Assembly (NCBI RefSeq): GCF_003149145.1
Contig: NZ_QGDQ01000006.1
Location: 62,001-126,000, forward strand
Direction: 5' to 3'
From: Quadrisphaera granulorum
GTDB lineage: Bacteria; Actinomycetota; Actinomycetes; Actinomycetales; Quadrisphaeraceae
DNA length: 64,000 nucleotides
The notes under the pieces are model-generated. The model did no database searches. It was not told the origin of the DNA and saw only the letters and a list, made by a program, of their open reading frames with translations. The position numbers and the translations under genes are program-made. Each line of letters starts with the position of its first letter. Positions within the stretch are counted from its first letter, which is position 1. Of the stretch, positions 1 to 64,000 are shown piece by piece.

Positions 1-105
1 CTCGTCGAGGGCGTGTGCCGTCAGGCCGTCGGTCAGTGCGTCGGCGTGGATCAGCGCGGTTCCGGTCGCCGACGCGGCGGCCGGGGGCGGCTGCGAGGAG
101 GACAC
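1..105 (-). CDS. Partial gene, N-terminal 35 residues, unrecognised
   Basis: A reading frame opens with GTG at 105 (reverse strand), with TGGAG four bases upstream, and runs in frame off the left edge of the window. The 35 visible residues start with a Ser/Gln/Pro/Ala-rich stretch and continue with ALIHADALTDGLTAHALDE, which looks like real protein. Third codon positions are nearly all G or C, as in the neighbours. It would be transcribed divergently from the anti-sigma kinase gene at 250. The family cannot be told from this fragment. Confidence 0.45.
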   Translation of the reverse strand, partial: MSSSQPPPAAASATGTALIHADALTDGLTAHALDE

Positions 106-137
106 GGGGCTCCAGCGGTGGGTGGTGGTTCGTGGGG

Positions 138-170
138 GCGGATCACCAGCGGATCACGAGCGGATCACCA
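138..170. repeat. Three tandem 11-bp units, possible operator
   Basis: Three consecutive 11-bp units follow the pattern GCGGATCACSA (138-148, 149-159, 160-170); the middle unit differs by one base. The 11-bp period places each unit on the same face of the helix. They lie in the intergenic region between the divergent genes starting at 105 and 250, so a regulator-binding array is possible. No factor is identified. Confidence 0.4.
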
Positions 171-189
171 CGTGTGCGGCCGGCCTGCC

Positions 190-231
190 GGGGTAGGTAG
201 GTGCCATCATCGCACCGCTGCTGCCTACCCC
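190..231. promoter_or_regulatory. Inverted repeat upstream of the anti-sigma kinase
   Basis: GGGGTAGG (190-197) is the exact reverse complement of CCTACCCC (224-231), separated by 26 bases, just upstream of the ribosome-binding site (ggag, 241-244) of the gene at 250. It could be an operator or a leader hairpin. I see no promoter consensus to decide between them. Confidence 0.3.
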
Positions 232-249
232 TGCTGACTTGGAGGCTCC

Positions 250-759
250 GTGCACCTCAGCTACGGGCTCCGGCTCCCGACGGACGTGCGGCACGTCCCC
301 GTCGTCCGGCACCTTGCCATCGCCACCCTGACCGAGCTGGGGGTCAGCCGCGGCAGCATCGATGACATCGCCCTGGCCGTCACGGAGGCCTGTTCCAACG
401 TCGTCCAGCACGCCGGGGGCGGTGACTTCGAGGTTCGGGTCAGCGTCGAGGGCGAGTGGTGCCGCATCGAGGTGCTCGACGGCGGCGCCGGCTTCGACCC
501 CGCTGAAGCATCTGCCGCGGTGCTCGCGGAGGGCCCCAGCGCTGACCTCACGCACGGGAGGGGGCTGGGGCTCATGCGGATCCTCGTGGACCAGCTCCAC
601 TTCGAGCCGCGCGACGGCGGGACGACGGTGGTGCTGCTCAAGCACCTGGTGCTGCGTGAGGGGTCGGTGCTCGCCGCCGCCGTCGCCGCTGCGACCGCCC
701 CAGGGACCAGCTCGAGGACCGGCCCGGGGCTTGGCCCGGTCACTGAAGACCCCCGCTGA
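250..759 (+). CDS. RsbW-like ATP-binding serine kinase / anti-sigma regulatory factor
   Basis: A stand-alone GHKL ATPase of 169 residues. Visible motifs are the N box EACSNVVQHA (about 46-55), the G1 box DGGAGFDP (77-84) and the G2-like HGRGLGLM (102-109), in the order typical of HATPase_c_2 anti-sigma kinases. Such proteins phosphorylate anti-sigma antagonists or hold sigma factors in the cytosol. The GTG start at 250 follows GGAG with good spacing. The last 35 residues are Ala/Gly/Pro-rich and probably disordered. An RsbU-like PP2C phosphatase that could act in the same kind of pathway lies at 19476-20696; no sigma factor or STAS antagonist is adjacent. Confidence 0.85.
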   Translation: MHLSYGLRLPTDVRHVPVVRHLAIATLTELGVSRGSIDDIALAVTEACSNVVQHAGGGDFEVRVSVEGEWCRIEVLDGGAGFDPAEASAAVLAEGPSADLTHGRGLGLMRILVDQLHFEPRDGGTTVVLLKHLVLREGSVLAAAVAAATAPGTSSRTGPGLGPVTEDPR

Positions 760-776
760 GCAGACCCCCGCTGAAC
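747..776. repeat. 15-bp tandem duplication across the stop codon
   Basis: AGACCCCCGCTGAGC (747-761) is followed directly by AGACCCCCGCTGAAC (762-776). The first copy contains the TGA stop of the anti-sigma kinase gene (757-759). Because the period is a multiple of three, the second copy gives another in-frame TGA (772-774). Confidence 0.7.
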
Positions 777-780
777 GCGC

Positions 781-819
781 GAGGGGGCGCCCGCGGCCCA
801 TGGCCGCGGGCGCCCCCTC
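781..819. terminator. Bidirectional terminator hairpin
   Basis: An 18-bp GC-rich perfect stem (781-798 with 802-819) closes a 3-base loop. It lies between the convergent anti-sigma kinase and OsmC genes and probably serves both. No long T tract follows, as is common in actinobacteria. Confidence 0.8.
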
Positions 820-867
820 GTCAAAGGTGCGCGAGCTTGCGCAACCTCCAAGAAGTCAGGGAGAGCT

Positions 868-1311
868 TCAGGACTCCAGCGACGCGTCGAGCGTGATCTC
901 TACGCCGGTCAGGGCCTTGCTGACGGGGCAGCCGGCCTTCGCGTCGGCAGCGGCCTTGGCGAAGCTCGCCTCGTCGAGGCCCTCGACCTCACCGACGACG
1001 GTCAGCTTGATGCCGGTGAGCTTGAAGCCGCCGGCCTCCTTGTCCGGGCCGAGGGAGACGTCGGCCTTGACCTCGAGGGACTGCGGGGTGCCGCCGGCGG
1101 CCGCGATGAGCGCGGACAGCTGCATGGCGAAGCAGGAGGAGTGCGCCGCGGCGATGAGCTCCTCGGGGCTGGTGGTGCCGTCGGCGTCGTCAGCGGCGCG
1201 CTTGGGGAAGGACACGGTGTAGGTGCCGGCGCCGGAGCTGGTGAGCTCGACCTGTCCGGAGCCCTGCTCCAGGGTGCCGTTCCATGCGGTGCGAGCGGTG
1301 CGGGTGGGCAT
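868..1311 (-). CDS. osmC: OsmC family peroxiredoxin
   Basis: A 147-residue cytosolic thiol peroxidase of the OsmC/Ohr superfamily, which reduces organic hydroperoxides. Both catalytic cysteines are present: Cys60 in AAHSSCFAM and Cys128 in AGCPVSKAL. Spacing and length match OsmC rather than Ohr. The ATG at 1311 follows AAGGAG with five-base spacing on the reverse strand, so the start is secure. The gene appears monocistronic: a strong palindrome (1451-1484) separates it from the upstream nitroreductase and a hairpin (781-819) ends it. Confidence 0.93.
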   Translation of the reverse strand: MPTRTARTAWNGTLEQGSGQVELTSSGAGTYTVSFPKRAADDADGTTSPEELIAAAHSSCFAMQLSALIAAAGGTPQSLEVKADVSLGPDKEAGGFKLTGIKLTVVGEVEGLDEASFAKAAADAKAGCPVSKALTGVEITLDASLES

Positions 1312-1450
1312 CTCGTCTCCTTCGTCCGTTGACTCAGTCTGTCGACGTCAGTCGTTCGCGCGTCCGGGATGTCCCGGCCCGCACGGAGAAAACATATCGT
1401 GCGCGACAGGTATTCCCGTCGGGGGTCGTCCCCCCACTCGCAGCCTGCAC

Positions 1451-1484
1451 GCGGGGCCCACGGCGTGCACGCCGTGGGCCCCGC
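1451..1484. terminator. 34-bp perfect palindrome, terminator of the nitroreductase gene
   Basis: Positions 1451-1467 are the exact reverse complement of 1468-1484, with no spacer. It lies 57 bases beyond the nitroreductase stop on the reverse strand and before the osmC promoter region, consistent with a terminator. The centre GTGCAC would open to form the loop. Confidence 0.7.
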
Positions 1485-1540
1485 CCGTTGTCGAGTAGTT
1501 GGAGTTGTCGGTGTTCTCGGAGGTGCGAGAGCTGCCGCCG

Positions 1541-2158
1541 TCAGGCGGAGGCGCCGCGCAGGGGCAGCAGCAGCTCGGACAGGGGACGGCGCGCACGGGT
1601 CAGCTCACGCGCCCGGACCGTCTCGTCGAGGGTCTCCAGGTCACCCTGGCGCCCGACGGCCACGACGACGAGCGGCTCCACGCCGTCCGGGATTTCGTAG
1701 GCGGCGCGGATCGCGTCGACCTCGATGCCGCCCAGGGTGTGCACGACGAGGCCCTCGGCAGCCGCCTGCACCGTGAGGTGGGCGACGGCCTGACCGGCGT
1801 CGAGGTCGGCCCAGCGCAGCGTCTTGCCCTCCGGGGTCACGCGCTCGGCTGCCACCAGCACCAGGGCGGAGGCGTTGCCGGCCCACGCCTGGTTGAACCC
1901 CATGAGGGTGCCGAAGAGCACGTCGTGCTCGGGGGTGCCGCGCAGCGCCACCGCGAAACGCCACGGCTGGGTGTTGCTCGCACTGGGGGACCAGCGGGCG
2001 GCCTCGAGGAGGCGGCCGGCGGTCTCGGCCTCCAGTACGTGGTCGGGGTCGAAAGCGCGGGTGCTCCACCGCTCGGACAGCAGCGGGTGGACGTCCAGCG
2101 CGACGGCGGACACAGGAAGGGAGGTCGAAGTGCTCACGAGGGCGTGCAACGGCGGCAC
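1541..2158 (-). CDS. Nitroreductase family protein
   Basis: A 205-residue flavin-dependent NAD(P)H oxidoreductase of the nitroreductase fold. The family signature RWSPSASNTQPWRF (about 56-69) contributes to FMN binding, and the C-terminal half has the usual AEGLVVHTLGGI and VVVAVGR strands. The substrate is unknown. The GTG at 2158 has GGGAAG about nine bases upstream; a second in-frame GTG at 2137 would remove seven residues. The next gene upstream, DUF1206, ends 58 bases away on the same strand. Confidence 0.87.
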   Translation of the reverse strand: MPPLHALVSTSTSLPVSAVALDVHPLLSERWSTRAFDPDHVLEAETAGRLLEAARWSPSASNTQPWRFAVALRGTPEHDVLFGTLMGFNQAWAGNASALVLVAAERVTPEGKTLRWADLDAGQAVAHLTVQAAAEGLVVHTLGGIEVDAIRAAYEIPDGVEPLVVVAVGRQGDLETLDETVRARELTRARRPLSELLLPLRGASA

Positions 2159-2216
2159 TGCTGCTGATCTTCCCGAGCGGCCCCGCCGTCCCCCGGATGC
2201 CCCTCCAGCAGGCCCC

Positions 2217-3065
2217 TCAGAGGTGGCCCAGACGTGCTCTCACGACGGCGTACCCGCCGTACGCCGCGAACCCGGCGCCCACGCCCGCGAGCAGCACCGC
2301 TCCGCCCGGCAGCTCCAGCAGCGCGCGCAGCGCGGCGTCCAGCCCGCCGGCCTCGCGCGGGTCGTTCGTCGCCGCGGCGGTCACGAACAGCCCGCCGACC
2401 ACGCACAGCGCCAGCCCTTTGGCCGTGTATCCGACCACCCCGGCGACGTCGACCCCCAGCCGCGCCGGCCCCTCGGGCAGCGTCAGGTCCTCGCGGAAGC
2501 GCAATCGCACACCCTTGACCACGAGGTACAGCCCCACCCCGAGCACGGCCACGCCCGCCGCCACCACGGCCAGGGTGCCCAGGACGTTCTCCATGAGCTG
2601 CTCGGTGACGTCGTCGCTGGTGTCCTCCGCGTCCGTCTCACCGCCCGCGGCGTACGTCACGGCCGTCACCACCACCGCGCTGTAGACGACGCCTTTCGCG
2701 AGGTCCTTCACCCCGTCCGCACGCTGACGCCAGCGCAGCTCCAGCACGCCGTCCACGAGGTGCCACAGCGCGAGCGCGGCCAGTGCCGCGCTCGCGGCCC
2801 ACAGCAGTGGGGCGCCTCCAGGGGTGCCGGCCACCGCGGCCAGCGCACCACCCTGGTCGGCCGTACCCTCGCGCACGCCCAACGCCAGCCGCACGGCCAG
2901 CGCCCCGATGAGCACGTGCAACGCCCCGGACAGGGCGTAGCCGACACGCGCCACGGGTTCCAGGTGCTCGCGGGCCGCGCGGGCGCCGTCCTCGACGTCG
3001 TCGGAGACCTCGCCGTCCCCGTCGCGGTCCAGCCATGCGCGTAGCCGGTCAGCCAGACCTCGCAC
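2217..3065 (-). CDS. DUF1206 six-helix membrane protein (copy A)
   Basis: A 282-residue membrane protein built of three repeats of about 80 residues, each with two transmembrane helices and a glycine-rich turn, as in DUF1206. Each repeat begins near an ARVGYALSGALHVLIG-like helix; the last ends GAGFAAYGGYAVVRARLGHL. An acidic segment (about 14-27) precedes the first helix. The function of the family is not known. It lies directly downstream of a paralogue (3125-3991) on the same strand, with a 59-base gap, so the pair looks like a tandem duplication. Confidence 0.88.
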   Translation of the reverse strand: MRGLADRLRAWLDRDGDGEVSDDVEDGARAAREHLEPVARVGYALSGALHVLIGALAVRLALGVREGTADQGGALAAVAGTPGGAPLLWAASAALAALALWHLVDGVLELRWRQRADGVKDLAKGVVYSAVVVTAVTYAAGGETDAEDTSDDVTEQLMENVLGTLAVVAAGVAVLGVGLYLVVKGVRLRFREDLTLPEGPARLGVDVAGVVGYTAKGLALCVVGGLFVTAAATNDPREAGGLDAALRALLELPGGAVLLAGVGAGFAAYGGYAVVRARLGHL

Positions 3066-3124
3066 TGCGGCCCGCAGGGCGTCCCACGCACCGGCCGCTG
3101 TCGACGGGCGCGTCGTCGTCGTCC

Positions 3125-3991
3125 TCAGAGCTCACCCCAGCGGGCCCGCACGAAGCACCAGATCCCGTACAGCGCGAAGCCCACCCCCACCGCCACCAGG
3201 AGGACGACGCCGAACGGTGCCCCCACAAGGGTCCGCATGGCGGCGTCGATCCCACCCGCCTCGGAGGGGTCGCTGCGGGCGGCGGCGACGACGAACAGCA
3301 CGCCCACCACCGCCAGCGCGATCCCCTTGGCTACGTACCCCGCCCGACCTGCCCACAGCGCAGCCCTCCCGGCGGGGCCGGCGCGCCCGCCCGGCGGCGC
3401 CCCCGCCGAGCCGCGGAGGTCTTCGCGGACCTTGTCCGAGCACCCCTTCCACACGAAGAAGCCGCCCCCGCCGAACACGGCCAGCCCCACCGCCCCGACG
3501 AGCAGCACCCCGCCGGGGGAGCCCATGAGGGTGGCGGTCACGTCGTCGGTGGAGGACTCCGACGACGACGAGCCGCCGCGCGCGAACGTCAGCGCGGTGC
3601 CCGCGAGCGCGAGGAAGACCACGCCCTTGCCGAGGCCCTTCGCGGCGTCCTTCGGCTCGCGTGCCCGGGCCTCCAGCGCGCCGTCGAGGAGTTGCCACAC
3701 GCCGAGGGCCGCCAGGGCCACTACTGCGGCCCACAGCGCGAAGGCTCCGAACGGCGTGCCGGCCACCTCGCCGAGGGCGCCGCTGGAGTCGGCACTCCCA
3801 CCCGAGCTGCCACTCGCACTCCCACCCGAGCCGGAGAGGGCGATCCGGACGGCGAGTACGCCGATGAGAACGTGCAGGAGACCCGACACCACGAAACCCG
3901 CGCGGGCCACGGGCTCAAGGCGCTGGTGGAGCTCTTCGGCGCGGCGACCGGCCGCCGCCCCCGCGCTGGCCGTCGACGACACAGCGGACAT
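3125..3991 (-). CDS. DUF1206 six-helix membrane protein (copy B)
   Basis: A 288-residue paralogue of the gene at 2217-3065. The third repeat matches it closely, running from GYVAKGIALAVVGVLF to GFALYGIWCFVRARWGEL. Six transmembrane helices are evident. Copy B has extra Gly/Ser-rich linkers (such as SGSGGSASGSSGG) between helices and a more positive second loop. ATG 3991 is preferred; an in-frame GTG at 4018 would add nine residues. Neither has a strong ribosome-binding site. Function unknown. Confidence 0.87.
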   Translation of the reverse strand: MSAVSSTASAGAAAGRRAEELHQRLEPVARAGFVVSGLLHVLIGVLAVRIALSGSGGSASGSSGGSADSSGALGEVAGTPFGAFALWAAVVALAALGVWQLLDGALEARAREPKDAAKGLGKGVVFLALAGTALTFARGGSSSSESSTDDVTATLMGSPGGVLLVGAVGLAVFGGGGFFVWKGCSDKVREDLRGSAGAPPGGRAGPAGRAALWAGRAGYVAKGIALAVVGVLFVVAAARSDPSEAGGIDAAMRTLVGAPFGVVLLVAVGVGFALYGIWCFVRARWGEL

Positions 3992-4081
3992 GGTGGACCC
4001 GCCGACCGCCCTCGGCACCCCGAGCCGAGCTGGCTCTGCGTCAGCGTGTGAGCGTGCCCGAAACTGTCAGTCGCTGAGCTG

Positions 4082-4948
4082 TCAGGCGCCGGTCGGTGGG
4101 ACGGCGACGAGGTCGGAGACGACGGCGCCCACGGCCCCCAGGGCGAGGGCACGCTGCAGCTGCGCCGGGGTGGACAGGATGTGGGCCAGCACCGGCTTGC
4201 CGAGCGCCTTCACCTCGGTCCAGCGGGCGTCGGAGGCGCCGACGTCCAGGCCGAGCAGGTCCCACGAGGCGGCGGTGCGGGTGAGCAGCGTCGCGTCGGC
4301 GTCGACCTCGCGAGCCCAGTAGAAGCCCCAGCTGCGCCAGCCCTCGCGGCGAGCGAGGTCGGCCCAGGTGGTGTTCGCGATGGGCGACTTGGCCACGATC
4401 CACCGCGGGGCGTCGGGCACGCGCCGCAGCGCCGTGACCAGCTCGCCGTGGAAGCGCGGGTTGACAGCCTTGGGGTCGACGAACAGCACCCGCTGCCCAC
4501 CCCATCGCTCCAGCAGGTCCTCCAGGCGCGCGTAGGGGCGCTTCGGCTGGCGGGGATTGCTGGTCCCGGAGGCGGTGATGCGGTAGGCGGCGACCTCCGC
4601 CCAGGTGTGCGCGGCGGCGGTGAAGCCCTGCGTGCCCGACGTCCTGTCGAGGGACCCGTCGTGCAGCCCGAACCAGACGCCGTCCGACGTCCTCGACAGC
4701 GACACGTCCAGCGCGCCCACGCCGAGCGCGACGGCACGGGAGTACGCGTAGGCGGACATCTCCGGCCAGTTCAGGGAGCCACCGCGGTGGGCCACGAAGA
4801 AGCCCGGCGTCGCGAGCAGGCGGTCGAGGTTGGGGCCCGAGGCCGCTCGCGCCGGCGCCGCCAGCGGCCCAGCGGCCGCCGCAGCTCCCGCGGCGGCCAG
4901 CCCGAGGCTGGCGAGCACCGCCCGCCGCGTCCACCGCACCGAGTCCAC
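4082..4948 (-). CDS. Tat-exported glycerophosphodiester phosphodiesterase-like protein
   Basis: A 288-residue secreted protein of the GDPD family, which hydrolyses glycerophosphodiesters to glycerol-3-phosphate. The start is GTG 4948, five bases after GGAGGT; longer upstream frames are not needed. The N terminus carries a Tat signal (WTRRAVLASLGLAAAG) ending in an Ala-rich cleavage region. The barrel motifs AHRGG (about 53-57) and HDGSLDRTSG (about 96-105) are present. The usual Glu-x-Asp metal ligand pair reads Ala-Leu-Asp (79-81), so one ligand is missing and activity is uncertain. It is divergent from the M3 peptidase. Confidence 0.82.
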   Translation of the reverse strand: MDSVRWTRRAVLASLGLAAAGAAAAAGPLAAPARAASGPNLDRLLATPGFFVAHRGGSLNWPEMSAYAYSRAVALGVGALDVSLSRTSDGVWFGLHDGSLDRTSGTQGFTAAAHTWAEVAAYRITASGTSNPRQPKRPYARLEDLLERWGGQRVLFVDPKAVNPRFHGELVTALRRVPDAPRWIVAKSPIANTTWADLARREGWRSWGFYWAREVDADATLLTRTAASWDLLGLDVGASDARWTEVKALGKPVLAHILSTPAQLQRALALGAVGAVVSDLVAVPPTGA

Positions 4949-5116
4949 CTGAGACCTCCGCTTGTGAGCTGTCGTGCGCTCGTAGCGGCGCCGACATCCT
5001 TCTCTCGTCGCAGTGTGGGCTCCACCGTGGCACTGCGTCGTCACGCCACCCCGTCGGACGCAGGGCATCCACCGCATCGGGTGCACACAGACTCGTTCGC
5101 GGGTCCGCTGGCCCGC

Positions 5117-5166
5117 CTCGCTACCGGTCCCCGCTACCGACCTCGCTACCGACCTCGCTACCGGAC
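5117..5166. repeat. 12/13-bp tandem repeat in a divergent promoter region
   Basis: Four copies of a unit containing GCTACCG recur with spacings of 13, 12 and 12 bases (CTACCG begins at 5121, 5134, 5146 and 5158). The array lies 52 bases upstream of the M3 peptidase start and between divergent genes. It may be a regulator site or simple slippage. Confidence 0.5.
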
Positions 5167-5217
5167 CAGCGCGGTTAGTCCCCGGCGCTGTCGGAGGGCT
5201 GGGATAGCGTCGCGAGC

Positions 5218-7323
5218 GTGCTGGACCCCACCCACCCCCTGGCCGCACCGAGCACCCTCCCGCACGGCCTACCGCCGTTCGACGTGCTGCGCACCGAGCA
5301 CTTCGCGCCCGCGCTGCGCGCGGGGATGGCCCAGCAGCGCGCCGAGGTCGAGGTCATCGCCACCGACTCCGCGCCGGCCATGTTCGCCAACACCGTCGCC
5401 GCACTGGAGGCGTCCGGTGAGCTGCTTCACCGCGCCACCAACGTCTTCTCCAACCTCGTCTCCTCCCACTCCGACGAGGCGCTGCGCGCCGTCGAGGCCG
5501 AGCTGGCACCCGAGCTCAGCGCCCACGGCGACGCGATCACCCTCGACCCGCGCCTGTTCGCCCGGCTCACCGTGGTGCTCGAGCAGACGGCCGGAGGCGC
5601 ACCGGACGCCGACGGCGCCGTCCTCGACGCCGAGCAGCGCACCGTGCTCGAGCGCTGGCACCGTGACCTGGCGCGCGCCGGCGCTGGCCTGGACGAGGCC
5701 GCCAAGGCCCGGCTGCGCGAGCTGAACGGCGAGCTGTCACGGCTGACCACGCAGTTCGGCACCGAGCTGCTCGCCGCGACCAACGCCGCCGCCGTCCACG
5801 TCACCGACGAGTCCGAGCTGGCGGGGCTGTCGGCCGGTGAGCGCGCCGCCGCGGCGCAGGCCGCCGAGGCCCGCGGCCTGCAGGGGTGGGTGCTGCCGCT
5901 GTCGTTGCCCACCGACCAACCCGTGCTCGCCTCGCTCGACCACCGCGGTCTGCGCGAGCGGGTCTTCCGCGCCTCCACCACCCGCGGTCTCGGCGGCGAG
6001 CACGACACGCGCTCCCTGTTGACCCGCATCGCCGCGCTGCGCGCCGAGCGCGCCGGCCTGCTGGGCGCCGCCCACCACGCCGAGCACGTCCTGGAGGTCG
6101 CCACAGCCCCGTCGGTCGAGGCGGTGATGGACCTGCTGACCTCCGTCGTGCCGGCCGCCGTGAGCAACGCTCGCGGCGAGGCCCTCGAGCTGGTCGAGGA
6201 GCTTCGGGCCCTCGAGGGCGACGACGCCGCGTTGCGTCCGTGGGACTGGTCCTGGGCCGCGGCCCGCGTCCGCGCGCGCAGGTTCAGCCTCGACCAGGCT
6301 GCGCTGAAGCCGTACTTCGAGCTCGACGCCGTCATCACCCGCGGGGTGTTCGCCGCCGCGACGGCGCTGTACGGCCTGACCTTCACGGAGCGCCCTGACC
6401 TGCCCGTCTACCACCCCGACGTGCGCACCTGGGAAGTCTTCGACAGCGCCGGTACCTCGGTAGGCCTCTTCCTGGGTGACTTCTTCGCCCGGGAGTCCAA
6501 GCGCGGCGGCGCCTGGATGAGCCACTACGTCAAGCAGCAGGCCCAGCCGGCCGTCGGGGGTCGCCCGGGCCGGACCACGCGGCCCGTCGTCGTCAACAAC
6601 CTCAACGTGCCGCGCCCGCCCGACGGCGAGCCGGCACTGCTGACCCCCGACGAGGTCGAGACCGCCTTCCACGAGTTCGGGCACGCCCTGCACGGGCTGC
6701 TGTCCGACGTCCGCTACCCGCGCCTGTCCGGCACCACGGTGCCCCGCGACTTCGTGGAGTTCCCCTCGCAGGTCAACGAGGTGTGGGCGTGGGACCCGGC
6801 GCTGCTGCCCGCGTACGCCCGCCACGTCGAGACCGGCGAGCCGCTGCCGGCGGAGCAGGTGGCCGCGCTGCTCGCGTCGCGCTCGTACGGTCAGGGCTTC
6901 GCCACCACCGAGATCGTCGCGGCGATGCTGCTCGACCAGGCCTGGCACCAGCTGGCCCCGGGGGAGTCCGTGGCCCCCGACGAGGTCGAGGCGTTCGAGG
7001 CCGCCGCGCTCGAGCGGCACGGCATTGCCGTGGAGCTCGTGCCCCCGCGGTACCGCTCGACATACTTCAACCACGTCTTCTCCGGCGGGTACTCGGCGGG
7101 CTACTACTCCTACCTGTGGAGCGAGGTGCTCGACGCCGACACCGTGGAGTGGTTCACCGAGAACGGCGGCCTGCGCCGGGAGAACGGTGCCGCGTTCGCC
7201 CGCGAGGTGCTCTCGCGCGGAGGCACCGTCGACTTCGCCGCCGCATACCGTGCCTTCCGCGGACGCGACCCGCGGGTGGAGCCCCTGCTGGAGCGCCGGG
7301 GCCTCGCGGCCACCGGCTCCTGA
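5218..7323 (+). CDS. M3 family metallopeptidase (oligopeptidase / peptidyl-dipeptidase type)
   Basis: A 701-residue cytosolic zinc peptidase. The zinc motif HEFGH lies at about 485-489 in ETAFHEFGHALHGLLSD, and the third ligand glutamate is expected in EFPSQVNEVW about 28 residues later. The C-terminal YFNHVFSGGYSAGYYSYLWSE segment is typical of M3 (Dcp, OpdA, thimet oligopeptidase) and helps bind substrate. Length matches bacterial Dcp/OpdA. The family cleaves short peptides during protein turnover. No signal peptide. The GTG start at 5218 is the first in frame; a small membrane protein gene starts 10 bases after the stop. Confidence 0.92.
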   Translation: MLDPTHPLAAPSTLPHGLPPFDVLRTEHFAPALRAGMAQQRAEVEVIATDSAPAMFANTVAALEASGELLHRATNVFSNLVSSHSDEALRAVEAELAPELSAHGDAITLDPRLFARLTVVLEQTAGGAPDADGAVLDAEQRTVLERWHRDLARAGAGLDEAAKARLRELNGELSRLTTQFGTELLAATNAAAVHVTDESELAGLSAGERAAAAQAAEARGLQGWVLPLSLPTDQPVLASLDHRGLRERVFRASTTRGLGGEHDTRSLLTRIAALRAERAGLLGAAHHAEHVLEVATAPSVEAVMDLLTSVVPAAVSNARGEALELVEELRALEGDDAALRPWDWSWAAARVRARRFSLDQAALKPYFELDAVITRGVFAAATALYGLTFTERPDLPVYHPDVRTWEVFDSAGTSVGLFLGDFFARESKRGGAWMSHYVKQQAQPAVGGRPGRTTRPVVVNNLNVPRPPDGEPALLTPDEVETAFHEFGHALHGLLSDVRYPRLSGTTVPRDFVEFPSQVNEVWAWDPALLPAYARHVETGEPLPAEQVAALLASRSYGQGFATTEIVAAMLLDQAWHQLAPGESVAPDEVEAFEAAALERHGIAVELVPPRYRSTYFNHVFSGGYSAGYYSYLWSEVLDADTVEWFTENGGLRRENGAAFAREVLSRGGTVDFAAAYRAFRGRDPRVEPLLERRGLAATGS

Positions 7324-7333
7324 GGGGGCGGCG

Positions 7334-7615
7334 GTGCCGCGCGTTCCGGGGGAGAACAACGGGCTCGGTCCCGCGTCGGTGGCAGTCGGGCTCACCTCGC
7401 TCGTGCTCGGAGGGCTCGTGTTCGCCCCGCTGCTGCTGGGCGGCATCGCGGGCACGTGGCTGGCGGTGAGGGCCCGCCAGCGCGTCGTCGACGGTGACGC
7501 GAACAACCCGCGGACCGTCTTCGTGGGCTTCCTTGCCTCCACAGCGGCGATCGCGCTGTTCCTCGTGCTGCTCACGGTCGGCGTGCTGACGTCCTCGGGG
7601 GTCCTGTCCGGCTGA
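7334..7615 (+). CDS. Small two-helix membrane protein, DUF4190-like
   Basis: A 93-residue protein with a short polar N terminus (VPRVPGENNGLGP), a hydrophobic helix (about 15-40), a basic loop RARQRVVDGDANNPRT, and a second helix (about 56-83). The pattern of GL/LG pairs in the first helix resembles DUF4190 proteins; function is unknown. GTG 7334 follows GAGGGGG closely and lies 10 bases after the M3 peptidase stop, so the two are probably cotranscribed. Confidence 0.65.
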   Translation: MPRVPGENNGLGPASVAVGLTSLVLGGLVFAPLLLGGIAGTWLAVRARQRVVDGDANNPRTVFVGFLASTAAIALFLVLLTVGVLTSSGVLSG

Positions 7616-7731
7616 GCCATGGTCGACTTCATGGCCTTCACAAGATCCACCGGCAGGCGCGATCAGGCGGGCGGTGACGTGCAGTCTCCCCGCGAGGTCG
7701 CGTGCCGTGCTCCTCGTGGCCGCGCAGCCCT

Positions 7732-7890
7732 TCAGAAGATGGCCAGTCGGAGAGCAGCGTCGACACGGAGGGGAATCTCCGTGAGCCGGTCCCACAGCAC
7801 CCACCCGGCCATAGGTGCCCCGGTCACGGTGGTGCGCAGGTGACCGTCCTCTGCGGGGAGCTGCGTGACAGTGGGAGCGCCGGCTCGCAC
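7732..7890 (-). CDS. Possible 52-residue protein, weak
   Basis: A short reverse frame from GTG 7890 encodes a plausible peptide ending GWVLWDRLTEIPLRVDAALR plus a few residues. About four fifths of third positions are G or C, less than in neighbouring genes. There is no clear ribosome-binding site. It may be a small gene or the decayed end of a larger one. Nothing in it is recognised. Confidence 0.22.
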   Translation of the reverse strand: MRAGAPTVTQLPAEDGHLRTTVTGAPMAGWVLWDRLTEIPLRVDAALRLAIF

Positions 7891-7917
7891 CTGTGACTCA
7901 CGGATGCGTCCTTGCCC

Positions 7918-7945
7918 TTGAGTACGCCTATGCCTTCGAGTACGT
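7918..7945. promoter_or_regulatory. Direct repeat GAGTACG, possible operator
   Basis: GAGTACG occurs at 7920-7926 and 7938-7944 within a locally AT-richer stretch about 210 bases upstream of the gene at 8149. Spacing is 18 bp start to start. It is only a candidate binding site. Confidence 0.22.
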
Positions 7946-8148
7946 CTAGCGATTCGGGTCTGTGAGTCATTCTTGTGATCACTTCTTCGGTAGGTCGGGT
8001 GTGCGGGCGAGTGACGTGCTCTCAGGTACCCCACCCCGATGGCCGATGACCTCTGGACGACGCGGCGCCGCCCGGTCACCGTCGCACCACCGGTGCGGAG
8101 TGCCCCGCCGGGGCGGCCCGCGGGCGCAGCATCGACGCAGGGACAGGG

Positions 8149-8685
8149 GTGAGGGCCGTGTTCGGAGCGGTGAACGGGCTCGTGCGCCTCGCGGTGCTCG
8201 GTGTCGGCGCCGTCATCGGCACCGCGGGGTGTGCCTGGCTCGTCGGAGCGGCGATCACCGTCGCGCAGACGCCCGCGTGGGGTGGAGACTCCACGACGAG
8301 CAAGCTGCCCGCCGTCGCCGTGCCTCGCGATGTGCCGTCGGGAACACCCCTGTCGACGCCGGATCCGACCGTGGCGCCGACGGGTGCTCCGACGGCTGCA
8401 GCGGCACTCCCTTCGGACCTGCCGTCGACACTCCCCTCGACGCACAGCTGGGTGCCAGCTTCCGGCGACACCGGCGCTGGCTCGACGACGACGGCGCCGA
8501 CCGGCCCGCCGGTGAGCGCGGCCGTGGGCGCCGTCCCCCGCCAGACGCCGGGCGGTGTGCTGGGCGGGACCTCCGACCTGACCGACCAGGAGATCGCGCG
8601 GATGCTCGGGTCCGACGCCGGCAGCGGCACCTCGCCGTCGTCGTCCTCTGTGCCCTTACCGTCGGCGTCACCGCTGGCCGGCTGA
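8149..8685 (+). CDS. Exported or membrane-anchored Pro/Ser/Thr-rich protein, unrecognised
   Basis: A 178-residue product. A hydrophobic segment (LAVLGVGAVIGTAGCAWLVGAA, from about 13) follows a short basic start and could be a signal anchor. The rest is a low-complexity Pro/Ser/Thr/Ala tail of the kind found outside the membrane or on the cell wall, with no folded domain visible apart from LTDQEIARML (about 145-154). GTG 8149 has AGGG nearby; GTG 8158 is an alternative. Its stop codon lies inside a 19-bp tandem duplication (8670-8707). No family recognised. Confidence 0.5.
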   Translation: MRAVFGAVNGLVRLAVLGVGAVIGTAGCAWLVGAAITVAQTPAWGGDSTTSKLPAVAVPRDVPSGTPLSTPDPTVAPTGAPTAAAALPSDLPSTLPSTHSWVPASGDTGAGSTTTAPTGPPVSAAVGAVPRQTPGGVLGGTSDLTDQEIARMLGSDAGSGTSPSSSSVPLPSASPLAG

Positions 8686-8707
8686 GCCACCGCTGGCCGG
8701 CTGAGCC
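8670..8707. repeat. 19-bp tandem duplication across the stop codon
   Basis: Two identical 19-bp units (8670-8688, 8689-8707; ACCGCTGGCCGGCTGAGCC) are followed by the start of a third (ACCGCTGG, 8708-8715). The first unit contains the TGA stop (8683-8685) of the upstream gene. Confidence 0.75.
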
Positions 8708-8887
8708 ACCGCTGGCTGCGACGCTCCTGAGGGCGTGCGAGCCGACGAAAAGGGCGAATCTAGGCCTTTTCGGGCTCTCGGCACCAGAGGGTTGACCCCC
8801 TGGTTCTGTGAGGGATCTGCGAGCACCCTGTGCCGCGTCGAGGCGCTCGAGCCTCGCGGGGGGACGGGGGTGGTCGCGGTGGGAGCT

Positions 8888-10075
8888 GTGAGCGGTACGG
8901 GCAGGGGGCATGTCAGAGGGAGCGGCAGGCTCAGGCGCCGGTCTCTTGCGGTCGGGGTGGTGGCAGCGGGTGCGGCACTCGGGCTGGTGGTGCCCCCGGC
9001 GGTCGCCTCCGACGGCGGTGCGGCGAGCCGGTCGGCGCCGGTCACGGTGGTCGCCTCGGGGCTGTCGGACCCCTGGAGCGTGAGGTTCGACCTGCGCGGC
9101 CGCCTCGTCGTCGCCGAGTCCGGAACCGGGGAGATCACGCGGCTGCCCAAACCTGGTCAGCGAGGCGGCGCCACGGTGCTCGCCACCGTGCCGGGTCTGG
9201 CCGGCGCCGACACGCGGGCGGCCACGGTGCTGGGCATCACGTCAGGCCCTCCCGGGGGAGCCCCTGACGACCCCAACACCCCGCCGGCGCCTCCTCCGCC
9301 CAACCCCGCGACCCTGTTCGCAGGAGCGCCGGGCACGGTGTCTCCGAAGGCCGACCTGCTCGCCTATGAGCTGAAGGCCAACCCCGACGGTCAGGTGCAG
9401 TTCGTGGACGGTCAGCCCGTCGACGCGCTGTCCAACCCGTTCTCGGTGCTGGCGGGCCTCGGCGTCGGCGGGGCCCCGCTGGCCTACGTCGCCGATGGCG
9501 GCGCCAACGACGTGCTCGCCGTGGCCGCGAACGGCAAGGTCAGCACGTTCTTCGTGCCGCCGACGGTCACCACGGGCGCCTGCGCTCAGGTGCCCAACAA
9601 CGCCGCGGGCAGCTTCGGGTGCGACTCGGTGCCGACCGGGCTCGCCTACGGCCGCGACCTCAACATCTACATCGCCGCCTTCACCGCGGGGGTGCCGGGC
9701 GAGGGGCGTGTCTACGTGGTCGACAGGCGCGGCAGGCTGCTGCGCACCATCTCCGGCTTCTCTGGACCGACCGGCGTGGCCGTCGGCGACGACGGCACGG
9801 TCTACGTCAGCGAGCTGCTTGAAGGCGCCCCGGAAGGTGAAGGACCTCCACCCGCGGGGTTCGACCCGACCAGCATCGGGCGCATCGTGGCGGTGGCACC
9901 CGACGGGCGCCGGTCGGCAGCGCAGGTCACCATGCCGCTCGGCCTGCAGTGGTGCGACGGAGCGCTGTACTCCACCGCGTGGAGCGTGGCGGGCCAGTTC
10001 GGCCTGGCACCCGCGGGCGGCGCCCCCGTCGGTCAGGTGGTCAAGGTCAGCAAGAAGGCCTTTAGTCCGCTCTGA
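8888..10075 (+). CDS. ScyD/ScyE family secreted beta-propeller-like protein
   Basis: About 395 residues. A basic N terminus with RRRS, a hydrophobic stretch and VVPPAVAS make an export signal. The mature part matches the ScyD/ScyE pattern: SGLSDPWSVRFD, LVVAESGTGEITRL, a central NPFSVLAG and LAYVADGGANDVL, then PTGLAYG, GPTGVAVGDDGTVYVSE and SIGRIVAVAPDG, which look like propeller blades. Cyanobacterial relatives occur in scytonemin clusters, but actinobacterial members stand alone and their role is unknown. GTG 8888 is chosen because the signal starts just after it and GGGAG precedes it; longer in-frame starts exist. Confidence 0.8.
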   Translation: MSGTGRGHVRGSGRLRRRSLAVGVVAAGAALGLVVPPAVASDGGAASRSAPVTVVASGLSDPWSVRFDLRGRLVVAESGTGEITRLPKPGQRGGATVLATVPGLAGADTRAATVLGITSGPPGGAPDDPNTPPAPPPPNPATLFAGAPGTVSPKADLLAYELKANPDGQVQFVDGQPVDALSNPFSVLAGLGVGGAPLAYVADGGANDVLAVAANGKVSTFFVPPTVTTGACAQVPNNAAGSFGCDSVPTGLAYGRDLNIYIAAFTAGVPGEGRVYVVDRRGRLLRTISGFSGPTGVAVGDDGTVYVSELLEGAPEGEGPPPAGFDPTSIGRIVAVAPDGRRSAAQVTMPLGLQWCDGALYSTAWSVAGQFGLAPAGGAPVGQVVKVSKKAFSPL

Positions 10076-10094
10076 GCCCCGACCATCCTCCGCT

Positions 10095-10142
10095 GACGAT
10101 CAAGGAAGTTCTGCACGCGCGTGCAGAACTTCTTTGATCGTC
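10095..10142. terminator. 48-bp near-perfect palindrome after the ScyD-like gene
   Basis: Arms 10095-10118 and 10119-10142 pair over 24 bp with a single G-U position and no spacer. It begins 19 bases after the stop at 10075. It probably terminates transcription. It is less GC-rich than the other hairpins in the window and is unrelated in sequence to the GTGATCATGGGC family that follows at 10299. Confidence 0.65.
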
Positions 10143-10298
10143 GAGGAGGGGGTGGTCGTCTCCCGAGTGGGGGCGGCCGGCCCCGTGAGGCACCATGGCG
10201 CTCCCCGGACGACGCGGTCCGGAGGGCGAAGCGGGAGCTGAAGGCCCTGCTCGACGCCCCCGCCGAGATCGGCCTGCGCATCTTCTGACCTCCTCACC

Positions 10299-10350
10299 GT
10301 GATCATGGGCAGTTGGCCACCCTTGCCAGGTGGCCGACTGCCCATGATCA
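10299..10350. repeat. REP-like palindrome, copy A of the GTGATCATGGGC family
   Basis: Arms 10300-10321 and 10329-10350 are 22 bp with one mismatch around a 7-base loop. The ends read TGATCATGGGC and GCCCATGATCA. It lies between the convergent ScyD-like and hrpA genes, 18 bases from the hrpA stop. Related copies occur at 29612-31296, 32924-32976 and 58621-58729. Confidence 0.8.
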
Positions 10351-10368
10351 TGGACCGGGGAGGTGGGG

Positions 10369-13300
10369 TCAGCGGAGGGCGGTGATGGCCGCGGCGACGC
10401 GCTTCTCGCTCACAGGGCCGCTGGCCCCCACGGTCTGCGCGAACAGGCTGACGCGCAGCTCCTGCAGCTGCCAGCGGACCGCCCGTACCTCTTCGGCGTC
10501 GCGGCGGGCGGACGGCAACGCGGCCACCGCCCGCTCGAGGTCGGCCTCGAGGCGCTGGACGACGCCGGTCCGGTCCCGGTCGCGCTGCGCCGCCTGCGCG
10601 GCATTGCCGCCATCTCCGCCGCTGAGCACCTCCAGCCGGCGCAGCAGGGCCCGCAGGTAGCGCTGCACGTCGGGCAGCCGCTCCAGGCTCACCTCCGCGA
10701 CGAACCCGGCGTGCACGAGCACCCCGAGCTGCGCCCGCACGTCGGCGAGTGAGGCGACCAGCGGCAGCGACGCCGGCGTCCTGTCGAGGGCGTGCTCGAC
10801 GTCGCGTGCCGATTTCAGCACCCGCTGCACCAACCCCAGCACCTGCTGCGTGGTGGCGAGCAGGTCGGGGCGGACGGCGCGCAGCAGCGCGTCGAACGCC
10901 TCCCCATCACGGACGCCCAGCCCGCCACCCGGCGCGCGCGTCGCCACGAGGTGGTCGACGGCGGCGTCCGCGCAGTCGGCGAGCAGCGCCTCCACCGTGC
11001 CGTGCGGTGACCGCGCGAGCGCCAAGCGGCCTGGCGTTCCCAACCCATCAAGCAGCGACTTCGCCGGGTTGGCCAGCACCATCCGCGCCAGCCGCGCCAC
11101 GCCTCGCGAGTGCGCCGCGTGCGCCTCGGCCTCGGTAGCGAGCACGCGCACAGCGATGCGCCGCTCGCCGTCCTTCTTGCCCTTCGCAGGCTGAGCCCAT
11201 CGCTCCACCACGAGGCTCGGGAACCCCACCACCGGCCGCCCGTCGGGCGCGGCGGTCTCCACCTGCTCGGCCAGCACCAGCCCGGCCGGCCACGACGTCA
11301 GCGCCTCGTGCTCCAGCTGCTGCCCCGACGCCCGCGCCCCCGCCGTCACCGCCTGCACGACGGCCGCGCGCTGCGCCCCGGCCGTCTTCTCGCGCAGGGC
11401 CGCGAGGTCCTTGCCGGTGGCGACGACGCGCCCGTCGGCGTCCTCCAGGGCGTACGTCGGCAGCAGGTGCGGAGCGGTCTCGACCAGCCGCGCGGCGTCC
11501 CAGGCCTCCGGGGGGACGACGACGCCGCGCCGCGTGCGCAGCACCTCGCCCACGGCGTCGACGAGCTTCACGCCCGGCGGTGGGACTTCTGGCAGCGCGG
11601 CCGCCACCTCGCGGGCCGTGTCGGGGACGGGCACCAGCTGCACGCGGATCGGCTTGGGCAGCGCCCGCAGCAGCGCCGTCACCAGCTCGGTGCGCCACGC
11701 GGGCACGCCCCAGTCCAGGCCCGTCTCCGGGACCTGCGCGAGCACGGCCAGCGGCACGTGCACGGTGACGCCGTCGTCGGCGGCGTGCGGGTCGAACCGG
11801 TAGCTCAGCGACAGGTCGAAGCTGCCGGAACTCCAGGACGTCGGCGCGTCCTCCACGTCCGCGTCGCCCGTGGTGAGGTCGACGACCGTCAGGGTCAGCA
11901 GGTCGGGACGCGTGCGGCGCTCGCGCCGCCACCACGCCTCGAACGCCCTCGCCGAGGTGGCGTCGGCGGGCAGCCGGGCGTCGTAGAAGGCGACCAGCGC
12001 CTCGTCGTCGACGCGCAGGTCACGGCGCCGGGTGCGGGCCTGCAGCTCCTCGACATCGCGCGCCACCGCAGCGTTCGCCTCGACAAAGGCAACGGCGGCG
12101 CCTCTGGCGTCCCACTCACCGCCGACGAGGGCGTGGCGGATGAACAGGTCACGCGCGGTCACCGGGTCGAGGCGCGCCAGCGGCACCGTGCGGCCCGCGA
12201 CCAGCGGCAGGCCGTACAGCGTGACCCGCTCGGTGGCCACGGCCGCGCCGCGCTGCTTGCTCCAGCGAGGCTCCGAGTGGCTGCGCACCACGAGGTGCGC
12301 GGCGAGGGTCTCCACCTGCTCCGGGTCGACGCGAGCCACGACCCGCGCCCACAGCCGGGAGGTCTCCACCAGCTCGGCCGCCACCACCCACGACGGCGAC
12401 CGCTTGGCCAGCACCGACCCCGGCGCGATGGCGAACCGCGTGCCGCGAGCGCCGACGTACTCCGCGGGCCCGCGACGCCGGGTCTCGCGCGCTCCGTCGC
12501 GGCCCTCGCGCCCGCCGTCCCGACCGTTCTTCTCCTCCGCGCGCAGGTCCTTGCTGCCCACCTGCGTGAGCAGCCCGGCGAGCAGCGCCGTGTGCACCTG
12601 GGCGCGGACTGGCTCCAGCGCCTCACCCGTGCGCACCTGCGCCGACTCAGCCCCGCTCGGGGTGGAGATACCGAGCCCGCGCAGCACCCGCCGCAGCTGG
12701 GCGTGCACGTCCTGCCACTCGCGGATCCGCAGGTGGTGGAGGTACTCGGCCTTGCACATACGCCGGAACGACGACGACGAACGCTCCGCCGCCTGCTCCG
12801 TGAGGTAGGCCCACAGGTTCAGCGTCGAGACGAAGTCGGAGTGCTCATCGGCGAAGCGCCTGTGGCTCTCGCGTGCCGCGTCAGCCTTCTCCAGCGGCCG
12901 TTCCCGCACGTCCTGCACCGACAAGGACGCCACGAGCACGAGCAGCTCGGGGACGACGCCTTCGCGGTCGGCCTGGAGCAGCATCCGCGCGAAGCGCGGG
13001 TCGGCCGGTACCTGCGCCAGCCGCTTGCCGATGTCGGTGAGCTGGGGGCTCCCTGCCGGCGACGGGTCATCGATCGCGCCGAGCTCGTGCAGCAACGCCA
13101 GGCCGTCACGCACCTGCCGGCGGTCGGGCGCGTCGAGGAAGGGGAAGTCCTCCACAGCGCCCAGACCGAGGGACGCCATCTGCAGGATGACACTGGCCAG
13201 CGACGTCCGCTGCACCTCGGGCTGGGTGAACCGCGGGCGGGACTCGAAGTCGCGTTCGCTGTAGAGGCGGATCGCGACGCCGTCCGCCACACGCCCGCAG

Positions 13301-14658
13301 CGCCCCGACCGCTGCGCCGCGCTCGCCTGGCTCACCGGCTCGATGGGCAGGCGCTGCACCTTGGTGCGCGCGGAGTACCGGGAGATGCGGGCGGTGCCGG
13401 TGTCGACGACGTACCGGATGCCCGGAACGGTCAGCGACGTCTCCGCCACGTTGGTGGCCAGGACGATCCGCCGCGACGTCCCCGCACCGGGCTTGGAGAA
13501 CACCCGGTGCTGGTCGGCGGCCGACAGGCGCCCGAACAGCGGCAGCACCTCGGTCGCGCCGCCACCTCCCGAGCCCGCCGGGCGCAGCCCGGGGATCTCC
13601 CGGCGCTCGATGGCGGCCGTCAGCGCATCGGCGGTGTCGCGGATGTCGCGCTCGCCGGAGAGGAACACGAGGATGTCGCCGTCGCCCAGCGCCGACAGCT
13701 CGGCCACGGCGTCGAGGATCCCCTCCGTCTGGTCTCGGTCCTCACCGCGGCCGCGGCGTGCGTCGTCGGGGTCGACCTCGAGGGACTCGCCATCGTCGTC
13801 CTCGGATCCTTCGGAATCGACCGGTGTCTCGTCGAGGCTGAGCGGGCGGTACCGGATCTCCACCGGGAACGTGCGCCCGGAGACCTCCACCACGGGTACC
13901 TCGCCCGCCACCGCGCCGAAGTGATCAGCGAAGCGCTGCGGGTCGATGGTCGCGGAGGTGATGACCACCTTGAGGTCCGGGCGGCGCGGCAGCAGCCGGT
14001 GCAGGTACCCCAGGAGGAAGTCGATGGTGAGGGACCGCTCGTGCGCCTCGTCGATGATGATCGTGTCGTAGGCGAGCAGGTCCGGGTCGCGCTGCACCTC
14101 GGCCAGCAAGATGCCGTCGGTCATGAGCTTGACCAGGCTGTCGGGGCCGACTTCGTCGTGGAACCTCACCGCGTAGCCCACCGGGCTGCCCGGCGCGCCG
14201 ACCTCGGTGCCCAGCTCCTCCGCCACGCGCTCCGCCACCGCGCGCGCCGCGATGCGCCGCGGTTGGGTGTGGCCGATGAGCCCGCGCACGCCACGCCCGA
14301 GCTCCAAGCAGATCTTGGGCAGCTGCGTCGTCTTGCCGGAGCCGGTCTCCCCGGCGACCACCACGACCTGGTGATCGCGGATGGCGTCGGCGATGTCGTC
14401 GCGGCGGGCGCTGACGGGCAGGTCGGGATAGCTGAGGGATCCGACGACGGCGTCCGCGGCTACCGCCCGAGATGCCAGCCGGGCCTGCGCCGCGACCACC
14501 TGATGAGCCACCTCGGCCAGCTGCTGCGCCCGGCGCGGGCCCTTGGCACGTTCGGCGCCGTCCAACCGACGGGCCAGGCGCCGCTCGTCACGCAGGAGGG
14601 TGGCCGCGAGCCCGCTGCGCAGCACGTCGGGATCGGGGCCCGTGGTGGTCGTCGTCAT
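10369..14658 (-). CDS. hrpA: ATP-dependent RNA helicase HrpA
   Basis: A 1429-residue DEAH-box helicase of the HrpA type, acting on RNA in the cytosol. Walker A GETGSGKTTQ (103-112) and DEAH (203-206 in IIIDEAHERS) are intact; SATID is motif III, and motif VI is QRSGRCGRV. The C-terminal half carries the long DUF3418-type extension found in HrpA. Length is close to E. coli HrpA (1300). An acidic insert SEGSEDDDGESLEVDPDD lies between the RecA domains. ATG 14658 is the likely start. The gene is monocistronic and converges with the ScyD-like gene across repeat A. Confidence 0.96.
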   Translation of the reverse strand: MTTTTTGPDPDVLRSGLAATLLRDERRLARRLDGAERAKGPRRAQQLAEVAHQVVAAQARLASRAVAADAVVGSLSYPDLPVSARRDDIADAIRDHQVVVVAGETGSGKTTQLPKICLELGRGVRGLIGHTQPRRIAARAVAERVAEELGTEVGAPGSPVGYAVRFHDEVGPDSLVKLMTDGILLAEVQRDPDLLAYDTIIIDEAHERSLTIDFLLGYLHRLLPRRPDLKVVITSATIDPQRFADHFGAVAGEVPVVEVSGRTFPVEIRYRPLSLDETPVDSEGSEDDDGESLEVDPDDARRGRGEDRDQTEGILDAVAELSALGDGDILVFLSGERDIRDTADALTAAIERREIPGLRPAGSGGGGATEVLPLFGRLSAADQHRVFSKPGAGTSRRIVLATNVAETSLTVPGIRYVVDTGTARISRYSARTKVQRLPIEPVSQASAAQRSGRCGRVADGVAIRLYSERDFESRPRFTQPEVQRTSLASVILQMASLGLGAVEDFPFLDAPDRRQVRDGLALLHELGAIDDPSPAGSPQLTDIGKRLAQVPADPRFARMLLQADREGVVPELLVLVASLSVQDVRERPLEKADAARESHRRFADEHSDFVSTLNLWAYLTEQAAERSSSSFRRMCKAEYLHHLRIREWQDVHAQLRRVLRGLGISTPSGAESAQVRTGEALEPVRAQVHTALLAGLLTQVGSKDLRAEEKNGRDGGREGRDGARETRRRGPAEYVGARGTRFAIAPGSVLAKRSPSWVVAAELVETSRLWARVVARVDPEQVETLAAHLVVRSHSEPRWSKQRGAAVATERVTLYGLPLVAGRTVPLARLDPVTARDLFIRHALVGGEWDARGAAVAFVEANAAVARDVEELQARTRRRDLRVDDEALVAFYDARLPADATSARAFEAWWRRERRTRPDLLTLTVVDLTTGDADVEDAPTSWSSGSFDLSLSYRFDPHAADDGVTVHVPLAVLAQVPETGLDWGVPAWRTELVTALLRALPKPIRVQLVPVPDTAREVAAALPEVPPPGVKLVDAVGEVLRTRRGVVVPPEAWDAARLVETAPHLLPTYALEDADGRVVATGKDLAALREKTAGAQRAAVVQAVTAGARASGQQLEHEALTSWPAGLVLAEQVETAAPDGRPVVGFPSLVVERWAQPAKGKKDGERRIAVRVLATEAEAHAAHSRGVARLARMVLANPAKSLLDGLGTPGRLALARSPHGTVEALLADCADAAVDHLVATRAPGGGLGVRDGEAFDALLRAVRPDLLATTQQVLGLVQRVLKSARDVEHALDRTPASLPLVASLADVRAQLGVLVHAGFVAEVSLERLPDVQRYLRALLRRLEVLSGGDGGNAAQAAQRDRDRTGVVQRLEADLERAVAALPSARRDAEEVRAVRWQLQELRVSLFAQTVGASGPVSEKRVAAAITALR

Positions 14659-14721
14659 CTCGCCGTCCAGCGTAGGTGGCGAGGGCGGGTGCGGTCCCGC
14701 CGGTTTCCGGCGTGACGTCGA

Positions 14722-16338
14722 TCAGTCGAGGGCGTGGACCACGTCGGCTGCCGCCACCAGGACGGGGTCGTGGGTGGCGACGAGGACACCTGCCCCCGCC
14801 CGGGCGACGTCCCGCAGCACCTGGACGACGAGCTCGGCCGACGCCTCGTCGAGCTGAGAGGTGGGCTCGTCGAGGACCAGCAGGCGCGCTGCCGCGCCGG
14901 GCCTGTCGCTGGGTCCGTCGCCGGGCCTGTCGAGGGCTACCAGCGCCCGGGCCAGGGCGACGCGCTGCCTCTCGCCACCGGAGAGTCCCGAGGTGGGACG
15001 GTGGTTCAGGCCGGCCAGCCCGAGCCTGGCGAGCCAGCGGCCGGCGCCGGGGTCCTCCGGCAGGCCCTGGGCTGCCCGGGCCAGGTCGAGGTTGCCTGCG
15101 GCGTCGGCCGTCCGGACCAGGTGCACCTGCTGGGAGACCACACCGCACACGTCGCGGCGCACGCTCGCCAGCTCGGCGCGGTCCAGCCCCGCCAACGCAC
15201 GGCCGCCCAGCTCGACGACGCCGCGGTCCGGGCGCTGCATGCCCAGCAGCACCCGCAGCAGGGTGCTCTTGCCGGTCCCCGAACGCCCGGTGAGCACGGT
15301 CAGCGCACCGGCGTGGACCTCCAGGTCCAGACCGTCCAGCACCGTGACGTCGTCGTAGGAGACGGCGACTCCGGCGCACCGGGCCAGCACCTCCGCAGGC
15401 GTCGTCGGGTCGGTCCCGCTCTCTGGGCCGCACGCCGGGGTCTGCGAGACGGCTTCGTCGGTCGGCGGGGCGGCAGCACGGGTGGCGGGGTCGGCGCGCA
15501 AGACGACGGTCCCGTCGGCGGCCCGCAGGGCGCGGACCCGGCCGCTGGTCCAGGTCCCGGTCTCGAAACCGGCTCGGACCTCGACCGGCAGCCGCAGCCA
15601 CCCCCGGTCGTCGACGACCAGGGACTCCTCGCCGTCGCCCCCCGGTTCCCACGTCTCGCTGATCCGGCCGTCGCGCATCCGGACCACCCGGTCGGCGATC
15701 GTCGCAGCCCTGTGGTCGTGGGTGACCAGCACCAACGTCGCGCCGACCTCGCGCACCGCCCGGTCCAGCAGGGCGTAGACCTCGCTCGCCGAACGGAGGT
15801 CGAGCTCTCCGGTGGGCTCGTCGGCCAGCACCAGGGCCGGCCGGTGCGCCACAGCCGCGCACACGGCGACCTTCTGCCGCTGCCCACCGGACAGCCTCGC
15901 CGGGTGCGCCTCCCCCAGGTCGGCCAGGCCGAGCGCACCGAGCAGCTCACCCGCCCGGGAACGGGCCTTCGCCGCGGAAAGACCGGTGACCCGCAGCTGC
16001 AGGGCGACGTTGGTCAGCACGTCGAACTCCCCTCGCAGCAGCCGCCACGGGTCCTGGTCGACCTGACCGAGGGACCGTGCCCGCCACCGGGCCAGGTCGC
16101 CCGCTTTCGCTGTCGAGACCTGCAGCCCCGCCACGACGGCCGTTCCCGCGGCCAGCCGCTGCTCACCGGCGAGCACCCGCAGCAGCGTGGTCTTTCCCGA
16201 ACCGTTCGGGCCGTGCAGGACCAGCCGCTGCCCGGCGGGGACCTGCAGCCCGAGCCCGCGCAGTGCCGCCACCGCGCCGCCGTCCGGCAGCGGGTGCAGG
16301 CAGAAGGCGTCCCGCACGTCGACCACGAGATCGTTCAT
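14722..16338 (-). CDS. Fused double ABC ATPase, partner of an FtsX-like permease
   Basis: A 538-residue protein containing two complete LolD/MacB-type ATPase domains in one chain. Domain 1 has GPNGSGKTTLL, LSGGQRQ, LADEPTGELD and the switch THDH. Domain 2 has GRSGTGKSTLL, LSGGERQR, LVLDEPTSQLD and THD. A linker of about 90 residues separates them. ATG 16338 overlaps the permease stop (ATGA), so translation is coupled. One permease with one double ATPase suggests a single polypeptide supplies both ATP sites. Substrate unknown; such systems act on lipids, lipoproteins, peptides or cell-wall hydrolases. Confidence 0.9.
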   Translation of the reverse strand: MNDLVVDVRDAFCLHPLPDGGAVAALRGLGLQVPAGQRLVLHGPNGSGKTTLLRVLAGEQRLAAGTAVVAGLQVSTAKAGDLARWRARSLGQVDQDPWRLLRGEFDVLTNVALQLRVTGLSAAKARSRAGELLGALGLADLGEAHPARLSGGQRQKVAVCAAVAHRPALVLADEPTGELDLRSASEVYALLDRAVREVGATLVLVTHDHRAATIADRVVRMRDGRISETWEPGGDGEESLVVDDRGWLRLPVEVRAGFETGTWTSGRVRALRAADGTVVLRADPATRAAAPPTDEAVSQTPACGPESGTDPTTPAEVLARCAGVAVSYDDVTVLDGLDLEVHAGALTVLTGRSGTGKSTLLRVLLGMQRPDRGVVELGGRALAGLDRAELASVRRDVCGVVSQQVHLVRTADAAGNLDLARAAQGLPEDPGAGRWLARLGLAGLNHRPTSGLSGGERQRVALARALVALDRPGDGPSDRPGAAARLLVLDEPTSQLDEASAELVVQVLRDVARAGAGVLVATHDPVLVAAADVVHALD

Positions 16339-19300
16339 CGGCGCAGCCCCGGCGGTGACGGCAGCGGCTCGCGCAGGCTGCTGGCCGCGACGACGGCGGC
16401 CCCGCCCAGCGCCAGCGCCAGTGCCACGACCAGCGCGAGCAGCGCCGTCGTCAGGCCCATCTCCGGGACCAGCGGTGGGCGCGGCTGCTCGCCGCCCGCG
16501 GTGAGCGGCACCAGCTGGGCGGTCAGCCGGGTGAGCACCGTGGCAGCGGCCACCCCGACCGGCACGGCCAGCGCCGTCACCGTCGCCGCCCGCGCCCACA
16601 GGCTGCGGCGCAGCACCCGGGGTGCGATGCCCTCGGTCTCCCAGGCGTACAGCTCCCCGGCGTCCTCGTCGCGCTGGCCGACCACCAGCAGCACCAGCGC
16701 CGCCAGCCCGACGAGCGCCGTCAGGCCGGCGGCCAGCAGCAGCATCCTGACGGCTCCCACGGCCACCGGGTCGGTGCGCAGCTGCCGTTCGACATCGGCA
16801 GCCCGCTGCACCGTCAACCCGCTGGCCACCCCGCCGGTCACCCCGCTCGTCGCCGCGCTCGGGGATGCAGCACCGCTGGACCCGGGCGAGGGGCCAGCGA
16901 CCCAGAGCTCGTCAGGTTCCGCGCTCCCAGGCGACTGCGCGTCGAGGAGCGCTGCCAGGGCCGAGGCATCCACGACGACGAACCGGCCGTCGTCGACGGT
17001 CGGGAACCGGGGCAGCGCGGCGACGACCTTCGCCTGCACGGGCTGCTGGTCCAGCGTCAGCGTCACCAGGCCGCCGACCCCGCCCGCATCCCGCGTGGTG
17101 ACCGGGTCCGCCGCGACCGGCAGCGGAGCAGCCGACGAACCAGGCGCCGTGGAACGAGCGGCGACCCACCCACGGCTGCCCTCGAGCCTGTAGTCGATCT
17201 GGGCCGAGGTCCCGTCGTCGGCGGTGGTCAGCCCGTCGCCCGACCACCCGCTCCACGGCTGCGGGACCGACGTGCCGTCCACCGACACCTCGCCGAGGGT
17301 AATCCGCCCGGTCGCCGCGGGTCGCGCGGTGGGGCCCTCGGCGGCGGCGTGCTCCCGCAGCATCTCGGTGATGCTGTTGGGCGTGTACGTCAGCGCGATC
17401 AGCTGCCAGCTGCCCTCCTCGGGCAGGTCGGTCTGTTGACGCAACCGCTCCGCGCCCGGCTCCGGCACGAGCCGCAGCGTGCGCTCGCGGCCGTCGGTCG
17501 CGCGCAGGACGGCACCCAGCTGCATCACCGTCTGCTCGGCGTCGGTCTGCACGGTGAGGGTGCGTCCCGCTGGCAGCACCGGGCCCGGGGTGGGCACCGT
17601 CAGCGTCACCGCCCGGGCGACGGCCGTGGCGTCGGAGCTGCCGACGGTGTGCGACCAGGACCGCACCTGCGCCAGCGCAGCCGGTTCGACGCCGACGAAG
17701 TGCACCACCTCCGACCCCTGCCCTCCGGAGCGGATCGCGCCGGCGGCCCGCAGCACGGGGTACCCGGTCGCTCCTGCGGCACCGGCCTCGGTGGCCACCT
17801 GGGCCACCGAACCCGCCGACAGCACCGTGCCATGCGAGGGACCTGGCGTGACCCGCACCTCGAGCGGGACCTCGAACGCAGCCTGGTCCGCCGCACCCCG
17901 GAGCAGGGTGGCCCGGTAGGAGATGGCGAACCCGCTGGCCCCGACCCCCGCCACCAGCAGGGCGACGGTCGATGCGGCGAGCAGCGGGTGGCCCGAGACC
18001 CCGGCGACGCCGAGCCGCAGGCCGACCGCCCGCCGTGGGACCAGCCGGTAGGCGGTGCGGGCGGCCCAGGGCCAGGCGCGCGCCGCAAGCAGGGCAGTGC
18101 TCAGGAGCACCAGCGACGGCAGGAGCACCGGCAGCGGGTCGCCGGTGCCAGCCGAGCCCCGAGAGACCACGAGCGCCGCGGCGGCGAGCCCCGCCACGGC
18201 CAGCACGGAGACCAGCCGCCACGCCGAGCGCTCGTCGGTCCACGCCGGCCGCGCCGCGGCGGGCCACAGCACGACGGTGATCAGCACCCAGGCGGTGAGC
18301 CCGAGCCCGAGCACGGTGGGCAGAGCGGCCTTCAGCGACGCCCCGAGCGTGTCAGCCACCGGCAGACCGGCGACCGCCGTCGTCCCGGCGGCGACGGCCG
18401 AGCCGAGGACCAGTCCGGTCAGGGTGCCGGCGATGGTCACCAGCCCGGCCTCTCCGAGGGTCACCCACCGCAAGGGGGTCGCGGCCAGACCGCGGCGGCG
18501 CAGGGCGGCGGTGAACCGCAGGTGGTCGGGGCGCAGCGCGGCGGCCCCGCACAGCGCAGCACCCAGCAGCAGCACCGCACAGCTGCCGGCCAGCAGCCCG
18601 AACCTGCCGGTGGACGCCTGCGCGCGCTCGGCAGCCGCGGCGATCACGGCGCCGGGGGCGGTCAGCACGGCCTGGTCGGAGGAGAGTCGTTGAGCGGCGG
18701 CGGACGTGGCCGCCGACCACGCCGCGACCCCGGACCGGCGGATCTGGTCCCGGTCCAGAGGCGCCACCCATCCGTAGGTGCGCTGAAGCAGAGCGACGGA
18801 GCTCACGTGGCCGACCGGGCCGACTCCATCCGCCAACAGCACCGCCGTCCGGGGATCGAACGTGCCGGACAGCAGCAGCGGGTCGGTGCGCACCGCACGT
18901 CCCACCACCACCAGCCCCGTTTCCGGATCGGGGGTGGGGTCCTGCACCGCCGCCGCGCCCTGGCCGGCAGCGCCGTCAGCCTCGGTAGACAGGAGGAGCA
19001 CCTCGCAGCGCGTCGGCGTGCAGCTGCTCGGTGCCCGCCCGGAGGTGACCCGCACCGCGGTGGCGAACTGGTCGGTGCCGGCCAGCACGTACTCGCTGCC
19101 GTGGCCGTCGCTGACCACCGGTGTCGTGACCTGCTCCCGCAGCGGCATGCGGGCATCGACCACCCCTGTCAGCTCGCGCCGGACGGCGGCGTCGACCTCG
19201 GCGAGCTCGGCGTCGGTGAGGTGACCGGCTCGGCTGACGCTGACGCTGCGCTCGGCGAGCGGCAGGTCGCCCAAGGCCCGACCGAGCGCGCCGTCCGCCG

Positions 19301-19424
19301 TGGCTCGGGCCCCCGCCTGCAGGACGACGGGCGGTGCTGCGCCCAGCGCCAGCGCCAGCACGAGGGCGGCGTGGCGGAGCCCTGCGCGCCGTCCCCGCGC
19401 GAGGACCAGCCAGGGGACGAGCAT
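16335..19424 (-). CDS. FtsX-like ABC transporter permease, large
   Basis: A 1029-residue membrane protein. An N-terminal helix (LVLALALGAAPPVVLQA) is followed by a large extracytoplasmic region. A central block of helices (about 275-500) follows, then a second large extracytoplasmic region, and a C-terminal set of three helices ending ALVVALALALGGAAVVAASS. This is the duplicated FtsX/MacB layout of actinobacteria. It is the first gene of a two-gene operon with the fused ATPase and overlaps it by four bases. The cargo is not evident. Long Ala/Thr-rich segments suggest low constraint outside the membrane part. Confidence 0.85.
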   Translation of the reverse strand: MLVPWLVLARGRRAGLRHAALVLALALGAAPPVVLQAGARATADGALGRALGDLPLAERSVSVSRAGHLTDAELAEVDAAVRRELTGVVDARMPLREQVTTPVVSDGHGSEYVLAGTDQFATAVRVTSGRAPSSCTPTRCEVLLLSTEADGAAGQGAAAVQDPTPDPETGLVVVGRAVRTDPLLLSGTFDPRTAVLLADGVGPVGHVSSVALLQRTYGWVAPLDRDQIRRSGVAAWSAATSAAAQRLSSDQAVLTAPGAVIAAAAERAQASTGRFGLLAGSCAVLLLGAALCGAAALRPDHLRFTAALRRRGLAATPLRWVTLGEAGLVTIAGTLTGLVLGSAVAAGTTAVAGLPVADTLGASLKAALPTVLGLGLTAWVLITVVLWPAAARPAWTDERSAWRLVSVLAVAGLAAAALVVSRGSAGTGDPLPVLLPSLVLLSTALLAARAWPWAARTAYRLVPRRAVGLRLGVAGVSGHPLLAASTVALLVAGVGASGFAISYRATLLRGAADQAAFEVPLEVRVTPGPSHGTVLSAGSVAQVATEAGAAGATGYPVLRAAGAIRSGGQGSEVVHFVGVEPAALAQVRSWSHTVGSSDATAVARAVTLTVPTPGPVLPAGRTLTVQTDAEQTVMQLGAVLRATDGRERTLRLVPEPGAERLRQQTDLPEEGSWQLIALTYTPNSITEMLREHAAAEGPTARPAATGRITLGEVSVDGTSVPQPWSGWSGDGLTTADDGTSAQIDYRLEGSRGWVAARSTAPGSSAAPLPVAADPVTTRDAGGVGGLVTLTLDQQPVQAKVVAALPRFPTVDDGRFVVVDASALAALLDAQSPGSAEPDELWVAGPSPGSSGAASPSAATSGVTGGVASGLTVQRAADVERQLRTDPVAVGAVRMLLLAAGLTALVGLAALVLLVVGQRDEDAGELYAWETEGIAPRVLRRSLWARAATVTALAVPVGVAAATVLTRLTAQLVPLTAGGEQPRPPLVPEMGLTTALLALVVALALALGGAAVVAASSLREPLPSPPGLRR

Positions 19425-19475
19425 GCGGCGGATGGTAACGCCTCGAGCCGCCGTTCTCCGTTCCCGAGCGGGCTT

Positions 19476-20696
19476 TCAGGAGCCTGACGTGCGCACGGCG
19501 AGCACGGCGACGTCGTCGTCGCGGTGGCCGTGCAGCAGGTCCGGCAGGAGCGTGTCGAGGAGGTCGTCGAGCGGGCGGTGCCCTTCGCGTTCCAGCTCGC
19601 CGAGCAGCGCCGCGGTTCCGGCGGCGAGGTCGGCCTCGCGGCGCTCGACGAGGCCGTCGGTGTGCAGCAGCAGCGTCGCGCCCGGCGGCAGCGTGCAACG
19701 GTGGTCGTGGCGGGGAGAGCCCGGCAGGACGCCGACCATGAGGTCCGGCTCCGGCCCTGAACCCGATGCTGGGCTGTCCGGGGTGAGCACGCAGGCGCGC
19801 AGCGCGCCTGACGGACCGGGCGCGAGCAGCACCGGCGGCGGGTGCCCGGCGCTGCTCCAGGTGAGGCGCATCGGCCGGCCGCCGTCGTCGTCGTCCTCCT
19901 CCTCGATCCCTGGGGCCCTGTCGATCCGGGCGACCACCACGGTGGCCATGACGTCCAGCCCTAGCCGGTCGAGGGCGGTCTCGGTGCGCGCGATGATCTG
20001 CGACGGCTCCTGCCCGCCCTCGACCGCGTAGGCGCGCAGCACCGCCCGGACCTGACCCATCGAGGCGGCCGCGCGGATGTCATGGCCCATGACGTCACCG
20101 ATGACGAGCGTGGTGGCGCCCGAGGCGTCGACCAGGGCGTCGTACCAGTCGCCGCCGACCTGATCACCCGAGCTCGCCGGGGTGTAGCGGCTGACCAGCT
20201 GCAGCCCCCGCGGCTGCGGCAGGTGCGTGAGCATCGCCGACTGGAGGGTGCGGGCGGCCTGGCGGCGGTCCTGCAGCTGCGCCAGGTGCGAGCGGCGGAC
20301 CCCCGCCACCGCGGCTGCGACCGCCGTCGACACGGCCACCACCGTGCAGCTGATGAGCGTCGTCAGGGGAGGCGTGCCGTCGACCAGGCACGTCCACAGC
20401 GCGGTCGTCACGGCCAGCACCCCGACCAGCAGCACGTGCCAGCGCGCGCCGCCGATGGCGGTCAGGGTGGGCGCCAGGGCGAACGTGCCCCCGAGGTTGG
20501 CCGCGCCCGGGTCACCGCTGATCTCACCGGAGACGAGGTCGGTGACGGCGAGCCCCGCGCACGCGGCCAGACCGAGCCACAGCCACCGCGTGGTCGGCCG
20601 CAGGAGCACATGGTCGTCGGTGTCGACCGTGGCGCCGCCGGTCACCAGCGACGCGCCGGTGCCGCCGTCTCCGACCCGTTCGTCCACGACCCCCAC
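19476..20696 (-). CDS. Membrane PP2C-type serine phosphatase (RsbU/SpoIIE domain)
   Basis: A 406-residue protein. Residues about 35-135 hold four to five hydrophobic helices; a short helical linker (VRRSHLAQLQDRRQAARTLQ) leads to the PP2C SpoIIE domain. Metal-binding motifs are GGDWYD (181-186), GDVMGHD (200-206) and the C-terminal DDDVAVLA. The family dephosphorylates anti-sigma antagonists, opposing RsbW-type kinases such as the one at 250-759. GTG 20696 is used; GTG 20687 is equally possible. An acidic Glu/Asp run (EEEDDDD) sits inside the catalytic domain in a loop. Confidence 0.9.
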   Translation of the reverse strand: MGVVDERVGDGGTGASLVTGGATVDTDDHVLLRPTTRWLWLGLAACAGLAVTDLVSGEISGDPGAANLGGTFALAPTLTAIGGARWHVLLVGVLAVTTALWTCLVDGTPPLTTLISCTVVAVSTAVAAAVAGVRRSHLAQLQDRRQAARTLQSAMLTHLPQPRGLQLVSRYTPASSGDQVGGDWYDALVDASGATTLVIGDVMGHDIRAAASMGQVRAVLRAYAVEGGQEPSQIIARTETALDRLGLDVMATVVVARIDRAPGIEEEDDDDGGRPMRLTWSSAGHPPPVLLAPGPSGALRACVLTPDSPASGSGPEPDLMVGVLPGSPRHDHRCTLPPGATLLLHTDGLVERREADLAAGTAALLGELEREGHRPLDDLLDTLLPDLLHGHRDDDVAVLAVRTSGS

Positions 20697-20731
20697 CCTG
20701 CCGCACCGGGCTGGGAGTGCGGGGACGGTCG

Positions 20732-21238
20732 CTACTGGGAAGACGAGGACGACGACGGCGACGCTGCGGCCACGGCGCGCTCCAGCCCCGCCACGTCGAT
20801 CCTCTGCATCGTCATCATCGACTGCATGGCCGCACGCGCTCGGTCGGCGTCGGGATCGGCCATGAGCTCGGACAGGCGCTTCGGCACGACCTGCCAGGAG
20901 AAGCCCCACGGGTCCTTGAGCCAGCCGCACTGGCTCTCGGCGCCGCCACCGGCGATCAGCCCGTCCCAGTAGTGGTCGGTCTCGGCCTGGTCGGTGGTGT
21001 GCACCTGGATGCTCACCGCCTCGTTGGGCGTGAAGGCCGGCCCGCCGTTGAGCCCGAGGAAGCGCCTGCCGTCGAGGGTGAACTCCACGGTGAGCACCGC
21101 CCCCTCCGGGGTGCTGGGGTTGTCGGCGGGGGAGCGCACGACGGCGTCGACCGAGCTGTTCGGGAACAGCTCCACGTAGCGGCGGGCGGCCTCCTCGGCC
21201 GCTCCGTCGAACCACAGGCACGTCACCATCTCGGGCAT
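20732..21238 (-). CDS. VOC family protein, PhnB-like
   Basis: A 168-residue protein of the PhnB / 3-demethylubiquinone methyltransferase-like branch of the vicinal oxygen chelate fold. It begins MPEMVTCLWFDGAAEEAARRY and has FLGLNGGPAFTPNEAVSIQV and CGWLKDPWGFSWQVVP. These features mark the family, whose biochemical role is mostly unknown. A Ser-rich tail ends the protein. ATG 21238 is the start. It lies 36 bases upstream of the phosphatase gene on the same strand, possibly cotranscribed. Confidence 0.9.
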   Translation of the reverse strand: MPEMVTCLWFDGAAEEAARRYVELFPNSSVDAVVRSPADNPSTPEGAVLTVEFTLDGRRFLGLNGGPAFTPNEAVSIQVHTTDQAETDHYWDGLIAGGGAESQCGWLKDPWGFSWQVVPKRLSELMADPDADRARAAMQSMMTMQRIDVAGLERAVAAASPSSSSSSQ

Positions 21239-21347
21239 CTGTCTCGTCCTTCCTCGCGATGTCTGCTGCTGGGGGTCTGCTGCTGGGTGCTGGCGTGATG
21301 ACCGCGCGGACGCGCAGGACTCATCGGTGCTGGCTTAGCGTGCTCCG

Positions 21348-22292
21348 GTGAGCGAGGTTCCCGCCGGATCGGTCGACGAGCTGGTCGCGCTGCTGGCCTC
21401 CGCCCGCGGTTCGGGGCGTGGGGTGATGGCGCTGACGGGGGCGGGAATGTCGACGGCGTCGGGCATCCCCGACTACCGCGGCCCCACCGGCTCGCAGCGC
21501 AAGGGCTCGCCGATGCGGTACGAGGAGTTCCTCCACGACATCGAGGGCCGCCGCCGCTACTGGGCCCGCTCCTACGTCGGCTGGTGGCAGATCGCGACGG
21601 CGCAGCCGAACGCCGCGCACACGGCCCTCGCCGAGCTGCAGCGGTCCGGCGCGGTGGGGGCGCTCGTGACGCAGAACGTCGACGGGCTGCACCAGGCCGC
21701 AGGCAGCGAGCGGGTGCTGGAGCTGCACGGGACGCTCGCCCGCGTGGTGTGCCTGGACTGCGGGGCGGTAGTGCCTCGGGTGCAGATGGACCGGCGGCTG
21801 CGGGCCGCGAACCCCGGCTTCGCGGAGGCCGCGGAGTCCGTCGCGGATTCGCTGCGGGTGAACCCCGACGGCGACGTCGACCTCCCCGAAGACCTCGTGG
21901 CCTCGTTCGTGGTGGTGCCGTGCCCGGTGTGCGAGGTCGGCACGCTCAAGCCCGACGTCGTCTACTTCGGCGAACCTGTCCCGAAGGACCGCGTGGAGCG
22001 GGCGTTCGACCTGCTGGAGCTCGCGCCCGCGCTGCTGGTGCTCGGGTCGTCGCTGACGGTGATGAGCGGGTACCGCTTCGTACGCGCTGCGGTGCGGCGG
22101 GGCCAGCCGGTGGCGGTGGTCACGGACGGCGTCACCCGCGCCGACGACGACGGCGTCCTCAAAGTGGCCGCCCCGGTGCAGGAGCTGCTCCCGCAGCTGG
22201 TCGCCGAGCTCGCCAACCTCGACAACGACGACGACGGCGCCAGCGCCCGTGCCTCCGCCAACGCTCCTTCGGGCGCCGCAGCACGTGTCTGA
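21348..22292 (+). CDS. SIR2 family NAD-dependent protein deacylase (sirtuin)
   Basis: A 314-residue cytosolic sirtuin. GAGMSTASGIPDYRG (about 30-44) binds NAD; TQNVDGLHQAAGS and ELHG supply the catalytic region, with the general-base His in ELHG. Two CxxC pairs (CLDC and CPVC) bind structural zinc. KPDVVYFGEPVPKD and GSSLTVMSGYRFV complete the Rossmann part. It removes acyl groups from lysines at the cost of NAD. GTG 21348 is the start. The tail is Asp/Ala-rich. The gene is monocistronic and followed by a repeat-rich intergenic region. Confidence 0.94.
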   Translation: MSEVPAGSVDELVALLASARGSGRGVMALTGAGMSTASGIPDYRGPTGSQRKGSPMRYEEFLHDIEGRRRYWARSYVGWWQIATAQPNAAHTALAELQRSGAVGALVTQNVDGLHQAAGSERVLELHGTLARVVCLDCGAVVPRVQMDRRLRAANPGFAEAAESVADSLRVNPDGDVDLPEDLVASFVVVPCPVCEVGTLKPDVVYFGEPVPKDRVERAFDLLELAPALLVLGSSLTVMSGYRFVRAAVRRGQPVAVVTDGVTRADDDGVLKVAAPVQELLPQLVAELANLDNDDDGASARASANAPSGAAARV

Positions 22293-22340
22293 CCTACCGA
22301 GCCGCGACGATCACGCGAGTCCGCGCCACCTGCGCGCCAC

Positions 22341-22453
22341 CTCGTCGCTGAGCTGCGACGAGTTGGCCCCTTGGGTGCTGAGTTGGCCCCATCCGCCCCG
22401 TCCATGGGGCGATCTGCGCACGCAAGGGGCCACCTGAGCAGCCATGGGGCCGA
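22341..22453. repeat. GGCCCCAT / ATGGGGCC repeat cluster (locus E)
   Basis: The region after the sirtuin gene starts with an 8-bp hairpin, CTCGTCGC (22341-22348) with GCGACGAG (22355-22362). Then TTGGCCCC appears twice (22363 and 22383), followed by TCCATGGGGC (22401) and CATGGGGCC (22443), in direct and inverted orientation. The same elements in the same order recur at 49999-50094. It may act as a terminator or be a dispersed repeat. Confidence 0.6.
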
Positions 22454-22625
22454 CTCGGTAATGCCCAGGCGTGTGGCAGCACCTCGCTGAGCCGCAAACC
22501 TGTTCCAGCCTCACCGAAGAACCGCTCACCGTGTCGCTACGTCGCCGTGGATGGTGCCTCCTTGCCGCAGATGCCGGAATCGGGGGCTCGTTCCGACATC
22601 TGGAGCAGGAAGGCGCCCCTTCGGA

Positions 22626-22668
22626 CGAGAAGGCGCCCCATCAGGAGTCCTGATGGGGCGCCTTCTCG
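22626..22668. terminator. 43-bp palindrome between convergent genes
   Basis: Arms 22626-22646 and 22648-22668 are 21 bp and perfectly complementary around a single central G. Two further partial copies of the GGCGCCCC element flank it (about 22612 and 22676-22705). It lies between the convergent sirtuin and acyl-CoA dehydrogenase genes and probably terminates both. Confidence 0.7.
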
Positions 22669-22725
22669 CTCCAGGGGGCGCACGTCCGCGCGATGGGGCG
22701 CGAGCCCGCCGGACGGGCAGCGGCG

Positions 22726-24897
22726 TCAGCTGGCGATGTGCGCGCCCAGCCAGCCCTCCGGCAGCCCGAACGCGTCGACCACGCGCAGCGCGTGCGGCCG
22801 CACCTGCGCGCACAGCGCGTTCACCGCGGTGGTGAGCTCGCGGCTGCGCCCGGCGGTGATGAGCCCGCGCTCGAGGTACCAGGCGCGGTCGGCCTCGATG
22901 AGCGTGAGCACGTGCAGGTCGAGCAGTCGCGAGAGCAGCACCTTGGCCAATTCGTCGTCGGCGCGGGAGATCGCCGCGTCGGCCGTGCGTGCCACCCACG
23001 CGTCGAGGTGCGTGCGAGCGGCCAGCACGAGGTGGTCCTGCACCTCGTTCATCACGCTGAAGCCACTCGCCCCGGTCTGCGCCCGCTTGCGCATCCGCAG
23101 CGCGAGGCTCTCCAGCGTGCGGCGCTCGCGGTGCTCGAGCATCCGCAGCTGCCAGGTCCTGTCGAAGAGCTCCGGGTCGGCGTCGTCGGCGGCGCCACCG
23201 CCAACGCTCGAGCCGGCAGCCCCGGACTTGGCCGAGCCGCGCTGCCGCAGCGCGCTGATGTCCGTGACCACCTCACCGACGAAGCCGGCGACGGCGCGGG
23301 CGGGCGTGCGGCCGGCGTACGCGTCGACCAGCGACGTCGTCACGGCCTTCGCCTGGCCGATCTTCCCGGCGCCCTTGAGGGCGTCGCGGTGCTCCGAGAG
23401 CAGGTGCTTGGCCAGCAGCTGCAGGAGCACGGTGTTGTCGCCCTCGAAGGTGGTGAAGACGTCGGTGTCGCCCTTGAGCTGCGCGATCCGGTTCTCGGAG
23501 AGGAACCCGGAGCCGCCGCACGCCTCGCGCGCCTCCTGCAGGGAGCGGGTGGCGTGCCAGGTGAGCAGCGCCTTCATGCCTGCGGCCTTGGCCTCGAGCG
23601 CCTTCTGCGGGCCGGGCGTCGGCGCGGCGCCCAGCAGCACGGGGTTGGTGACGCGGTGCAACTCGGCGACGACGTCGTCCTGCGCCAGCGCGTACACGGC
23701 CGAGGACGCGAGCAGCGGCAGCAGCCGGCGCTGGTGGGTGCGGTAGTCGAGGAGGGTGACCTCCTCGGCCACCCCGTCTCGCATCTCCCCCCCGGCCTTG
23801 GGGAACTGCTGGCGCCGCTCGGCGTACGTCACGGCGATGGCCAGGCCGGTCTTCGCGGCGGCCAGCGCGGCGGCACCGATGCACACGCGGCCCTTGACCA
23901 GCGCGCCGAGCGTGGTGAAAAAACGGGCGTTGGCATTGGAGATCGACGACGTGTACGTGCCGTCCTGCGCCACCTGGCCGTACCGGTCGAGGAGGTTCTC
24001 CCGCGGCACGCGGACGTGGTCGAACATGATCCGGCCGTTGTCGACGCCGTTCAGGCCCATCTTGCGGCCGCAGTCGCTCAGGGTGACGCCCGGCAGGGCG
24101 TTCCCGGCCTCGTCACGGATGGGCACGAGGACGGCGTGCACGCCGTGCCGCTCGCCCTTGGTCACCAGCTGGGCGTAGACGACGGCCATGCGGGCGTCGC
24201 GCGCGGCGTTGCCGATGTAGTCCTTGCGGGCCTCGGGGCCGGGCGAGTGGACGACGAACTCGCCCGTGGCCTCGTCGTAGGTGGCGGTGGTGCGCAGGTT
24301 GGCGACGTCGGAGCCGTGCCCGGTCTCCGTCATCGCGAAGCAGCCGAGCAGGTCGAGTTCGACGGCGTCGCGCAGGTACTTCTCGTGGTGCTTGGCGGTG
24401 CCGAGCGCCTGGATGGACCCGGCGAACAGGCCCCACTGCACGCCGGCCTTGATGGTCAGCGACAGGTCCGTGTGGCCGAGCATCTCGAAGTTCACCGTCT
24501 GCGCGCCGACACTGTCGCCCCCGAGGCCGCCGGTGGCGCTGGCCGCGAAGCCGTACCGGTGCTCGCCGGTGGCGACGATCTCCCGCAGACGGTCCAGCGT
24601 GACCGTGCGGTGCTCCTCGGTGGAGAGGTGGTCGGTGGGCTGGCACCACGCTGCGGGGAGGGTGGCGCGGGCCCGGTCTCGCACGGCGGCCCAGCGGCCG
24701 TCGAGCACCTTCTGGACGGCGCGCGGGTCTGCGGCGAGCTGAGCCGGGTCGACGGGCCACACGTGGCCGGCGGCGCCTTCGCGCTGGCCGTCGAGGCGGC
24801 TCGGGGAGCCGTCGGAGGACTCGACGACGCCAGCGGCAACGTCAGCGGCGTCAGCAGCGGCGGCGTTGGTGCTGCTTTCGGCAGTGGGGGTGCTCAT
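22726..24897 (-). CDS. Acyl-CoA dehydrogenase / acyl-CoA oxidase family protein
   Basis: A 723-residue flavoprotein, longer than classic acyl-CoA dehydrogenases (about 380) and similar in layout to acyl-CoA oxidases. Signatures include FAMTETGHGSDVANLRTTAT (FAD and substrate binding), YAERRQQF, and EACGGSGFLSENRI followed by DTDVFTTFEGDNTVLLQ. The last part is an oxidase-type helical domain. It catalyses the first step of beta-oxidation. ATG 24897 overlaps the TetR stop by four bases (ATGA), so both are translated together and the regulator probably controls this gene. It is divergent from the thiolase-FabG-MaoC operon. Confidence 0.92.
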   Translation of the reverse strand: MSTPTAESSTNAAAADAADVAAGVVESSDGSPSRLDGQREGAAGHVWPVDPAQLAADPRAVQKVLDGRWAAVRDRARATLPAAWCQPTDHLSTEEHRTVTLDRLREIVATGEHRYGFAASATGGLGGDSVGAQTVNFEMLGHTDLSLTIKAGVQWGLFAGSIQALGTAKHHEKYLRDAVELDLLGCFAMTETGHGSDVANLRTTATYDEATGEFVVHSPGPEARKDYIGNAARDARMAVVYAQLVTKGERHGVHAVLVPIRDEAGNALPGVTLSDCGRKMGLNGVDNGRIMFDHVRVPRENLLDRYGQVAQDGTYTSSISNANARFFTTLGALVKGRVCIGAAALAAAKTGLAIAVTYAERRQQFPKAGGEMRDGVAEEVTLLDYRTHQRRLLPLLASSAVYALAQDDVVAELHRVTNPVLLGAAPTPGPQKALEAKAAGMKALLTWHATRSLQEAREACGGSGFLSENRIAQLKGDTDVFTTFEGDNTVLLQLLAKHLLSEHRDALKGAGKIGQAKAVTTSLVDAYAGRTPARAVAGFVGEVVTDISALRQRGSAKSGAAGSSVGGGAADDADPELFDRTWQLRMLEHRERRTLESLALRMRKRAQTGASGFSVMNEVQDHLVLAARTHLDAWVARTADAAISRADDELAKVLLSRLLDLHVLTLIEADRAWYLERGLITAGRSRELTTAVNALCAQVRPHALRVVDAFGLPEGWLGAHIAS

Positions 24898-25760
24898 GGC
24901 GTCTCCTCCAGGTGGTGCTGGACCGCCGGGTCGGGGCGGTCGGTCTTCAGGGTGGTGTCCTCGGCCGTGTCGGGGCCCGCCGCGGTGGTTCTCGAGGACG
25001 ACGACGGCGCGGTCAGCGGAGCGCGGGACAACCCGCCCCAGGCCAGCGCGGTGAGCTGCCCGGCGAGGACGTCGGCGGGGGTGCGTCGGCCGCCCTCGGG
25101 GACGGGTGTGCTCATCCAGTGGTCGGCGGCGGCGCGGACCATGCCCACCAGGCCGTGGGCCCACGGCTCGGCCGTCGCGGCGTCGAGGCCGGCGGCGCGG
25201 AGCTGGCGGGTGATGGCGCGGGCGAACTCCGCGCTGACGGCCTGCGTCAGACCGGCCAGCGGGTCCGAGGCCGCGCCGGAAGCGGCAGCGGCACCGGTAC
25301 CTGACAAGCCGGAGGCGTTGGCCATCGCACCGGCGCCGCGGGTGACGAACCAGTAGACGTCGGGGTCGTGCTCGACCAGGCGGAGGTAGGTGGCGATGAC
25401 GGCACCGAGCGCAGCGCGGGGGCGGGTGTGCTCGGCGGCGGCCGCCGCGAGGTCGCGCAGGATGCGCTGGCTCACCCGCTCTGCGACGGCGAGGTAGAGC
25501 TGCTCCTTGTCGGCGAAGTGCCGGTAGAGCGCCGTCTTGCTCGTGCCTGCGGCCGCGGCGATCTCGTCGACCCCCACGCCGGGGCCGTGCTGGGTGATGG
25601 CTCGTAGCGCGGCCTGGACCAGTTCTTCGCGGCGGGCGCGGCGGTGCGCTTCCCAGCGGGTGCTGCGGCCGTCCTGCGACACCTGCTGAGCAGGTGCCTG
25701 GAGAGGGCGAGCGGCGGGCGCGTCAGTCTCCGGGACCGGCGTCATCGCAGCGGGACTCAC
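24894..25760 (-). CDS. TetR/AcrR family transcriptional regulator
   Basis: A 288-residue repressor. The N-terminal helix-turn-helix (about 40-90) includes ALRAITQHGPGVGVDEIAAA and TSKTALYRHFADKEQLYLAV. The C-terminal ligand domain is helical, with an Ala/Gly/Ser insert (about 150-165) and a low-complexity tail of some 50 residues. Its place between two divergent sets of fatty-acid oxidation genes suggests it senses acyl-CoA or a related metabolite and represses both. GTG 25760 is used; ATG 25745 is an alternative. A dyad operator candidate lies just upstream (25777-25791). Confidence 0.93.
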   Translation of the reverse strand: MSPAAMTPVPETDAPAARPLQAPAQQVSQDGRSTRWEAHRRARREELVQAALRAITQHGPGVGVDEIAAAAGTSKTALYRHFADKEQLYLAVAERVSQRILRDLAAAAAEHTRPRAALGAVIATYLRLVEHDPDVYWFVTRGAGAMANASGLSGTGAAAASGAASDPLAGLTQAVSAEFARAITRQLRAAGLDAATAEPWAHGLVGMVRAAADHWMSTPVPEGGRRTPADVLAGQLTALAWGGLSRAPLTAPSSSSRTTAAGPDTAEDTTLKTDRPDPAVQHHLEETP

Positions 25761-25776
25761 GGACCGAGCGTAACTC

Positions 25777-25791
25777 GGTACACGCAGTACC
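25777..25791. promoter_or_regulatory. Dyad GGTAC-N5-GTACC, candidate TetR operator
   Basis: GGTAC (25777-25781) and GTACC (25787-25791) form a perfect 5-bp dyad with a 5-base spacer. A further GTACC follows at 25803-25807. The site is in the 79-bp gap between the divergent tetR (25760) and thiolase (25840) starts, the expected place for an operator controlling both. Confidence 0.5.
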
Positions 25792-25839
25792 CGCTACCTG
25801 GAGTACCGGATAGAGCAGCCCTGCGGGTACCGTCGTCGG

Positions 25840-27261
25840 GTGGCCACCTCCACTGCTCCTCCCCACGCCTCCTCCGGACAACCGAGAGGGGGGCCAGGAG
25901 CACCGCGGGAAGCGCTGCGCGATGTCGAGGCGCTGCGGGATGTCGTCGTCGTCGCCGCCGACCGCACCCCCTTTTCCCGTGCCGGCCGCGCCTACGCGCG
26001 CGCCTCCAGTCAGGACCTCCTCGCCGCGGCGCTCGACGGTCTGACGGCCCGCACCGGCCTGGCGGGCGAGCGCCTCGGCACCGTCGTCGCCGGATCCGTG
26101 CTGCGGCACAGCACCGACCTCAACCTCACCCGCGAGGCGCTGCTGTCCAGCGCGCTCGCGCCCACCACCCCCACCACCGATCTGGCCATGGCCTGCGCCA
26201 CGGGCCTGGAGGCCGCGGTCATCGTGGCCAACGCCATCCGCGTCGGGCAGATCGACTCCGGCATCGCCGGGGGCGCCGACTCCGCCAGCGACGCGCCCCT
26301 CGTCGTCGGCGACGACCTGCGCCGCACCCTCCTGGCCGCCCGCGCTGCACGCTCAGCCACCCAGCGCCTCAAGGCGCTCGCGGGCCTGCGGCCCAGCGCC
26401 GTCCGCATCGAGGCGCCCCGCAACGCCGAACCGCGCACCGGCCTGTCGATGGGCGAGCACGCCGCGCTGACCGCCGCCGCCTGGGGCATCAGCCGCGAAG
26501 CGCAGGACGAGCTCGCAGCCCACAGCCACCACGCCCTCGCCGCCGCGTGGGACGGGGGCTTCTTCGACGACCTCGTCACCACCTACCTGGGGTTGCGTCG
26601 CGACGACGTCCTGCGGCCGTCCACGACTGTCGAGGCCCTGGCTGCTCTCAAGCCCGTCTTCGGGCGCGACCTGCCTGCCGACCAGCCTGGTGCCGCCAGC
26701 ATGACGGCGGGCAACTCCACGCCGCTCACCGACGGCGCCGCCGTTGTCCTGCTGGCCAGTCGTGCGTGGGCGCAGGAGCGCTCGCTGCCGGTGCTGGCGC
26801 GCATGGTCGACGCGGAGGCGGCCGCCGTCGACTTCGTCACCGGTACCGACGGGCTGCTCACCGCCCCCGTGTACGCCATGCCGCGCCTGCTCGATCGGAT
26901 CGGCTGGACGCTGCAGGACGCCGACGTCCTGGAGATCCACGAGGCGTTCGCCTCCACCGTGCTCGCGACCCTCGCGGCGTGGGAGTCCGAGGAGTTCTGC
27001 CGCGAGCGCCTCGGCCGCCCGGCCCTTGGCGCGGTCGACAGGGCCCGTCTCAACCCCGTCGGCTCCTCGCTGGCCACCGGCCACCCGTTCGCGGCGACCG
27101 GTGGGCGCGTGCTCGCCACCGCGGCCAAGCAGCTGCACCGGCTCGCGACCTCCCGGGGTGCCGACGACGACGACGCGACGCCCGATCGCAAGCCCAGGGC
27201 GCTCATCTCCGTGTGCGCCGCGGGCGGGCAGGGCGTGGTCATGGCGCTGGAGGCGGCGTGA
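25840..27261 (+). CDS. Acetyl-CoA C-acyltransferase (thiolase, FadI-like)
   Basis: A 473-residue thiolase. The nucleophile is Cys119 in AMACATGLEA; the general base His415 lies in GHPFAATGGR, and the second catalytic Cys459 in SVCAAGGQG. The length and the GLSMGEHAAL loop fit FadI/FadA-type degradative thiolases, which split 3-ketoacyl-CoA in the last step of beta-oxidation. The first 30 residues are low-complexity. The GTG start is at 25840. Its TGA overlaps the FabG ATG by one base, and the MaoC gene follows, giving a three-gene operon. Confidence 0.93.
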   Translation: MATSTAPPHASSGQPRGGPGAPREALRDVEALRDVVVVAADRTPFSRAGRAYARASSQDLLAAALDGLTARTGLAGERLGTVVAGSVLRHSTDLNLTREALLSSALAPTTPTTDLAMACATGLEAAVIVANAIRVGQIDSGIAGGADSASDAPLVVGDDLRRTLLAARAARSATQRLKALAGLRPSAVRIEAPRNAEPRTGLSMGEHAALTAAAWGISREAQDELAAHSHHALAAAWDGGFFDDLVTTYLGLRRDDVLRPSTTVEALAALKPVFGRDLPADQPGAASMTAGNSTPLTDGAAVVLLASRAWAQERSLPVLARMVDAEAAAVDFVTGTDGLLTAPVYAMPRLLDRIGWTLQDADVLEIHEAFASTVLATLAAWESEEFCRERLGRPALGAVDRARLNPVGSSLATGHPFAATGGRVLATAAKQLHRLATSRGADDDDATPDRKPRALISVCAAGGQGVVMALEAA

Positions 27262-28658
27262 TGGCGCCCGCGACTCGTCCACGAGACCTCTACGCCGAGC
27301 TCGTCCGCACCGGTCCCGGGGCCGCACTGGCACGGAAGGCGGGCTTGCCACGCCCGGCGCTCCTGCGGCGCTTCGAGGCGGGGGCGCCGCTGCTGGTAGG
27401 GCCGGCGCTCGTGCTTACCGTGGGGTCCGGGGCGTCGGCGTTCCGCACGCGCGAAGCGGGAGGTGCGCTCGCGTCGCTGCTGACGCGCGCCGGCGCCGAC
27501 GTGCAGCTGGAGCTCGCCGAGCAGGGGCAGCGCCTGGGCGCCGTCGTCGTCGATGCCACCGGTGCCACTGACGTCGGCGACCTCGCCGCTCTCGGTCTCG
27601 CCCTCGGCCCGGCCGTGCGCCGGCTCGCGCCCAGCAGCCGCGTGATCCTCGTGGGCCGGACCCCGGGAGACGACGACGTCGAGGCCGCTGCCGTCCAGCA
27701 GGGCCTGGAGGGCATCACCCGCACGGTTGGCAAGGAGCTGCGCGCAGGCGCCACCGCCAACCTGCTGCGCCTGTCGTCCGGTGCCGGGGCGGCCGAGCTC
27801 GCCGGGCCGCTGGCCTTCGTCGCGTCGCCGCGGTCGGCGTTCGTCGACGGGCAGGTCATCGAGGTGGCTCGGTCGGCTCACGACGACGACGCTCGCGACG
27901 CCCTCAGCAGGTCGGAGCGTCCGCTGGAGGGCGCCGTCGCTGTCGTCACCGGAGCTGCGCGCGGCATCGGTCGCGCCACCGCGCAGGTGCTCGCCCGGCA
28001 GGGCGCGCACGTCGTCGTCGTCGACGTCCCCGCCGCCAGCGGTGACCTCGCCCGCACCGCCAACGGGGTCCGCGGTGAGGCGCTCGCGCTCGACGTGACG
28101 GCCGGCGACGCGCCCGCGCGGCTGGCCGAGCACCTGGGGCGGCGCCTCGGCGAGCGGCGGCTCGTCGTCGTCCACAACGCTGGCATCACCCGCGACCGGC
28201 TGCTGGTCAACCTCGACGCCGCCCGCTGGGAGTCCGTGCTGGCGGTCAACCTCGCGGCGCCGCTGCGGCTCACCGAGGCGCTGGTCGAGGCGGATCTGCT
28301 CGGGGGCGGCGCGCGGGTTGTTGGCGTCTCCTCGACGTCGGGGCTGGCGGGCAACCGCGGGCAAGCCAACTACGCGGCGTCCAAGGCCGGGGTGGCCGGG
28401 ATGGTCCGGGCGCTCGCGCCACGGCTCGCCGAGCTCGGAGGCACGGCCAATGCCGTGGCGCCGGGTTTCATCGAGACGGAGATGACGGCCAAGATCCCGC
28501 CGGTGCTGCGCCAGCTCGGGCGCCGCACGGCGAGCCTGCAGCAGGGCGGGCTGCCGGTCGACGTCGCCGAAACCGTCGCGTGGCTCGCCGAACCCGCAAG
28601 CGTGGGCGTCACCGGCCAGGTGGTCCGGGTCTGCGGCCAGGCGCTGGTGGGCGCATGA
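27261..28658 (+). CDS. 3-oxoacyl-ACP/CoA reductase, high-molecular-weight FabG (FabG4-like)
   Basis: A 465-residue two-domain SDR. The C-terminal domain is catalytic: TGAARGIGRA (230-239), HNAG (305-308), Ser357/358, Tyr371 and Lys375 in YAASK. The N-terminal half (1-205) is a degenerate flavodoxin-like Rossmann domain lacking these motifs, as in mycobacterial FabG4. In this operon it probably oxidises 3-hydroxyacyl-CoA, or runs in reverse, between the MaoC hydratase and thiolase steps. ATG 27261 overlaps the thiolase stop (TGATG); an adjacent in-frame GTG at 27258 is also possible. Its stop overlaps the MaoC start (ATGA). Confidence 0.93.
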   Translation: MAPATRPRDLYAELVRTGPGAALARKAGLPRPALLRRFEAGAPLLVGPALVLTVGSGASAFRTREAGGALASLLTRAGADVQLELAEQGQRLGAVVVDATGATDVGDLAALGLALGPAVRRLAPSSRVILVGRTPGDDDVEAAAVQQGLEGITRTVGKELRAGATANLLRLSSGAGAAELAGPLAFVASPRSAFVDGQVIEVARSAHDDDARDALSRSERPLEGAVAVVTGAARGIGRATAQVLARQGAHVVVVDVPAASGDLARTANGVRGEALALDVTAGDAPARLAEHLGRRLGERRLVVVHNAGITRDRLLVNLDAARWESVLAVNLAAPLRLTEALVEADLLGGGARVVGVSSTSGLAGNRGQANYAASKAGVAGMVRALAPRLAELGGTANAVAPGFIETEMTAKIPPVLRQLGRRTASLQQGGLPVDVAETVAWLAEPASVGVTGQVVRVCGQALVGA

Positions 28659-29617
28659 GCGCCGACGAGGCGGCCCGGAGCGCGCGGCTGGCTCCTGTCT
28701 ACGCGCGGGCGGTGCTGTCCGCGCGGCGCAAGGGGACGGCGGTCCGGGCGGCCGCTGCGGCGGGGGAACCGCTGGTGCTGCCGAGCGGGGCGGACGGGCG
28801 GCCCGCCGTCGTCGTGCATCCGGGTGTGGCGGTGGGGGCTGGTCGTGCGGCGGCGCTCGCGCGTGCCACGGGGGTGCCGCTGCGACCCGTGCTGCCGGTG
28901 GTGGGGCCGCACCTGCTGGCGTTCGCCGCGCAGCTCGAGCTGCTGTCAGCGGAGGACTTCCCGTTGCCGCTGCCCGGTCTGGTGCACGTGACGCAGGTGG
29001 TGCGCGCCAGCCGGCCGCTGGGTGTGGGGGAGCGCGTGGACGTGAAGGTGGTCGCGCGCGGGCCGCTGCCGCACGCCAAGGGCGCCGTCGTCGAGTTGAT
29101 GTCGACGCTGACCAGCGGTGGCGATGCTGGCGAGGTGGTCTGGGAGGGCGTGAGCGGCTACCTCGCCCGTGGCGCCACGGTGCCGGAGGGGCAGGCCGCC
29201 CATGACCTCTCGCTGCCCGAACCGGCAACGAGGGCGGCGGCCCGCTGGCGCGTCCCCGCTGACGCGGGCCGGAGGTACGCGACGGTGAGCGGGGATGTGA
29301 ACCCCATCCATCTGTCGAGGCTGGCCGCGAGGGCGTTCGGATTCCGCGGGGCGATCGCTCACGGCATGTGGACGCTGGCCCGAGCCGTCGGGCAGGTTGA
29401 GCCGCAGCTGGCAGCGGCCACCGCAGGGCCGGGCGGGGTCGAGGTGCGGGCGCGGTGGGGCTCGCCGCTGCTGCTGGGCTCGCGCGCGGTGCTGTGCGTG
29501 GAGCCGTACGACGCCGAGGGGGCGGAGGGCGGCTGGTCGCTCGCGGTGCGCTCGGGGACGCCGCTGCCGGGTGAGCGGGTGCACCTCACCGCGACCGCCT
29601 CCCCCCTTCATTCGTGA
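28655..29617 (+). CDS. MaoC-like (R)-hydratase/dehydratase
   Basis: A 320-residue hot-dog protein. The C-terminal hydratase-2 motif reads SGDVNPIHLSRLAARAFGF followed by RGAIAHGMW (about 210-240), with Asp and His as the catalytic pair. The N-terminal half resembles a second, non-catalytic hot-dog domain, as in double-domain MaoC proteins. It hydrates trans-2-enoyl-CoA in the pathway served by the preceding thiolase and FabG. ATG 28655 overlaps the fabG stop. The TGA stop (29615-29617) is part of the GTGATCATGG repeat at 29614, so the palindrome has supplied the end of this gene. Confidence 0.9.
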   Translation: MSADEAARSARLAPVYARAVLSARRKGTAVRAAAAAGEPLVLPSGADGRPAVVVHPGVAVGAGRAAALARATGVPLRPVLPVVGPHLLAFAAQLELLSAEDFPLPLPGLVHVTQVVRASRPLGVGERVDVKVVARGPLPHAKGAVVELMSTLTSGGDAGEVVWEGVSGYLARGATVPEGQAAHDLSLPEPATRAAARWRVPADAGRRYATVSGDVNPIHLSRLAARAFGFRGAIAHGMWTLARAVGQVEPQLAAATAGPGGVEVRARWGSPLLLGSRAVLCVEPYDAEGAEGGWSLAVRSGTPLPGERVHLTATASPLHS

Positions 29618-29684
29618 TCATGGACTCTGTGCATATCACCGACCGTGATCATGGGCGGTTGGCCACCCGCGAGGTGGCGGACTG
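29612..29684. repeat. Left half of nested REP-like palindrome, copy B
   Basis: Outer arm 29612-29626 (TCGTGATCATGGACT) and inner arm 29643-29654 (CCGTGATCATGG) are followed by a short hairpin, GGTTGGCCACC, loop CGCGA (29668-29672), then GGTGGC. In intact copies the sequence would go on to GCCCATGATCAC. Here it breaks after GGACTG (29684), where the IS110 element begins. Matching right arms lie at 31253-31264 and 31282-31296. Confidence 0.75.
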
Positions 29685-29685
29685 G

Positions 29686-29948
29686 GGGCACCTCCCGCTA
29701 ATGGGGTTGTACCGCGGTGGTGAGTCACCCTGGTACCTGAGCCGCCAGCAGGTGAGCACTTCCTCCCGCGGGTCGTGGAAGACCTTCCGCAAGAGCGTGC
29801 CCCAGCTGGTCGGTGAGGTGGTCTGCAGGGCTGGTGGGATGTCGTGCCACGCTCCGGCGTCGAGCACTGATCCATTAGGGCGCTCCGGGCTTCCTCCAGG
29901 CTCAGCATCAGAACTGGTCAGACAGCACAACGGGGGCGGTGATGGTCG
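29686..29948 (+). ncRNA. Candidate bridge RNA leader of the IS110 element
   Basis: The non-coding left end can fold into a hairpin, GTACC-GGTG with CACC-GGTAC (29709-29736), with a symmetric 2x2 internal loop. A longer stem-loop follows: GAGCGTG (29793-29799) with CACGCTC (29848-29854), and CCAGC (29802-29806) with GCTGG (29830-29834), leaving a lopsided 2/13-base internal loop. A stem-loop followed by stems with large internal loops is the general design of bridge RNAs encoded upstream of IS110-group recombinases. The guides are not established. Confidence 0.5.
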
Positions 29949-31220
29949 ATGTTGTTCATCGGCGATGACTGGGCAGAGGACCACCACGACATCGAGGTTG
30001 TCGACCCTGACGGACACCGGTTAGCGCGACGGCGCCTGCCAGAGGGGGTCAACGGCATCGCCACCTTGCACGCGATCGTCGCCCAGCACCTGGCACAGCC
30101 CGACGGCGACGGCGCTGGCGCTGGCGCTCTGGACGCGAGCCAGGTGGTGATCGGCATCGAAACCGACCGCGGGCCGTGGGTTCAGGCGCTGATCGCCGCC
30201 GGCTACCAGGTGTATGCGATCAACCCCTTGCAAGCAGCTCGCTACCGCGAACGACACACCACCTCAGGGGCCAAGAGCGATCCCGGGGACGCACACGCCC
30301 TGGCTGAGCTGGTCCGCCTGGACCGCGCCCACCACCGCCCCGTCGCCGGTGACAGCGCCCTGGCCCAGGCCGTGAAGGTCCTCACCCGGGCACACCAGTC
30401 GATGATCTGGTCCCGCCAGCAGCACGTGAACACCCTGCGTTCGACGTTGCGGGAGTTCTACCCCGGTGCGCTGGCCGCCTTCAGCGAGGAAGGTGAGGGC
30501 TTGGTCGGCATCGAGGCCGCTGCAGTGCTCGCGGCAGCCCCCACACCCACCGCAGGACGCGCACTCACCCAAACCAAGATCGAGGAGTTGCTGCGCAGCG
30601 CCGGACGGCAACGCTACGTGGCCGTGTGCGCCTTACGCATCCACACCGGTCTGCGCAGCCCGCAGCTGCCCGCACGCGAGGGCCTGGAGGTCGCCTACGG
30701 GGCCAGCGTGAGCGCTCTGGTCGCGGTCATCACCGAGCTGACCCGTCAGATCAGTGCCCTCGCCGAGCAGGTGAACGCCCATTTTGGCCAGCACCCGGAC
30801 GCTGAGATCTACCTCAGCCAGCCAGGCCTGGGGCCGGTCCTGGCCCCCCGGGTGCTCGCCGAGTTCGGAGACGACCCCCACCGCTACGCGACGGTGAAGT
30901 CTCGTCGCAACTACGCCGGCACCTCACCGATCACCCGCGCCTCGGGCAAGAGCCGCGCCGTCCTGGCCCGCCACGTGCGCAACAAGCATCTGGCCGACGC
31001 GCTGTACGGCCAAGCCCTCAGCGCACTGACCGCCTCCCCAGGAGCGCGCGCCTACTACGACGAACGACGCGCCAAAGGCGCCACCCACCACCAGGGCCTA
31101 CGCGCGCTCGGCAACAGGCTCGTCGGGATCCAGCAGGGCTGCCTACGCCACCACCAGCTCTACGACGAGAACACCGCCTGGGTCAGCAACCGCCCCGACC
31201 AACAACCGGCCGCCGCTTGA
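29949..31220 (+). CDS. IS110 family transposase (DEDD recombinase)
   Basis: A 423-residue recombinase. The RuvC-like DEDD residues are visible as Asp7 (IGDDWAE), Glu71 (VIGIETDRGP), Asp111 and Asp114 (KSDPGDAHALAELVR). A coiled middle section leads to the Tnp20 domain, with LSQPGLGPVLAPRVLAEFG, RRNYAGTSPITRASGKS and RAYYDERRAKG. The probable catalytic serine is Ser332 in TRASGKS. All motifs are intact and the frame is full length, so the element may be active. Tnp uses a bridge RNA to pair donor and target DNA. ATG 29949 fits the conserved N terminus. Confidence 0.95.
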   Translation: MLFIGDDWAEDHHDIEVVDPDGHRLARRRLPEGVNGIATLHAIVAQHLAQPDGDGAGAGALDASQVVIGIETDRGPWVQALIAAGYQVYAINPLQAARYRERHTTSGAKSDPGDAHALAELVRLDRAHHRPVAGDSALAQAVKVLTRAHQSMIWSRQQHVNTLRSTLREFYPGALAAFSEEGEGLVGIEAAAVLAAAPTPTAGRALTQTKIEELLRSAGRQRYVAVCALRIHTGLRSPQLPAREGLEVAYGASVSALVAVITELTRQISALAEQVNAHFGQHPDAEIYLSQPGLGPVLAPRVLAEFGDDPHRYATVKSRRNYAGTSPITRASGKSRAVLARHVRNKHLADALYGQALSALTASPGARAYYDERRAKGATHHQGLRALGNRLVGIQQGCLRHHQLYDENTAWVSNRPDQQPAAA

Positions 31221-31252
31221 CAGTTAGAGCCGTGGGATGTCTTGCGGGGGAC

Positions 31253-31296
31253 CATGATCACGGCCTGAGAGTGCTTTGGAAGTCCATGATCACGAG
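31253..31296. repeat. Right half of nested REP-like palindrome, copy B
   Basis: CCATGATCACGG (31253-31264) is the exact complement of the inner left arm 29643-29654. AGTCCATGATCACGA (31282-31296) is the exact 15-bp complement of the outer left arm 29612-29626. Removing the IS would restore a nested palindrome between the MaoC and DUF2945 genes. Confidence 0.75.
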
Positions 31297-31306
31297 AAGG
31301 GGGGTG

Positions 31307-31522
31307 TCAGGCCTTGTCGAGGGCATCGGGCTTGTGTACGGCTTCCTTGCCGGTCTTGTCGCTCTTCACGAGGTACTGCGGGTCGTCGTCGCTGGCGCGC
31401 ACCTGACGGCCCGCGGCCTTCGTGTCATCCGTGATCTTCTTCTCGACCGTCCCCTCGACGGTGGTGCCGTGGGACGACCACTCGACGTCGTCGCCCTTGC
31501 GGAAGGTCTGCTCGTCAGCCAT
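31307..31522 (-). CDS. DUF2945 (hypervirulence-associated TUDOR domain) protein
   Basis: A 71-residue single-domain protein. FRKGDDVEWSSHGTTVEGTVEKK starts the small beta-barrel, and DDPQYLVKSDKTGKEAVHKPDAL is the usual C-terminal pattern. The family is widespread and of unknown function. ATG 31522 is well supported by AGGAGG six bases upstream. It is divergent from the formaldehyde dehydrogenase gene, with 162 bases between the starts. Confidence 0.93.
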   Translation of the reverse strand: MADEQTFRKGDDVEWSSHGTTVEGTVEKKITDDTKAAGRQVRASDDDPQYLVKSDKTGKEAVHKPDALDKA

Positions 31523-31684
31523 GGGAACCTCCTGCCCCGCAGACGCCGATCCATGCTGATGTACCTCTGATGCATCAGGCGCTACCCCGGTGTTGATCGA
31601 TCGGAGCGGTGCGCCTACGGTTTGAGCTACCGGGACGTCGGCGTCAGCGGTGACGCGGGTGCCCGGCTCACTTCGGGAGCGTGC

Positions 31685-32899
31685 ATGAGCAGCAACCGGG
31701 CAGTGGCCTACAACGGACACGGTGTCGACGTCATCGACATCGACTACCCCACCTTCGAGCTCAAGGACGGGCCGGGAGTCAACCCCGCCAACGTCGGCCG
31801 TCCCGTGCGGCACGGCGTCATCCTCAAGACGGTCTCCACCAACATCTGTGGCTCCGACCAGCACATGGTCCGCGGCCGCACCACTGCGCCCGAGGGTCTG
31901 GTGCTGGGCCACGAGATCACCGGTGAGGTGGTCGAGGTCGGACCTGACGTCGAGTTCATCAAGCAGGGCGACCTCGTGTCGGTGCCCTTCAACATCGCCT
32001 GCGGTCGCTGTCGCAACTGCAAGGAGCGCAAGACCGGCATCTGCCTCAACGTCAACCCCGACCGGCCCGGCTCGGCGTACGGCTACGTCGACATGGGCGG
32101 TTGGGTCGGCGGTCAGGCCGAGTACGTGCTCGTGCCCTACGCCGACTGGAACCTGCTGAAGTTCCCCGACAAGGACCAGGCGATGGAGAAGATCCTCGAC
32201 CTGACCATGCTGTCCGACATCTTCCCGACCGGCTTCCACGGCTGTGTCACCGCGGGCGTCGGTGTCGGGAGCACCGTCTACATCGCCGGCGCCGGCCCCG
32301 TAGGCCTGGCGGCAGCCGCCGGTGCCCAGCTGCTGGGTGCCGCCGTCGTCATCGTCGGTGACCTCAACGAAGACCGCCTTGCGCAGGCCCGCAGCTTCGG
32401 CTGCGAGACGGTCGACGTGAGCAAGGGAGACCCGAAGGACCAGATCGAGCAGATCCTCGGCGTCCCCGAGGTCGACTGCGGCGTCGACGCCGTGGGCTTC
32501 GAGGCCCGCGGCCACGGCTCCGGTGCGCATCAGGAGGCCCCGGCCACGGTGCTCAATTCCCTCATGGAGCTGACGACGGCGGGCGGCGCGCTCGGCATCC
32601 CCGGCCTGTACGTGACGGGTGACCCGGGCGGTGTGGACGAGGCCGCCAAGCGCGGTGCGCTCTCCCTCGACCTCGGCACCGGCTGGGCGAAGTCGCTGTC
32701 GTTCACCACCGGCCAGTGCCCGGTGATGAAGTACCACCGCGGCCTGATGATGGCGATCCTGCACGACCGGGTGCAGATCGCGAAGGCCGTCAACGCCACG
32801 CCGATCGGGCTGGACGAGGCGCCGCAGGGCTACGCCGACTTCGACAAGGGCGCAGCCAAGAAGTACGTGCTCGACCCGCACGGCGTCATCAAGCGCTGA
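31685..32899 (+). CDS. fdhA: Glutathione-independent, NAD-dependent formaldehyde dehydrogenase
   Basis: A 404-residue zinc MDR enzyme that oxidises formaldehyde to formate. The catalytic zinc site includes NICGSDQHM and GHEITGEV; structural zinc cysteines are in CGRCRNCKERKTGICLNVN. NAD binding is at AGAGPVGLAAA. Length and the SAYGYVDMGGWVGGQAEYVLVPYADWN stretch match Pseudomonas FdhA closely. ATG 31685 follows GGGAG at six bases; a longer frame from 31622 lacks such support. The gene ends 25 bases before a complete REP-like palindrome (32924-32976). Confidence 0.95.
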   Translation: MSSNRAVAYNGHGVDVIDIDYPTFELKDGPGVNPANVGRPVRHGVILKTVSTNICGSDQHMVRGRTTAPEGLVLGHEITGEVVEVGPDVEFIKQGDLVSVPFNIACGRCRNCKERKTGICLNVNPDRPGSAYGYVDMGGWVGGQAEYVLVPYADWNLLKFPDKDQAMEKILDLTMLSDIFPTGFHGCVTAGVGVGSTVYIAGAGPVGLAAAAGAQLLGAAVVIVGDLNEDRLAQARSFGCETVDVSKGDPKDQIEQILGVPEVDCGVDAVGFEARGHGSGAHQEAPATVLNSLMELTTAGGALGIPGLYVTGDPGGVDEAAKRGALSLDLGTGWAKSLSFTTGQCPVMKYHRGLMMAILHDRVQIAKAVNATPIGLDEAPQGYADFDKGAAKKYVLDPHGVIKR

Positions 32900-32923
32900 C
32901 CCCGCCGCCGGGCGCCGACCCGC

Positions 32924-32976
32924 CGTGATCATGGGCGTCCGCCACCCCGCGAGGGTGGCGGACGCCCATGATCACG
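32924..32976. repeat. REP-like palindrome, copy C (perfect)
   Basis: Arms 32924-32947 and 32953-32976 are 24 bp and perfectly complementary, with loop CGCGA. The ends are CGTGATCATGGGCG and CGCCCATGATCACG. It lies between the convergent fdhA and PPOX genes, where it could also terminate transcription. The loop is the same as in copy B. Confidence 0.85.
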
Positions 32977-32992
32977 CTCCGGGGTGAGGGGA

Positions 32993-33463
32993 TCAGCTGC
33001 CGGGCTCCAGTGGGTGGATGCGCAGCGCCACCTGCTCCGGAGGCGTCTTGCCGCGCTTGCGCGCAGCGGCTGCCCCGGCGCGCTGCCCACCGAGCAGGAG
33101 CCGCCCGAGCAGCGGGTGCTTGATCTGCACCAGCAGGCGCAGCCGGCGGACCACGGCCGGGTCGACCACCACCTCCGCGAGCGCCTCGAGCTCGCTCTCG
33201 CCCGGTATCGGCGTGCCGCGACGGTCGCAGGGCACCAGGAGGACCCGGCCGTTGTGGCGGAGCCGCTTGACCTTGCCCGCCTGCGCGCCGGTGATGACCA
33301 GCAGGTCTCCGTCGCGCCCTCCGAGCGCGGACCTGTCGGCGACCACCCACACCGGCGTCGGCACCGGGGTGCCGTTGCGGCGGAAGGTGGTGAGGCGGAC
33401 GTAGGTCTGCCTGCTCAGCGCGATGAGCGCCGCGGAGTCGGCGGCTTCGGCGTGGGTGGCCAC
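32993..33463 (-). CDS. PPOX-class (pyridoxamine 5'-phosphate oxidase-fold) protein, F420-type
   Basis: A 156-residue split-barrel protein. RQTYVRLTTFRRNGTPVPTPVWVV and DLLVITGAQAGKVKRLRHNGRVLLVPCDRRG are the core strands of the actinobacterial PPOX class F420-dependent oxidoreductases; the loop GKVKRLRHNGRV typically binds cofactor phosphate. The substrate is unknown. GTG 33463 opens the conserved part, 24 bases from the divergent MFS start, so the two genes share a very short promoter region. The tail is Arg/Ala-rich. Confidence 0.85.
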   Translation of the reverse strand: MATHAEAADSAALIALSRQTYVRLTTFRRNGTPVPTPVWVVADRSALGGRDGDLLVITGAQAGKVKRLRHNGRVLLVPCDRRGTPIPGESELEALAEVVVDPAVVRRLRLLVQIKHPLLGRLLLGGQRAGAAAARKRGKTPPEQVALRIHPLEPGS

Positions 33464-33486
33464 AGCGGCAGCGTAGGACTGGGAGA

Positions 33487-34956
33487 ATGGCGGCGGGACG
33501 ACAGCGCAGCCGACCCAGCCACCGCAGACCCACCCCACAGCACCGACCGGAGGCCGCGCTCGCCGTGGACGCACCCCATCACGCCCCGACGCCGTCCGAG
33601 TCGTCCTCTGCCGCAACCCCCGCCCCCTCTGGGGGCCTGACGGCACGGCCGGGGCCGGCGCTGCTGGCGCTGGCCATCGGCGCCTTCGCCATCGGCTCCA
33701 CCGAGTTCCTCATGATGGGCCTGCTGCCGCAGGTGGCCTCCGACCTGCAGGTCTCCGTGCCCGCCGTGGGCTACGCCATCTCGGCGTACGCGCTCGGCGT
33801 CGTCGCCGGGGCCCCCACCCTCACGGCCCTGTCCACGCGCTACCCCCACCAGCGGGTGCTCGCCGGCCTGATGGTCCTGTTCGTGCTGGGGCACGTCGTG
33901 ACCGCCGTGGCGCCCGGCTACGACGGCCTGATCGTGGGGCGCTTCGTCACGGGGCTGTCGCACGGCTCGTTCTTCGGGGTGGCCGCGGTCGTCGCGACCC
34001 GCCTCGCGGCGCCCGGCAAGGCAGCCTCCGCCATCGGTCGTGTCTTCACCGGCCTGACGGCGGCGCAGGTGCTCGGGGTACCCGTCGGCACACTGCTCGG
34101 CCAGCAGCTCGGGTGGCGTTGGGCCTTCGCGACGATCGGTCTGCTGGGCGTCGCCACGGTGATCGCCGTGCTGCGGTGGGTCCCGCTGCGCCGAGACACC
34201 GCCACGCCGCTGCGCCAGGAGATGGCTGACCTCGTCCGCCCGCAGGTGCTGCTGACCCTCGCTGCCACCGCGATCGGCACCGGTGGCCTCTTCGCCGTGT
34301 ACAGCTACGTCGCGCCGATCCTCACCGATCTCGCAGGGTTCTCCGCCGGCGCGGTGGCGTGGGTGCTCGTCGTCTACGGCTGCGGCACGGTCGCCGGGAC
34401 GCTGCTCGGAGGGCGCGCGGCCGACAGGTTCCCCGAGGGATCCGTGGTGCTGGGCCTGCTCGGCCTGGGGTTGGCGTGCCTGCTCCTGCTGGCGTTGTCG
34501 GGTTCGAAGGCCGGGGCACTCGTGGCGTTGGTGATCTTCGCCGTGATCGCCTTCTTCGTCGGCCCGACCCTCATCAACCGGACCATCGCGGTGGCACCCG
34601 GCTCCGGTCTCATGGCCTCGGCCTTCAACCAGGCCGCGTTCAACGCGGCCAACGCCCTCGGTGCCGCCGCCGGCGCGCAGGTGCTGACTGCGGGCTTCGG
34701 GCTGCGCGCCACGATGGTGGTCGGCGCGGGACTTGCCGTCTCCGGTTCCGCGGTGGCGCTGGTGGCCGTGCTGCTGCAGCGGCGTGCCTCGCAGCGGGCC
34801 GCGAGCGGGGGGTCGTCGGGCTCCGTGACGGGTCGCCACCACGAGGTCGAGCACGAGCCGTCGCTGGTCCTCGAGGCGCTGCGCCTGGCGGGGGAGGCAG
34901 GCGCCACCTCGTGCGTGGCTGCCGTCCGTCTCACGGACCGCGACCCCCGCGCCTGA
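33487..34956 (+). CDS. MFS transporter, DHA1 (AraJ/YdhP-like) efflux protein
   Basis: A 489-residue permease with 12 predicted helices after a 50-residue Pro/His-rich cytosolic start. GAFAIGSTEFLMMGLLPQVA is the hallmark of AraJ-type DHA1 exporters in helix 1; GRFVTGLSHGSFFGV matches motif C surroundings, and GGRAADRF is the loop between helices 8 and 9. These proteins export sugars, drugs or purine analogues. ATG 33487 has GGGAG just upstream; a GTG at 33565 would remove most of the polar start. The C-terminal 50 residues are cytosolic and unconserved in appearance. Confidence 0.9.
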   Translation: MAAGRQRSRPSHRRPTPQHRPEAALAVDAPHHAPTPSESSSAATPAPSGGLTARPGPALLALAIGAFAIGSTEFLMMGLLPQVASDLQVSVPAVGYAISAYALGVVAGAPTLTALSTRYPHQRVLAGLMVLFVLGHVVTAVAPGYDGLIVGRFVTGLSHGSFFGVAAVVATRLAAPGKAASAIGRVFTGLTAAQVLGVPVGTLLGQQLGWRWAFATIGLLGVATVIAVLRWVPLRRDTATPLRQEMADLVRPQVLLTLAATAIGTGGLFAVYSYVAPILTDLAGFSAGAVAWVLVVYGCGTVAGTLLGGRAADRFPEGSVVLGLLGLGLACLLLLALSGSKAGALVALVIFAVIAFFVGPTLINRTIAVAPGSGLMASAFNQAAFNAANALGAAAGAQVLTAGFGLRATMVVGAGLAVSGSAVALVAVLLQRRASQRAASGGSSGSVTGRHHEVEHEPSLVLEALRLAGEAGATSCVAAVRLTDRDPRA

Positions 34957-35056
34957 GGGCACTCACGCGCGTCCGGCACCGGGCTGGCACCGGACGGCAC
35001 CGGACGGTGATGACCGCGGGCTCGCCGAGCCGCTCGCGGCGGGCGAGGATCGTGGC

Positions 35057-35911
35057 GTGCCGGAGGGAGACACTGTCGCGCTGCTCGCGCGCCGGATGCG
35101 GCCGCTGCTGGAGGGCCGCACCCTCGTCCACGGCCGGCTGAACGTCCCCGCGCACGCCACCGCCGACCTGGCCGGCGCCCGCGTGCTCGGACTCGCGACG
35201 CACGGCAAGCACCTGCTGACTCGCTTCGACCTCGACGGCGAGGCCCTCACCCTCCATACCCACCTGCGCATGGACGGCGAGTGGGCGCTGCTCGGCCCGG
35301 GCAGGCGGCTGCCTGCGCGGATGACCCCCGACGTGCGCGTGCTCCTCGTCACCGCCGAGCAGCGCACCGCCGCCGGTCTGCGGATGCCCGTCGTGGAGCT
35401 GCTGCGCACCGTCGACGAGCACCGCGCCGTCGGTCACCTCGGGCCCGACCTCCTCGACCTCGCACTCGACGTCCCCGCGGCCGCGGCTCGTCTGGCCCGC
35501 GACCCGAGCCGTCCGCTCGCCGCGGCGCTGCTCGACCAGCGTCTCGTGGCCGGGCTGGGCAACCTGTGGGTCAACGAGCTGTGCTTCCTCACGGGCCGCA
35601 GCCCGTGGACGCCGATCGGAGAGCTGGGGGACGACGGCGTGCGTCGTCTCGTGCAGCGGGCAGCCCGGGCGCTGCGCGCCTCCGCCAGCGGTGTCACCAG
35701 CTACCAGGTGACCACCGGCAACACCCGCCCCGGTCAGGAGCACTGGGTGGCCGGGCGAGTCGGGAAGGCGTGCCGGCGCTGCGGCACCCGCATCGAGATG
35801 GTCCCCGAGGTGGCCGGTGTCCCCGAGGACGACGACGCGGCCGCCGGCGTCCGCCGTCGCACCTGGTGGTGCCCCCACTGCCAACCCGGGCCCTCGCCCC
35901 GGCAGCCCTAG
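35057..35911 (+). CDS. Fpg/Nei family DNA glycosylase, endonuclease VIII type
   Basis: A 284-residue base-excision repair enzyme. After removal of Met the N terminus is Pro-Glu (MPEGDTV), the catalytic pair for glycosylase/AP-lyase action; GKHLL supplies the conserved lysine. The helix-two-turn-helix lies around LDQRLVAGLGNLWVNELCFL. A C-terminal zinc finger (CRRC and CPHC) binds DNA. The PEGDTV start is typical of actinobacterial Nei rather than Fpg (PELPEV). The GTG start is at 35057. The phosphoribosyltransferase gene follows after nine bases. Confidence 0.93.
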   Translation: MPEGDTVALLARRMRPLLEGRTLVHGRLNVPAHATADLAGARVLGLATHGKHLLTRFDLDGEALTLHTHLRMDGEWALLGPGRRLPARMTPDVRVLLVTAEQRTAAGLRMPVVELLRTVDEHRAVGHLGPDLLDLALDVPAAAARLARDPSRPLAAALLDQRLVAGLGNLWVNELCFLTGRSPWTPIGELGDDGVRRLVQRAARALRASASGVTSYQVTTGNTRPGQEHWVAGRVGKACRRCGTRIEMVPEVAGVPEDDDAAAGVRRRTWWCPHCQPGPSPRQP

Positions 35912-35920
35912 GCTGGCCCA

Positions 35921-36415
35921 GTGACTGGCTCTGTGACGAGTGACGTGCGTGAGGTGCTGACCTGGGAGCTGTTCGGGACGGCGGTGCGCGAGCTCGCGCA
36001 GCAGGTCGCCGACAGCGGGTACGAGCCCGAGGTGGTGCTCGCCATCGCCCGCGGAGGCCTCGTGCCGGGCGGCGCCCTCGCGTACGCGCTCGGCGTGAAG
36101 AACACGGCGGTGATGAACGTGGAGTTCTACACCGGCGTCGACGAGCGCCTACCCGTTCCCGTGGTGCTGCCGCCGGTGCTGCAGGCCGTGGACATCGCCG
36201 GGTCCCGGGTGCTCGTCGTCGACGACGTCGCCGACTCCGGCCGCACGCTGCGCATGGTGCTCGACTTCTGCGCCGGCCACGTCAGCGAGGTCAGGTCTGC
36301 GGTGATCTACGACAAGCCCCGCTCCATCGTGCAGTGCGAGTACGTGTGGAAGCGCACCGACCGCTGGATCGACTTCTGCTGGTCCGCCCAGGGGCCCGTC
36401 ACGCCTGCAGGCTGA
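35921..36415 (+). CDS. Phosphoribosyltransferase family protein
   Basis: A 164-residue type I PRTase. The PRPP loop is VLVVDDVADSGRTL (about 97-110); AIARGGLVPGGALAYALG is the N-terminal PPi-binding loop, and the hood is small. It resembles xanthine/hypoxanthine-type PRTases but the purine-specific hood is not clear, so the substrate is left open. It is probably cotranscribed with the Nei gene (nine-base gap). GTG 35921 is used; GTG 35930 is possible. Its 3' end overlaps the convergent GGDEF gene by 17 bases. Confidence 0.9.
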   Translation: MTGSVTSDVREVLTWELFGTAVRELAQQVADSGYEPEVVLAIARGGLVPGGALAYALGVKNTAVMNVEFYTGVDERLPVPVVLPPVLQAVDIAGSRVLVVDDVADSGRTLRMVLDFCAGHVSEVRSAVIYDKPRSIVQCEYVWKRTDRWIDFCWSAQGPVTPAG

Positions 36416-39215
36416 CCCTGTCGGTGCCGGGGCCGACGTCCGGGGAGACGTCGGGCGCGACATCGGGGGAGACGTCGGCGGATACGTCGGGCGCGCTGCG
36501 CTTCCTGCCCACGAAGGGACCGCGCACTGCGGCGGCGCCGCTGCTGCGCGCCTCCTCGAGCTGCTCGGGGGTGCAGATCCCGTCGACCACGAGCCCCAGG
36601 CCCAGCGTCCCCACCGCCAGCCGCAGCAGCTCGGTGGTCCGCTCCTCGTGAGGGCTCTGGCTCGCCTGCACCCAGACCTCGTCCACGGGGAGGCGCGGCA
36701 GGTCGCGCACCGGGGTCGCCCCGGTGCCGGTCACGGCGACCCGCACTCCCGCGGCCCGCAGCACCGCGCATGACCGGATCCCCTCGGTGCACCCGCTGAC
36801 CCCGTCTTCCGGGGCCACGAGTGTGAGGGAAGCGGCCGGCAGCCCGCGCAGCGCGAGCAGGCCGATCACGCGGTCCGCGAGGTCGGGGTCGGCCAGGCAG
36901 GCGGCGGCGAGCTCGACGACGACGCCCGGCCGTCCCCGATCGCAGTCGGAGGTCCAGCGAGCGGCCGTCGAGGCAGCCGCATCGAGCACCCAGTAGCTGA
37001 GCTCTCGGGCCAGGCCGGACTCCTGAGCCGCACGGAACAGGTCCGATCCCTGCAGGACCTGCTCCGGGGACCGCTGCCAGCGCGGCAGCGCGTGCCACCT
37101 GACGGTCGAGCACCCTGTCGGGTCCGTCGTCGGGCTGGTCGTCGGGCTGGTCGTCGGGCTGGTCGTCGGGCCGGTGGGTGAGGGCAGGACGACGGCGGCG
37201 ACGGGCTTCCACTCCAGCTCCACCACCTGCTCGCGCAGCGCCCTGGACAGCTGGCGCGTCAAGGCCTCGCGGTCGTCTTCCTCGACGCGCAGCAGCTCGT
37301 CGTGGACCACGACGCGGCCCCGCCCGAGGTGCTTCGCCCGGTAGACCGCCGCGTCGGCGTCCGCGATCAGCGACTCCGCCGAAGCGGCGGGGTCGCTGCC
37401 GTGCGCCACCCCCACGCTCGCGCCCACCACCAGCTCCGGCCCACCATCGCCGTAGAGCACCGGCTGCTGCACCTCGAGCACGATGCGCTGGGCCGCCAGC
37501 TCGGCCTCCGCGGTCGTGACGCCGTTCAGGACGACGACGAACTCGTCGCCCCCGAGGCGCGCCGCCAGGTCGTCGGGGCGGATCACGCGGCGTAGACGCT
37601 CGGCCACGGTCGTCAGCACGTGGTCTCCGGCGGCGTGCCCGTGGCGGTCGTTGATCGCCTTGAAGCCGTCGAGGTCCACGAAGAGCACGGACACGCCCCG
37701 CGCGGGTGCGCCGTCGCCACCGCACTGTTCGGGGTCCTCGGTCGTCTGCCCGGTCGTCTGCCCAGTCGTCTGCTCGCTCGTCTGGTCGGCTGACTGGTTG
37801 GTCGTCTGCTCGGCCAGGGCGTCGGTGAGGTCGGCGATGACCGCCGCGCGGTTGGGGAGCCCGGTGAGCGGGTCGTGGGTGGCACGGTGCAGCAGCTCGG
37901 CGCGCAGCGCGTCACGGGCCTCGACGGCGCGCACCACCTCCTCGATGGAGGCCTGCAGCACGGCACCCAGGCGGCCGGGCACGGCGGGCATGTGCAGGGC
38001 ACGGGCCGGATCTCCGCTCGCGAGGGCTTCCGCCTGCTCGCGCACGCGATACAGCCCCGCGGCGGTGTTCTCCAGCGCCTGACCGGCTGCTCGGACCTCC
38101 CGGGGCCCTCGCGCCGCGGCCGTGACGGCTTCGCCCTCCATGACGCGCTTCGCCGCAGCGCCCAGGTCCCGCAGCGCGTGGCTCAGTCGGCGTCCCACCC
38201 ACACCGTCACCAGCGCCGAGAGCACCAGCGCCAGTGCCGCGGTGCCGACGGTGGCCACGAGCGTCCGCTGAGCCGCGACCGCGGCCTCGTCAGCCGCCGC
38301 CTTTGCTTCGGCGGAGGCCTCGATCAGCAGGCGGCCCAGTCGCTGCTCGCGGGTCTTGCTGGCCGGTTGGGTGGCCAGCAGCTCGCGCGTGGCGTCCTGC
38401 ATCGAGTCGGCGCCGGTCACCACCGTGAGGAGGGCCATGGACGGGTCAGCCCACTGCGTCGCGCTGACCGAGGCTGACCAGAGAGCCCGCAGGGCGGGGC
38501 TCGACAGCCGTCCCCCGCGGTTGGACAGGTCCCAGTAGCTTCCCACGGCGCCCTGCAGCTGCTGGAAGGCTGACTTGCGGTCCAGCGGACTCGCTGAGAC
38601 CGCCGTGAGCGCCAGCGGCAGTTGCCGGCTCGCCTGAGCGTTGATGTCGAGGACCTGCTGGACGTCAGCCACTGCTGCGCCCAGTCGCGACAGCGTCGAG
38701 GCCGAAGCGGCGTCCTGGGCGGCCTGCTGCTCAGCGTCGACCAGCGTGGACGACAGCATCACGTATTGGGCGGAGATCCATCCGTAGCGCGCCGCGCCGC
38801 GGTCGACGTCCTGGCGGGCCCCCTCCAGCGACGTTCGCGCCGCCCGCAGGGCGGCCACGGCCTCCGGCTGGTCGACGGCCTCGAACGCCTGGTCGGTCGC
38901 TGCGCGCGCTTGCGGCAGCGTCATGCTCGTGGGCTCGATGCCGGGGACCGTGACGCCGGGTTGTGGGGCGGCCGCGGTCCCGCCGTCGGCGAGCTGGGCC
39001 ATGGTCCACAGCATCTCGTGGTCGACGGAGCGGCGGACACCGTCGATCTGCGAGGCGGCGACCAGGTGCTGGCTGGCCTCCCGGGCACTGGCGACGTCGT
39101 GGGCACGGGCGACGACGGCGTTGACGGCGATGGTCGTCATGGCGACCAGGGGCACGACGAGGAGCACCGCGAGGTGCTCCCAGACCGGCCTGCCGGGTCG
39201 TCCACCGTTTCCCAC
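36399..39215 (-). CDS. Membrane GGDEF protein with degenerate EAL domain (paralogue 2)
   Basis: About 938 residues: a helix near the N terminus, a helical extracytoplasmic sensor region of about 280 residues, a second helix (LVATVGTAALALVLSALVTVWV), HAMP, a GGDEF domain and an EAL-like domain. The GGDEF motif is intact (about 555-559) and preceded by the inhibitory I site RPDD, so c-di-GMP synthesis is likely. In the EAL part the EALxRW, DDFGTG and AEGVE motifs are lost (TVRW, TGTGATPV, VDGICT). Thr/Gln/Pro repeats insert in both domains, and the C terminus has DVSxDV repeats. GTG 39215 aligns with its paralogue; GTG 39245 is possible. Confidence 0.88.
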   Translation of the reverse strand: MGNGGRPGRPVWEHLAVLLVVPLVAMTTIAVNAVVARAHDVASAREASQHLVAASQIDGVRRSVDHEMLWTMAQLADGGTAAAPQPGVTVPGIEPTSMTLPQARAATDQAFEAVDQPEAVAALRAARTSLEGARQDVDRGAARYGWISAQYVMLSSTLVDAEQQAAQDAASASTLSRLGAAVADVQQVLDINAQASRQLPLALTAVSASPLDRKSAFQQLQGAVGSYWDLSNRGGRLSSPALRALWSASVSATQWADPSMALLTVVTGADSMQDATRELLATQPASKTREQRLGRLLIEASAEAKAAADEAAVAAQRTLVATVGTAALALVLSALVTVWVGRRLSHALRDLGAAAKRVMEGEAVTAAARGPREVRAAGQALENTAAGLYRVREQAEALASGDPARALHMPAVPGRLGAVLQASIEEVVRAVEARDALRAELLHRATHDPLTGLPNRAAVIADLTDALAEQTTNQSADQTSEQTTGQTTGQTTEDPEQCGGDGAPARGVSVLFVDLDGFKAINDRHGHAAGDHVLTTVAERLRRVIRPDDLAARLGGDEFVVVLNGVTTAEAELAAQRIVLEVQQPVLYGDGGPELVVGASVGVAHGSDPAASAESLIADADAAVYRAKHLGRGRVVVHDELLRVEEDDREALTRQLSRALREQVVELEWKPVAAVVLPSPTGPTTSPTTSPTTSPTTDPTGCSTVRWHALPRWQRSPEQVLQGSDLFRAAQESGLARELSYWVLDAAASTAARWTSDCDRGRPGVVVELAAACLADPDLADRVIGLLALRGLPAASLTLVAPEDGVSGCTEGIRSCAVLRAAGVRVAVTGTGATPVRDLPRLPVDEVWVQASQSPHEERTTELLRLAVGTLGLGLVVDGICTPEQLEEARSSGAAAVRGPFVGRKRSAPDVSADVSPDVAPDVSPDVGPGTDRVSLQA

Positions 39216-39266
39216 GACGTCCCATCGGCCGAGATGGCAGGACACCTCCAGCGCCTGCGCGGAAGA

Positions 39267-42020
39267 TCACCCAGCCGCAGGAGCGACGTACGTCGTCACC
39301 GGCGGTCGGGGGCCGCCGCCTTGGGTGGGCTGCCGGGTCAACTGATCGGCGAGCTGGCCAGCCAGTTGGTGGGCCAGCGGCCCTCGCACAGCCACCGCTC
39401 CGCACTCCCGCGCTCGCTGGAGCTGCTCGGAGGTGCTCACCCCACCGACGACGACGTCCAGGCCCAGTGCACTGACGGCCAGCACCAGCTGGTCCGCCGA
39501 TCGGCGCCCGCCCGGCTGGGGCACGAGCGGGGCGTCGTCGGAGAACCACACCTCGTCCGCGGGCAGGTGCAGGAGATCGCGCACCGGTGTCGCACCGGTC
39601 CCGTCGACGGCGACCCTCACGCCGGCCGCACGCAGGAGCGCCAGCGACTGCGCCACCACGGCGCGACCGTGGATGCCGTCCTCCGACACGACGACGGTAA
39701 GCAGGTGCGGCGGCAGGTCGCTGCTCACGAGGACGTCGACCACGTGGTCGGGGAGGTCCGGATCGGTCAGGAGGCCGTCGGCCAGCCGGACGGCGATCGC
39801 GGTCGCACCCGCATCGGTCGCATGCCGCTGGGCGGCCCGCGACGTCGCCGCCCGCAGGGCCCACAGGCTCAGCTCCACGCATACGCCCTCGGTGCGTGCC
39901 AGGTCCAGGAGGTCCGCGCCGGCACTCCGAGCGCACCCACGGGCGTCGTCGTCCTCGTCCTCCTCGGCACCCCAGACCGGCACTGCCAACCAGCGGGCCA
40001 CCGCACTGGTCGACCCCGGGTCGCCGTGTGCGCCAGTGGCAGGTGAGCCCATCCCGAGTACCGGCTCCCAGTCGATCGCCAGCTCACCGGAGGCCAGCCG
40101 GGAACGCAGTTCCACTCCCAGCGCCCGCCGTGCGGCTGCTTCGTCGCTCAGCTGCGCGTCGTAGACCACCACGCGGCCGCGGCCCAGATGCTTGGCGCGG
40201 TAGACCGCTGCGTCGGCGTACGCGACCAGCTGGTCAGCGGTGGTGACGGACGCTCCGCGCGTGCTGTGTGCCAGCCCGACGCTGGCGCCCACGGCCAGCG
40301 CCGGGGCACCGCCCAGGGCCACCGGCGCCTGGACGTCGTGCACGATGCGCTCAGCCACCGCCTCGGCCTCGATGAGGTCCACGTCGTCGAGGACGACGAC
40401 GAACTCGTCGCCGCCCAGGCGGGCCGCGACGTCCGCCGGGCGGACCGCCGAGCGCAATCGCTCGGCTACGGCGACGAGAACCTGGTCTCCGGCAGCGTGT
40501 CCCTGCCGGTCGTTGATCGCCTTGAACCCGTCGAGGTCCACGAAGAGCACCGCCACACCTCGCCAGGGCGCCTCGAAGACCGCGTGCTGCCGTGCCTCGG
40601 CGCCGTGCAAGGCGGAACTGACGGCGGCCAGGGCCGCTGTGCGGTTGGGCAACCCGGTCAGCGCGTCGTGAGTGGCACGGTGGAGCAGCTCGGCGCGCAG
40701 CGCGTCGCGCGCCTCGACGGCGTGAACCACCGCTTCGAACGACGAGTGGAGGACGGCGCCCAGACGCCCCGGCATGGCCGGCAGCTCCAGCGCTCGTTGC
40801 AGGTCACCCTGCGCTACCGCTTCGGCCTGCTCGCGCACCCGCCGCAGCCCCATGGCCGTGCGCTCGAGGGCTTGGCTCGTGACCCGGACCTCGCGCGGGC
40901 CTCGAGCGTCCGAGGTGACAGCCTCGCCTTCCATGGCCTGGCGCGCGGCGCTGTCGAGGTCGCTCAGCGACTGGGTGAGATGTCGCGCCACCGCGGTGGT
41001 GACCAGCACCGAGGCGATCAGGGCCAGTGCTGCGGTCGCGGCAGTGACGAGCAGCGTTCGCTGGACGCTGGCGGAGTCGGCTGCGGAGGCCCTGGCGGCT
41101 TCGACCAGGGCCGTGTGCAGCACCGCGCCCAGGGCCGCGTCGCGCACCCCGTTGGCGCGGCGCAAGGCGAGCAGCGCGTCGGCCGACCCAAGGGTGGGCG
41201 TCCTCATCGTCTCGCGGGCCATGATGGGGGAGAGGTCTCTGGTCTGGGCGTCGGTGATGGCGGCCAGGGCCTGAGCTCGCAGCTCGGGAGAGGACAGGTC
41301 GCTACTGCGCCAGGCCATGGTCACGTAGCTGCCCATGGCCGCCTGGAGTTGCTTGATCGACGCCTCGCGGTCGGCGGGCACGGCCACCACGGTGGTGAAG
41401 GCGAGCGGTAGCTGCCTGCTCGCCTGGGCGCTGAGGTCGATGATGCGTTCCACATCGGCGACGGCGGTGGCGGTGCGAGACCGCGAGGTCGCCAGCGCGG
41501 CCGCGCCCGCCGTCGCTTCGTGCTCAGCGGTCAGGAGTGCGTCCGACAGGCGCACGTACTGGGCCGACAGGCTCGCGAGGTGAGCGGTGTTGGTGTCGGC
41601 CTGCAGGCGCGCCCTCTCCAGTGCCCGGACGGTGACCTGCAGGACCGGAAGGGCTTCTGGCGCCTGGACGGCGCTGATCGCCGCGTCGGTCTCCGCCCGC
41701 GCGTCCGCTACCGGCTGGGACCCGGCCGCCCTCAGCTGGAGCTGTGCGGTGGGCGTCAGAAGCCCCGGTTGGGTGCCTGCCGCGGTCCGTACGACGGCCA
41801 GCGCCAGGGTGGGGAGGGTCTCGTTGTTGAGGGCACGGCGGACGCCGTCCAGTTGCTCGGCGGTCACCAGTTGGCGGTTGGCGGCCCGCACGTCGGCCAC
41901 CTCGGCGGTGCGGGCCAGCACGGCTTCCACCGCGATGAAGACGGTCGCGAGGATGGGGACGACGGTGAGCACGGCCAGGTGCTGCCACACCGGCCTGCCC
42001 GGACGTCGTTCGCGGCTCAC
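39267..42020 (-). CDS. Membrane GGDEF protein with degenerate EAL domain (paralogue 1)
   Basis: A 917-residue protein with the same layout as its downstream neighbour: a helix after RRPGRPVWQHLAV, an extracytoplasmic helical sensor, a second helix (LLVTAATAALALIASVLVTT), HAMP, GGDEF (about 536-540) with I site RPAD, and an EAL-like domain. EAL residues are replaced: AVARW for EALxRW, DGTGATPV for DDFGTG and GGVSTSEQ for AEGVETxEQ. It is therefore probably a cyclase with a non-catalytic EAL fold that may bind c-di-GMP or a partner. It is the upstream member of a two-gene unit. GTG 42020 aligns with the paralogue start. Confidence 0.88.
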   Translation of the reverse strand: MSRERRPGRPVWQHLAVLTVVPILATVFIAVEAVLARTAEVADVRAANRQLVTAEQLDGVRRALNNETLPTLALAVVRTAAGTQPGLLTPTAQLQLRAAGSQPVADARAETDAAISAVQAPEALPVLQVTVRALERARLQADTNTAHLASLSAQYVRLSDALLTAEHEATAGAAALATSRSRTATAVADVERIIDLSAQASRQLPLAFTTVVAVPADREASIKQLQAAMGSYVTMAWRSSDLSSPELRAQALAAITDAQTRDLSPIMARETMRTPTLGSADALLALRRANGVRDAALGAVLHTALVEAARASAADSASVQRTLLVTAATAALALIASVLVTTAVARHLTQSLSDLDSAARQAMEGEAVTSDARGPREVRVTSQALERTAMGLRRVREQAEAVAQGDLQRALELPAMPGRLGAVLHSSFEAVVHAVEARDALRAELLHRATHDALTGLPNRTAALAAVSSALHGAEARQHAVFEAPWRGVAVLFVDLDGFKAINDRQGHAAGDQVLVAVAERLRSAVRPADVAARLGGDEFVVVLDDVDLIEAEAVAERIVHDVQAPVALGGAPALAVGASVGLAHSTRGASVTTADQLVAYADAAVYRAKHLGRGRVVVYDAQLSDEAAARRALGVELRSRLASGELAIDWEPVLGMGSPATGAHGDPGSTSAVARWLAVPVWGAEEDEDDDARGCARSAGADLLDLARTEGVCVELSLWALRAATSRAAQRHATDAGATAIAVRLADGLLTDPDLPDHVVDVLVSSDLPPHLLTVVVSEDGIHGRAVVAQSLALLRAAGVRVAVDGTGATPVRDLLHLPADEVWFSDDAPLVPQPGGRRSADQLVLAVSALGLDVVVGGVSTSEQLQRARECGAVAVRGPLAHQLAGQLADQLTRQPTQGGGPRPPVTTYVAPAAG

Positions 42021-42072
42021 GATGTCGGTTCGGGCGATGCACGCCCGACCTTTCGCTCCGGGAGGTGGACGT

Positions 42073-42408
42073 TCACCCGGTTGCGGCCGCACGGGGTGAG
42101 GCGGGAGCCTGCGCCCGAAGGAACTCCAGCTTCGAGTTCACGCCCCCGAGGAGCTCGCCGAGGGCCCGGTTGAAGGCGGTGTTGGCGGGGTGGTCCAGGT
42201 GCTCCTGGAAGGCAGCCTGTGAGACGTACCTCTCCACGACCACCACCGAGTGGTCGGCGGCGTCGCTGGAGTAGACCTCGAAACGCTGGTTGCCCGGCTC
42301 GGAGCGGACCACGTCGCCGTACTCCTCGAGCATCTCGAGCACCTGCGCGAGGTGGTCGCGGGGGACGTCGATGGTGGCGATGAGGTCGACAGCTGCTGGA
42401 ACGTTCAC
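42073..42408 (-). CDS. Antibiotic biosynthesis monooxygenase (ABM) domain protein
   Basis: A 111-residue ferredoxin-like protein of the ABM/YgiN type. DLIATIDVPRDHLAQVLEML, GNQRFEVYSSDAADHSVVVVERY and QAAFQEHLDHPANTAF are the typical strands and helices, including the His at the active-site groove. Such proteins act as quinol or small-molecule monooxygenases without cofactor. GTG 42408 follows GGAGGCG at six bases. It lies after the sugar ABC operon on the same strand but beyond a strong hairpin (42472-42512), so it is probably expressed separately. Confidence 0.88.
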   Translation of the reverse strand: MNVPAAVDLIATIDVPRDHLAQVLEMLEEYGDVVRSEPGNQRFEVYSSDAADHSVVVVERYVSQAAFQEHLDHPANTAFNRALGELLGGVNSKLEFLRAQAPASPRAAATG

Positions 42409-42471
42409 GAGGCGCCTCCGTTCATCGGTCGTGCTGCTGGTCGTGATCCTGGTGGTGACCCTGACGTGCAA

Positions 42472-42512
42472 CTGCCGGTGAGCGGGGAGCTTCCTCCTCC
42501 GCTCACCGGCAG
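42472..42512. terminator. Hairpin terminator of the sugar ABC operon
   Basis: CTGCCGGTGAGCGG (42472-42485) pairs exactly with 42499-42512, a 14-bp GC-rich stem with a 13-base loop. It begins 24 bases beyond the ATPase stop on the reverse strand and separates the operon from the ABM gene. Confidence 0.75.
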
Positions 42513-42536
42513 GGCTGGTGAGGTGGTGCCGCCGGC

Positions 42537-43400
42537 TCAGCGGACGAGGGCCTCCTGGTCCTTCGGCAGCACCGTGACAGCGCCCGTCATGATCGCCACG
42601 CCCTCGCCCATGGTGTGGGTCTTGGGGGTGATGACCGCGGCCCGGCGCCCGAGGCGCTGGACGTGGATGCGGTCGGCGACCTGCCACACGTGGGGCATGT
42701 TGTGGCTGATGAGGATGACCGGCATCCCGCTGTCGCGCAGCTGCTCGATCATCGACAGCACGAGGTTGCCCTCCTTGACGCCGAGGGCCGCGGTGGGTTC
42801 GTCGAGCACGACGAGCTTGGACCCGAACGCCGCGGCGCGGGCCACCGCAACGGCCTGGCGCTGCCCACCGGACAGGGTCTCCACGGCCTGGCCCATGTCC
42901 TGGATGGTCTGGATGCCGAGCCGCTTGACCGACTCTCCGGCCCGCTTCTTCATGCCCTTCTTGTCGAGCATGCGGAACACCGAGCCCAGCACGCCGGGGC
43001 GACGTTCTTCGCGACCCAGGTACAGGTTGGAGGCGATGTCGAGGGCCGGGGCGACGGCGAGGGTCTGGTAGACGGTCTCGATGCCGGCGTCGCGGGCGTC
43101 CTGCGGGCGCTTGAAGCTGACCACCTTCCCGTCGAGGCGCAGCTCCCCGGCATCGGGGACCACGGCTCCCGTGAGGGCCTTGATGAGGGTGGACTTGCCG
43201 GCGCCGTTGTCACCGATGACGGCGAGCACCTCGCCGGGGTAGACCTCGAGGTCGACGCCGTCCAGACCCACGACCTTGCCGTAGGTCTTGACCAGCCCGC
43301 GGGCCTGGAGCACCGGCTGCCGGTCCTCCCGAGTCTGCGACGTCGAGACCTGGTCGGCGTTGAACTCGGGGTTCAGCTCGGGGTGGTACGGAGTGCTCAT
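42537..43400 (-). CDS. Sugar ABC transporter ATP-binding protein (FrcA-like)
   Basis: A 287-residue single-domain ATPase, unlike the double RbsA. Walker A is GDNGAGKST, signature LSGGQRQAVAVARA, Walker B LVVLDEPTAALGV and switch His in LISHNMPHV. These match FrcA, the fructose transporter ATPase. It energises import together with the RbsC-like permease and the lipoprotein encoded upstream. ATG 43400 overlaps the permease stop (ATGA). A hairpin follows the stop. Sugar specificity cannot be read from the ATPase. Confidence 0.93.
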   Translation of the reverse strand: MSTPYHPELNPEFNADQVSTSQTREDRQPVLQARGLVKTYGKVVGLDGVDLEVYPGEVLAVIGDNGAGKSTLIKALTGAVVPDAGELRLDGKVVSFKRPQDARDAGIETVYQTLAVAPALDIASNLYLGREERRPGVLGSVFRMLDKKGMKKRAGESVKRLGIQTIQDMGQAVETLSGGQRQAVAVARAAAFGSKLVVLDEPTAALGVKEGNLVLSMIEQLRDSGMPVILISHNMPHVWQVADRIHVQRLGRRAAVITPKTHTMGEGVAIMTGAVTVLPKDQEALVR

Positions 43401-44443
43401 GCCTTCACCTTCCGGATCCACTGGTCCACGGAGACGGCGACGATGACGAGGATGCCGATCGTCAGCACGCGGTACTGGTCGTCGACGCCGGCCAGGGACA
43501 GGCCGGTGGCGAACGCCTGGACGATGAGCGCCCCGATGAGGGTGCCCAGCACCCCGCCGCGGCCACCGAAGAGGCTGGTGCCCCCGATGACGACGGCGGT
43601 GATCGACTGCAGGTTGGCGTCGGCGGCGGCGTTGGGGCTCGCGACCCCGGCGCGACCGATGAGTACCCAGGCGGTGATGCCGTACAGCAGACCGGCCACG
43701 GTGTAGACGCTGAGGAGCACGCGCTTGACGCGGATGCCGGCCAGGCGGGCGGCCTCGGCGTCGTCTCCGACGGCGTAGACGTGACGTCCCCAGGCGGTCT
43801 GGCTCAGGGCGAAGCCCACGATGAGGTAGAGGACGGCGACGACGACGACGCCGGTGGTGACGTAGAACGTTCCGGGCCCGAAGGGCCGGATCGCCTCGCC
43901 GGTCCAGGTCATCAGGGCCGGCAGGTCGTCGCCCTGCACCGACTGGCCACCGGAGTACAGCAGGGCGATCGCCGTGAAGATCGACAGCGTGCCGAGCGTC
44001 ACGATGAACGGCGGCAGGTTGACCCGGGTCACGAGCCAGCCGTTGAGAGCCCCGGCGCCGACACCGAGGGCCACGCCGATGACGATCGCCACGACGGCGG
44101 GAATGCCGTTCTTGGCCGCCAGCGTCGCCATGAGCATCGTCGAGAGGATCGTGATCGCCCCGACGGACAGGTCGATGCCCGCCGTGAGGATGATCAGCGT
44201 CTGCCCGATCGCCAGTGCGGCCACGATGGCCGTCTGCTGCACGAGCAGGGACAACGCGTTCGGCTGGGCGAAGTTCGGGTTCGCGGCGGTGAAGACGATC
44301 ACCGCGAGCACCAGGATCAGCGCGGGGCTGATCGCCGGGTAGGCGTGCAGCGCGTGCTGGATCCGCTGCAGCGGTGACTGGCGCCGCAGCGCCAGCTCCT
44401 CAGCGGCGGAGGCCGGCGGTGCCGGCGAGCTGGTGGTGGTCAT
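43397..44443 (-). CDS. Sugar ABC transporter permease (FrcC/RbsC-like)
   Basis: A 348-residue membrane protein with about ten helices. GIDLSVGAITILSTMLMATL is the RbsC/XylH family motif, and AVGDDAEAARLAGIRVKRV is the cytosolic coupling loop that contacts the ATPase; LGTLIGALIVQAFATGLSLAGV is the last conserved helix pair. It is the middle gene of a three-gene operon: it follows the binding-protein gene by six bases and overlaps the ATPase gene by four. It forms the membrane channel for a monosaccharide. Confidence 0.94.
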   Translation of the reverse strand: MTTTSSPAPPASAAEELALRRQSPLQRIQHALHAYPAISPALILVLAVIVFTAANPNFAQPNALSLLVQQTAIVAALAIGQTLIILTAGIDLSVGAITILSTMLMATLAAKNGIPAVVAIVIGVALGVGAGALNGWLVTRVNLPPFIVTLGTLSIFTAIALLYSGGQSVQGDDLPALMTWTGEAIRPFGPGTFYVTTGVVVVAVLYLIVGFALSQTAWGRHVYAVGDDAEAARLAGIRVKRVLLSVYTVAGLLYGITAWVLIGRAGVASPNAAADANLQSITAVVIGGTSLFGGRGGVLGTLIGALIVQAFATGLSLAGVDDQYRVLTIGILVIVAVSVDQWIRKVKA

Positions 44444-44449
44444 GGCCGA

Positions 44450-45544
44450 TCAGCCCCAGCAGACCTTGGCGCCGTCGGCCGAGGAGATGCTCGTGACGCC
44501 CGAGACGGGCTTGTCGGTGACCAGCTGCACGCCGGTGTCGAAGAAGTCCAGGCCCGGGGTGGTGGTGGGCTTGGTGCCGCTCTTGGCGTAGTCGGCGATG
44601 GCCTTGACGCCCAGCTCGGCCATCTTCAGCGGGTACTGCTGCGAGGTCGCGCCGATCACGCCGTCGGTGACCTCCTTGACGCCGTCGCAGCCGCCGTCGA
44701 CCGAGACGATCAGGGCGTCGGTCTTGCCGGCCGCCTTGAGTGCGTTGTACGCGCCGGTCGCCGCCGGCTCGTTGATCGTGTAGACGACGTTGATGTTCGG
44801 GTTCTTGGTGAGGCAGTTCTCCATCGCGGTGCGGCCGCCGTCCTCGGCGCCCTGCGTGGGCTCGTTGCAGACGATCGTGTAGGTGCCGCCGTCGTAGTTG
44901 CCGGTCGGGGCCTCGTCGCCGTTCTTCTGCTTGTCCTTGGTGTCGATGCCCAGGCCCGTGAGGAAGCCCTGGTCGCGGTTGTAGTCGACCGAGACGACCT
45001 TGTCGTTGAACAGGTCGAGCAGGGCGATGGTGGCGGGCTTGCCGGCCAGCTGGCCCTTGGTCCACTGGCCGATGAGCTCACCGGCCTTGAAGTTGTCCGT
45101 GGCGAAGGTGATGTCCACGGTGTCGGCCGGGTCCGGCGGGGTGTCGAGGGCGATGACGTAGAGGCCTGCGTCGCGCGCCTTCTTGATCGCGCTGTTCACG
45201 CCCGGGCCGTTGGGCGTGATGATGATGCCCTGCTGTCCGGCGGCGATGGCGTTCTCGATGAGCTGCACCTGGCCCTGCTCGTCGCCGTCCTCCTTGCCGG
45301 CGCCGACGGTGAGCTTGACGCCTTCCTTCTCGGCCTCGGCCTGGGCGCCCTTCTGCATGGCGACGAAGAACGGGTTGGTCGAGTCCTTGGTGATCAGGGA
45401 CACGGCGACGGGCTTACTGCCGTCGTTGCTGGTGCCGGGATCGGTGGAGCCTCCGCCGCAGGCGGCGAGCGAACCCACCGCCAGAGCTGCTGCTGCCAGT
45501 GCAGCAGAGCGACGGATCATCGTGCGGGAGGTGGAGATAGCCAT
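44450..45544 (-). CDS. Sugar ABC transporter substrate-binding lipoprotein (FrcB-like)
   Basis: A 364-residue periplasmic-binding protein of the ribose/fructose type. A lipoprotein signal ends in LAAC with Cys29 as lipid anchor. The mature protein has [38 protein letters not shown] and [11 protein letters not shown], as in FrcB/RbsB. ATG 45544 has AAGGGG eight bases upstream. It is the first gene of the transporter operon and divergent from the LacI gene; a palindromic operator candidate (45581-45592) lies 37 bases upstream of the start. Fructose is the most likely ligand by family, not proven. Confidence 0.94.
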
Positions 45545-45580
45545 CGTGGGCACCCCTTTCGACGCACCGCTGCGTCGGGA

Positions 45581-45592
45581 GACAACGTTGTC
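45581..45592. promoter_or_regulatory. Perfect 12-bp palindrome GACAACGTTGTC, LacI operator
   Basis: A perfect dyad with the central CG typical of LacI-family sites. It lies upstream of the binding-protein gene, and a near copy is at 45659-45670, 78 bp away. The position fits repression of the transporter operon. Confidence 0.8.
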
Positions 45593-45658
45593 GTGGAAGA
45601 GGTGTAGTACCGCGAGTGACACTCGGTCAAGGCATATTGCAGAATCTTGACCTGACAC

Positions 45659-45670
45659 GACAACGATGTC
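45659..45670. promoter_or_regulatory. Second LacI operator, overlapping the lacI start
   Basis: GACAACGATGTC differs from the first operator by one base. It overlaps the ATG of the regulator gene (45666-45668), so binding would block lacI itself. Two sites 78 bp apart could be joined by a DNA loop. Confidence 0.75.
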
Positions 45671-46712
45671 GTCCCGCGAGGAAGCAGGCGAGGTGCAGCA
45701 GATCCGGCCCCGGGCCACCATGCGCGACGTTGCGGCGCTCGCCGGGGTGAGCCTCAAGACCGTGTCCCGCGTGGTCAACGACGAGGCCGGCGTCGGCGAC
45801 GCCGTCCGCGCGAGGGTGCGCGCCGCCGTCGTTCAACTCGACTATCGCCACCACCAGGCCGCCAGCGACCTGCGCCGCGGTACCGGTCGCACCCGTGCCG
45901 TCGGGGTCCTCGTGCAGGACGTCGCCAACGACTTCTCCTCCCGGCTGCTGCGCTCGTTGGAGGATGCCGCCCGCGAGCACGGGCTCGCCGTCCTCGCGGG
46001 CAGCCTCGACGAGGACCCCGACCGGGAGCGGGCCCTCGTGGCGGACATGGTCGCCCGCAGGGTCGACGGCCTCGTGATCATGGCGGCCACCTCGATGCAG
46101 GACTACCTGCAGCCCGAGCAGCGCGCGGGCCTCCCGATCGTGTTCGTCGACCGAGAGCCTGCCGGCATTGCTGCGGACAGTGTCACCGTGGACAACCGCG
46201 GCGGAGCGCGAGCAGCCGTCGATCACCTGCTGGAGCGCGGTCACCGGCGCATCGCCTTCCTCGGAGACCTGCCCTCGATCGTCACCGCCAACGAGCGCCA
46301 CCTGGGCTACCTCGAGTCCCTCCAGGCCGCCGGAGTGCCCGCCGACCCCTCGCTCGCGGTCCTCGGTCTGCACGACGAAGACCAGGCGCAGCGCGCCTTG
46401 GAGAGCCTCTTCGCCAGCCGCACCCCTCCGACCGCCGTCTTCACCGCCCGCAACGTCATCACGGTGGGGGCGCTGCGGGCGCTGCGGGCTCGCGGAGCCA
46501 GCTGGCGCACGGCCCTGGTCGGCTTCGACGACCTGCCGCTCTTCGAGCTCCTCGACCCGTCGGTCACCGCGGTGCGGCAGGACGTTGCCGCGCTGGGCCG
46601 AGCGACGGCGCAGATCCTCGTCGACCGGCTCGCCGGTGATGCCTCACCGCCCCGGCGCGTCGTGCTCCATCCGGAGCTCGTGTTTCGCGCATCGAGCAAC
46701 GCTCCTGTGTAG
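45666..46712 (+). CDS. LacI family transcriptional regulator of the sugar transporter
   Basis: A 348-residue repressor. The helix-turn-helix and hinge read [22 protein letters not shown] (from about residue 17), with [14 protein letters not shown] entering the sugar-binding core. The core ends with [24 protein letters not shown], typical of the family. It is divergent from the Frc-like transporter and flanked by two matching operators, so it very probably controls that operon and itself in response to the sugar. ATG 45666 lies within the second operator. The stop TAG (46710-46712) is inside a degenerate 21-bp tandem repeat. Confidence 0.94.
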
Positions 46713-46754
46713 TCGAGCAACCCTCCCGTGGAGTCGAGCACCGCGTGTGTGGAG
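46692..46754. repeat. Degenerate 21-bp tandem repeat across the lacI stop
   Basis: Three units of 21 bp (46692-46712, 46713-46733, 46734-46754) share TCGAGCAMC at their start and GTGKAG at their end. Units 1 and 2 differ at three positions. The TAG stop is the end of unit 1; the later units have GAG there. Confidence 0.7.
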
Positions 46755-46759
46755 CGGCG

Positions 46760-47629
46760 TCACCGGGCGTAGAGGGCCGAGATCGTGGCGACCAGTGCCT
46801 CCACGGCAGGCGGTGGGTCGTCGCGGTCCCAGATGAGGCGCACGGTGATCGGCGGGCCGTCGTTGATCGGCCGGTACAGGACGCCGGGGCGCGGGTTGTG
46901 CACGGCGGTGGCCTGGGCTGTCGTGCCGACCGCGCGGCCGGCGGCGATGGTGTCCAGCCACTCCTCGACGTCGCCCGCCGGGAGCGTGCGCGCCGGCCCG
47001 CCGCCGGGCGGCCACAGGTCCAGGGAGGTGGTCCCGGTGCGCGCGTCGACCAGCACCGTGCGCTCGGCGACGTCAGCCATCCGCAGCGAACGCCGCCGCG
47101 CCCACGCGGCGTCGTCGGCGGCGAAGGCGACCAGGCGGCGCTCCAGTCCGACCACCGCGCACGCCCAGCGGCGCTCGTCCACTGCGGTCCGCACGACCGC
47201 CGCGTCGCACAGCCCCTCGGCCAGCCCGCCGGTGGGGGAGTTGTGCCGCACGAGCACCAGCTCGACCTGCGGGTGCTCTCGCGCCCAGCCGCGCAGCAGG
47301 GGGGTGGTGTGTTCCCCGAGTGCGGCCCAGGCGTAGCCGAGGCGCAGCGTGCTCGACTGCGCTGCCACCGCCGCCTGGAGCCGCTGGGCGTCGGTGAGGA
47401 GCCTGCGCGCCGGGACGACCAGGGCCGCGCCGGCAGACGTGGGTCGCGCGCCCGCCCGCTGCCGGGTCAGGAGCCGTGCCCCCATCGCCTGCTCCAGCGC
47501 TGCGACGGTGCGCGACACCGCGGCCTGCGAGGTGCCGAGGGCGATGGCGGCGTCGGTGAAGGTGCCCTCGTCGACCACCGCGAGGAAGCATCGCAGGTGG
47601 CGCAGCTCCCACGCGACGTCGTCAGCCAT
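46760..47629 (-). CDS. LysR family transcriptional regulator
   Basis: A 289-residue regulator. The N-terminal winged helix reads LRHLRCFLAVVDEGTFTDAAIALGTSQAAVSRTVAALE (about 9-46), followed by a helical linker and two periplasmic-binding-like lobes. The lobes include LRLGYAWAALGEHTTPLLRGW and RLVAFAADDAAWA. It is divergent from an EamA transporter (start 47698), the usual arrangement for a LysR protein that controls its neighbour. A dyad in the gap (47656-47685) is the likely site. Confidence 0.92.
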   Translation of the reverse strand: MADDVAWELRHLRCFLAVVDEGTFTDAAIALGTSQAAVSRTVAALEQAMGARLLTRQRAGARPTSAGAALVVPARRLLTDAQRLQAAVAAQSSTLRLGYAWAALGEHTTPLLRGWAREHPQVELVLVRHNSPTGGLAEGLCDAAVVRTAVDERRWACAVVGLERRLVAFAADDAAWARRRSLRMADVAERTVLVDARTGTTSLDLWPPGGGPARTLPAGDVEEWLDTIAAGRAVGTTAQATAVHNPRPGVLYRPINDGPPITVRLIWDRDDPPPAVEALVATISALYAR

Positions 47630-47655
47630 GCGTTCAGCGTATGGCTTTCACGTCG

Positions 47656-47685
47656 TGTGCATTTCGCGCATTCAAATCGGTGCAC
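47656..47685. promoter_or_regulatory. LysR binding-site candidate between divergent genes
   Basis: GTGCATTT and AAATCGGTGCAC flank a 9-base core: ATTT (47661-47664) and AAAT (47674-47677) are complementary, and GTGCA and TGCAC recur further out. This locally AT-richer dyad of about T-N11-A spacing lies in the 68-bp gap between lysR and the transporter gene. Confidence 0.4.
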
Positions 47686-47697
47686 TCTGATGGCTCC

Positions 47698-48564
47698 GTG
47701 TCCACCTCGCAGGAGCGCCGCCACGCGGCCGGTGTGGCGCTCGCGCTGGCGGCGTCGGTGTCCAACCAGAGCGGTGCCAGCGCCGGAGCCCTCGCGATGG
47801 GCGCCCTGGGCGCCCCCGGGGTCGTGGCGGTGCGCCAGGTGGTGGCAGCCCTGGCGCTGAACGCCGTCGCCCGCCCCGCCTGGCGCAGCCTGGACCGGCG
47901 CACCTGGCTCCTCGTCGTCGCCCTGGCTGCGGTGATGGGCACGATGAACCTCACCCTGTTCGCGGCCATCGACAGGATCGGCCTGGGCCTGGCGGTCACG
48001 CTGGAGTTCCTCGGGCCGCTGTCGGTCGCCGTCGGGACGTCGCGTCGCGTCGTGGACTGCCTCGCGGCGCTGGTCGCCGCCGTCGGGGTGGTGGTGCTGG
48101 TCCGCCCCGGTCCTGCCAGCGACATCGTGGGGATCGCCGCGGCGCTGGTGGCCGCCGCGATGTGGGCCAGCTACATCCTGCTCAACCGCGCACTCGGGCC
48201 GCGACTCCCCGGCCTCGGTGGTGCCACCGCGGCGACGACGGTGCTGGCGCTCACGTGGTCGCTGCCCGTCGTCGTCGTGACCCTGTTCGCCGGGCCGTCA
48301 TGGCAGGCGGTGACACTGGCGGTGGTGTGCGGGGTGCTCTCCTCGGCGGTGCCCTACGCCGCCGACCTCAGCGCGCTGCGGATGCTGCCCGCCTCGCTGT
48401 TCTCCACGCTGGCCAGCGCCAACCCCGTGTGGGCGTTCGCGGTCGGTGCCCTCGTGCTCGGGCAGCGGGTCGAGGGCCACGAGGTGATCGGGGCCGTGCT
48501 CGTCGTCGTCGCCAACATCGTCGCGACCCTCCGGTGGCCTCGATCGGGGCCCCCGACCCCCTGA
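47698..48564 (+). CDS. EamA (RhtA-like) family transporter
   Basis: A 288-residue membrane protein with ten helices in two EamA halves. AVMGTMNLTLFAAIDRIGLGLAVTLEFLGPLSVA and VCGVLSSAVPYAADLSALRMLPASLFSTLASANPVWAF are hallmark segments of RhtA-type exporters of amino acids such as threonine and homoserine. GTG 47698 is preferred because the sequence before it looks like promoter; an in-frame ATG at 47641 would place coding sequence over the regulatory dyad. It is probably controlled by the divergent LysR protein. Confidence 0.9.
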   Translation: MSTSQERRHAAGVALALAASVSNQSGASAGALAMGALGAPGVVAVRQVVAALALNAVARPAWRSLDRRTWLLVVALAAVMGTMNLTLFAAIDRIGLGLAVTLEFLGPLSVAVGTSRRVVDCLAALVAAVGVVVLVRPGPASDIVGIAAALVAAAMWASYILLNRALGPRLPGLGGATAATTVLALTWSLPVVVVTLFAGPSWQAVTLAVVCGVLSSAVPYAADLSALRMLPASLFSTLASANPVWAFAVGALVLGQRVEGHEVIGAVLVVVANIVATLRWPRSGPPTP

Positions 48565-48607
48565 GGCCCTCCCGGACGGGCGAGGCGGAGCAGAGGACGA
48601 TGAACGC

Positions 48608-49258
48608 GTGCCCGGCTCCACGCTCCTGCTCGTGCTCGACCTCGTCGGTGTCCTCGCGTTCGCCGTCGACGGCGCCCTGACCGCCACCCGCGCCGCCCGG
48701 CTCGACGTCATCGGCGTCATCACCCTCGGCGTCATCACGGCGCTGGGCGGCGGCATCCTGCGTGACCTGCTCATCGGCAGGGTGCCCCCCGCCACCTTCT
48801 CCGACTGGCGCTACCTCGCCGTCGCCGCCACCGGTGGCGTGCTCGTCTGCCTCTTCGGCTACCGCATGGGACGACGGCGCGTCGCCACCACCCTGACCGT
48901 GCTCGACGCCGCAGGCCTTTCCCTGTTCGCCGTCACCGGCACCAGCACCGCGCTCGCGGCAGGGCTGGGGCCCGTGCAGTCGGTGCTGCTCGGAGGGCTC
49001 ACGGCCATCGGCGGCGGCACGCTGCGCGACGTGCTCATCGGCCGCACCCCCCGGGTGCTGAGCTCCGGCCTGTACGCGGTGCCCGCGTTGCTGGCCGCCG
49101 TCGTCGTCGTCATCAGTGCCCAGCTCACGCAGACCGATGTCGTCGGCATCGGCTCGGTGTGGGCGGTGCTGGCGGCGGGGCTGTGCTTCACGCTGCGGAT
49201 GGTGGGCGTGCTGCGGCGCATCGACCTGCCCGGCCCACGCCAGCCACCCCTGCACTGA
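48608..49258 (+). CDS. TRIC/UPF0126 family cation channel protein
   Basis: A 216-residue membrane protein with seven helices and an internal duplication. The two halves each contain the signature LGGGILRDLLIGR (first) and IGGGTLRDVLIGRTP (second), the conserved kinked glycine motif of bacterial trimeric intracellular cation channels. These pass potassium and sodium. The GTG start is at 48608, 43 bases after the EamA gene on the same strand. The last codons and stop lie in a 17-bp tandem repeat. Confidence 0.93.
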   Translation: MPGSTLLLVLDLVGVLAFAVDGALTATRAARLDVIGVITLGVITALGGGILRDLLIGRVPPATFSDWRYLAVAATGGVLVCLFGYRMGRRRVATTLTVLDAAGLSLFAVTGTSTALAAGLGPVQSVLLGGLTAIGGGTLRDVLIGRTPRVLSSGLYAVPALLAAVVVVISAQLTQTDVVGIGSVWAVLAAGLCFTLRMVGVLRRIDLPGPRQPPLH

Positions 49259-49294
49259 AGCCACCCCTGCACTGAAGCCAGCCCTGCACTGAAG
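49244..49294. repeat. 17-bp tandem repeat across the stop codon
   Basis: Three units of CCACCCCTGCACTGAAG (49244-49260, 49261-49277, 49278-49294; the third with one change) and the start of a fourth. The first holds the TGA (49256-49258) of the TRIC-like gene. Confidence 0.8.
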
Positions 49295-49322
49295 CCACCC
49301 CCTCGCCACATCGGTGCAAGGG

Positions 49323-49862
49323 TCAGAGGCGGCGGGCGATGCCGGGCTCGATCTCCGAGCCACGCTGCTGCTCCCCGGCGAAGGAGCTGATCACCACGAG
49401 CGTGCCGGTGAGCGCCGGGATGACCCACTGCATGAGGTCGAGCTTGCCCTGCGCCTCGACCACCTCGGCGGGCGTGTGCTTGGACGGCGTGGTGCCGCCC
49501 TTGACACGGGGGGCGCCCGCGGCGTCCACGACCTTGCCGAGCGCCCGCGCGTAGGCGGTCGCTCCGAGCGCCGCCACCGTGACCACGGTCTTCACCGACG
49601 ACATCGCCTTGACGCCGGGCTGCGCGGCCAGGCGCTCGCGGTTGCCCGAGAGCTGACCCACCGAGCCGAGCAGGTGCGCGCCGATGGCGACGGCGTTGAC
49701 CGGCGTCCAGCGGTTCCACCCGGCGTTGACCACGCGGCCGGCGTCTTTCTCGTCCGCCTCGGCGGCGGCCGGGTTCAGCGCGATGGCGTTGGCGAGCGTC
49801 CCGCCGAACCAGGCGGCCAGGCCGACGTCGTGCAGGGAGCGGGACAGGGTGTTGCGAGCCAC
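49323..49862 (-). CDS. Conserved membrane protein, unknown function
   Basis: A 179-residue protein with SLHDVGLAAWFGGTLANAIALNPAA near the N terminus, a hydrophobic stretch VNAVAIGAHLLGSVG, VKTVVTVAALGATAYARALG and a last helix LMQWVIPALTGTLVVISSFA. Three to four membrane helices are likely. I have seen this pattern in actinobacterial hypothetical proteins but know no function. GTG 49862 is chosen because GGAGG lies six to seven bases upstream; a longer frame begins at 49883. It converges with the TRIC-type gene. Confidence 0.75.
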   Translation of the reverse strand: MARNTLSRSLHDVGLAAWFGGTLANAIALNPAAAEADEKDAGRVVNAGWNRWTPVNAVAIGAHLLGSVGQLSGNRERLAAQPGVKAMSSVKTVVTVAALGATAYARALGKVVDAAGAPRVKGGTTPSKHTPAEVVEAQGKLDLMQWVIPALTGTLVVISSFAGEQQRGSEIEPGIARRL

Positions 49863-50256
49863 GAGGAGCCTCCGGGAAGTCACGGGGATGTCGTCCTCGT
49901 CCCCCTACCCGGAGCTGGCTTGGTCACACCTCGCGTCAGGTGACCTGCGCCACGTGCCCGTCCTGGGCCGGGTCACGGTCGACGTCTCCGCCGGGTGCGC
50001 AGATGGCCCCATCGATGAGCAGATGGCCCCATCGATGCGCGGTTCGCCCCATCGGACCGGTCCATGGGGCCACACGCGCATCCATGGGGCCAGGTCAGTA
50101 CCTCCGGCGCGCCCCCGCCGCTGTCCTTGCCGCCAGGTGCGCCATCGTCCTGGGACGGCTCTGGCCGGGGCCCTCCTCGGGTACTGAAAGTGACCACCGA
50201 ACTCCGCTCGGTCTATGGAGGCGGTCAGCTTCACGCGATCGTCGTCGAGGGGCACA
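49863..50256. other. Intergenic region with repeats, no gene seen
   Basis: About 390 bases between two reverse-strand genes. It holds the promoter region of the gene at 49323-49862, the repeat cluster at 49999-50094, and a GC-rich remainder with no frame of convincing codon use. Confidence 0.6.
49999..50094. repeat. GGCCCCAT / ATGGGGCC repeat cluster (locus F)
   Basis: GCAGATGGCCCCATCGATG appears twice in tandem (about 49999 and 50019), then CGCCCCATCG, GTCCATGGGGC and CATCCATGGGGCC in the opposite orientation. The order of direct then inverted copies matches the cluster at 22341-22453, so the two loci belong to one repeat family. Confidence 0.6.
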
Positions 50257-51093
50257 TCAGCTGGTGACGTCCTTGCGCTCGAAGCCGATCACCGCGAGAA
50301 CCCCGAACACCACCGTGAGGATCAGCGACGTGCACAGGCCGCGGACCATGTCGTCCCACACCACCGCCGGCTGCAGCAGCGCCGTCCACGCGCCGGCGTC
50401 GTACGTGGGCAGCCACGCGCGTAGGTCACCGAGCGCCGTGATGGACGCGAGGATCGCCGAGAGGATGTTCGCCAGCACCGCCCCGCCCACGGCGCCCAGC
50501 GGCGCGTCGGTGCGCGTGCCCAGCCAGAACGCCAACGCCCCCACCCACGTCAACTGGACGACGACGTACGCCGTCGCCAGCCCGAGCCGACCCAGCGCCT
50601 CCCAGGCCCCGAGCGCGTCACCGAGCGGGCTGGTCAGCGGCCCCCAGCCGTAGGCCACCCACCCCACCACCAGGCACACGGCGATGAACGCCACGATCCC
50701 CAGCGTCGAGGACGCCGCCGCCACCACCGCCTTCACCGCCAGCAACCGCCGGCGCCCCACGGGCGCAGCGAGCAGGTAGCGCAGGGAGCTCCAGCTGGCT
50801 TCGGCCGCCACCGTGTCGCCCGCGAACAGGGCCACGAGGACGACGAACAGGAATCCCGAGGCCGCCAGCAGCGCAAAGACCGCGAAGTTCACGGCGCTGG
50901 AGGTGGCGAGGTCCACGAAGGAGTCACCGCCGTCGTCCTCACCGCCGAGCGCGAACGCCGCCACGAGCAGCAGCGGCAGCGCCACCACGAGCACCCCCAC
51001 CCAGCGGGTGCGCAGGCGGGACAGCTGCCGTGCCACCTCCACCCGCAGCGGCAGGGCACTGCCCCGGTTCACCGGACCCGCAGGCGCGCTCAC
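50257..51093 (-). CDS. ABC transporter permease (ABC-2 type)
   Basis: A 278-residue membrane protein with six helices; the N-terminal segment ALPLRVEVARQLSRLRTRWVGVLVVALPLLLVAAFAL and the loop RYLLAAPVGRRRLLAVKAVVAA are typical of ABC-2 permeases. The GTG start at 51093 overlaps the stop of the upstream hydrolase/ATPase fusion (GTGA), so this is its membrane partner. The pair should form an exporter or a drug- or lipid-efflux system. No substrate is evident. Confidence 0.9.
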   Translation of the reverse strand: MSAPAGPVNRGSALPLRVEVARQLSRLRTRWVGVLVVALPLLLVAAFALGGEDDGGDSFVDLATSSAVNFAVFALLAASGFLFVVLVALFAGDTVAAEASWSSLRYLLAAPVGRRRLLAVKAVVAAASSTLGIVAFIAVCLVVGWVAYGWGPLTSPLGDALGAWEALGRLGLATAYVVVQLTWVGALAFWLGTRTDAPLGAVGGAVLANILSAILASITALGDLRAWLPTYDAGAWTALLQPAVVWDDMVRGLCTSLILTVVFGVLAVIGFERKDVTS

Positions 51094-54029
51094 GGGGCGG
51101 CCACCAGCTCGAGGAAGACCTCCTCCAGGTGCCGCTGCGGCACCACGAGGTCCACCTGCACGCCGGAGGCCACCAGTGCAGCGACCAGCCCGCCCGTGCC
51201 CGACGCTCCCGGGGCCACGAGCACGCCGCCGTCGCGGACGCCGAGCACGCGCCCGCCGTCGTCGTCCCGATCCAGTACGTCCCGCAGCACCGCCACCGCC
51301 TGGTCCACCTGCCCCTCGCCGACGCTCACCAGCACTTCACCCGACCCGGCCACCAGCTCCGCCACCGACCCCGCCGCCAGCACCTTCCCGCGTGCCATCA
51401 CCACCGCGTGGCTGCAGGTGGCCTCCACCTCCGAGAGCAGGTGGGAGGACACGAGCACCGTGCGGCCGGTGGCGGCGTAGTCGCGCAGCACCTGGCGCAT
51501 GGCGGTGATCTGCGGCGGGTCGAGGCCGTTGGTCGGCTCGTCGAGCACGAGCAGGTCGGGGAACCCGAGCATCGCCTGGGCGATGCCGAGCCGCTGCCGC
51601 ATGCCCTGGCTGTAGCCGCGGACGCGCCGGTGCACGGCGTCGCCGAGGCCGGCGACCTCCAGGGCCTCCTCGAAGCGCGCGTCCGCCGCAGGACGCCCGG
51701 TGGACGCCCAGAACAGCCGCAGGTTCGCCAGCCCCGACAGGTGCGGCAGGAAGCCCGGCCCCTCCACGAGCGCCCCCACCCGGGCCAGCACCGGCGACCC
51801 GGGCCGCACACGCTGCCCGAGCACCTCCAGCGACCCGGCGCTCGGCCGCAGCAGGCCCATGAGCATGCGCAGCGTGGTGGTCTTGCCGGCGCCGTTGGGC
51901 CCCAGCAGCCCGACCACCTGCCCGCGGCGCACGGTGAACGACACCCCGTCCACCGCGCGGAACCCGTCGCCGTAGACCTTCTCCAGGTCGTTGACCTGCA
52001 GCACGACATCGTCGGGCTGGTCGTCGCGCTGGTTGTCGGGATCGCTGGCGGGCTCGACGGGACCAGAAGGACGACGACGGCGACGCGCAGCGTCGACCAG
52101 CGCAAGCGCCAGCGCAGCCACCACCACGCCGGCCAGCGTGAGCACGTGCGCCCACGGGACGTCGAGGGAATCTCCCGAGCGGGTTCCGGCCTCCGCGGGA
52201 GCGGACGCCACCGACAGCTGGCCACCGCCAGCAGTACCGTCAGCGCTGGCCAGGGCGATGCTGTAGACCCGCGGATCGGCCGGCACGGCGTAGGCGGAGT
52301 CCGTCGAGGCCACCACCAACCGCAGCCGATGACCCGCGGCGACGTCACGAACGACGGCGGGCAGCGTGACGTCCACCGTCGTCGGTTGCCCCGGCTTCGT
52401 CTGCACCCGCAGCGGAGCCACCAGGCCCGAGGGCAGCGCGGTGCTCCCGTCAGGGCTGACATCGGACAGGGAGGCGAACAGGACGGCGTCGTCGGTGTTC
52501 GAGGTCACCGACAGTCGCACGGACGACGCCCCCAGCAGCGTCAGCGGCTGCTCCAGCGGCTCGGTCTCGAAGACGGCCGCCTGCCCGGGCAGGACCGCGG
52601 TGGAGAAGCCGCCTCCGGCGGCCAGGCCCACGAGGGATGCGACGTCGCCGAGACCGGGCAGTGCCGTCATCGCCGCGGGGCGTCCGCCCGCCGGGGAGAG
52701 CACCACGGTGGGGCCCTGCTGGCTCGCGTCCTGTCGTTGACCGGAGGGGCTCACCGGCGCCAGCGCGAGCCGCTGACCTGTGCCACCCAACGGCGGAACT
52801 GTCTCGAGGGTCCGCTCGGCGGGGGCGGAGCCGCCACCCTGCCCGCCGTTCTGCCCGCCGCCCCCACGACCGCCGAAGAGGCTCTGCTGGGGCACGGCCA
52901 CGGAGAACGGCGCGGTCAGGGGGCTGCTCCCCGTCGCTTCACCCGAGGCCGACCCTGAACCCGACCCTGCGCGCAGGTGCTCGTCGAACCACGCGGCGGT
53001 GCGCGCGTTGAACGCGGCACCGTCGAAGCCGCCGTCGTGACCGCCGCTCACCCAGGCCAGCGACACCGGCACACCGGCGCGCTGCGCAGCAGCGGCGTTC
53101 GCCGCGGAGGCGTCAAGGCCGAACAGGGAGTCGCCCTCGCCCTGGACGAGCAGGACGGCGGCGCGGGTGTTCGGCAGCACCGCGGCGGGCGCCGAACGGG
53201 CCAGCTCGTCACGCAGCGACTGCGGCACCACGCCGGTCTCGGCCGCTTCGAGGTAGTCGCGGCACAGGTCGGGGTCCAGGCGGCCGCATGCGCCCGCGGA
53301 GCCGTTGAGGGCACCACCGTTGGTGAGGGCGCTGCCGGTGAGACTGGTCAGCAGCTGGGAGGTCCATCCCGCCTTGAAGACGCCACCGGGCTGACCCTGT
53401 GCCGCCTGCGGGTCCAGCGCCGTGGACAGGTCGGACCAGGTGATGGCCGAAGCCACGGCGTCGATGCGGGGGTCGGTGCCCGCGAGCAGCAGGCCCACAG
53501 CTCCGCCGTAGGACGATCCGGCGATGCCCACGCGCGGGTCACCGGGGGCGTCCTGGAGCACCTCGGGGCGCTCGGCGAGCAGGTCGACGAGCACCCGCGC
53601 GTCGGCCACCTCGTAGTCGGGGGAGTCCAGGTGCACCATCCCCCCGGAGGCGCCGAAGCCCCGCGCTGTCCACGCCACCACCGCGTAGCCGTCAGCGGCG
53701 AGTGTGCGGGCCTGACCCGCAAGGTCAGCCTTGGAGCCACCGAAGCCGTGCGCCAGCAGCACCGCCGGGGCAGGCGAGTCCGCGGTGGCGCTCGCGGGCT
53801 CGTACAGCGTGGCGTCGATGGTGACCTGCTGTCCGTCCGGCTCGGGTCCGACCGGTATCGAGAACACCTGCTCGCGGACGCCCTCGGTGGTGGTGCTGGG
53901 CTGCGCACCCGCCGTCAGCGCACCGACGGCGACCACGAGGGCGCCTCCCATGGCGAGCAGGCGGGCCACCGCGCCGCGCGGGCGAGGATCCCTCCTGTGC
54001 TCGCGCCACCCGGACCTCGACTGCGCCAC
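51090..54029 (-). CDS. Membrane-anchored alpha/beta hydrolase fused to an ABC ATPase
   Basis: A 979-residue fusion. An N-terminal signal anchor (AVARLLAMGGALVVAVGAL) leads to a CocE/S15-like hydrolase: VLLAHGFGGSK oxyanion region, nucleophile Ser in GIAGSSYGGAVGL, and a late His in SGGHDGGFDG. An X-Pro-peptidase-like C-terminal beta domain follows, then one helix (VLTLAGVVVAALALALVDAA). The last 310 residues are an ABC ATPase with GPNGAGKTTTLRML, YSQGMRQRL, LLVLDEPTNGLD and SSHLLSE. The hydrolase should face outside and the ATPase the cytosol. The permease gene overlaps the stop. GTG 54029 is the only suitable start. Confidence 0.88.
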   Translation of the reverse strand: MAQSRSGWREHRRDPRPRGAVARLLAMGGALVVAVGALTAGAQPSTTTEGVREQVFSIPVGPEPDGQQVTIDATLYEPASATADSPAPAVLLAHGFGGSKADLAGQARTLAADGYAVVAWTARGFGASGGMVHLDSPDYEVADARVLVDLLAERPEVLQDAPGDPRVGIAGSSYGGAVGLLLAGTDPRIDAVASAITWSDLSTALDPQAAQGQPGGVFKAGWTSQLLTSLTGSALTNGGALNGSAGACGRLDPDLCRDYLEAAETGVVPQSLRDELARSAPAAVLPNTRAAVLLVQGEGDSLFGLDASAANAAAAQRAGVPVSLAWVSGGHDGGFDGAAFNARTAAWFDEHLRAGSGSGSASGEATGSSPLTAPFSVAVPQQSLFGGRGGGGQNGGQGGGSAPAERTLETVPPLGGTGQRLALAPVSPSGQRQDASQQGPTVVLSPAGGRPAAMTALPGLGDVASLVGLAAGGGFSTAVLPGQAAVFETEPLEQPLTLLGASSVRLSVTSNTDDAVLFASLSDVSPDGSTALPSGLVAPLRVQTKPGQPTTVDVTLPAVVRDVAAGHRLRLVVASTDSAYAVPADPRVYSIALASADGTAGGGQLSVASAPAEAGTRSGDSLDVPWAHVLTLAGVVVAALALALVDAARRRRRPSGPVEPASDPDNQRDDQPDDVVLQVNDLEKVYGDGFRAVDGVSFTVRRGQVVGLLGPNGAGKTTTLRMLMGLLRPSAGSLEVLGQRVRPGSPVLARVGALVEGPGFLPHLSGLANLRLFWASTGRPAADARFEEALEVAGLGDAVHRRVRGYSQGMRQRLGIAQAMLGFPDLLVLDEPTNGLDPPQITAMRQVLRDYAATGRTVLVSSHLLSEVEATCSHAVVMARGKVLAAGSVAELVAGSGEVLVSVGEGQVDQAVAVLRDVLDRDDDGGRVLGVRDGGVLVAPGASGTGGLVAALVASGVQVDLVVPQRHLEEVFLELVAAP

Positions 54030-54123
54030 GTCGAGAGCATGCCCTGCGACGACGCGCCCGGCGTGCAGGGCCTGCGGGGTAGACCGTGCGTCATCGACGA
54101 GTATCACTTGGGGTAGCGGGTCG

Positions 54124-54137
54124 TAACGGACATAACG
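54124..54137. promoter_or_regulatory. Direct repeat TAACG, possible regulator site
   Basis: TAACG at 54124-54128 and 54133-54137 (9-bp period) lies in the divergent region between the hydrolase/ATPase gene and the small peptide gene. Direct repeats of this type bind response regulators, but the factor is unknown. Confidence 0.25.
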
Positions 54138-54210
54138 TGACCTTCGCCACGTTGCGGTGGTTCTGCGGCCACTGGGTCCCCCATATGCTCGCGACGGGTG
54201 GCAAGCTCCC

Positions 54211-54335
54211 CGCAACACGGTCACCATCAGTGATCCGGATGAGCCCAGTGCGGCAAGCGGGGGAACAACCGCCTCTGCTCTGGGGTTGTCTGCACAGCAC
54301 CACGACCGTGGGACCGGCGAGACCCGCACGACCCC
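54211..54335 (+). ncRNA. Structured leader, possibly ydaO-like (c-di-AMP) riboswitch
   Basis: Nested helices can form: CACGGTC (54216-54222) with GACCGTG (54304-54310), GTGC (54248-54251) with GCAC (54292-54295), and ACAACC (54265-54270) with GGTTGT (54284-54289). The segment GCGGGGGAACAACC, then GGGGTTG, then GGCGAGACCCG recalls the conserved order in ydaO/yuaA riboswitches (GGGGGAACCA, GGGGUGAAUC, CCGAAUCCG), but the match is imperfect. It ends about 55 bases before the small gene at 54390. Confidence 0.33.
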
Positions 54336-54389
54336 GTCCTTGACTTGAGCCCTGCGCCGCTGGATCCACCGCACACCAGGAGGCCCCTC

Positions 54390-54506
54390 ATGGCACCGCA
54401 GAACGCCACCACCGACCCGACCGACGAGACGCGCTCCGAGGAGCACACGGCTGAGCAGCAGTCCGACTGGACGCCGCTCGCCAACCCGCGCCGCGTGCGC
54501 ATCTGA
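54390..54506 (+). CDS. 38-residue acidic peptide, unrecognised
   Basis: ATG 54390 is seven bases after a full AGGAGG. The peptide starts MAPQNATTDPTDETRSEEHT and ends SDWTPLANPRRVRI: an acidic, polar N-terminal part and a short basic C terminus after a Trp-Thr-Pro. No membrane segment or signal is present. The strong ribosome-binding site, a foldable leader upstream and a terminator 55 bases downstream (54561) mark it as a real single-gene transcription unit. The leader-then-tail layout could fit a precursor peptide, but no modifying enzyme gene is nearby. Function unknown. Confidence 0.68.
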   Translation: MAPQNATTDPTDETRSEEHTAEQQSDWTPLANPRRVRI

Positions 54507-54560
54507 CACAGCACCCCCCTTGCCCGCAGCGCCTCGCGAGAGGCCGCAGCGGGTAGGACG

Positions 54561-54596
54561 ACGAAGGCCCGGGCGCACCAGCGCTCGGGCCTTCGT
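54561..54596. terminator. Bidirectional terminator hairpin
   Basis: A 16-bp stem (54561-54576 with 54581-54596, one G-U pair) with loop ACCA lies between the convergent 38-codon gene and serA. A smaller hairpin, GCCTCGCGAGAGGC, lies just before it (about 54529-54543). Confidence 0.8.
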
Positions 54597-54633
54597 GCGT
54601 CCCACCGAGCTCGGCGAGACGCCAGCAGGTGTG

Positions 54634-55875
54634 TCAGCTGAGCACGCGCAGCCGCACGGTCTCCGGCATCGCGGCGAGCGCATCGAGCACCCCGCTGTCC
54701 AGCGTGCTGGCCACGTCGGTGACCACGTAGCCGAGCTGTCCGCGGGTGGTCAGCGACTGGCCCACGATGTTCACGCCGTGCTGGGCCAGCACGGAGTTCA
54801 CCGTCGCCAGGACACCCGGCACGTTCTGGTGCAGGTGCCCCAGGCGGGTGCCGTGCCCGGCGTCGGTGATGACCTGCGGCAGGTTGACGGCCAGCGAGGT
54901 GCTGCCGTGGGCGGCGTAGTCACGCAGCTTCCCGGCGACGAACCTGCCGATGTCCTCCTGGGCCTCCTCGGTCGACCCGCCGACGTGCGGCGTGAGGATC
55001 GTGTTGGGCAGGCCCCGCAGGCGGGAGTCGAACGGGTCGCCGTTGCGGCGGGGCTCACTGGCGAAGACGTCGACGGCGGCGCCGGCGAGGTGCCCGGAGA
55101 CCAGGTGGTCGCGCAGGGCGCCGTGGTCCACCACGAAGCCGCGCGAGAGGTTGAGGAAGATCGCCCCCGGTTTCATGGCCGCGAACTGCTCGGCGCCGAA
55201 CAGGCCCCCGTTGCCGGCCCGCCCGTCGACGTGCAGGGTGACGGCGTCGGCGACGGTGAGCACCTCCTCCATGCTCGACAGGCGCACCGCGTTGCCCATG
55301 GCGAGCTTCTCGGCGGTGTCGTAGAACACCACGCGCATGCCGAGGGCCTCGGCCACCACGGACAGCTGGCTGCCGATGTTGCCGTACCCGATGATCCCGA
55401 GCGTGCGGCCGCGCACCTCGTGGGATCCGGCCGCAGACTTCTGCCACACCCCGGCGTGCAGGGCGCTGTCGAACACGGTCAGCTGACGGGTCAGGGCGAT
55501 GACCTCGGAGATGACCAGCTCGACCACGGACCGAGTGTTGGAGAACGGCGCGTTGAACACCGCGACGCCGCGCGCGGCGGCCGCCTCGAGGTCGATCTGG
55601 TTGGTGCCGATGCAGAAGGCGCCGATGGCCTCCAGGTCGGGGGCCGCGTCGAGCACCTTCTCGGTGACGTGCGTGGTGGAGCGGATCCCGAGCAGCTTGA
55701 CTCCGGGGAGCGCCTCCATGAGCTCGGACTCCGACAGCGCCCCGGGGCGCTGCTGCACGGACACCCCGGCGCGGCCGAGGACGTCGACGGCGAGGGGATG
55801 GATGTTCTCGAGGAGGAGCGCCGAGGCGGTGCCCGGGGCTCCTCGGTAGGGCGCGCTGACAGGGCTGACGGTCAC
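54634..55875 (-). CDS. serA: D-3-phosphoglycerate dehydrogenase
   Basis: A 413-residue enzyme of serine synthesis that oxidises 3-phosphoglycerate to phosphohydroxypyruvate with NAD. GIIGYGNIGSQ binds NAD; catalytic Arg, Glu and His are in NLSRGFVVD, the following segment and TPHVGGSTEEAQED. A C-terminal ACT domain (GVLATVNSVLAQHGVNIVGQ) gives serine feedback. The length matches the short E. coli-type SerA, without the extra domain of mycobacterial SerA. GTG 55875 is used, with GGATGG upstream. It is divergent from the alcohol dehydrogenase gene, with about 70 bases between starts. Confidence 0.95.
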   Translation of the reverse strand: MTVSPVSAPYRGAPGTASALLLENIHPLAVDVLGRAGVSVQQRPGALSESELMEALPGVKLLGIRSTTHVTEKVLDAAPDLEAIGAFCIGTNQIDLEAAAARGVAVFNAPFSNTRSVVELVISEVIALTRQLTVFDSALHAGVWQKSAAGSHEVRGRTLGIIGYGNIGSQLSVVAEALGMRVVFYDTAEKLAMGNAVRLSSMEEVLTVADAVTLHVDGRAGNGGLFGAEQFAAMKPGAIFLNLSRGFVVDHGALRDHLVSGHLAGAAVDVFASEPRRNGDPFDSRLRGLPNTILTPHVGGSTEEAQEDIGRFVAGKLRDYAAHGSTSLAVNLPQVITDAGHGTRLGHLHQNVPGVLATVNSVLAQHGVNIVGQSLTTRGQLGYVVTDVASTLDSGVLDALAAMPETVRLRVLS

Positions 55876-55945
55876 GGGCGTCCATCCTGCCGCACCGGGC
55901 GGGTCGCCCGTGCGTAAGCGGCGCCCGCGCGGGTAGGTGACCCGG

Positions 55946-57217
55946 GTGCGAGCACTCACCTGGCAGGGCAAGCGAAAGGTCTCCGTGGAGACCGTTCCCG
56001 ACCCGAAGATCGAAGAGCCCACCGATGCCGTCGTCCGGATCACCGCTTCCGGGCTGTGTGGTTCTGACCTGCACCTGTACGAGGTGATGGGGCCCTTCCT
56101 CGACCCCGGAGACGTCCTCGGCCACGAGCCGATGGGTGTGGTGGAGGAGGTCGGTCCCGACGTGACGCACCTGCGCCCGGGCGATCGCGTCGTGGTGCCC
56201 TTCAACATCTCGTGCGGGCGCTGTCCGATGTGTCGTAGCGGTCTGCAGAGCCAGTGCGAGACCACCCAGAACCGCGACACCGGCTTCGGTGCGTCGCTGT
56301 TCGGTTACACCAAGCTGTACGGGCAGGTGCCGGGCGGGCAGGCGGAGTACCTGCGCGTCCCGCAGGCGCACTACGGGCCGATCAAGGTTCCCGACGACGT
56401 CCCCGACGAGCGGTACCTGTACCTCTCCGACGTGCTGCCCACCGCGTGGCAGGCCGTCCGGTACGCCGGCGTCACCGGCGGGCCCTCCGCATCGTCGACG
56501 GGCACGACGGGCACGACCGGGACGACGACGGGGAGCGCGGCCGCGTCGTCGTGGACGCCCGTCGTCGACAGCCTCGTCGTCCTCGGCCTCGGGCCCATCG
56601 GCGACATGTGCACCCGCATCGCCCGCCATCTCGGCGTCTCCACGGTCATCGGCATCGACCCGGTGCCCGAGCGCCGTGCCCGCGCGCAGGCCCGCGGCAC
56701 CACCGTCATCGACCCGACCTCCCTCGACGACAGCAGCGACCTCGTGGGCGCCGTACGCGACCTCACCGCCGGTCGTGGCGCCGATGCCGTCATCGACGCC
56801 GTCGGTATGGAGGCCCACGGTTCGGCTGCCAAGGCTGCGCACACCTTCGTGGGGTTCCTGCCCGACGCCGTCGCGGAGAAGATGATGCGCACGATGGGCG
56901 TCGACAGGCTCACGGCGCTGCACTCCGCGGTCGACCTCGTGCGCCGCGGCGGCACCATCTCGCTGTCCGGTGTCTACGGCGGCGCGGCCGACCCGATGCC
57001 GATGCTCTACATGTTCGACCGGCAGCTGCAGCTGCGGATGGGCCAGGCCAACGTGCACCGCTGGGTGCCGGAGATCCTGCCGCTACTCGGCGACGACGAC
57101 CCCCTCGGCGTCGAGGGCTTCGCCACCCACCACGTGCCGCTGGACGACGCACCGGCCGCCTACGAGACCTTCCAGAAGAAGCAGGACGGCGCGGTCAAGA
57201 TCGTCTTCCATTCGTGA
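55946..57217 (+). CDS. Zinc-dependent alcohol dehydrogenase (MDR family)
   Basis: About 423 residues. Zinc and NAD motifs are GLCGSDLHLYE, GHEPMGVVEEVG, CGRCPMCRSGLQSQC (structural zinc) and LGLGPIGDMCTRIA. The YGGAADPMPMLYMFDRQLQLRMGQANVHRW segment is typical of a branch often annotated as glutathione-dependent formaldehyde dehydrogenase or Zn-ADH; the substrate is uncertain. A Gly/Thr/Ser-rich insert (TGTTGTTGTTTGSAAASS) interrupts the region before the Rossmann fold. GTG 55946 has GGTGA five bases upstream; GTG 55937 would add three residues. Confidence 0.9.
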   Translation: MRALTWQGKRKVSVETVPDPKIEEPTDAVVRITASGLCGSDLHLYEVMGPFLDPGDVLGHEPMGVVEEVGPDVTHLRPGDRVVVPFNISCGRCPMCRSGLQSQCETTQNRDTGFGASLFGYTKLYGQVPGGQAEYLRVPQAHYGPIKVPDDVPDERYLYLSDVLPTAWQAVRYAGVTGGPSASSTGTTGTTGTTTGSAAASSWTPVVDSLVVLGLGPIGDMCTRIARHLGVSTVIGIDPVPERRARAQARGTTVIDPTSLDDSSDLVGAVRDLTAGRGADAVIDAVGMEAHGSAAKAAHTFVGFLPDAVAEKMMRTMGVDRLTALHSAVDLVRRGGTISLSGVYGGAADPMPMLYMFDRQLQLRMGQANVHRWVPEILPLLGDDDPLGVEGFATHHVPLDDAPAAYETFQKKQDGAVKIVFHS

Positions 57218-57331
57218 CGCCATGACCTCGGGCTCAAGCACGGTGTTGCCGGGCTTTCGGCGGCGGCTTCTGCCGCGGTGGGTGGCCGCTGGGGCGGCCG
57301 GAGGCCGCGGGGGCTGGCAGACTCGCCGACC

Positions 57332-58624
57332 GTGAGCCCGGCACCTTCCCAGGACCAGCCCACGAAGGACCAGCCCACGATGGGCCGGAACACTTCGCCC
57401 CGGCGCGAGCCGCACCATCAAGCGCACCGGCCGGAGCACCCGCGTACCCGTCACACGGCGGCCCGCGTCGAAGACCGGCTCAACAAGCTCCTCGCGGTGC
57501 ACCTGGGCCGTCGCGGCTGGACGCCGCGGGTGCTCGGGTACGCCTCGTACGGCGGTGAGGGATGGGTGCGCGTCCTGGGGCGTGTCTTGGCCACCCGCCC
57601 GCCCGAGCACCACGACTCCGACCCCGGCTCGCCCGTCCCCGAGGGTCCTTACGACCCGGTGTCCCTGCGCGACTGGGTCGGCCCCTACGACCGGGACCAG
57701 CTCAAGGAGCGGGCGCTAACGGCCCTGCGCGGCTGGCGCGCGTTCATCTCGGCGCCCGTGGAGGGCGTCGCGGTCTGGGTGACGGTGGGGGAGCGGACGC
57801 ACCGCCTCGTCTCGGCGCGCGGAGGCTACCTCGACGCGCAGCTGCCGTCCGACCTGCCGCCGGGCGTTCACGACATTAGCTTCTCCACGGCGCCGCCCGG
57901 CGAGGCCGACCCGGACGAGCGCGCGGGTGCCCCGTCCACCGCGCGGGTCACCGTCATCGGCTCCGACCAGCGCTTCGGGGTGGTCTCCGACATCGACGAC
58001 ACCGTCATGGTCACGTCGCTGCCGCGCCCGCTGATCGCGGCGTGGAACACCTTCGTGCTCCACGAGCAGGCCCGCAGCCCCGTGCCGGGCATGGCCGACC
58101 TGCTCACCGCGGCCGCGGAGGCCTACCCCGACACCCCGGTGCTGTATCTGTCCACCGGCGCGTGGAACGCCGCGCCGACTATCACCCGGTTCATGCTCCG
58201 GCACGGTTACCCGGCCGGCCCGCTGCTGCTCACCGACTGGGGTCCCACCAACACCGGTTGGTTCCGCAGCGGCCAGGAGCACAAGCGGGCCGCGCTGCGG
58301 CGCCTGGCGGAGGAGCTGCCCCAGGTGCAGTGGCTGCTGGTCGGTGACGACGGCCAGCACGACCCCGAGATCTACGGCGAGTTCGCCCGTGAGCACCCCG
58401 AGCACGTGCGCGCCGTGGCCATCCGCCAGCTCACCGCCGCGGAGCAGGTGCTGTCGCACGTGCTGCCGGTGCCCGTGCCGGGCTCGGCCCGCCCGGGGAG
58501 GGTCGCGGCGGTGCCCGAGGTGCGCGCTCCGGACGGCGTCGGCCTGGCCCACCAGCTGCGCCAGGCGTCCGTGCCGCTGGCCCGCCAGGTCTGGCTGCCC
58601 CCCGAGCCCACCCACCACCCGTGA
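57332..58624 (+). CDS. App1 family phosphatase (DUF2183)
   Basis: About 430 residues. The C-terminal half carries the App1 domain: FGVVSDIDDTVMVTSLP (about 214-230) gives the DxDDT phosphatase motif of the HAD-like fold, followed by LYLSTGAWNAAPTI, LLLTDWGPTN and WLLVGDDGQHDPEIY. Yeast App1 is a phosphatidate phosphatase; bacterial members are presumed lipid or sugar-phosphate phosphatases. The N-terminal 60 residues are Pro/His/Arg-rich. The start could be GTG 57332 or ATG 57380. The stop TGA (58622-58624) is within the GTGATCATGGGC repeat at 58621. Confidence 0.87.
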   Translation: MSPAPSQDQPTKDQPTMGRNTSPRREPHHQAHRPEHPRTRHTAARVEDRLNKLLAVHLGRRGWTPRVLGYASYGGEGWVRVLGRVLATRPPEHHDSDPGSPVPEGPYDPVSLRDWVGPYDRDQLKERALTALRGWRAFISAPVEGVAVWVTVGERTHRLVSARGGYLDAQLPSDLPPGVHDISFSTAPPGEADPDERAGAPSTARVTVIGSDQRFGVVSDIDDTVMVTSLPRPLIAAWNTFVLHEQARSPVPGMADLLTAAAEAYPDTPVLYLSTGAWNAAPTITRFMLRHGYPAGPLLLTDWGPTNTGWFRSGQEHKRAALRRLAEELPQVQWLLVGDDGQHDPEIYGEFAREHPEHVRAVAIRQLTAAEQVLSHVLPVPVPGSARPGRVAAVPEVRAPDGVGLAHQLRQASVPLARQVWLPPEPTHHP

Positions 58625-58729
58625 TCATGGGCGGGTCCGCGCTCACTGTCAGGTCCTCGAGGCCGTATCCAGCCTCCACGTCCTGACACTGCGCCCGCTC
58701 CGTTCGTGATCATGGGCAGTCGGCCACCA
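58621..58729. repeat. Repeat D: two half copies of the GTGATCATGGGC family around a dyad
   Basis: GTGATCATGGGCG at 58621 and GTGATCATGGGCAG at 58706 lie in the same orientation, the second followed by TCGGCCACC as in the left arm of copy A. Between them is a separate dyad: TGTCAGG (58647-58653) with CCTGACA (58682-58688), and GAGGC (58659-58663) with GCCTC (58672-58676). The matching right arms are missing. The second half abuts the start of the DUF1684 gene. Confidence 0.65.
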
Positions 58730-58731
58730 CA

Positions 58732-59412
58732 GTGGTCGCTGTGGGAACCGGATCGCTGAGCCTTCTCGACTACCGCCGTCGGGTGGCACAGCTGTACGCC
58801 GACATCCGCGAGACCGCCGTCCGCCGCAGTCCCCGCGAAGCCCACGAGCTGTGGCGCACCACCCGCGACCAGCTGTACGCCACCCACGTCGACTCCCCGC
58901 TCCTGCCCGACGACCCGCGCCGCCGCACCGGCCTGCCCGTCGCCCCCTACGACCCCGACCTGCGCTTCACCGCTGTGCTTCACGCCGCCGATCATGCTCA
59001 GGAGCTGCGCGTCACCACCGGCACCGACGGCGAGGTCGTCTTCTCGCTCCTCGGCCGCGCGCGGACCCCGCTCGGCACGCTCGACCTGTGGTGGCTGTCC
59101 GGCTACGGCGGCGGCGTGTGGCTGCCCGTGCGCGACGGCTCCAGCGGCACGAGCAGCTACGGCGGCGGGCGCTACCTGCTCGACACCGTCAAGGGGGCCG
59201 ACCTCGGCACCACGCGAGACCACGAGGACCTGCGCGACCACCTGGACGAGCAAGGCGAGCAGGACGACCAGGACGACGACGGCGAGCGCCTCGTCCTCGA
59301 CCTCAACTTCCTCTACAACCCCTCGTGTGCCTACGACCCGACGTGGGCCTGCCCGCTCGCGCCGCCCGGCAACCGCCTCGACGCGGCCGTCGACGCCGGC
59401 GAGCTGGTCTGA
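58732..59412 (+). CDS. DUF1684 family protein
   Basis: A 226-residue protein. LLDYRRRVAQLYADIR and ARDQL-like RTTRDQLYATHVDSPL are the N-terminal pattern; the C-terminal NFLYNPSCAYDPTWACPLAPPGNRL is the hallmark of DUF1684. The family has no established function; it includes many actinobacterial cytosolic proteins. An acidic insert (EQGEQDDQDDDGE) precedes the hallmark. Its GTG start at 58732 directly follows a half repeat, so the promoter must lie within or before repeat D; GTG 58741 is an alternative start. Confidence 0.9.
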   Translation: MVAVGTGSLSLLDYRRRVAQLYADIRETAVRRSPREAHELWRTTRDQLYATHVDSPLLPDDPRRRTGLPVAPYDPDLRFTAVLHAADHAQELRVTTGTDGEVVFSLLGRARTPLGTLDLWWLSGYGGGVWLPVRDGSSGTSSYGGGRYLLDTVKGADLGTTRDHEDLRDHLDEQGEQDDQDDDGERLVLDLNFLYNPSCAYDPTWACPLAPPGNRLDAAVDAGELV

Positions 59413-59439
59413 GGCTCCAGCGGTTCGAGCAGCTCCACG

Positions 59440-60099
59440 TCAGGTGCTCAGGAGGCTCGCCACCACGCGCAGGTCGTCGACGAGCGCCGCGTAGGCGGCG
59501 TCGCGCGCGTCCTCGGGGGTACGCAGTACCGCCGAGGGGTGCGTGGTGACGAAGAACGTCTTGGTGCCCCGGGTCGTCTCGCGCTCGATGGGGTGGCCGC
59601 GGTCCTTGCCGATGCGGATGGCCGGCCCCAGCAGCGCCTTCGCGGCCGTGGCCCCGAGGAGGACGACGACGCGCGGGTCCACCAGGCGCAGCTCCTGCGC
59701 GAGCCACGGCTTGCACGCGGTGATGTGGGCGGCCTCCGGGGTGGCGTGGATCCGGCGCGTGCCCCGCGGGGTGAACCGGAAGTGCTTCACGGCGTTGGTG
59801 ACGTAGACCTGGTCGCGCGCGAGTCCGGCCTCCTCCAGCGCCCGCTGGAGCAGCTGCCCGGCAGGGCCGACGAAGGGGATGCCGCGCCGGTCCTCCTGGT
59901 CACCGGGCTGCTCGCCCACCAGCGCGACGGCGGCGTGGGGGTTGCCCGCGGAGAACACCACCTGCGTCGCGGGTTCCCACAGCTCGCAGCCCCGGCAGGC
60001 GGGAGCCGCCGCGCGCAGCGCGTCGACGTCGTCAGCGCTCTCGGGCACCCACTGCTGAGCGCCCGGTCGCTCGGGCCGCTCCACCGGCTCCGTCGTCAC
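59440..60099 (-). CDS. UdgX-type uracil-DNA glycosylase
   Basis: A 219-residue enzyme of the uracil-DNA glycosylase superfamily. GEQPGDQED (62-70) is the UdgX motif I, and CRGC (35-38) starts the iron-sulfur site. The UdgX insertion reads RGTRRIHATPE with His118; in mycobacterial UdgX the corresponding KRRIH histidine forms a covalent bond to the abasic site after uracil removal. Here the first lysine is threonine. THPSAVLR is the C-terminal motif. GTG 60099 has AGGA six bases upstream and overlaps the stop of the epimerase gene (GTGA). Confidence 0.92.
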   Translation of the reverse strand: MTTEPVERPERPGAQQWVPESADDVDALRAAAPACRGCELWEPATQVVFSAGNPHAAVALVGEQPGDQEDRRGIPFVGPAGQLLQRALEEAGLARDQVYVTNAVKHFRFTPRGTRRIHATPEAAHITACKPWLAQELRLVDPRVVVLLGATAAKALLGPAIRIGKDRGHPIERETTRGTKTFFVTTHPSAVLRTPEDARDAAYAALVDDLRVVASLLST

Positions 60100-61226
60100 A
60101 CGGCAATCCTCCCGTGCAGCGCGCCGCGCGGCGCGAGGACGGGCGTGCCTCCGCCGTCGCCGGCGCGCATCCCGGCGACGAGGTCGTCGAGGGCCGCGCG
60201 CGCCGTCGTCGTCGGCCTCCATCCCAGGGCCTTGAGGCGGCTGCAGTCGAGCAGTGGGGTGCCCGCGGCGAGGTCCACCCAGCCAGGGTCGGTGGGCTGC
60301 AGGCGGGCGCGCCAGGACGCGTCGGCGGCGGAGCGCAGCAGCGACACGGGCGCGCCGACGCGGCGGCGCGCACCCAAGCCCTCGGCGATGGCGACGGGGC
60401 CGAGCGCGTCGTCGGCGGCGACGTTGAAGGCGCCCGTCGCGTGCTCTGGGCCGGCGGCGAGCAGGTGCCAGAGGGCGTCGGCCAGGTCGTCGGCGTGCAC
60501 CACGGGCACGACGAACTCCTCCGGCAGCGGCAGCACGGGCAGGACGCGCGTCCGTCGTCGTCCTGCTCCTCCGAGCAGGCTCGCGGGCAGGAACGGCCCG
60601 CCGAAGTACCTGGCGATCTCGGCGCCCGCCGCTCGCTGCAGCACAAGCCCCGGTCGCACCCGGGCCACCGCAGGGCCTCCAGGCCCGTGACGGCCCTCGG
60701 CCTCGACGGCGTTGAGAAGGTCTTCGGCGGCCACCTTGTCGCGGCTGTACGCGGAGGTCGGCACGCCGGTGCGCGGCCAGGACTCGTCTACCGGCTGCTT
60801 GCGCAGGGGGTCCGGCACGGGCGCGTACACACCGGTGGAGGAGGCGTGCACGAGATGCGGTACCCCCGCCGAGCGCGCCGCCTCGACCACTGCGCGGGTG
60901 CCGTTGACGTTGACCGCGCGCAGGCCGGCCCGGTCGGCCGGTGTCCGGCTGGGTTGGAGGCGCCAGGCGAGGTGGACGACGGCGTCGGCGTCTTCCATCG
61001 CCTCGCGGAGGGCGCCGGTGGCCCACGCGGCCGAGAGGTCGATGCCGTGCCAGCGCACCGGTGCGGCGGGGGAGCGCTCGGCGGGCGGCAGCGTCGACTC
61101 GGGGGAGGGCGTGCGCCGCGCGACGCCGGACACGGCCACCCCCTCCCGCGCCAGGCGGCGCAGCAGCGCGGTGCCGACGTTGCCGGTAGCGCCCGTGACC
61201 AGCACCCGGCGCGGGGGAAGAACCAT
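60096..61226 (-). CDS. NAD-dependent epimerase/dehydratase (extended SDR)
   Basis: A 376-residue protein. RRVLVTGATGNVGTALLRRLAREG at the N terminus is the extended-SDR Rossmann motif; HLVHASSTGVYAP supplies the catalytic Ser, and SAYSRDKVAAEDLLN carries the YxxxK pair. The C-terminal part binds a nucleotide-sugar-like substrate, not identifiable here. ATG 61226 is chosen at the conserved start; an upstream frame begins at 61286 without need. It is translationally coupled to UdgX, an odd pairing whose meaning is unclear. It is divergent from the DUF3072 gene. Confidence 0.9.
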   Translation of the reverse strand: MVLPPRRVLVTGATGNVGTALLRRLAREGVAVSGVARRTPSPESTLPPAERSPAAPVRWHGIDLSAAWATGALREAMEDADAVVHLAWRLQPSRTPADRAGLRAVNVNGTRAVVEAARSAGVPHLVHASSTGVYAPVPDPLRKQPVDESWPRTGVPTSAYSRDKVAAEDLLNAVEAEGRHGPGGPAVARVRPGLVLQRAAGAEIARYFGGPFLPASLLGGAGRRRTRVLPVLPLPEEFVVPVVHADDLADALWHLLAAGPEHATGAFNVAADDALGPVAIAEGLGARRRVGAPVSLLRSAADASWRARLQPTDPGWVDLAAGTPLLDCSRLKALGWRPTTTARAALDDLVAGMRAGDGGGTPVLAPRGALHGRIAV

Positions 61227-61284
61227 GCAGCGAGCCGACCACGCCGACGAGCGGACCGCGACCCGGCGCCGTAGGTTCGTACGC

Positions 61285-61518
61285 ATGACCGAAAACGTTG
61301 CTCCCCAGACCGACGCGCATCAGGCCGACCCGACCGCCGTCAAGGACCCCGAGACCTGGGTGACCGGTGACGAGCCCGCCACCGGCGCGCAGCTCAGCTA
61401 CCTGAGCACGCTGGCCACCGAGACCGGCGAGCAGGTCCCGGACGACCTCACCAAGGCGCACGCCTCCGAACTCATCGACGAGCTGAAGTCCCGCAGCTCC
61501 CGCGTCTCGCAGGACTGA
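61285..61518 (+). CDS. DUF3072 family small protein
   Basis: A 77-residue protein. DPETWVTGDEPATGAQLSYLSTLATETGEQ and then DDLTKAHASELIDELKSRS are the DUF3072 core, resembling a small helical SAP/LEM-like unit. The first 20 residues are polar and variable. It is common in actinobacteria and has no known function. ATG 61285 is the only reasonable start; the gene is divergent from the epimerase with 58 bases between starts. Confidence 0.93.
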   Translation: MTENVAPQTDAHQADPTAVKDPETWVTGDEPATGAQLSYLSTLATETGEQVPDDLTKAHASELIDELKSRSSRVSQD

Positions 61519-61581
61519 GCTCCCCGGCGTGAGTTCGCAAGGCCGAGCTCACCGGGCGGGTGTCGTGGCAGGCTCGCCGCC

Positions 61582-62625
61582 GTGACCTCGACGACGACGG
61601 CACGCGCTCTGCGCGAGACCGGCCTTCAGTGGACACCCGCCAAGGGCGACCGGTTCGTCATCCCCGACCGGGAGATGGACGACGTCGTCTTCGTCGTCTC
61701 GGACATGACCATCGAGGCCCACGACCTGCCCTCCGGCCAGGTGCTCGGCTTCAACGGCACCACCGAGTGGGCGCTGGACAGCGTCGACGCAGCGCAGGTG
61801 CTGTGGCTACCCCGAGAGGGTCAGCTGCGCGAGCTGCTCGGCGCCGCGATGGTCTCCCTGCGTCCTGTCGGACCGTCTGCCGGCAGCCCTGCCGGCAACC
61901 TGTGGGCCGTCACCACGCGGCGCCCGGGCGGCGCCGAGGTGACCACCACCGCCGAGGACGCCGAAGAGGCCTACGCCCTCGCCCTGCTGGCGCTGCGCGC
62001 CACCACGGCCCGTCAGCTGCTGCCCGTGGCGGCCGGGGGGCTCGCCGCGGTGCTCGCGCCGCTGCCCGCTGAGTCGTGGACGACGACGGCGCCCATGACG
62101 ATGACGACGACCCTGACGACGACGGGAGCGTTGTCCGTGGCCGACGTCGTCGCCGGAGCCGTCGGAGGTCTCGGCGCCGACCCCGCCGCGGGCTGGCGCG
62201 CCGGTCTCGCCGCGCTCCTTGAGGCCTGGACCCGACCCCTGGAGAGTGGCCCCGCCGAGGGCGTCCAGGGCGTGGAGGGTCACGGCTCTCATGTCATGCC
62301 CGGCGCCGATCCCGTGCAGGTCGCCGAAGCCGGCGCGAAGGGCGTCCTGGTCGACCTCGCGGGTGCCACGTGGGACGTCGCCGTCGCCGCTGCTGCTGAT
62401 CCCACGCTTGATCCCGGGCTCGATCCTGCCGCAGCGCTGGACCCTGCCGTCGTGGCATGCGCTCTCGCGCACGTCCGCACCTGGCCGACGTCCCCGGCGA
62501 GGTCCGTGCCGGTCCCCGGTTCCTCTGACGACAGTGGCGACGGTGGCGATCACGACGACGACCAGCAGGCTGCGCTCGCGGAGCTGCTGCGGCTCACCGG
62601 GCGTCAGCAGGCGATGTTCCGCTGA
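61582..62625 (+). CDS. Conserved actinobacterial protein, unknown function
   Basis: A 347-residue protein. Its first 80 residues (GLQWTPAKGDRFVIPDREMD, FVVSDMTIEAHDLPSGQVLG, FNGTTEWALDSVDAAQVLWLP, REGQLRELLG) are a compact conserved domain seen in actinobacterial proteins sometimes labelled CpaE, though no CpaE ATPase motif is present. The rest is Ala/Thr/Asp-rich, with a MTMTTTLTTT run, repeated LDPGLDPAAALDP and an acidic DDSGDGGDHDDD segment near the end. Cytosolic. Function unknown. The GTG start is at 61582, 63 bases after DUF3072. Confidence 0.75.
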   Translation: MTSTTTARALRETGLQWTPAKGDRFVIPDREMDDVVFVVSDMTIEAHDLPSGQVLGFNGTTEWALDSVDAAQVLWLPREGQLRELLGAAMVSLRPVGPSAGSPAGNLWAVTTRRPGGAEVTTTAEDAEEAYALALLALRATTARQLLPVAAGGLAAVLAPLPAESWTTTAPMTMTTTLTTTGALSVADVVAGAVGGLGADPAAGWRAGLAALLEAWTRPLESGPAEGVQGVEGHGSHVMPGADPVQVAEAGAKGVLVDLAGATWDVAVAAAADPTLDPGLDPAAALDPAVVACALAHVRTWPTSPARSVPVPGSSDDSGDGGDHDDDQQAALAELLRLTGRQQAMFR

Positions 62626-62635
62626 ACCAGGTGAT

Positions 62636-63928
62636 TCACACCGCCTGCGCCGACTCGAGCGCCAGCCACTCCGGCCCGGACACGTAGGCCTGGATGGCCA
62701 TGCCGGCGGCGCCCCGGCCCCAGCACCAGGGCTCGTCGGCCCTCACGACGAGGTCGAGGGGTGAGGCGTCCGGGGCACGTGCTGCGCGGATGCCCTCGTC
62801 GAGGGATGCGCGCCCGATCGTCGCCACCCCGACCGCGTCTCCGGTGAGCAGGATCCGCTCGACCATCGTGAAGTTCGCGACGGCGGCGAGCATCGTGCCG
62901 AGGTGGCGGGCGGCGTCGTCGACGACCATTCGCGCGACCGCATCACCCGCGGAGGCGAGCGCCAGGAGTTGGGTCGCCCGGGTGGCGCGCCCCAGCGCCA
63001 GCGTGCCGGCGGCCTCGAGGGCCGGCAGCGTCAGCAGCGACGTCGCGCAGCCGCGGTGTCCCGACGGGCACCGCGGCCCCGAGGAGTCCAGCGGGTGGTG
63101 TCCCAGCAGGTGGCGCGCTGTGTCCGGGGTCTCGACCAGCGCGTCGTGCATGACCAGGCCGTAGCCGATGCCCGCGCCGACAGCGAGCACCGCGAACGAC
63201 GTGGTGCTGCGTCCCTCTCCGAACCAGTGCTCCGTCTGCGTGAACGCATGCATGCCGTTGCCGACGACGACGCGGCGGCCGAGGCGGCTCTCGAGCGCCG
63301 CGGTGAAGGCCACGGGGGTCGGCCAGCCCAGCACGGGGGCCGTCCGGACGACGCCGGCGCCGTCGACGTAACCGTCCAGGGAGACGCCGATCTCGTCGAT
63401 CGCCGCCATGCCGCCGGCGCTCACCGCCAGAGCTGTCACCAGGCGCGCCACGGCCTCCGTCACCGTGCCGGGTGAGCGGTCGAGCAGCGGCACGTCCTCG
63501 CGCGCCAGCACCCGGGAGCGGAGGTCGGTCAGCACCCCCCAGACGGCGTCTCCGGCCACGTCGACCCCGATGAAGCGGTGTCGACCTGCCGGGATGTCCA
63601 GCGGGCGGGTCGGGCGACGGGTCTCGGGGTCCGCGGCCGGCGGGGCCTCGACGAGCAGGCCGCTGGCGATCAGTGGCTTGGACAGTCGCGTGAGGCTGCC
63701 GGCGGACAGGCCGAGTCGGCGTGCGAGCTGGCTGCGGGGGAGTGGCCCGTGCCGCAGGACCTCGACGGCGACGTCGTGGACGGCGCCCTGCGCCGACGGA
63801 CCACCGCCCGCGCCGGACGCCGGTTCGACGGGGTCGAGAGGGTCGACACGATCGACGGGTTCGCGTGCCCCGAATGCTCCGGGGGCGTGCGGAGGGGCCG
63901 GTGCGATGGCCCTGCTGTGACCGTCCAC
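62636..63928 (-). CDS. ROK family transcriptional regulator
   Basis: A 430-residue repressor. An N-terminal winged helix (GPLPRSQLARRLGLSAGSLTRLSKPLIASGLL, about 61-92) precedes a ROK sugar-kinase-like domain with IGVDVAGDAVWGVLTDL, AVGAGIGYGLVMHD and the zinc motif region LGHHPL then CPSGHRGC. The family represses sugar-use genes and responds to a sugar ligand; no target is adjacent in the window. The first 45 residues are low-complexity. GTG 63928 has AGGAGG just three bases upstream, a short spacing. It converges with the gene at 61582. Confidence 0.92.
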   Translation of the reverse strand: MDGHSRAIAPAPPHAPGAFGAREPVDRVDPLDPVEPASGAGGGPSAQGAVHDVAVEVLRHGPLPRSQLARRLGLSAGSLTRLSKPLIASGLLVEAPPAADPETRRPTRPLDIPAGRHRFIGVDVAGDAVWGVLTDLRSRVLAREDVPLLDRSPGTVTEAVARLVTALAVSAGGMAAIDEIGVSLDGYVDGAGVVRTAPVLGWPTPVAFTAALESRLGRRVVVGNGMHAFTQTEHWFGEGRSTTSFAVLAVGAGIGYGLVMHDALVETPDTARHLLGHHPLDSSGPRCPSGHRGCATSLLTLPALEAAGTLALGRATRATQLLALASAGDAVARMVVDDAARHLGTMLAAVANFTMVERILLTGDAVGVATIGRASLDEGIRAARAPDASPLDLVVRADEPWCWGRGAAGMAIQAYVSGPEWLALESAQAV

Positions 63929-64000
63929 GGACCTCCTCGTCCTGATGTGCGGGGGTCAACGTGCCAGCCCGCGCTGAGCGCGGTCAACTAGGTCAAGGCC
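63929..64000. promoter_or_regulatory. Upstream region of the ROK gene with repeated TTGAC
   Basis: Read on the reverse strand, TTGACC occurs three times (at about 63995, 63985 and 63957), around a GCGCTCAGCGC dyad (about 63970-63980). One may be a -35 element, and repeats of GTTGACC may bind the regulator itself. The window ends here, so the site is incomplete. Confidence 0.3.

What the first reader, a model, noticed from the sequence alone, without database searches (positions are those of the whole stretch)
29612..31296. IS110 element inserted inside a nested palindromic repeat
The flanks of the IS110 element are complementary halves of one structure: outer arms 29612-29626 and 31282-31296 (15 bp exact) and inner arms 29643-29654 and 31253-31264 (12 bp exact). 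Intact relatives of the inner palindrome exist at 10299 and 32924. IS621 and other IS110 elements are known to choose REP repeats; this looks like the same strategy in an actinobacterium with a different repeat.
Basis: partly seen in the sequence, partly recalled or inferred. Interest (0 to 1): 0.8.

Follow-up and report, generated by a model that had tools for sequence, protein, structure and literature searches.

The report
RNA-guided jumping gene inside a repeat
A bacterial jumping gene of the IS110 family sits inside a repeated palindrome because a small RNA it encodes appears to match a 26-letter hairpin lodged there, and that hairpin is itself a tiny insertion scattered through related bacteria.

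Summary
An intact IS110-group element (1,543 bp; core CT at 29698-29699 and 31241-31242) sits inside a nested palindrome built from a repeat whose 11-nt arm occurs 346 times in this genome. The element does not read that arm. Its left end encodes a bridge-RNA-like RNA whose predicted target guides match the flanks: left 7 of 7, right 5 of 6. Over the 50 elements (window included) in which both guides could be placed, guides match their own flanks far better than others' (0 of 20,000 permutations). Rejoined, the site is TGGGGGCACCTCCCGCTTGCGGGGGA, identical to four copies elsewhere in the genome. That 26-mer is itself an insertion: at 8 of 9 compared sites it replaces a dinucleotide (net +24 bp). 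Outside the window's family, 21 of 24 copies found lie in open frames with transposase-type domains. Three more modules in this genome carry the IS110 left end after the core; that hybrid was found in no other of 396 genomes searched, so they look like footprints of lost insertions. The IS110 strategy is known (IS621, ISPpu9/10); the 24-bp mobile target is the surprise.

The parts
29613..29623 (+). outer arm of the REP-like repeat, CGTGATCATGG (left)
   Evidence: 346 copies of the 11-mer in the genome
29644..29654 (+). inner arm of the REP-like repeat (left)
29683..29699 (+). left part of the 26-nt target module TGGGGGCACCTCCCGCT, ending in core CT
29698..31242 (+). IS110-group element with both copies of core CT (left end CTAATGGGG, right end GTGGGATGTCT); 1,543 bp counting one core
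   Evidence: ends located in 81 loci; joined flanks give an intact module found elsewhere
29733..29895 (+). predicted bridge RNA in the left end (approximate limits)
   Evidence: conserved and covarying in an alignment of 26 left ends, window included; the window sequence alone folds no better than shuffles
29762..29770 (+). left target guide CCTCCCG (7/7 to the flank) plus core guide CG
29787..29793 (+). right target guide CCGCA-AG (complement of CT-TGCGG)
29834..29847 (+). left donor guide GTGGGATGTCGTGC, like the right end GTGGGATGTCTTGC at 31232-31245
   Evidence: repeat D4; alignment
29872..29878 (+). right donor guide CCATTAG, complement of left end CTAATGG
   Evidence: columns 1-7 with 225-231 form standard pairs in 26 of 26 rows
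29949..31220 (+). IS110 transposase/recombinase, 423 aa, intact ORF with motifs FIGDDW, GIETD, KSDPGDA (read as the DEDD catalytic motifs; assignment partly recalled)
31241..31251 (+). core CT plus right part of the target module, TGCGGGGGA
31252..31262 (-). inner arm of the REP-like repeat (right)
31284..31294 (-). outer arm of the REP-like repeat (right)
32924..32975 (.). intact inner-type palindrome without module: arm GGTGGCGGAC-GC-CCATGATCACG, the empty counterpart of the module-bearing arm

Best explanation
An IS110-group element whose left end encodes a bridge RNA inserted, RNA-guided, at core CT of a 26-nt hairpin module (TGGGGGCACCTCCCG-CT-TGCGGGGGA). So there are three layers: REP-like palindrome, then mobile 24-bp (net) module, then IS110. 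Shown by sequence: the ends, the CT core, the guide-flank match, the dispersed module and its empty sites. Inferred: that the RNA is made, binds the recombinase and guides insertion by the IS621 mechanism (circular donor, strand exchange at the core). Inferred with less certainty: three other modules of this genome that carry AATGGGG after the core are footprints of the same element, left when the rest was deleted between G runs; the inverted arms around it may favour such deletion.
For: Ends: 75 of 81 loci show CT at both ends (partly by construction, since the search motifs CTAATGGG and TGGGATGTCT hold CT). Independent check: joining the window flanks at CT gives a module identical over 26 nt to four other places in the genome (C5, C12 twice, C15). 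Guides: of 68 elements with usable ends, 50 had both anchors; left guide 4.94 of 7 to the own flank against 2.18 to others, right guide 4.64 of 6 against 1.97; 0 of 20,000 permutations. Same with 42 unique guide pairs (4.86 vs 2.15; 4.60 vs 1.95) and, with a free register, over all 68 (5.38 vs 4.86 of 7; 6.60 vs 5.34 of 8): 0 of 20,000 each. Window: 7/7 and 5/6; the next best flank in the set gives 4/7 and 4/6. The exact 14-mer CCTCCCGCTTGCGG occurs 4 times elsewhere in the genome, all 4 in modules beside CCATGATCAC. Structure: 15 of 28 pairs with a change on both sides, 96.3% of cells paired against at most 47.2% when slid. The only solved sequence matched is IS621 recombinase 8wt6, E 4.1e-7. 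Footprints: GGGGGNNCCTCCCGCTAATGGGG in 1 of 396 genomes, this one, at 4 places: the window's left junction and 3 others.
Against: Only one full copy was found in a draft genome of 86 contigs, so targeting cannot be shown by repeated full insertions. The window RNA alone folds no better than shuffles (z -0.42); donor helix 4 never varies, so it is not evidence of pairing. No Rfam bridge RNA matched. The left guide's core reads CG, not CT; 22 of 42 unique guide pairs, window included, have a dinucleotide other than CT there. The orthologous gap in 5 relatives never holds the module, so the pre-insertion allele is inferred from paralogous copies. 13 of 81 elements were dropped before the guide test (5 ends, 8 flanks missing) and 18 of 68 lacked an anchor in the fixed-register test. 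Three footprints with the same junction need three like deletions, or copying, and rest on a draft assembly.
Confidence: 0.9

Rival explanations
1. The recombinase recognises the palindrome (GTGATCATGG arms or a cruciform) directly, and the module is incidental.
For: Nine of the ten modules that I read in this genome (window included) lie beside a CCATGATCAC arm; the tenth, C15:31640-31910, does not, but its right half (CTGGCAG) also fails the guide, so module and arm are hard to separate here.
Against: The insertion point is in the module, 9 nt from the nearest arm; both target guides match the module and not the arm. The genome has 346 arm sites, yet the traces of the element that I found are all in modules.
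Confidence: 0.05
2. The palindrome arms are the element's own terminal inverted repeats, carried with it.
For: The arms are inverted and flank the element on both sides.
Against: The same arms occur hundreds of times without the element, uninterrupted at C3:6430-6542; in most of the 80 relatives the ends lie at CTAATGGG-like and TGGGATGTCT-like motifs with other flanks.
Confidence: 0.01
3. The AATGGGG modules at C7, C25 and C37 are not footprints but a natural variant of the module that happens to match the element's left end.
For: Modules vary elsewhere (CTTACGG at C26, CTGGCAG at C15, CTCGCGG and CGTGCGG in Rhodococcus plasmids). The left halves of the three copies differ (CACC, CGCC, TACC), so one inherited scar is unlikely.
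Against: The variant was not found in the other 395 genomes, 21 of which hold the normal 24-mer, and occurs in the one genome with this element, whose left end reads CTAATGGGG.
Confidence: 0.3

Closest known systems
IS621 (E. coli, IS110 group), bridge RNA and REP target (PMC11208160, passages read; PMC11208158, search listing only)
   Same: DEDD recombinase with PF01548/PF02371; bridge RNA in the left end; left and right target and donor guides; CT core (for IS621 recalled, and CT core guides named in a passage read); insertion into a REP-type repeat
ISPpu9, ISPpu10, ISPa11, ISRm19: IS110-family elements in REPs (PMC1525189: abstract, passages and Methods read; its Table 1 passage also lists IS1558 near REP in M. 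tuberculosis, 1 of 2)
   Same: IS110-family elements fixed at one position of a REP
   Different: There all copies of an IS sit in the REP; here one copy plus putative footprints, and the target module occurs well beyond the genus
IS4321/IS5075 in Tn21 inverted repeats (reference titles seen); ISKpn4/ISPst6 in attC sites (IS1111 group; PMC11187229, passages read)
   Same: Insertion into a short structured part of another mobile element, RNA-guided where tested
   Different: IS1111 group: RNA on the right, subterminal inverted repeats; here the RNA lies in the long left end
Rickettsia palindromic elements and other small mobile repeats (PMC2229807, abstract and outline seen; details recalled)
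   Same: Small palindromic repeats found within genes and between genes
   Different: The module is 24 bp net, replaces a dinucleotide, and outside the window's family sits mostly in transposase genes

Membership tests
IS110 family, IS110 group | DEDD N-terminal domain (PF01548) and C-terminal PF02371 | tested here: met
   104.8 and 50.1 bits, cut-offs 29 and 21.3
IS110 family, IS110 group | left non-coding end longer than right, bridge RNA in the left end | tested here: met
   about 250 nt left (29698-29948), about 22 nt right (31221-31242); conserved, covarying left end
IS110 family, IS110 group | target and donor guides complementary to target and element ends | tested here: met
IS110 family, IS110 group | circular intermediate, scarless excision, RNA expressed and bound | not testable with these tools
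   needs experiment
IS1111 group | subterminal inverted repeats (7-17 bp) and longer right end | tested here: not met
   no inverted pair of 10 nt or more joins the two ends of the element (shorter ones not searched); the right end is the short one
REP (repetitive extragenic palindrome), for the GTGATCATGG repeat | short palindromic repeat in more than 100 copies, arms often inverted in pairs | tested here: met
   346 copies of the 11-mer; inverted pairs about 40 nt apart recur in the 100 places listed
REP (repetitive extragenic palindrome), for the GTGATCATGG repeat | extragenic location | not tested
   no genome-wide count against genes
REP (repetitive extragenic palindrome), for the GTGATCATGG repeat | associated RAYT transposase (PF01797); common, not strictly defining | tested here: not met
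   0 matches in the own genome; the control search rings in 5 of 14 genomes
MITE, for the 26-nt module | terminal inverted repeats and target-site duplication | tested here: not met
   at 8 of 9 compared sites two bases are replaced by 26 with no duplication; the ninth comparison is weak
Rickettsia palindromic element type, for the 26-nt module | dispersed palindromic insertion kept in frame within genes | tested here: inconclusive
   net +24 at 8 of 9 sites, but in 3 transposase loci (L160, L204, L209) the domains on either side lie in different frames, and it also sits in a REP arm; no common origin tested

The most novel reading that the evidence does not exclude
The target of this IS110 is a 26-nt hairpin that moves on its own by replacing a dinucleotide (net +24 bp, no duplication). 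It is spread over the window's order and Rhodococcus plasmids and lodges, mostly in one frame (PPQAGGAP[ST]) and repeatedly after the WVAD motif, inside transposase genes of several IS families. It would be one of the smallest mobile DNAs known, either a hitchhiker on transposons or an anti-transposon insertion, and IS110 parasitises it by RNA guidance.
Probability: 0.45. Interest if true: 0.88.

Novelty: new variant of a known kind. Interest (0 to 1): 0.7.

Why it matters
It reads an IS110 bridge-RNA target from sequence alone and shows why the element sits in a palindrome: the guide matches a short insertion scattered through many genomes, so one guide would find targets in many hosts. The target opens a new question: what moves a 24-bp hairpin that replaces two bases and is mostly found, outside the window's family, inside transposase genes. 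The clean empty sites (at two sites identical over 40 nt on each side) make that testable.

Tried and rejected
Boundary by G run: I first placed the left boundary after TAATGGGG, because copies at C7, C25 and C37 share that far; the comparison with relatives moved it to core CT, and the shared AATGGGG became the footprint question.

RAYT origin of the repeat: split nested palindromes around 500-830 bp inserts (C1, C2, C3) suggested RAYT genes; no PF01797 in the genome; the inserts themselves were read but not analysed.

Rfam: no bridge RNA family; only Ms_AS-4 antisense inside the transposase gene. Viral contigs: 0 with the exact 24-mer; phage records: 1 match, 27 of 32 nt at 96%. The second IS110 gene at C4 (30% identical) was not analysed for ends; the fragment at C65 (58%, 53%) shows no CTAATGG or GGGATG on its strand.

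Literature: searches. The module's letters were found, among actinobacteria, only in a table of PMC9870133 (79-bp deletion unit in BCG; passage). PMC3733652 and PMC10969869 were searched for actinobacterial names with no hit. The M. tuberculosis REP of Tobes and Ramos 2005, which might be the same repeat, could not be read (not seen in the library; supplements not open). So 'not described' is limited to these searches.

Other sites resembling the target: of ten further places in the genome with one mismatch or the looser pattern, one (C15:31640-31910) is a module, 24 of 26 nt; nine are not (14-18 of 26).

Empty-site comparisons that were weak: L142 vs L192 (no alignment across the site, left out), L140 vs L183 (net +21), L160 vs L221 (net +23, poor right flank). 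L204 gave no usable homologue.
Full report
OBSERVATION. The arms are as described, the right-hand coordinates being 1 nt high. The arm CGTGATCATGG occurs 346 times in the 4.88-Mb genome and never reversed; counts are 128-221 in each of five congeners and 3-23 in each of seven genomes of three other genera of the family. In the window, 18 sites with up to one mismatch stand against 2.2 expected. It is a REP-like repeat; the nested form is present uninterrupted at C3:6430-6542. No RAYT-type transposase (PF01797) was found in the genome.

ELEMENT ENDS. One scan with the transposase gave 359 relatives, of which the best 80 were kept. With the window they share a left end CTAATGGG and a right end TGGGATGTCT, with variants; 75 of 81 have CT at both ends. 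The six others are L089 (TT/CT) and five whose end was missing or not found (L039, L094, L095, L101, L108). Because the ends were located by motifs that contain CT, this count is partly circular. Independent support: in the window the letters shared at both junctions are CT, and joining the flanks there gives TGGGGGCACCTCCCGCTTGCGGGGGA, which stands intact at four other places in the same genome. The element is 1,543 bp counting one CT, with an intact 423-aa gene. Its only solved relative by sequence search is IS621 recombinase.

BRIDGE RNA AND GUIDES. The left end (251 nt with the core) was aligned for 26 elements, window included, and shows a covarying stem-loop: 15 of 28 pairs have changes on both sides, 96.3% of cells are paired, against 33.0-47.2% when partners are slid. 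RNAalifold also paired CTAATGG with CCATTAG; I read that as donor guide against element end, and left it out of the count. The window's RNA alone is not unusually stable. Two variable stretches at a fixed distance from conserved anchors were tested as target guides. Of 81 elements, 13 were dropped (5 for ends, 8 for truncated flanks) and 18 more lacked an anchor; in the remaining 50, left guides match their own flank at 4.94 of 7 positions against 2.18 for other flanks, right guides 4.64 of 6 against 1.97, and no permutation of 20,000 reached either sum. Collapsing to 42 unique guide pairs, or using all 68 with a free register, left 0 of 20,000, with a smaller margin in the latter. Matching is strongest next to the core: 27-38 of 42 for the last five left positions and 40-42 of 42 for the last four right positions. 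The AG core of the right guide is fixed by my anchor and is not evidence. For the window the guides are CCTCCCG (7 of 7) and TCCGCA (5 of 6), above any other flank in the set.

WHAT THE TARGET IS. Exact CCTCCCGCTTGCGG is found four times elsewhere in this genome, each time in the 26-nt module beside CCATGATCAC; congeners hold 0-12 exact copies each (one of the four in G003, L149, is not in a module). GGGGGYACCTCCCGCTTGCGGGGG occurs in 22 of 396 genomes of the order, in six families, with 0 for the reversed control. Of 32 plasmid records with a match, 20 are Rhodococcus; the matches in other genera are weaker. It is also in a 79-bp deletion unit of BCG in print (PMC9870133, passage). Comparison with related sequences lacking it shows an insertion: at 8 of 9 compared sites exactly two bases (TC, GT, GC, GT, GC, GT, GT, TG in the best pairs; gaps of 0-5 were tried) stand where the module has 26, net +24; at two sites the flanks are identical over 40 nt on both sides; the ninth (L160) is weak at +23. 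One poor pair within the eight (L140 vs L183) gave +21. L162 and L202 are one site in two genomes. In the palindrome the arm reads GGTGGCGGAC-GC-CCATGATCAC (or near it) in six fetched loci without module (L008, L019, L025, L030, L115, L120; L008 and L025 are one place), and 3-nt spacers (CGT, TGC, CGC, TTC) occur in others, against GGTGGCGGAC-[26]-CCATGATCAC with it.

WHERE THE MODULE SITS. Outside the window's family all 24 places counted were read. In 21 the module lies in an open frame that has a transposase-type Pfam match: L152-L156, L158-L163, L200-L205, L207, L209-L211. L157 and L206 had none in the three frames tried each, and L208 is ambiguous (weak HTH and cation-efflux matches in different frames). 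In 13 of the 21 the module lies between the first and last matched residue (three of these, L159, L160 and L161, only at an edge or with a below-cut-off domain); in the rest it lies before or after, so it may be outside the true gene. In L160, L204 and L209 the domains on either side are in different frames, so the gene is split there, perhaps by the insertion. Sites recur (WVADI or WVADT six times, DCGFI twice, ELRIAII twice), so these are not 21 independent insertions; 16 of 21 read PPQAGG in the transposase frame. I did not measure the background share of transposase genes.

FOOTPRINTS. Three modules of this genome read CTAATGGGGA in place of CTTGCGGGGGA. The pattern GGGGGNNCCTCCCGCTAATGGGG occurs in 1 of 396 genomes: this one, at those three places and at the window's left junction. 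AATGGGG is the element's own left end. The likely reading is insertion followed by deletion between the G runs. If so, 4 of the 10 modules that I read in the genome (window; C5, C12 twice, C15 twice, C26, C7, C25, C37) have been hit. A natural variant is not excluded.

ORTHOLOGOUS GAP. In five congeners the gap has no element and no module; by eye three have a single related hairpin, two have none.

COMPARISON WITH THE KNOWN. IS110 elements in REPs and bridge RNA guidance are published (PMC1525189, PMC11208160, PMC11187229; passages read). By sequence this element meets the tested features of the IS110 group, so it is a member of a known kind with an unusual target. In the searches listed under Tried and rejected I found no description of the module as a mobile element, but the M. 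tuberculosis REP of 2005 may overlap with it and could not be read.

Noticed in passing
L152-L163, L200-L211, L164-L166, L168: A 26-nt hairpin (net +24 bp) inside or beside transposase genes of several IS families (Pfam: IS3-type rve/HTH_21, DDE_3, Transposase_mut, ISL3, DDE_Tnp_1), usually read as PPQAGGAP[ST], six times right after the WVADI/WVADT motif of an IS3-type transposase.
   Followed up: partly
window 30818-30899, minus strand: Rfam RF02464 (Ms_AS-4, actinobacterial sRNA) matches antisense to the transposase gene, 50.9 bits against a gathering score of 50; possibly an antisense RNA of IS110 genes.
   Followed up: no
L135 (G000:C12:9309-9766): Two modules in inverted orientation about 410 bp apart, the stretch between ending in further inverted similarity (CCTTGATCGTCG), like a small composite element; G003:C24:2751-3110 has a similar inverted pair.
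   Followed up: no
L018, L019, L020 (G000:C1:485247-485852, C2:17468-18120, C3:3760-4627): Halves of the nested GTGATCATGG palindrome flank stretches of 500-830 bp; what lies between was not analysed.
   Followed up: no
L069 (Ornithinimicrobium murale): A relative of the element sits in what looks by eye like a repeat (GGTAGCGTCCGCTCNTGCCGC); other relatives may also target repeats.
   Followed up: no
Candidatus Mycobacterium methanotrophicum NZ_CP097320.1: L090, L096, L098, L100, L102-L104, L106, L107: Many similar IS110 copies in one genome with flanks sharing little beyond C-CT-GAC, suggesting a loosely specific guide and a natural data set for guide rules; these fell out of the fixed-register guide test for lack of an anchor.
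   Followed up: no
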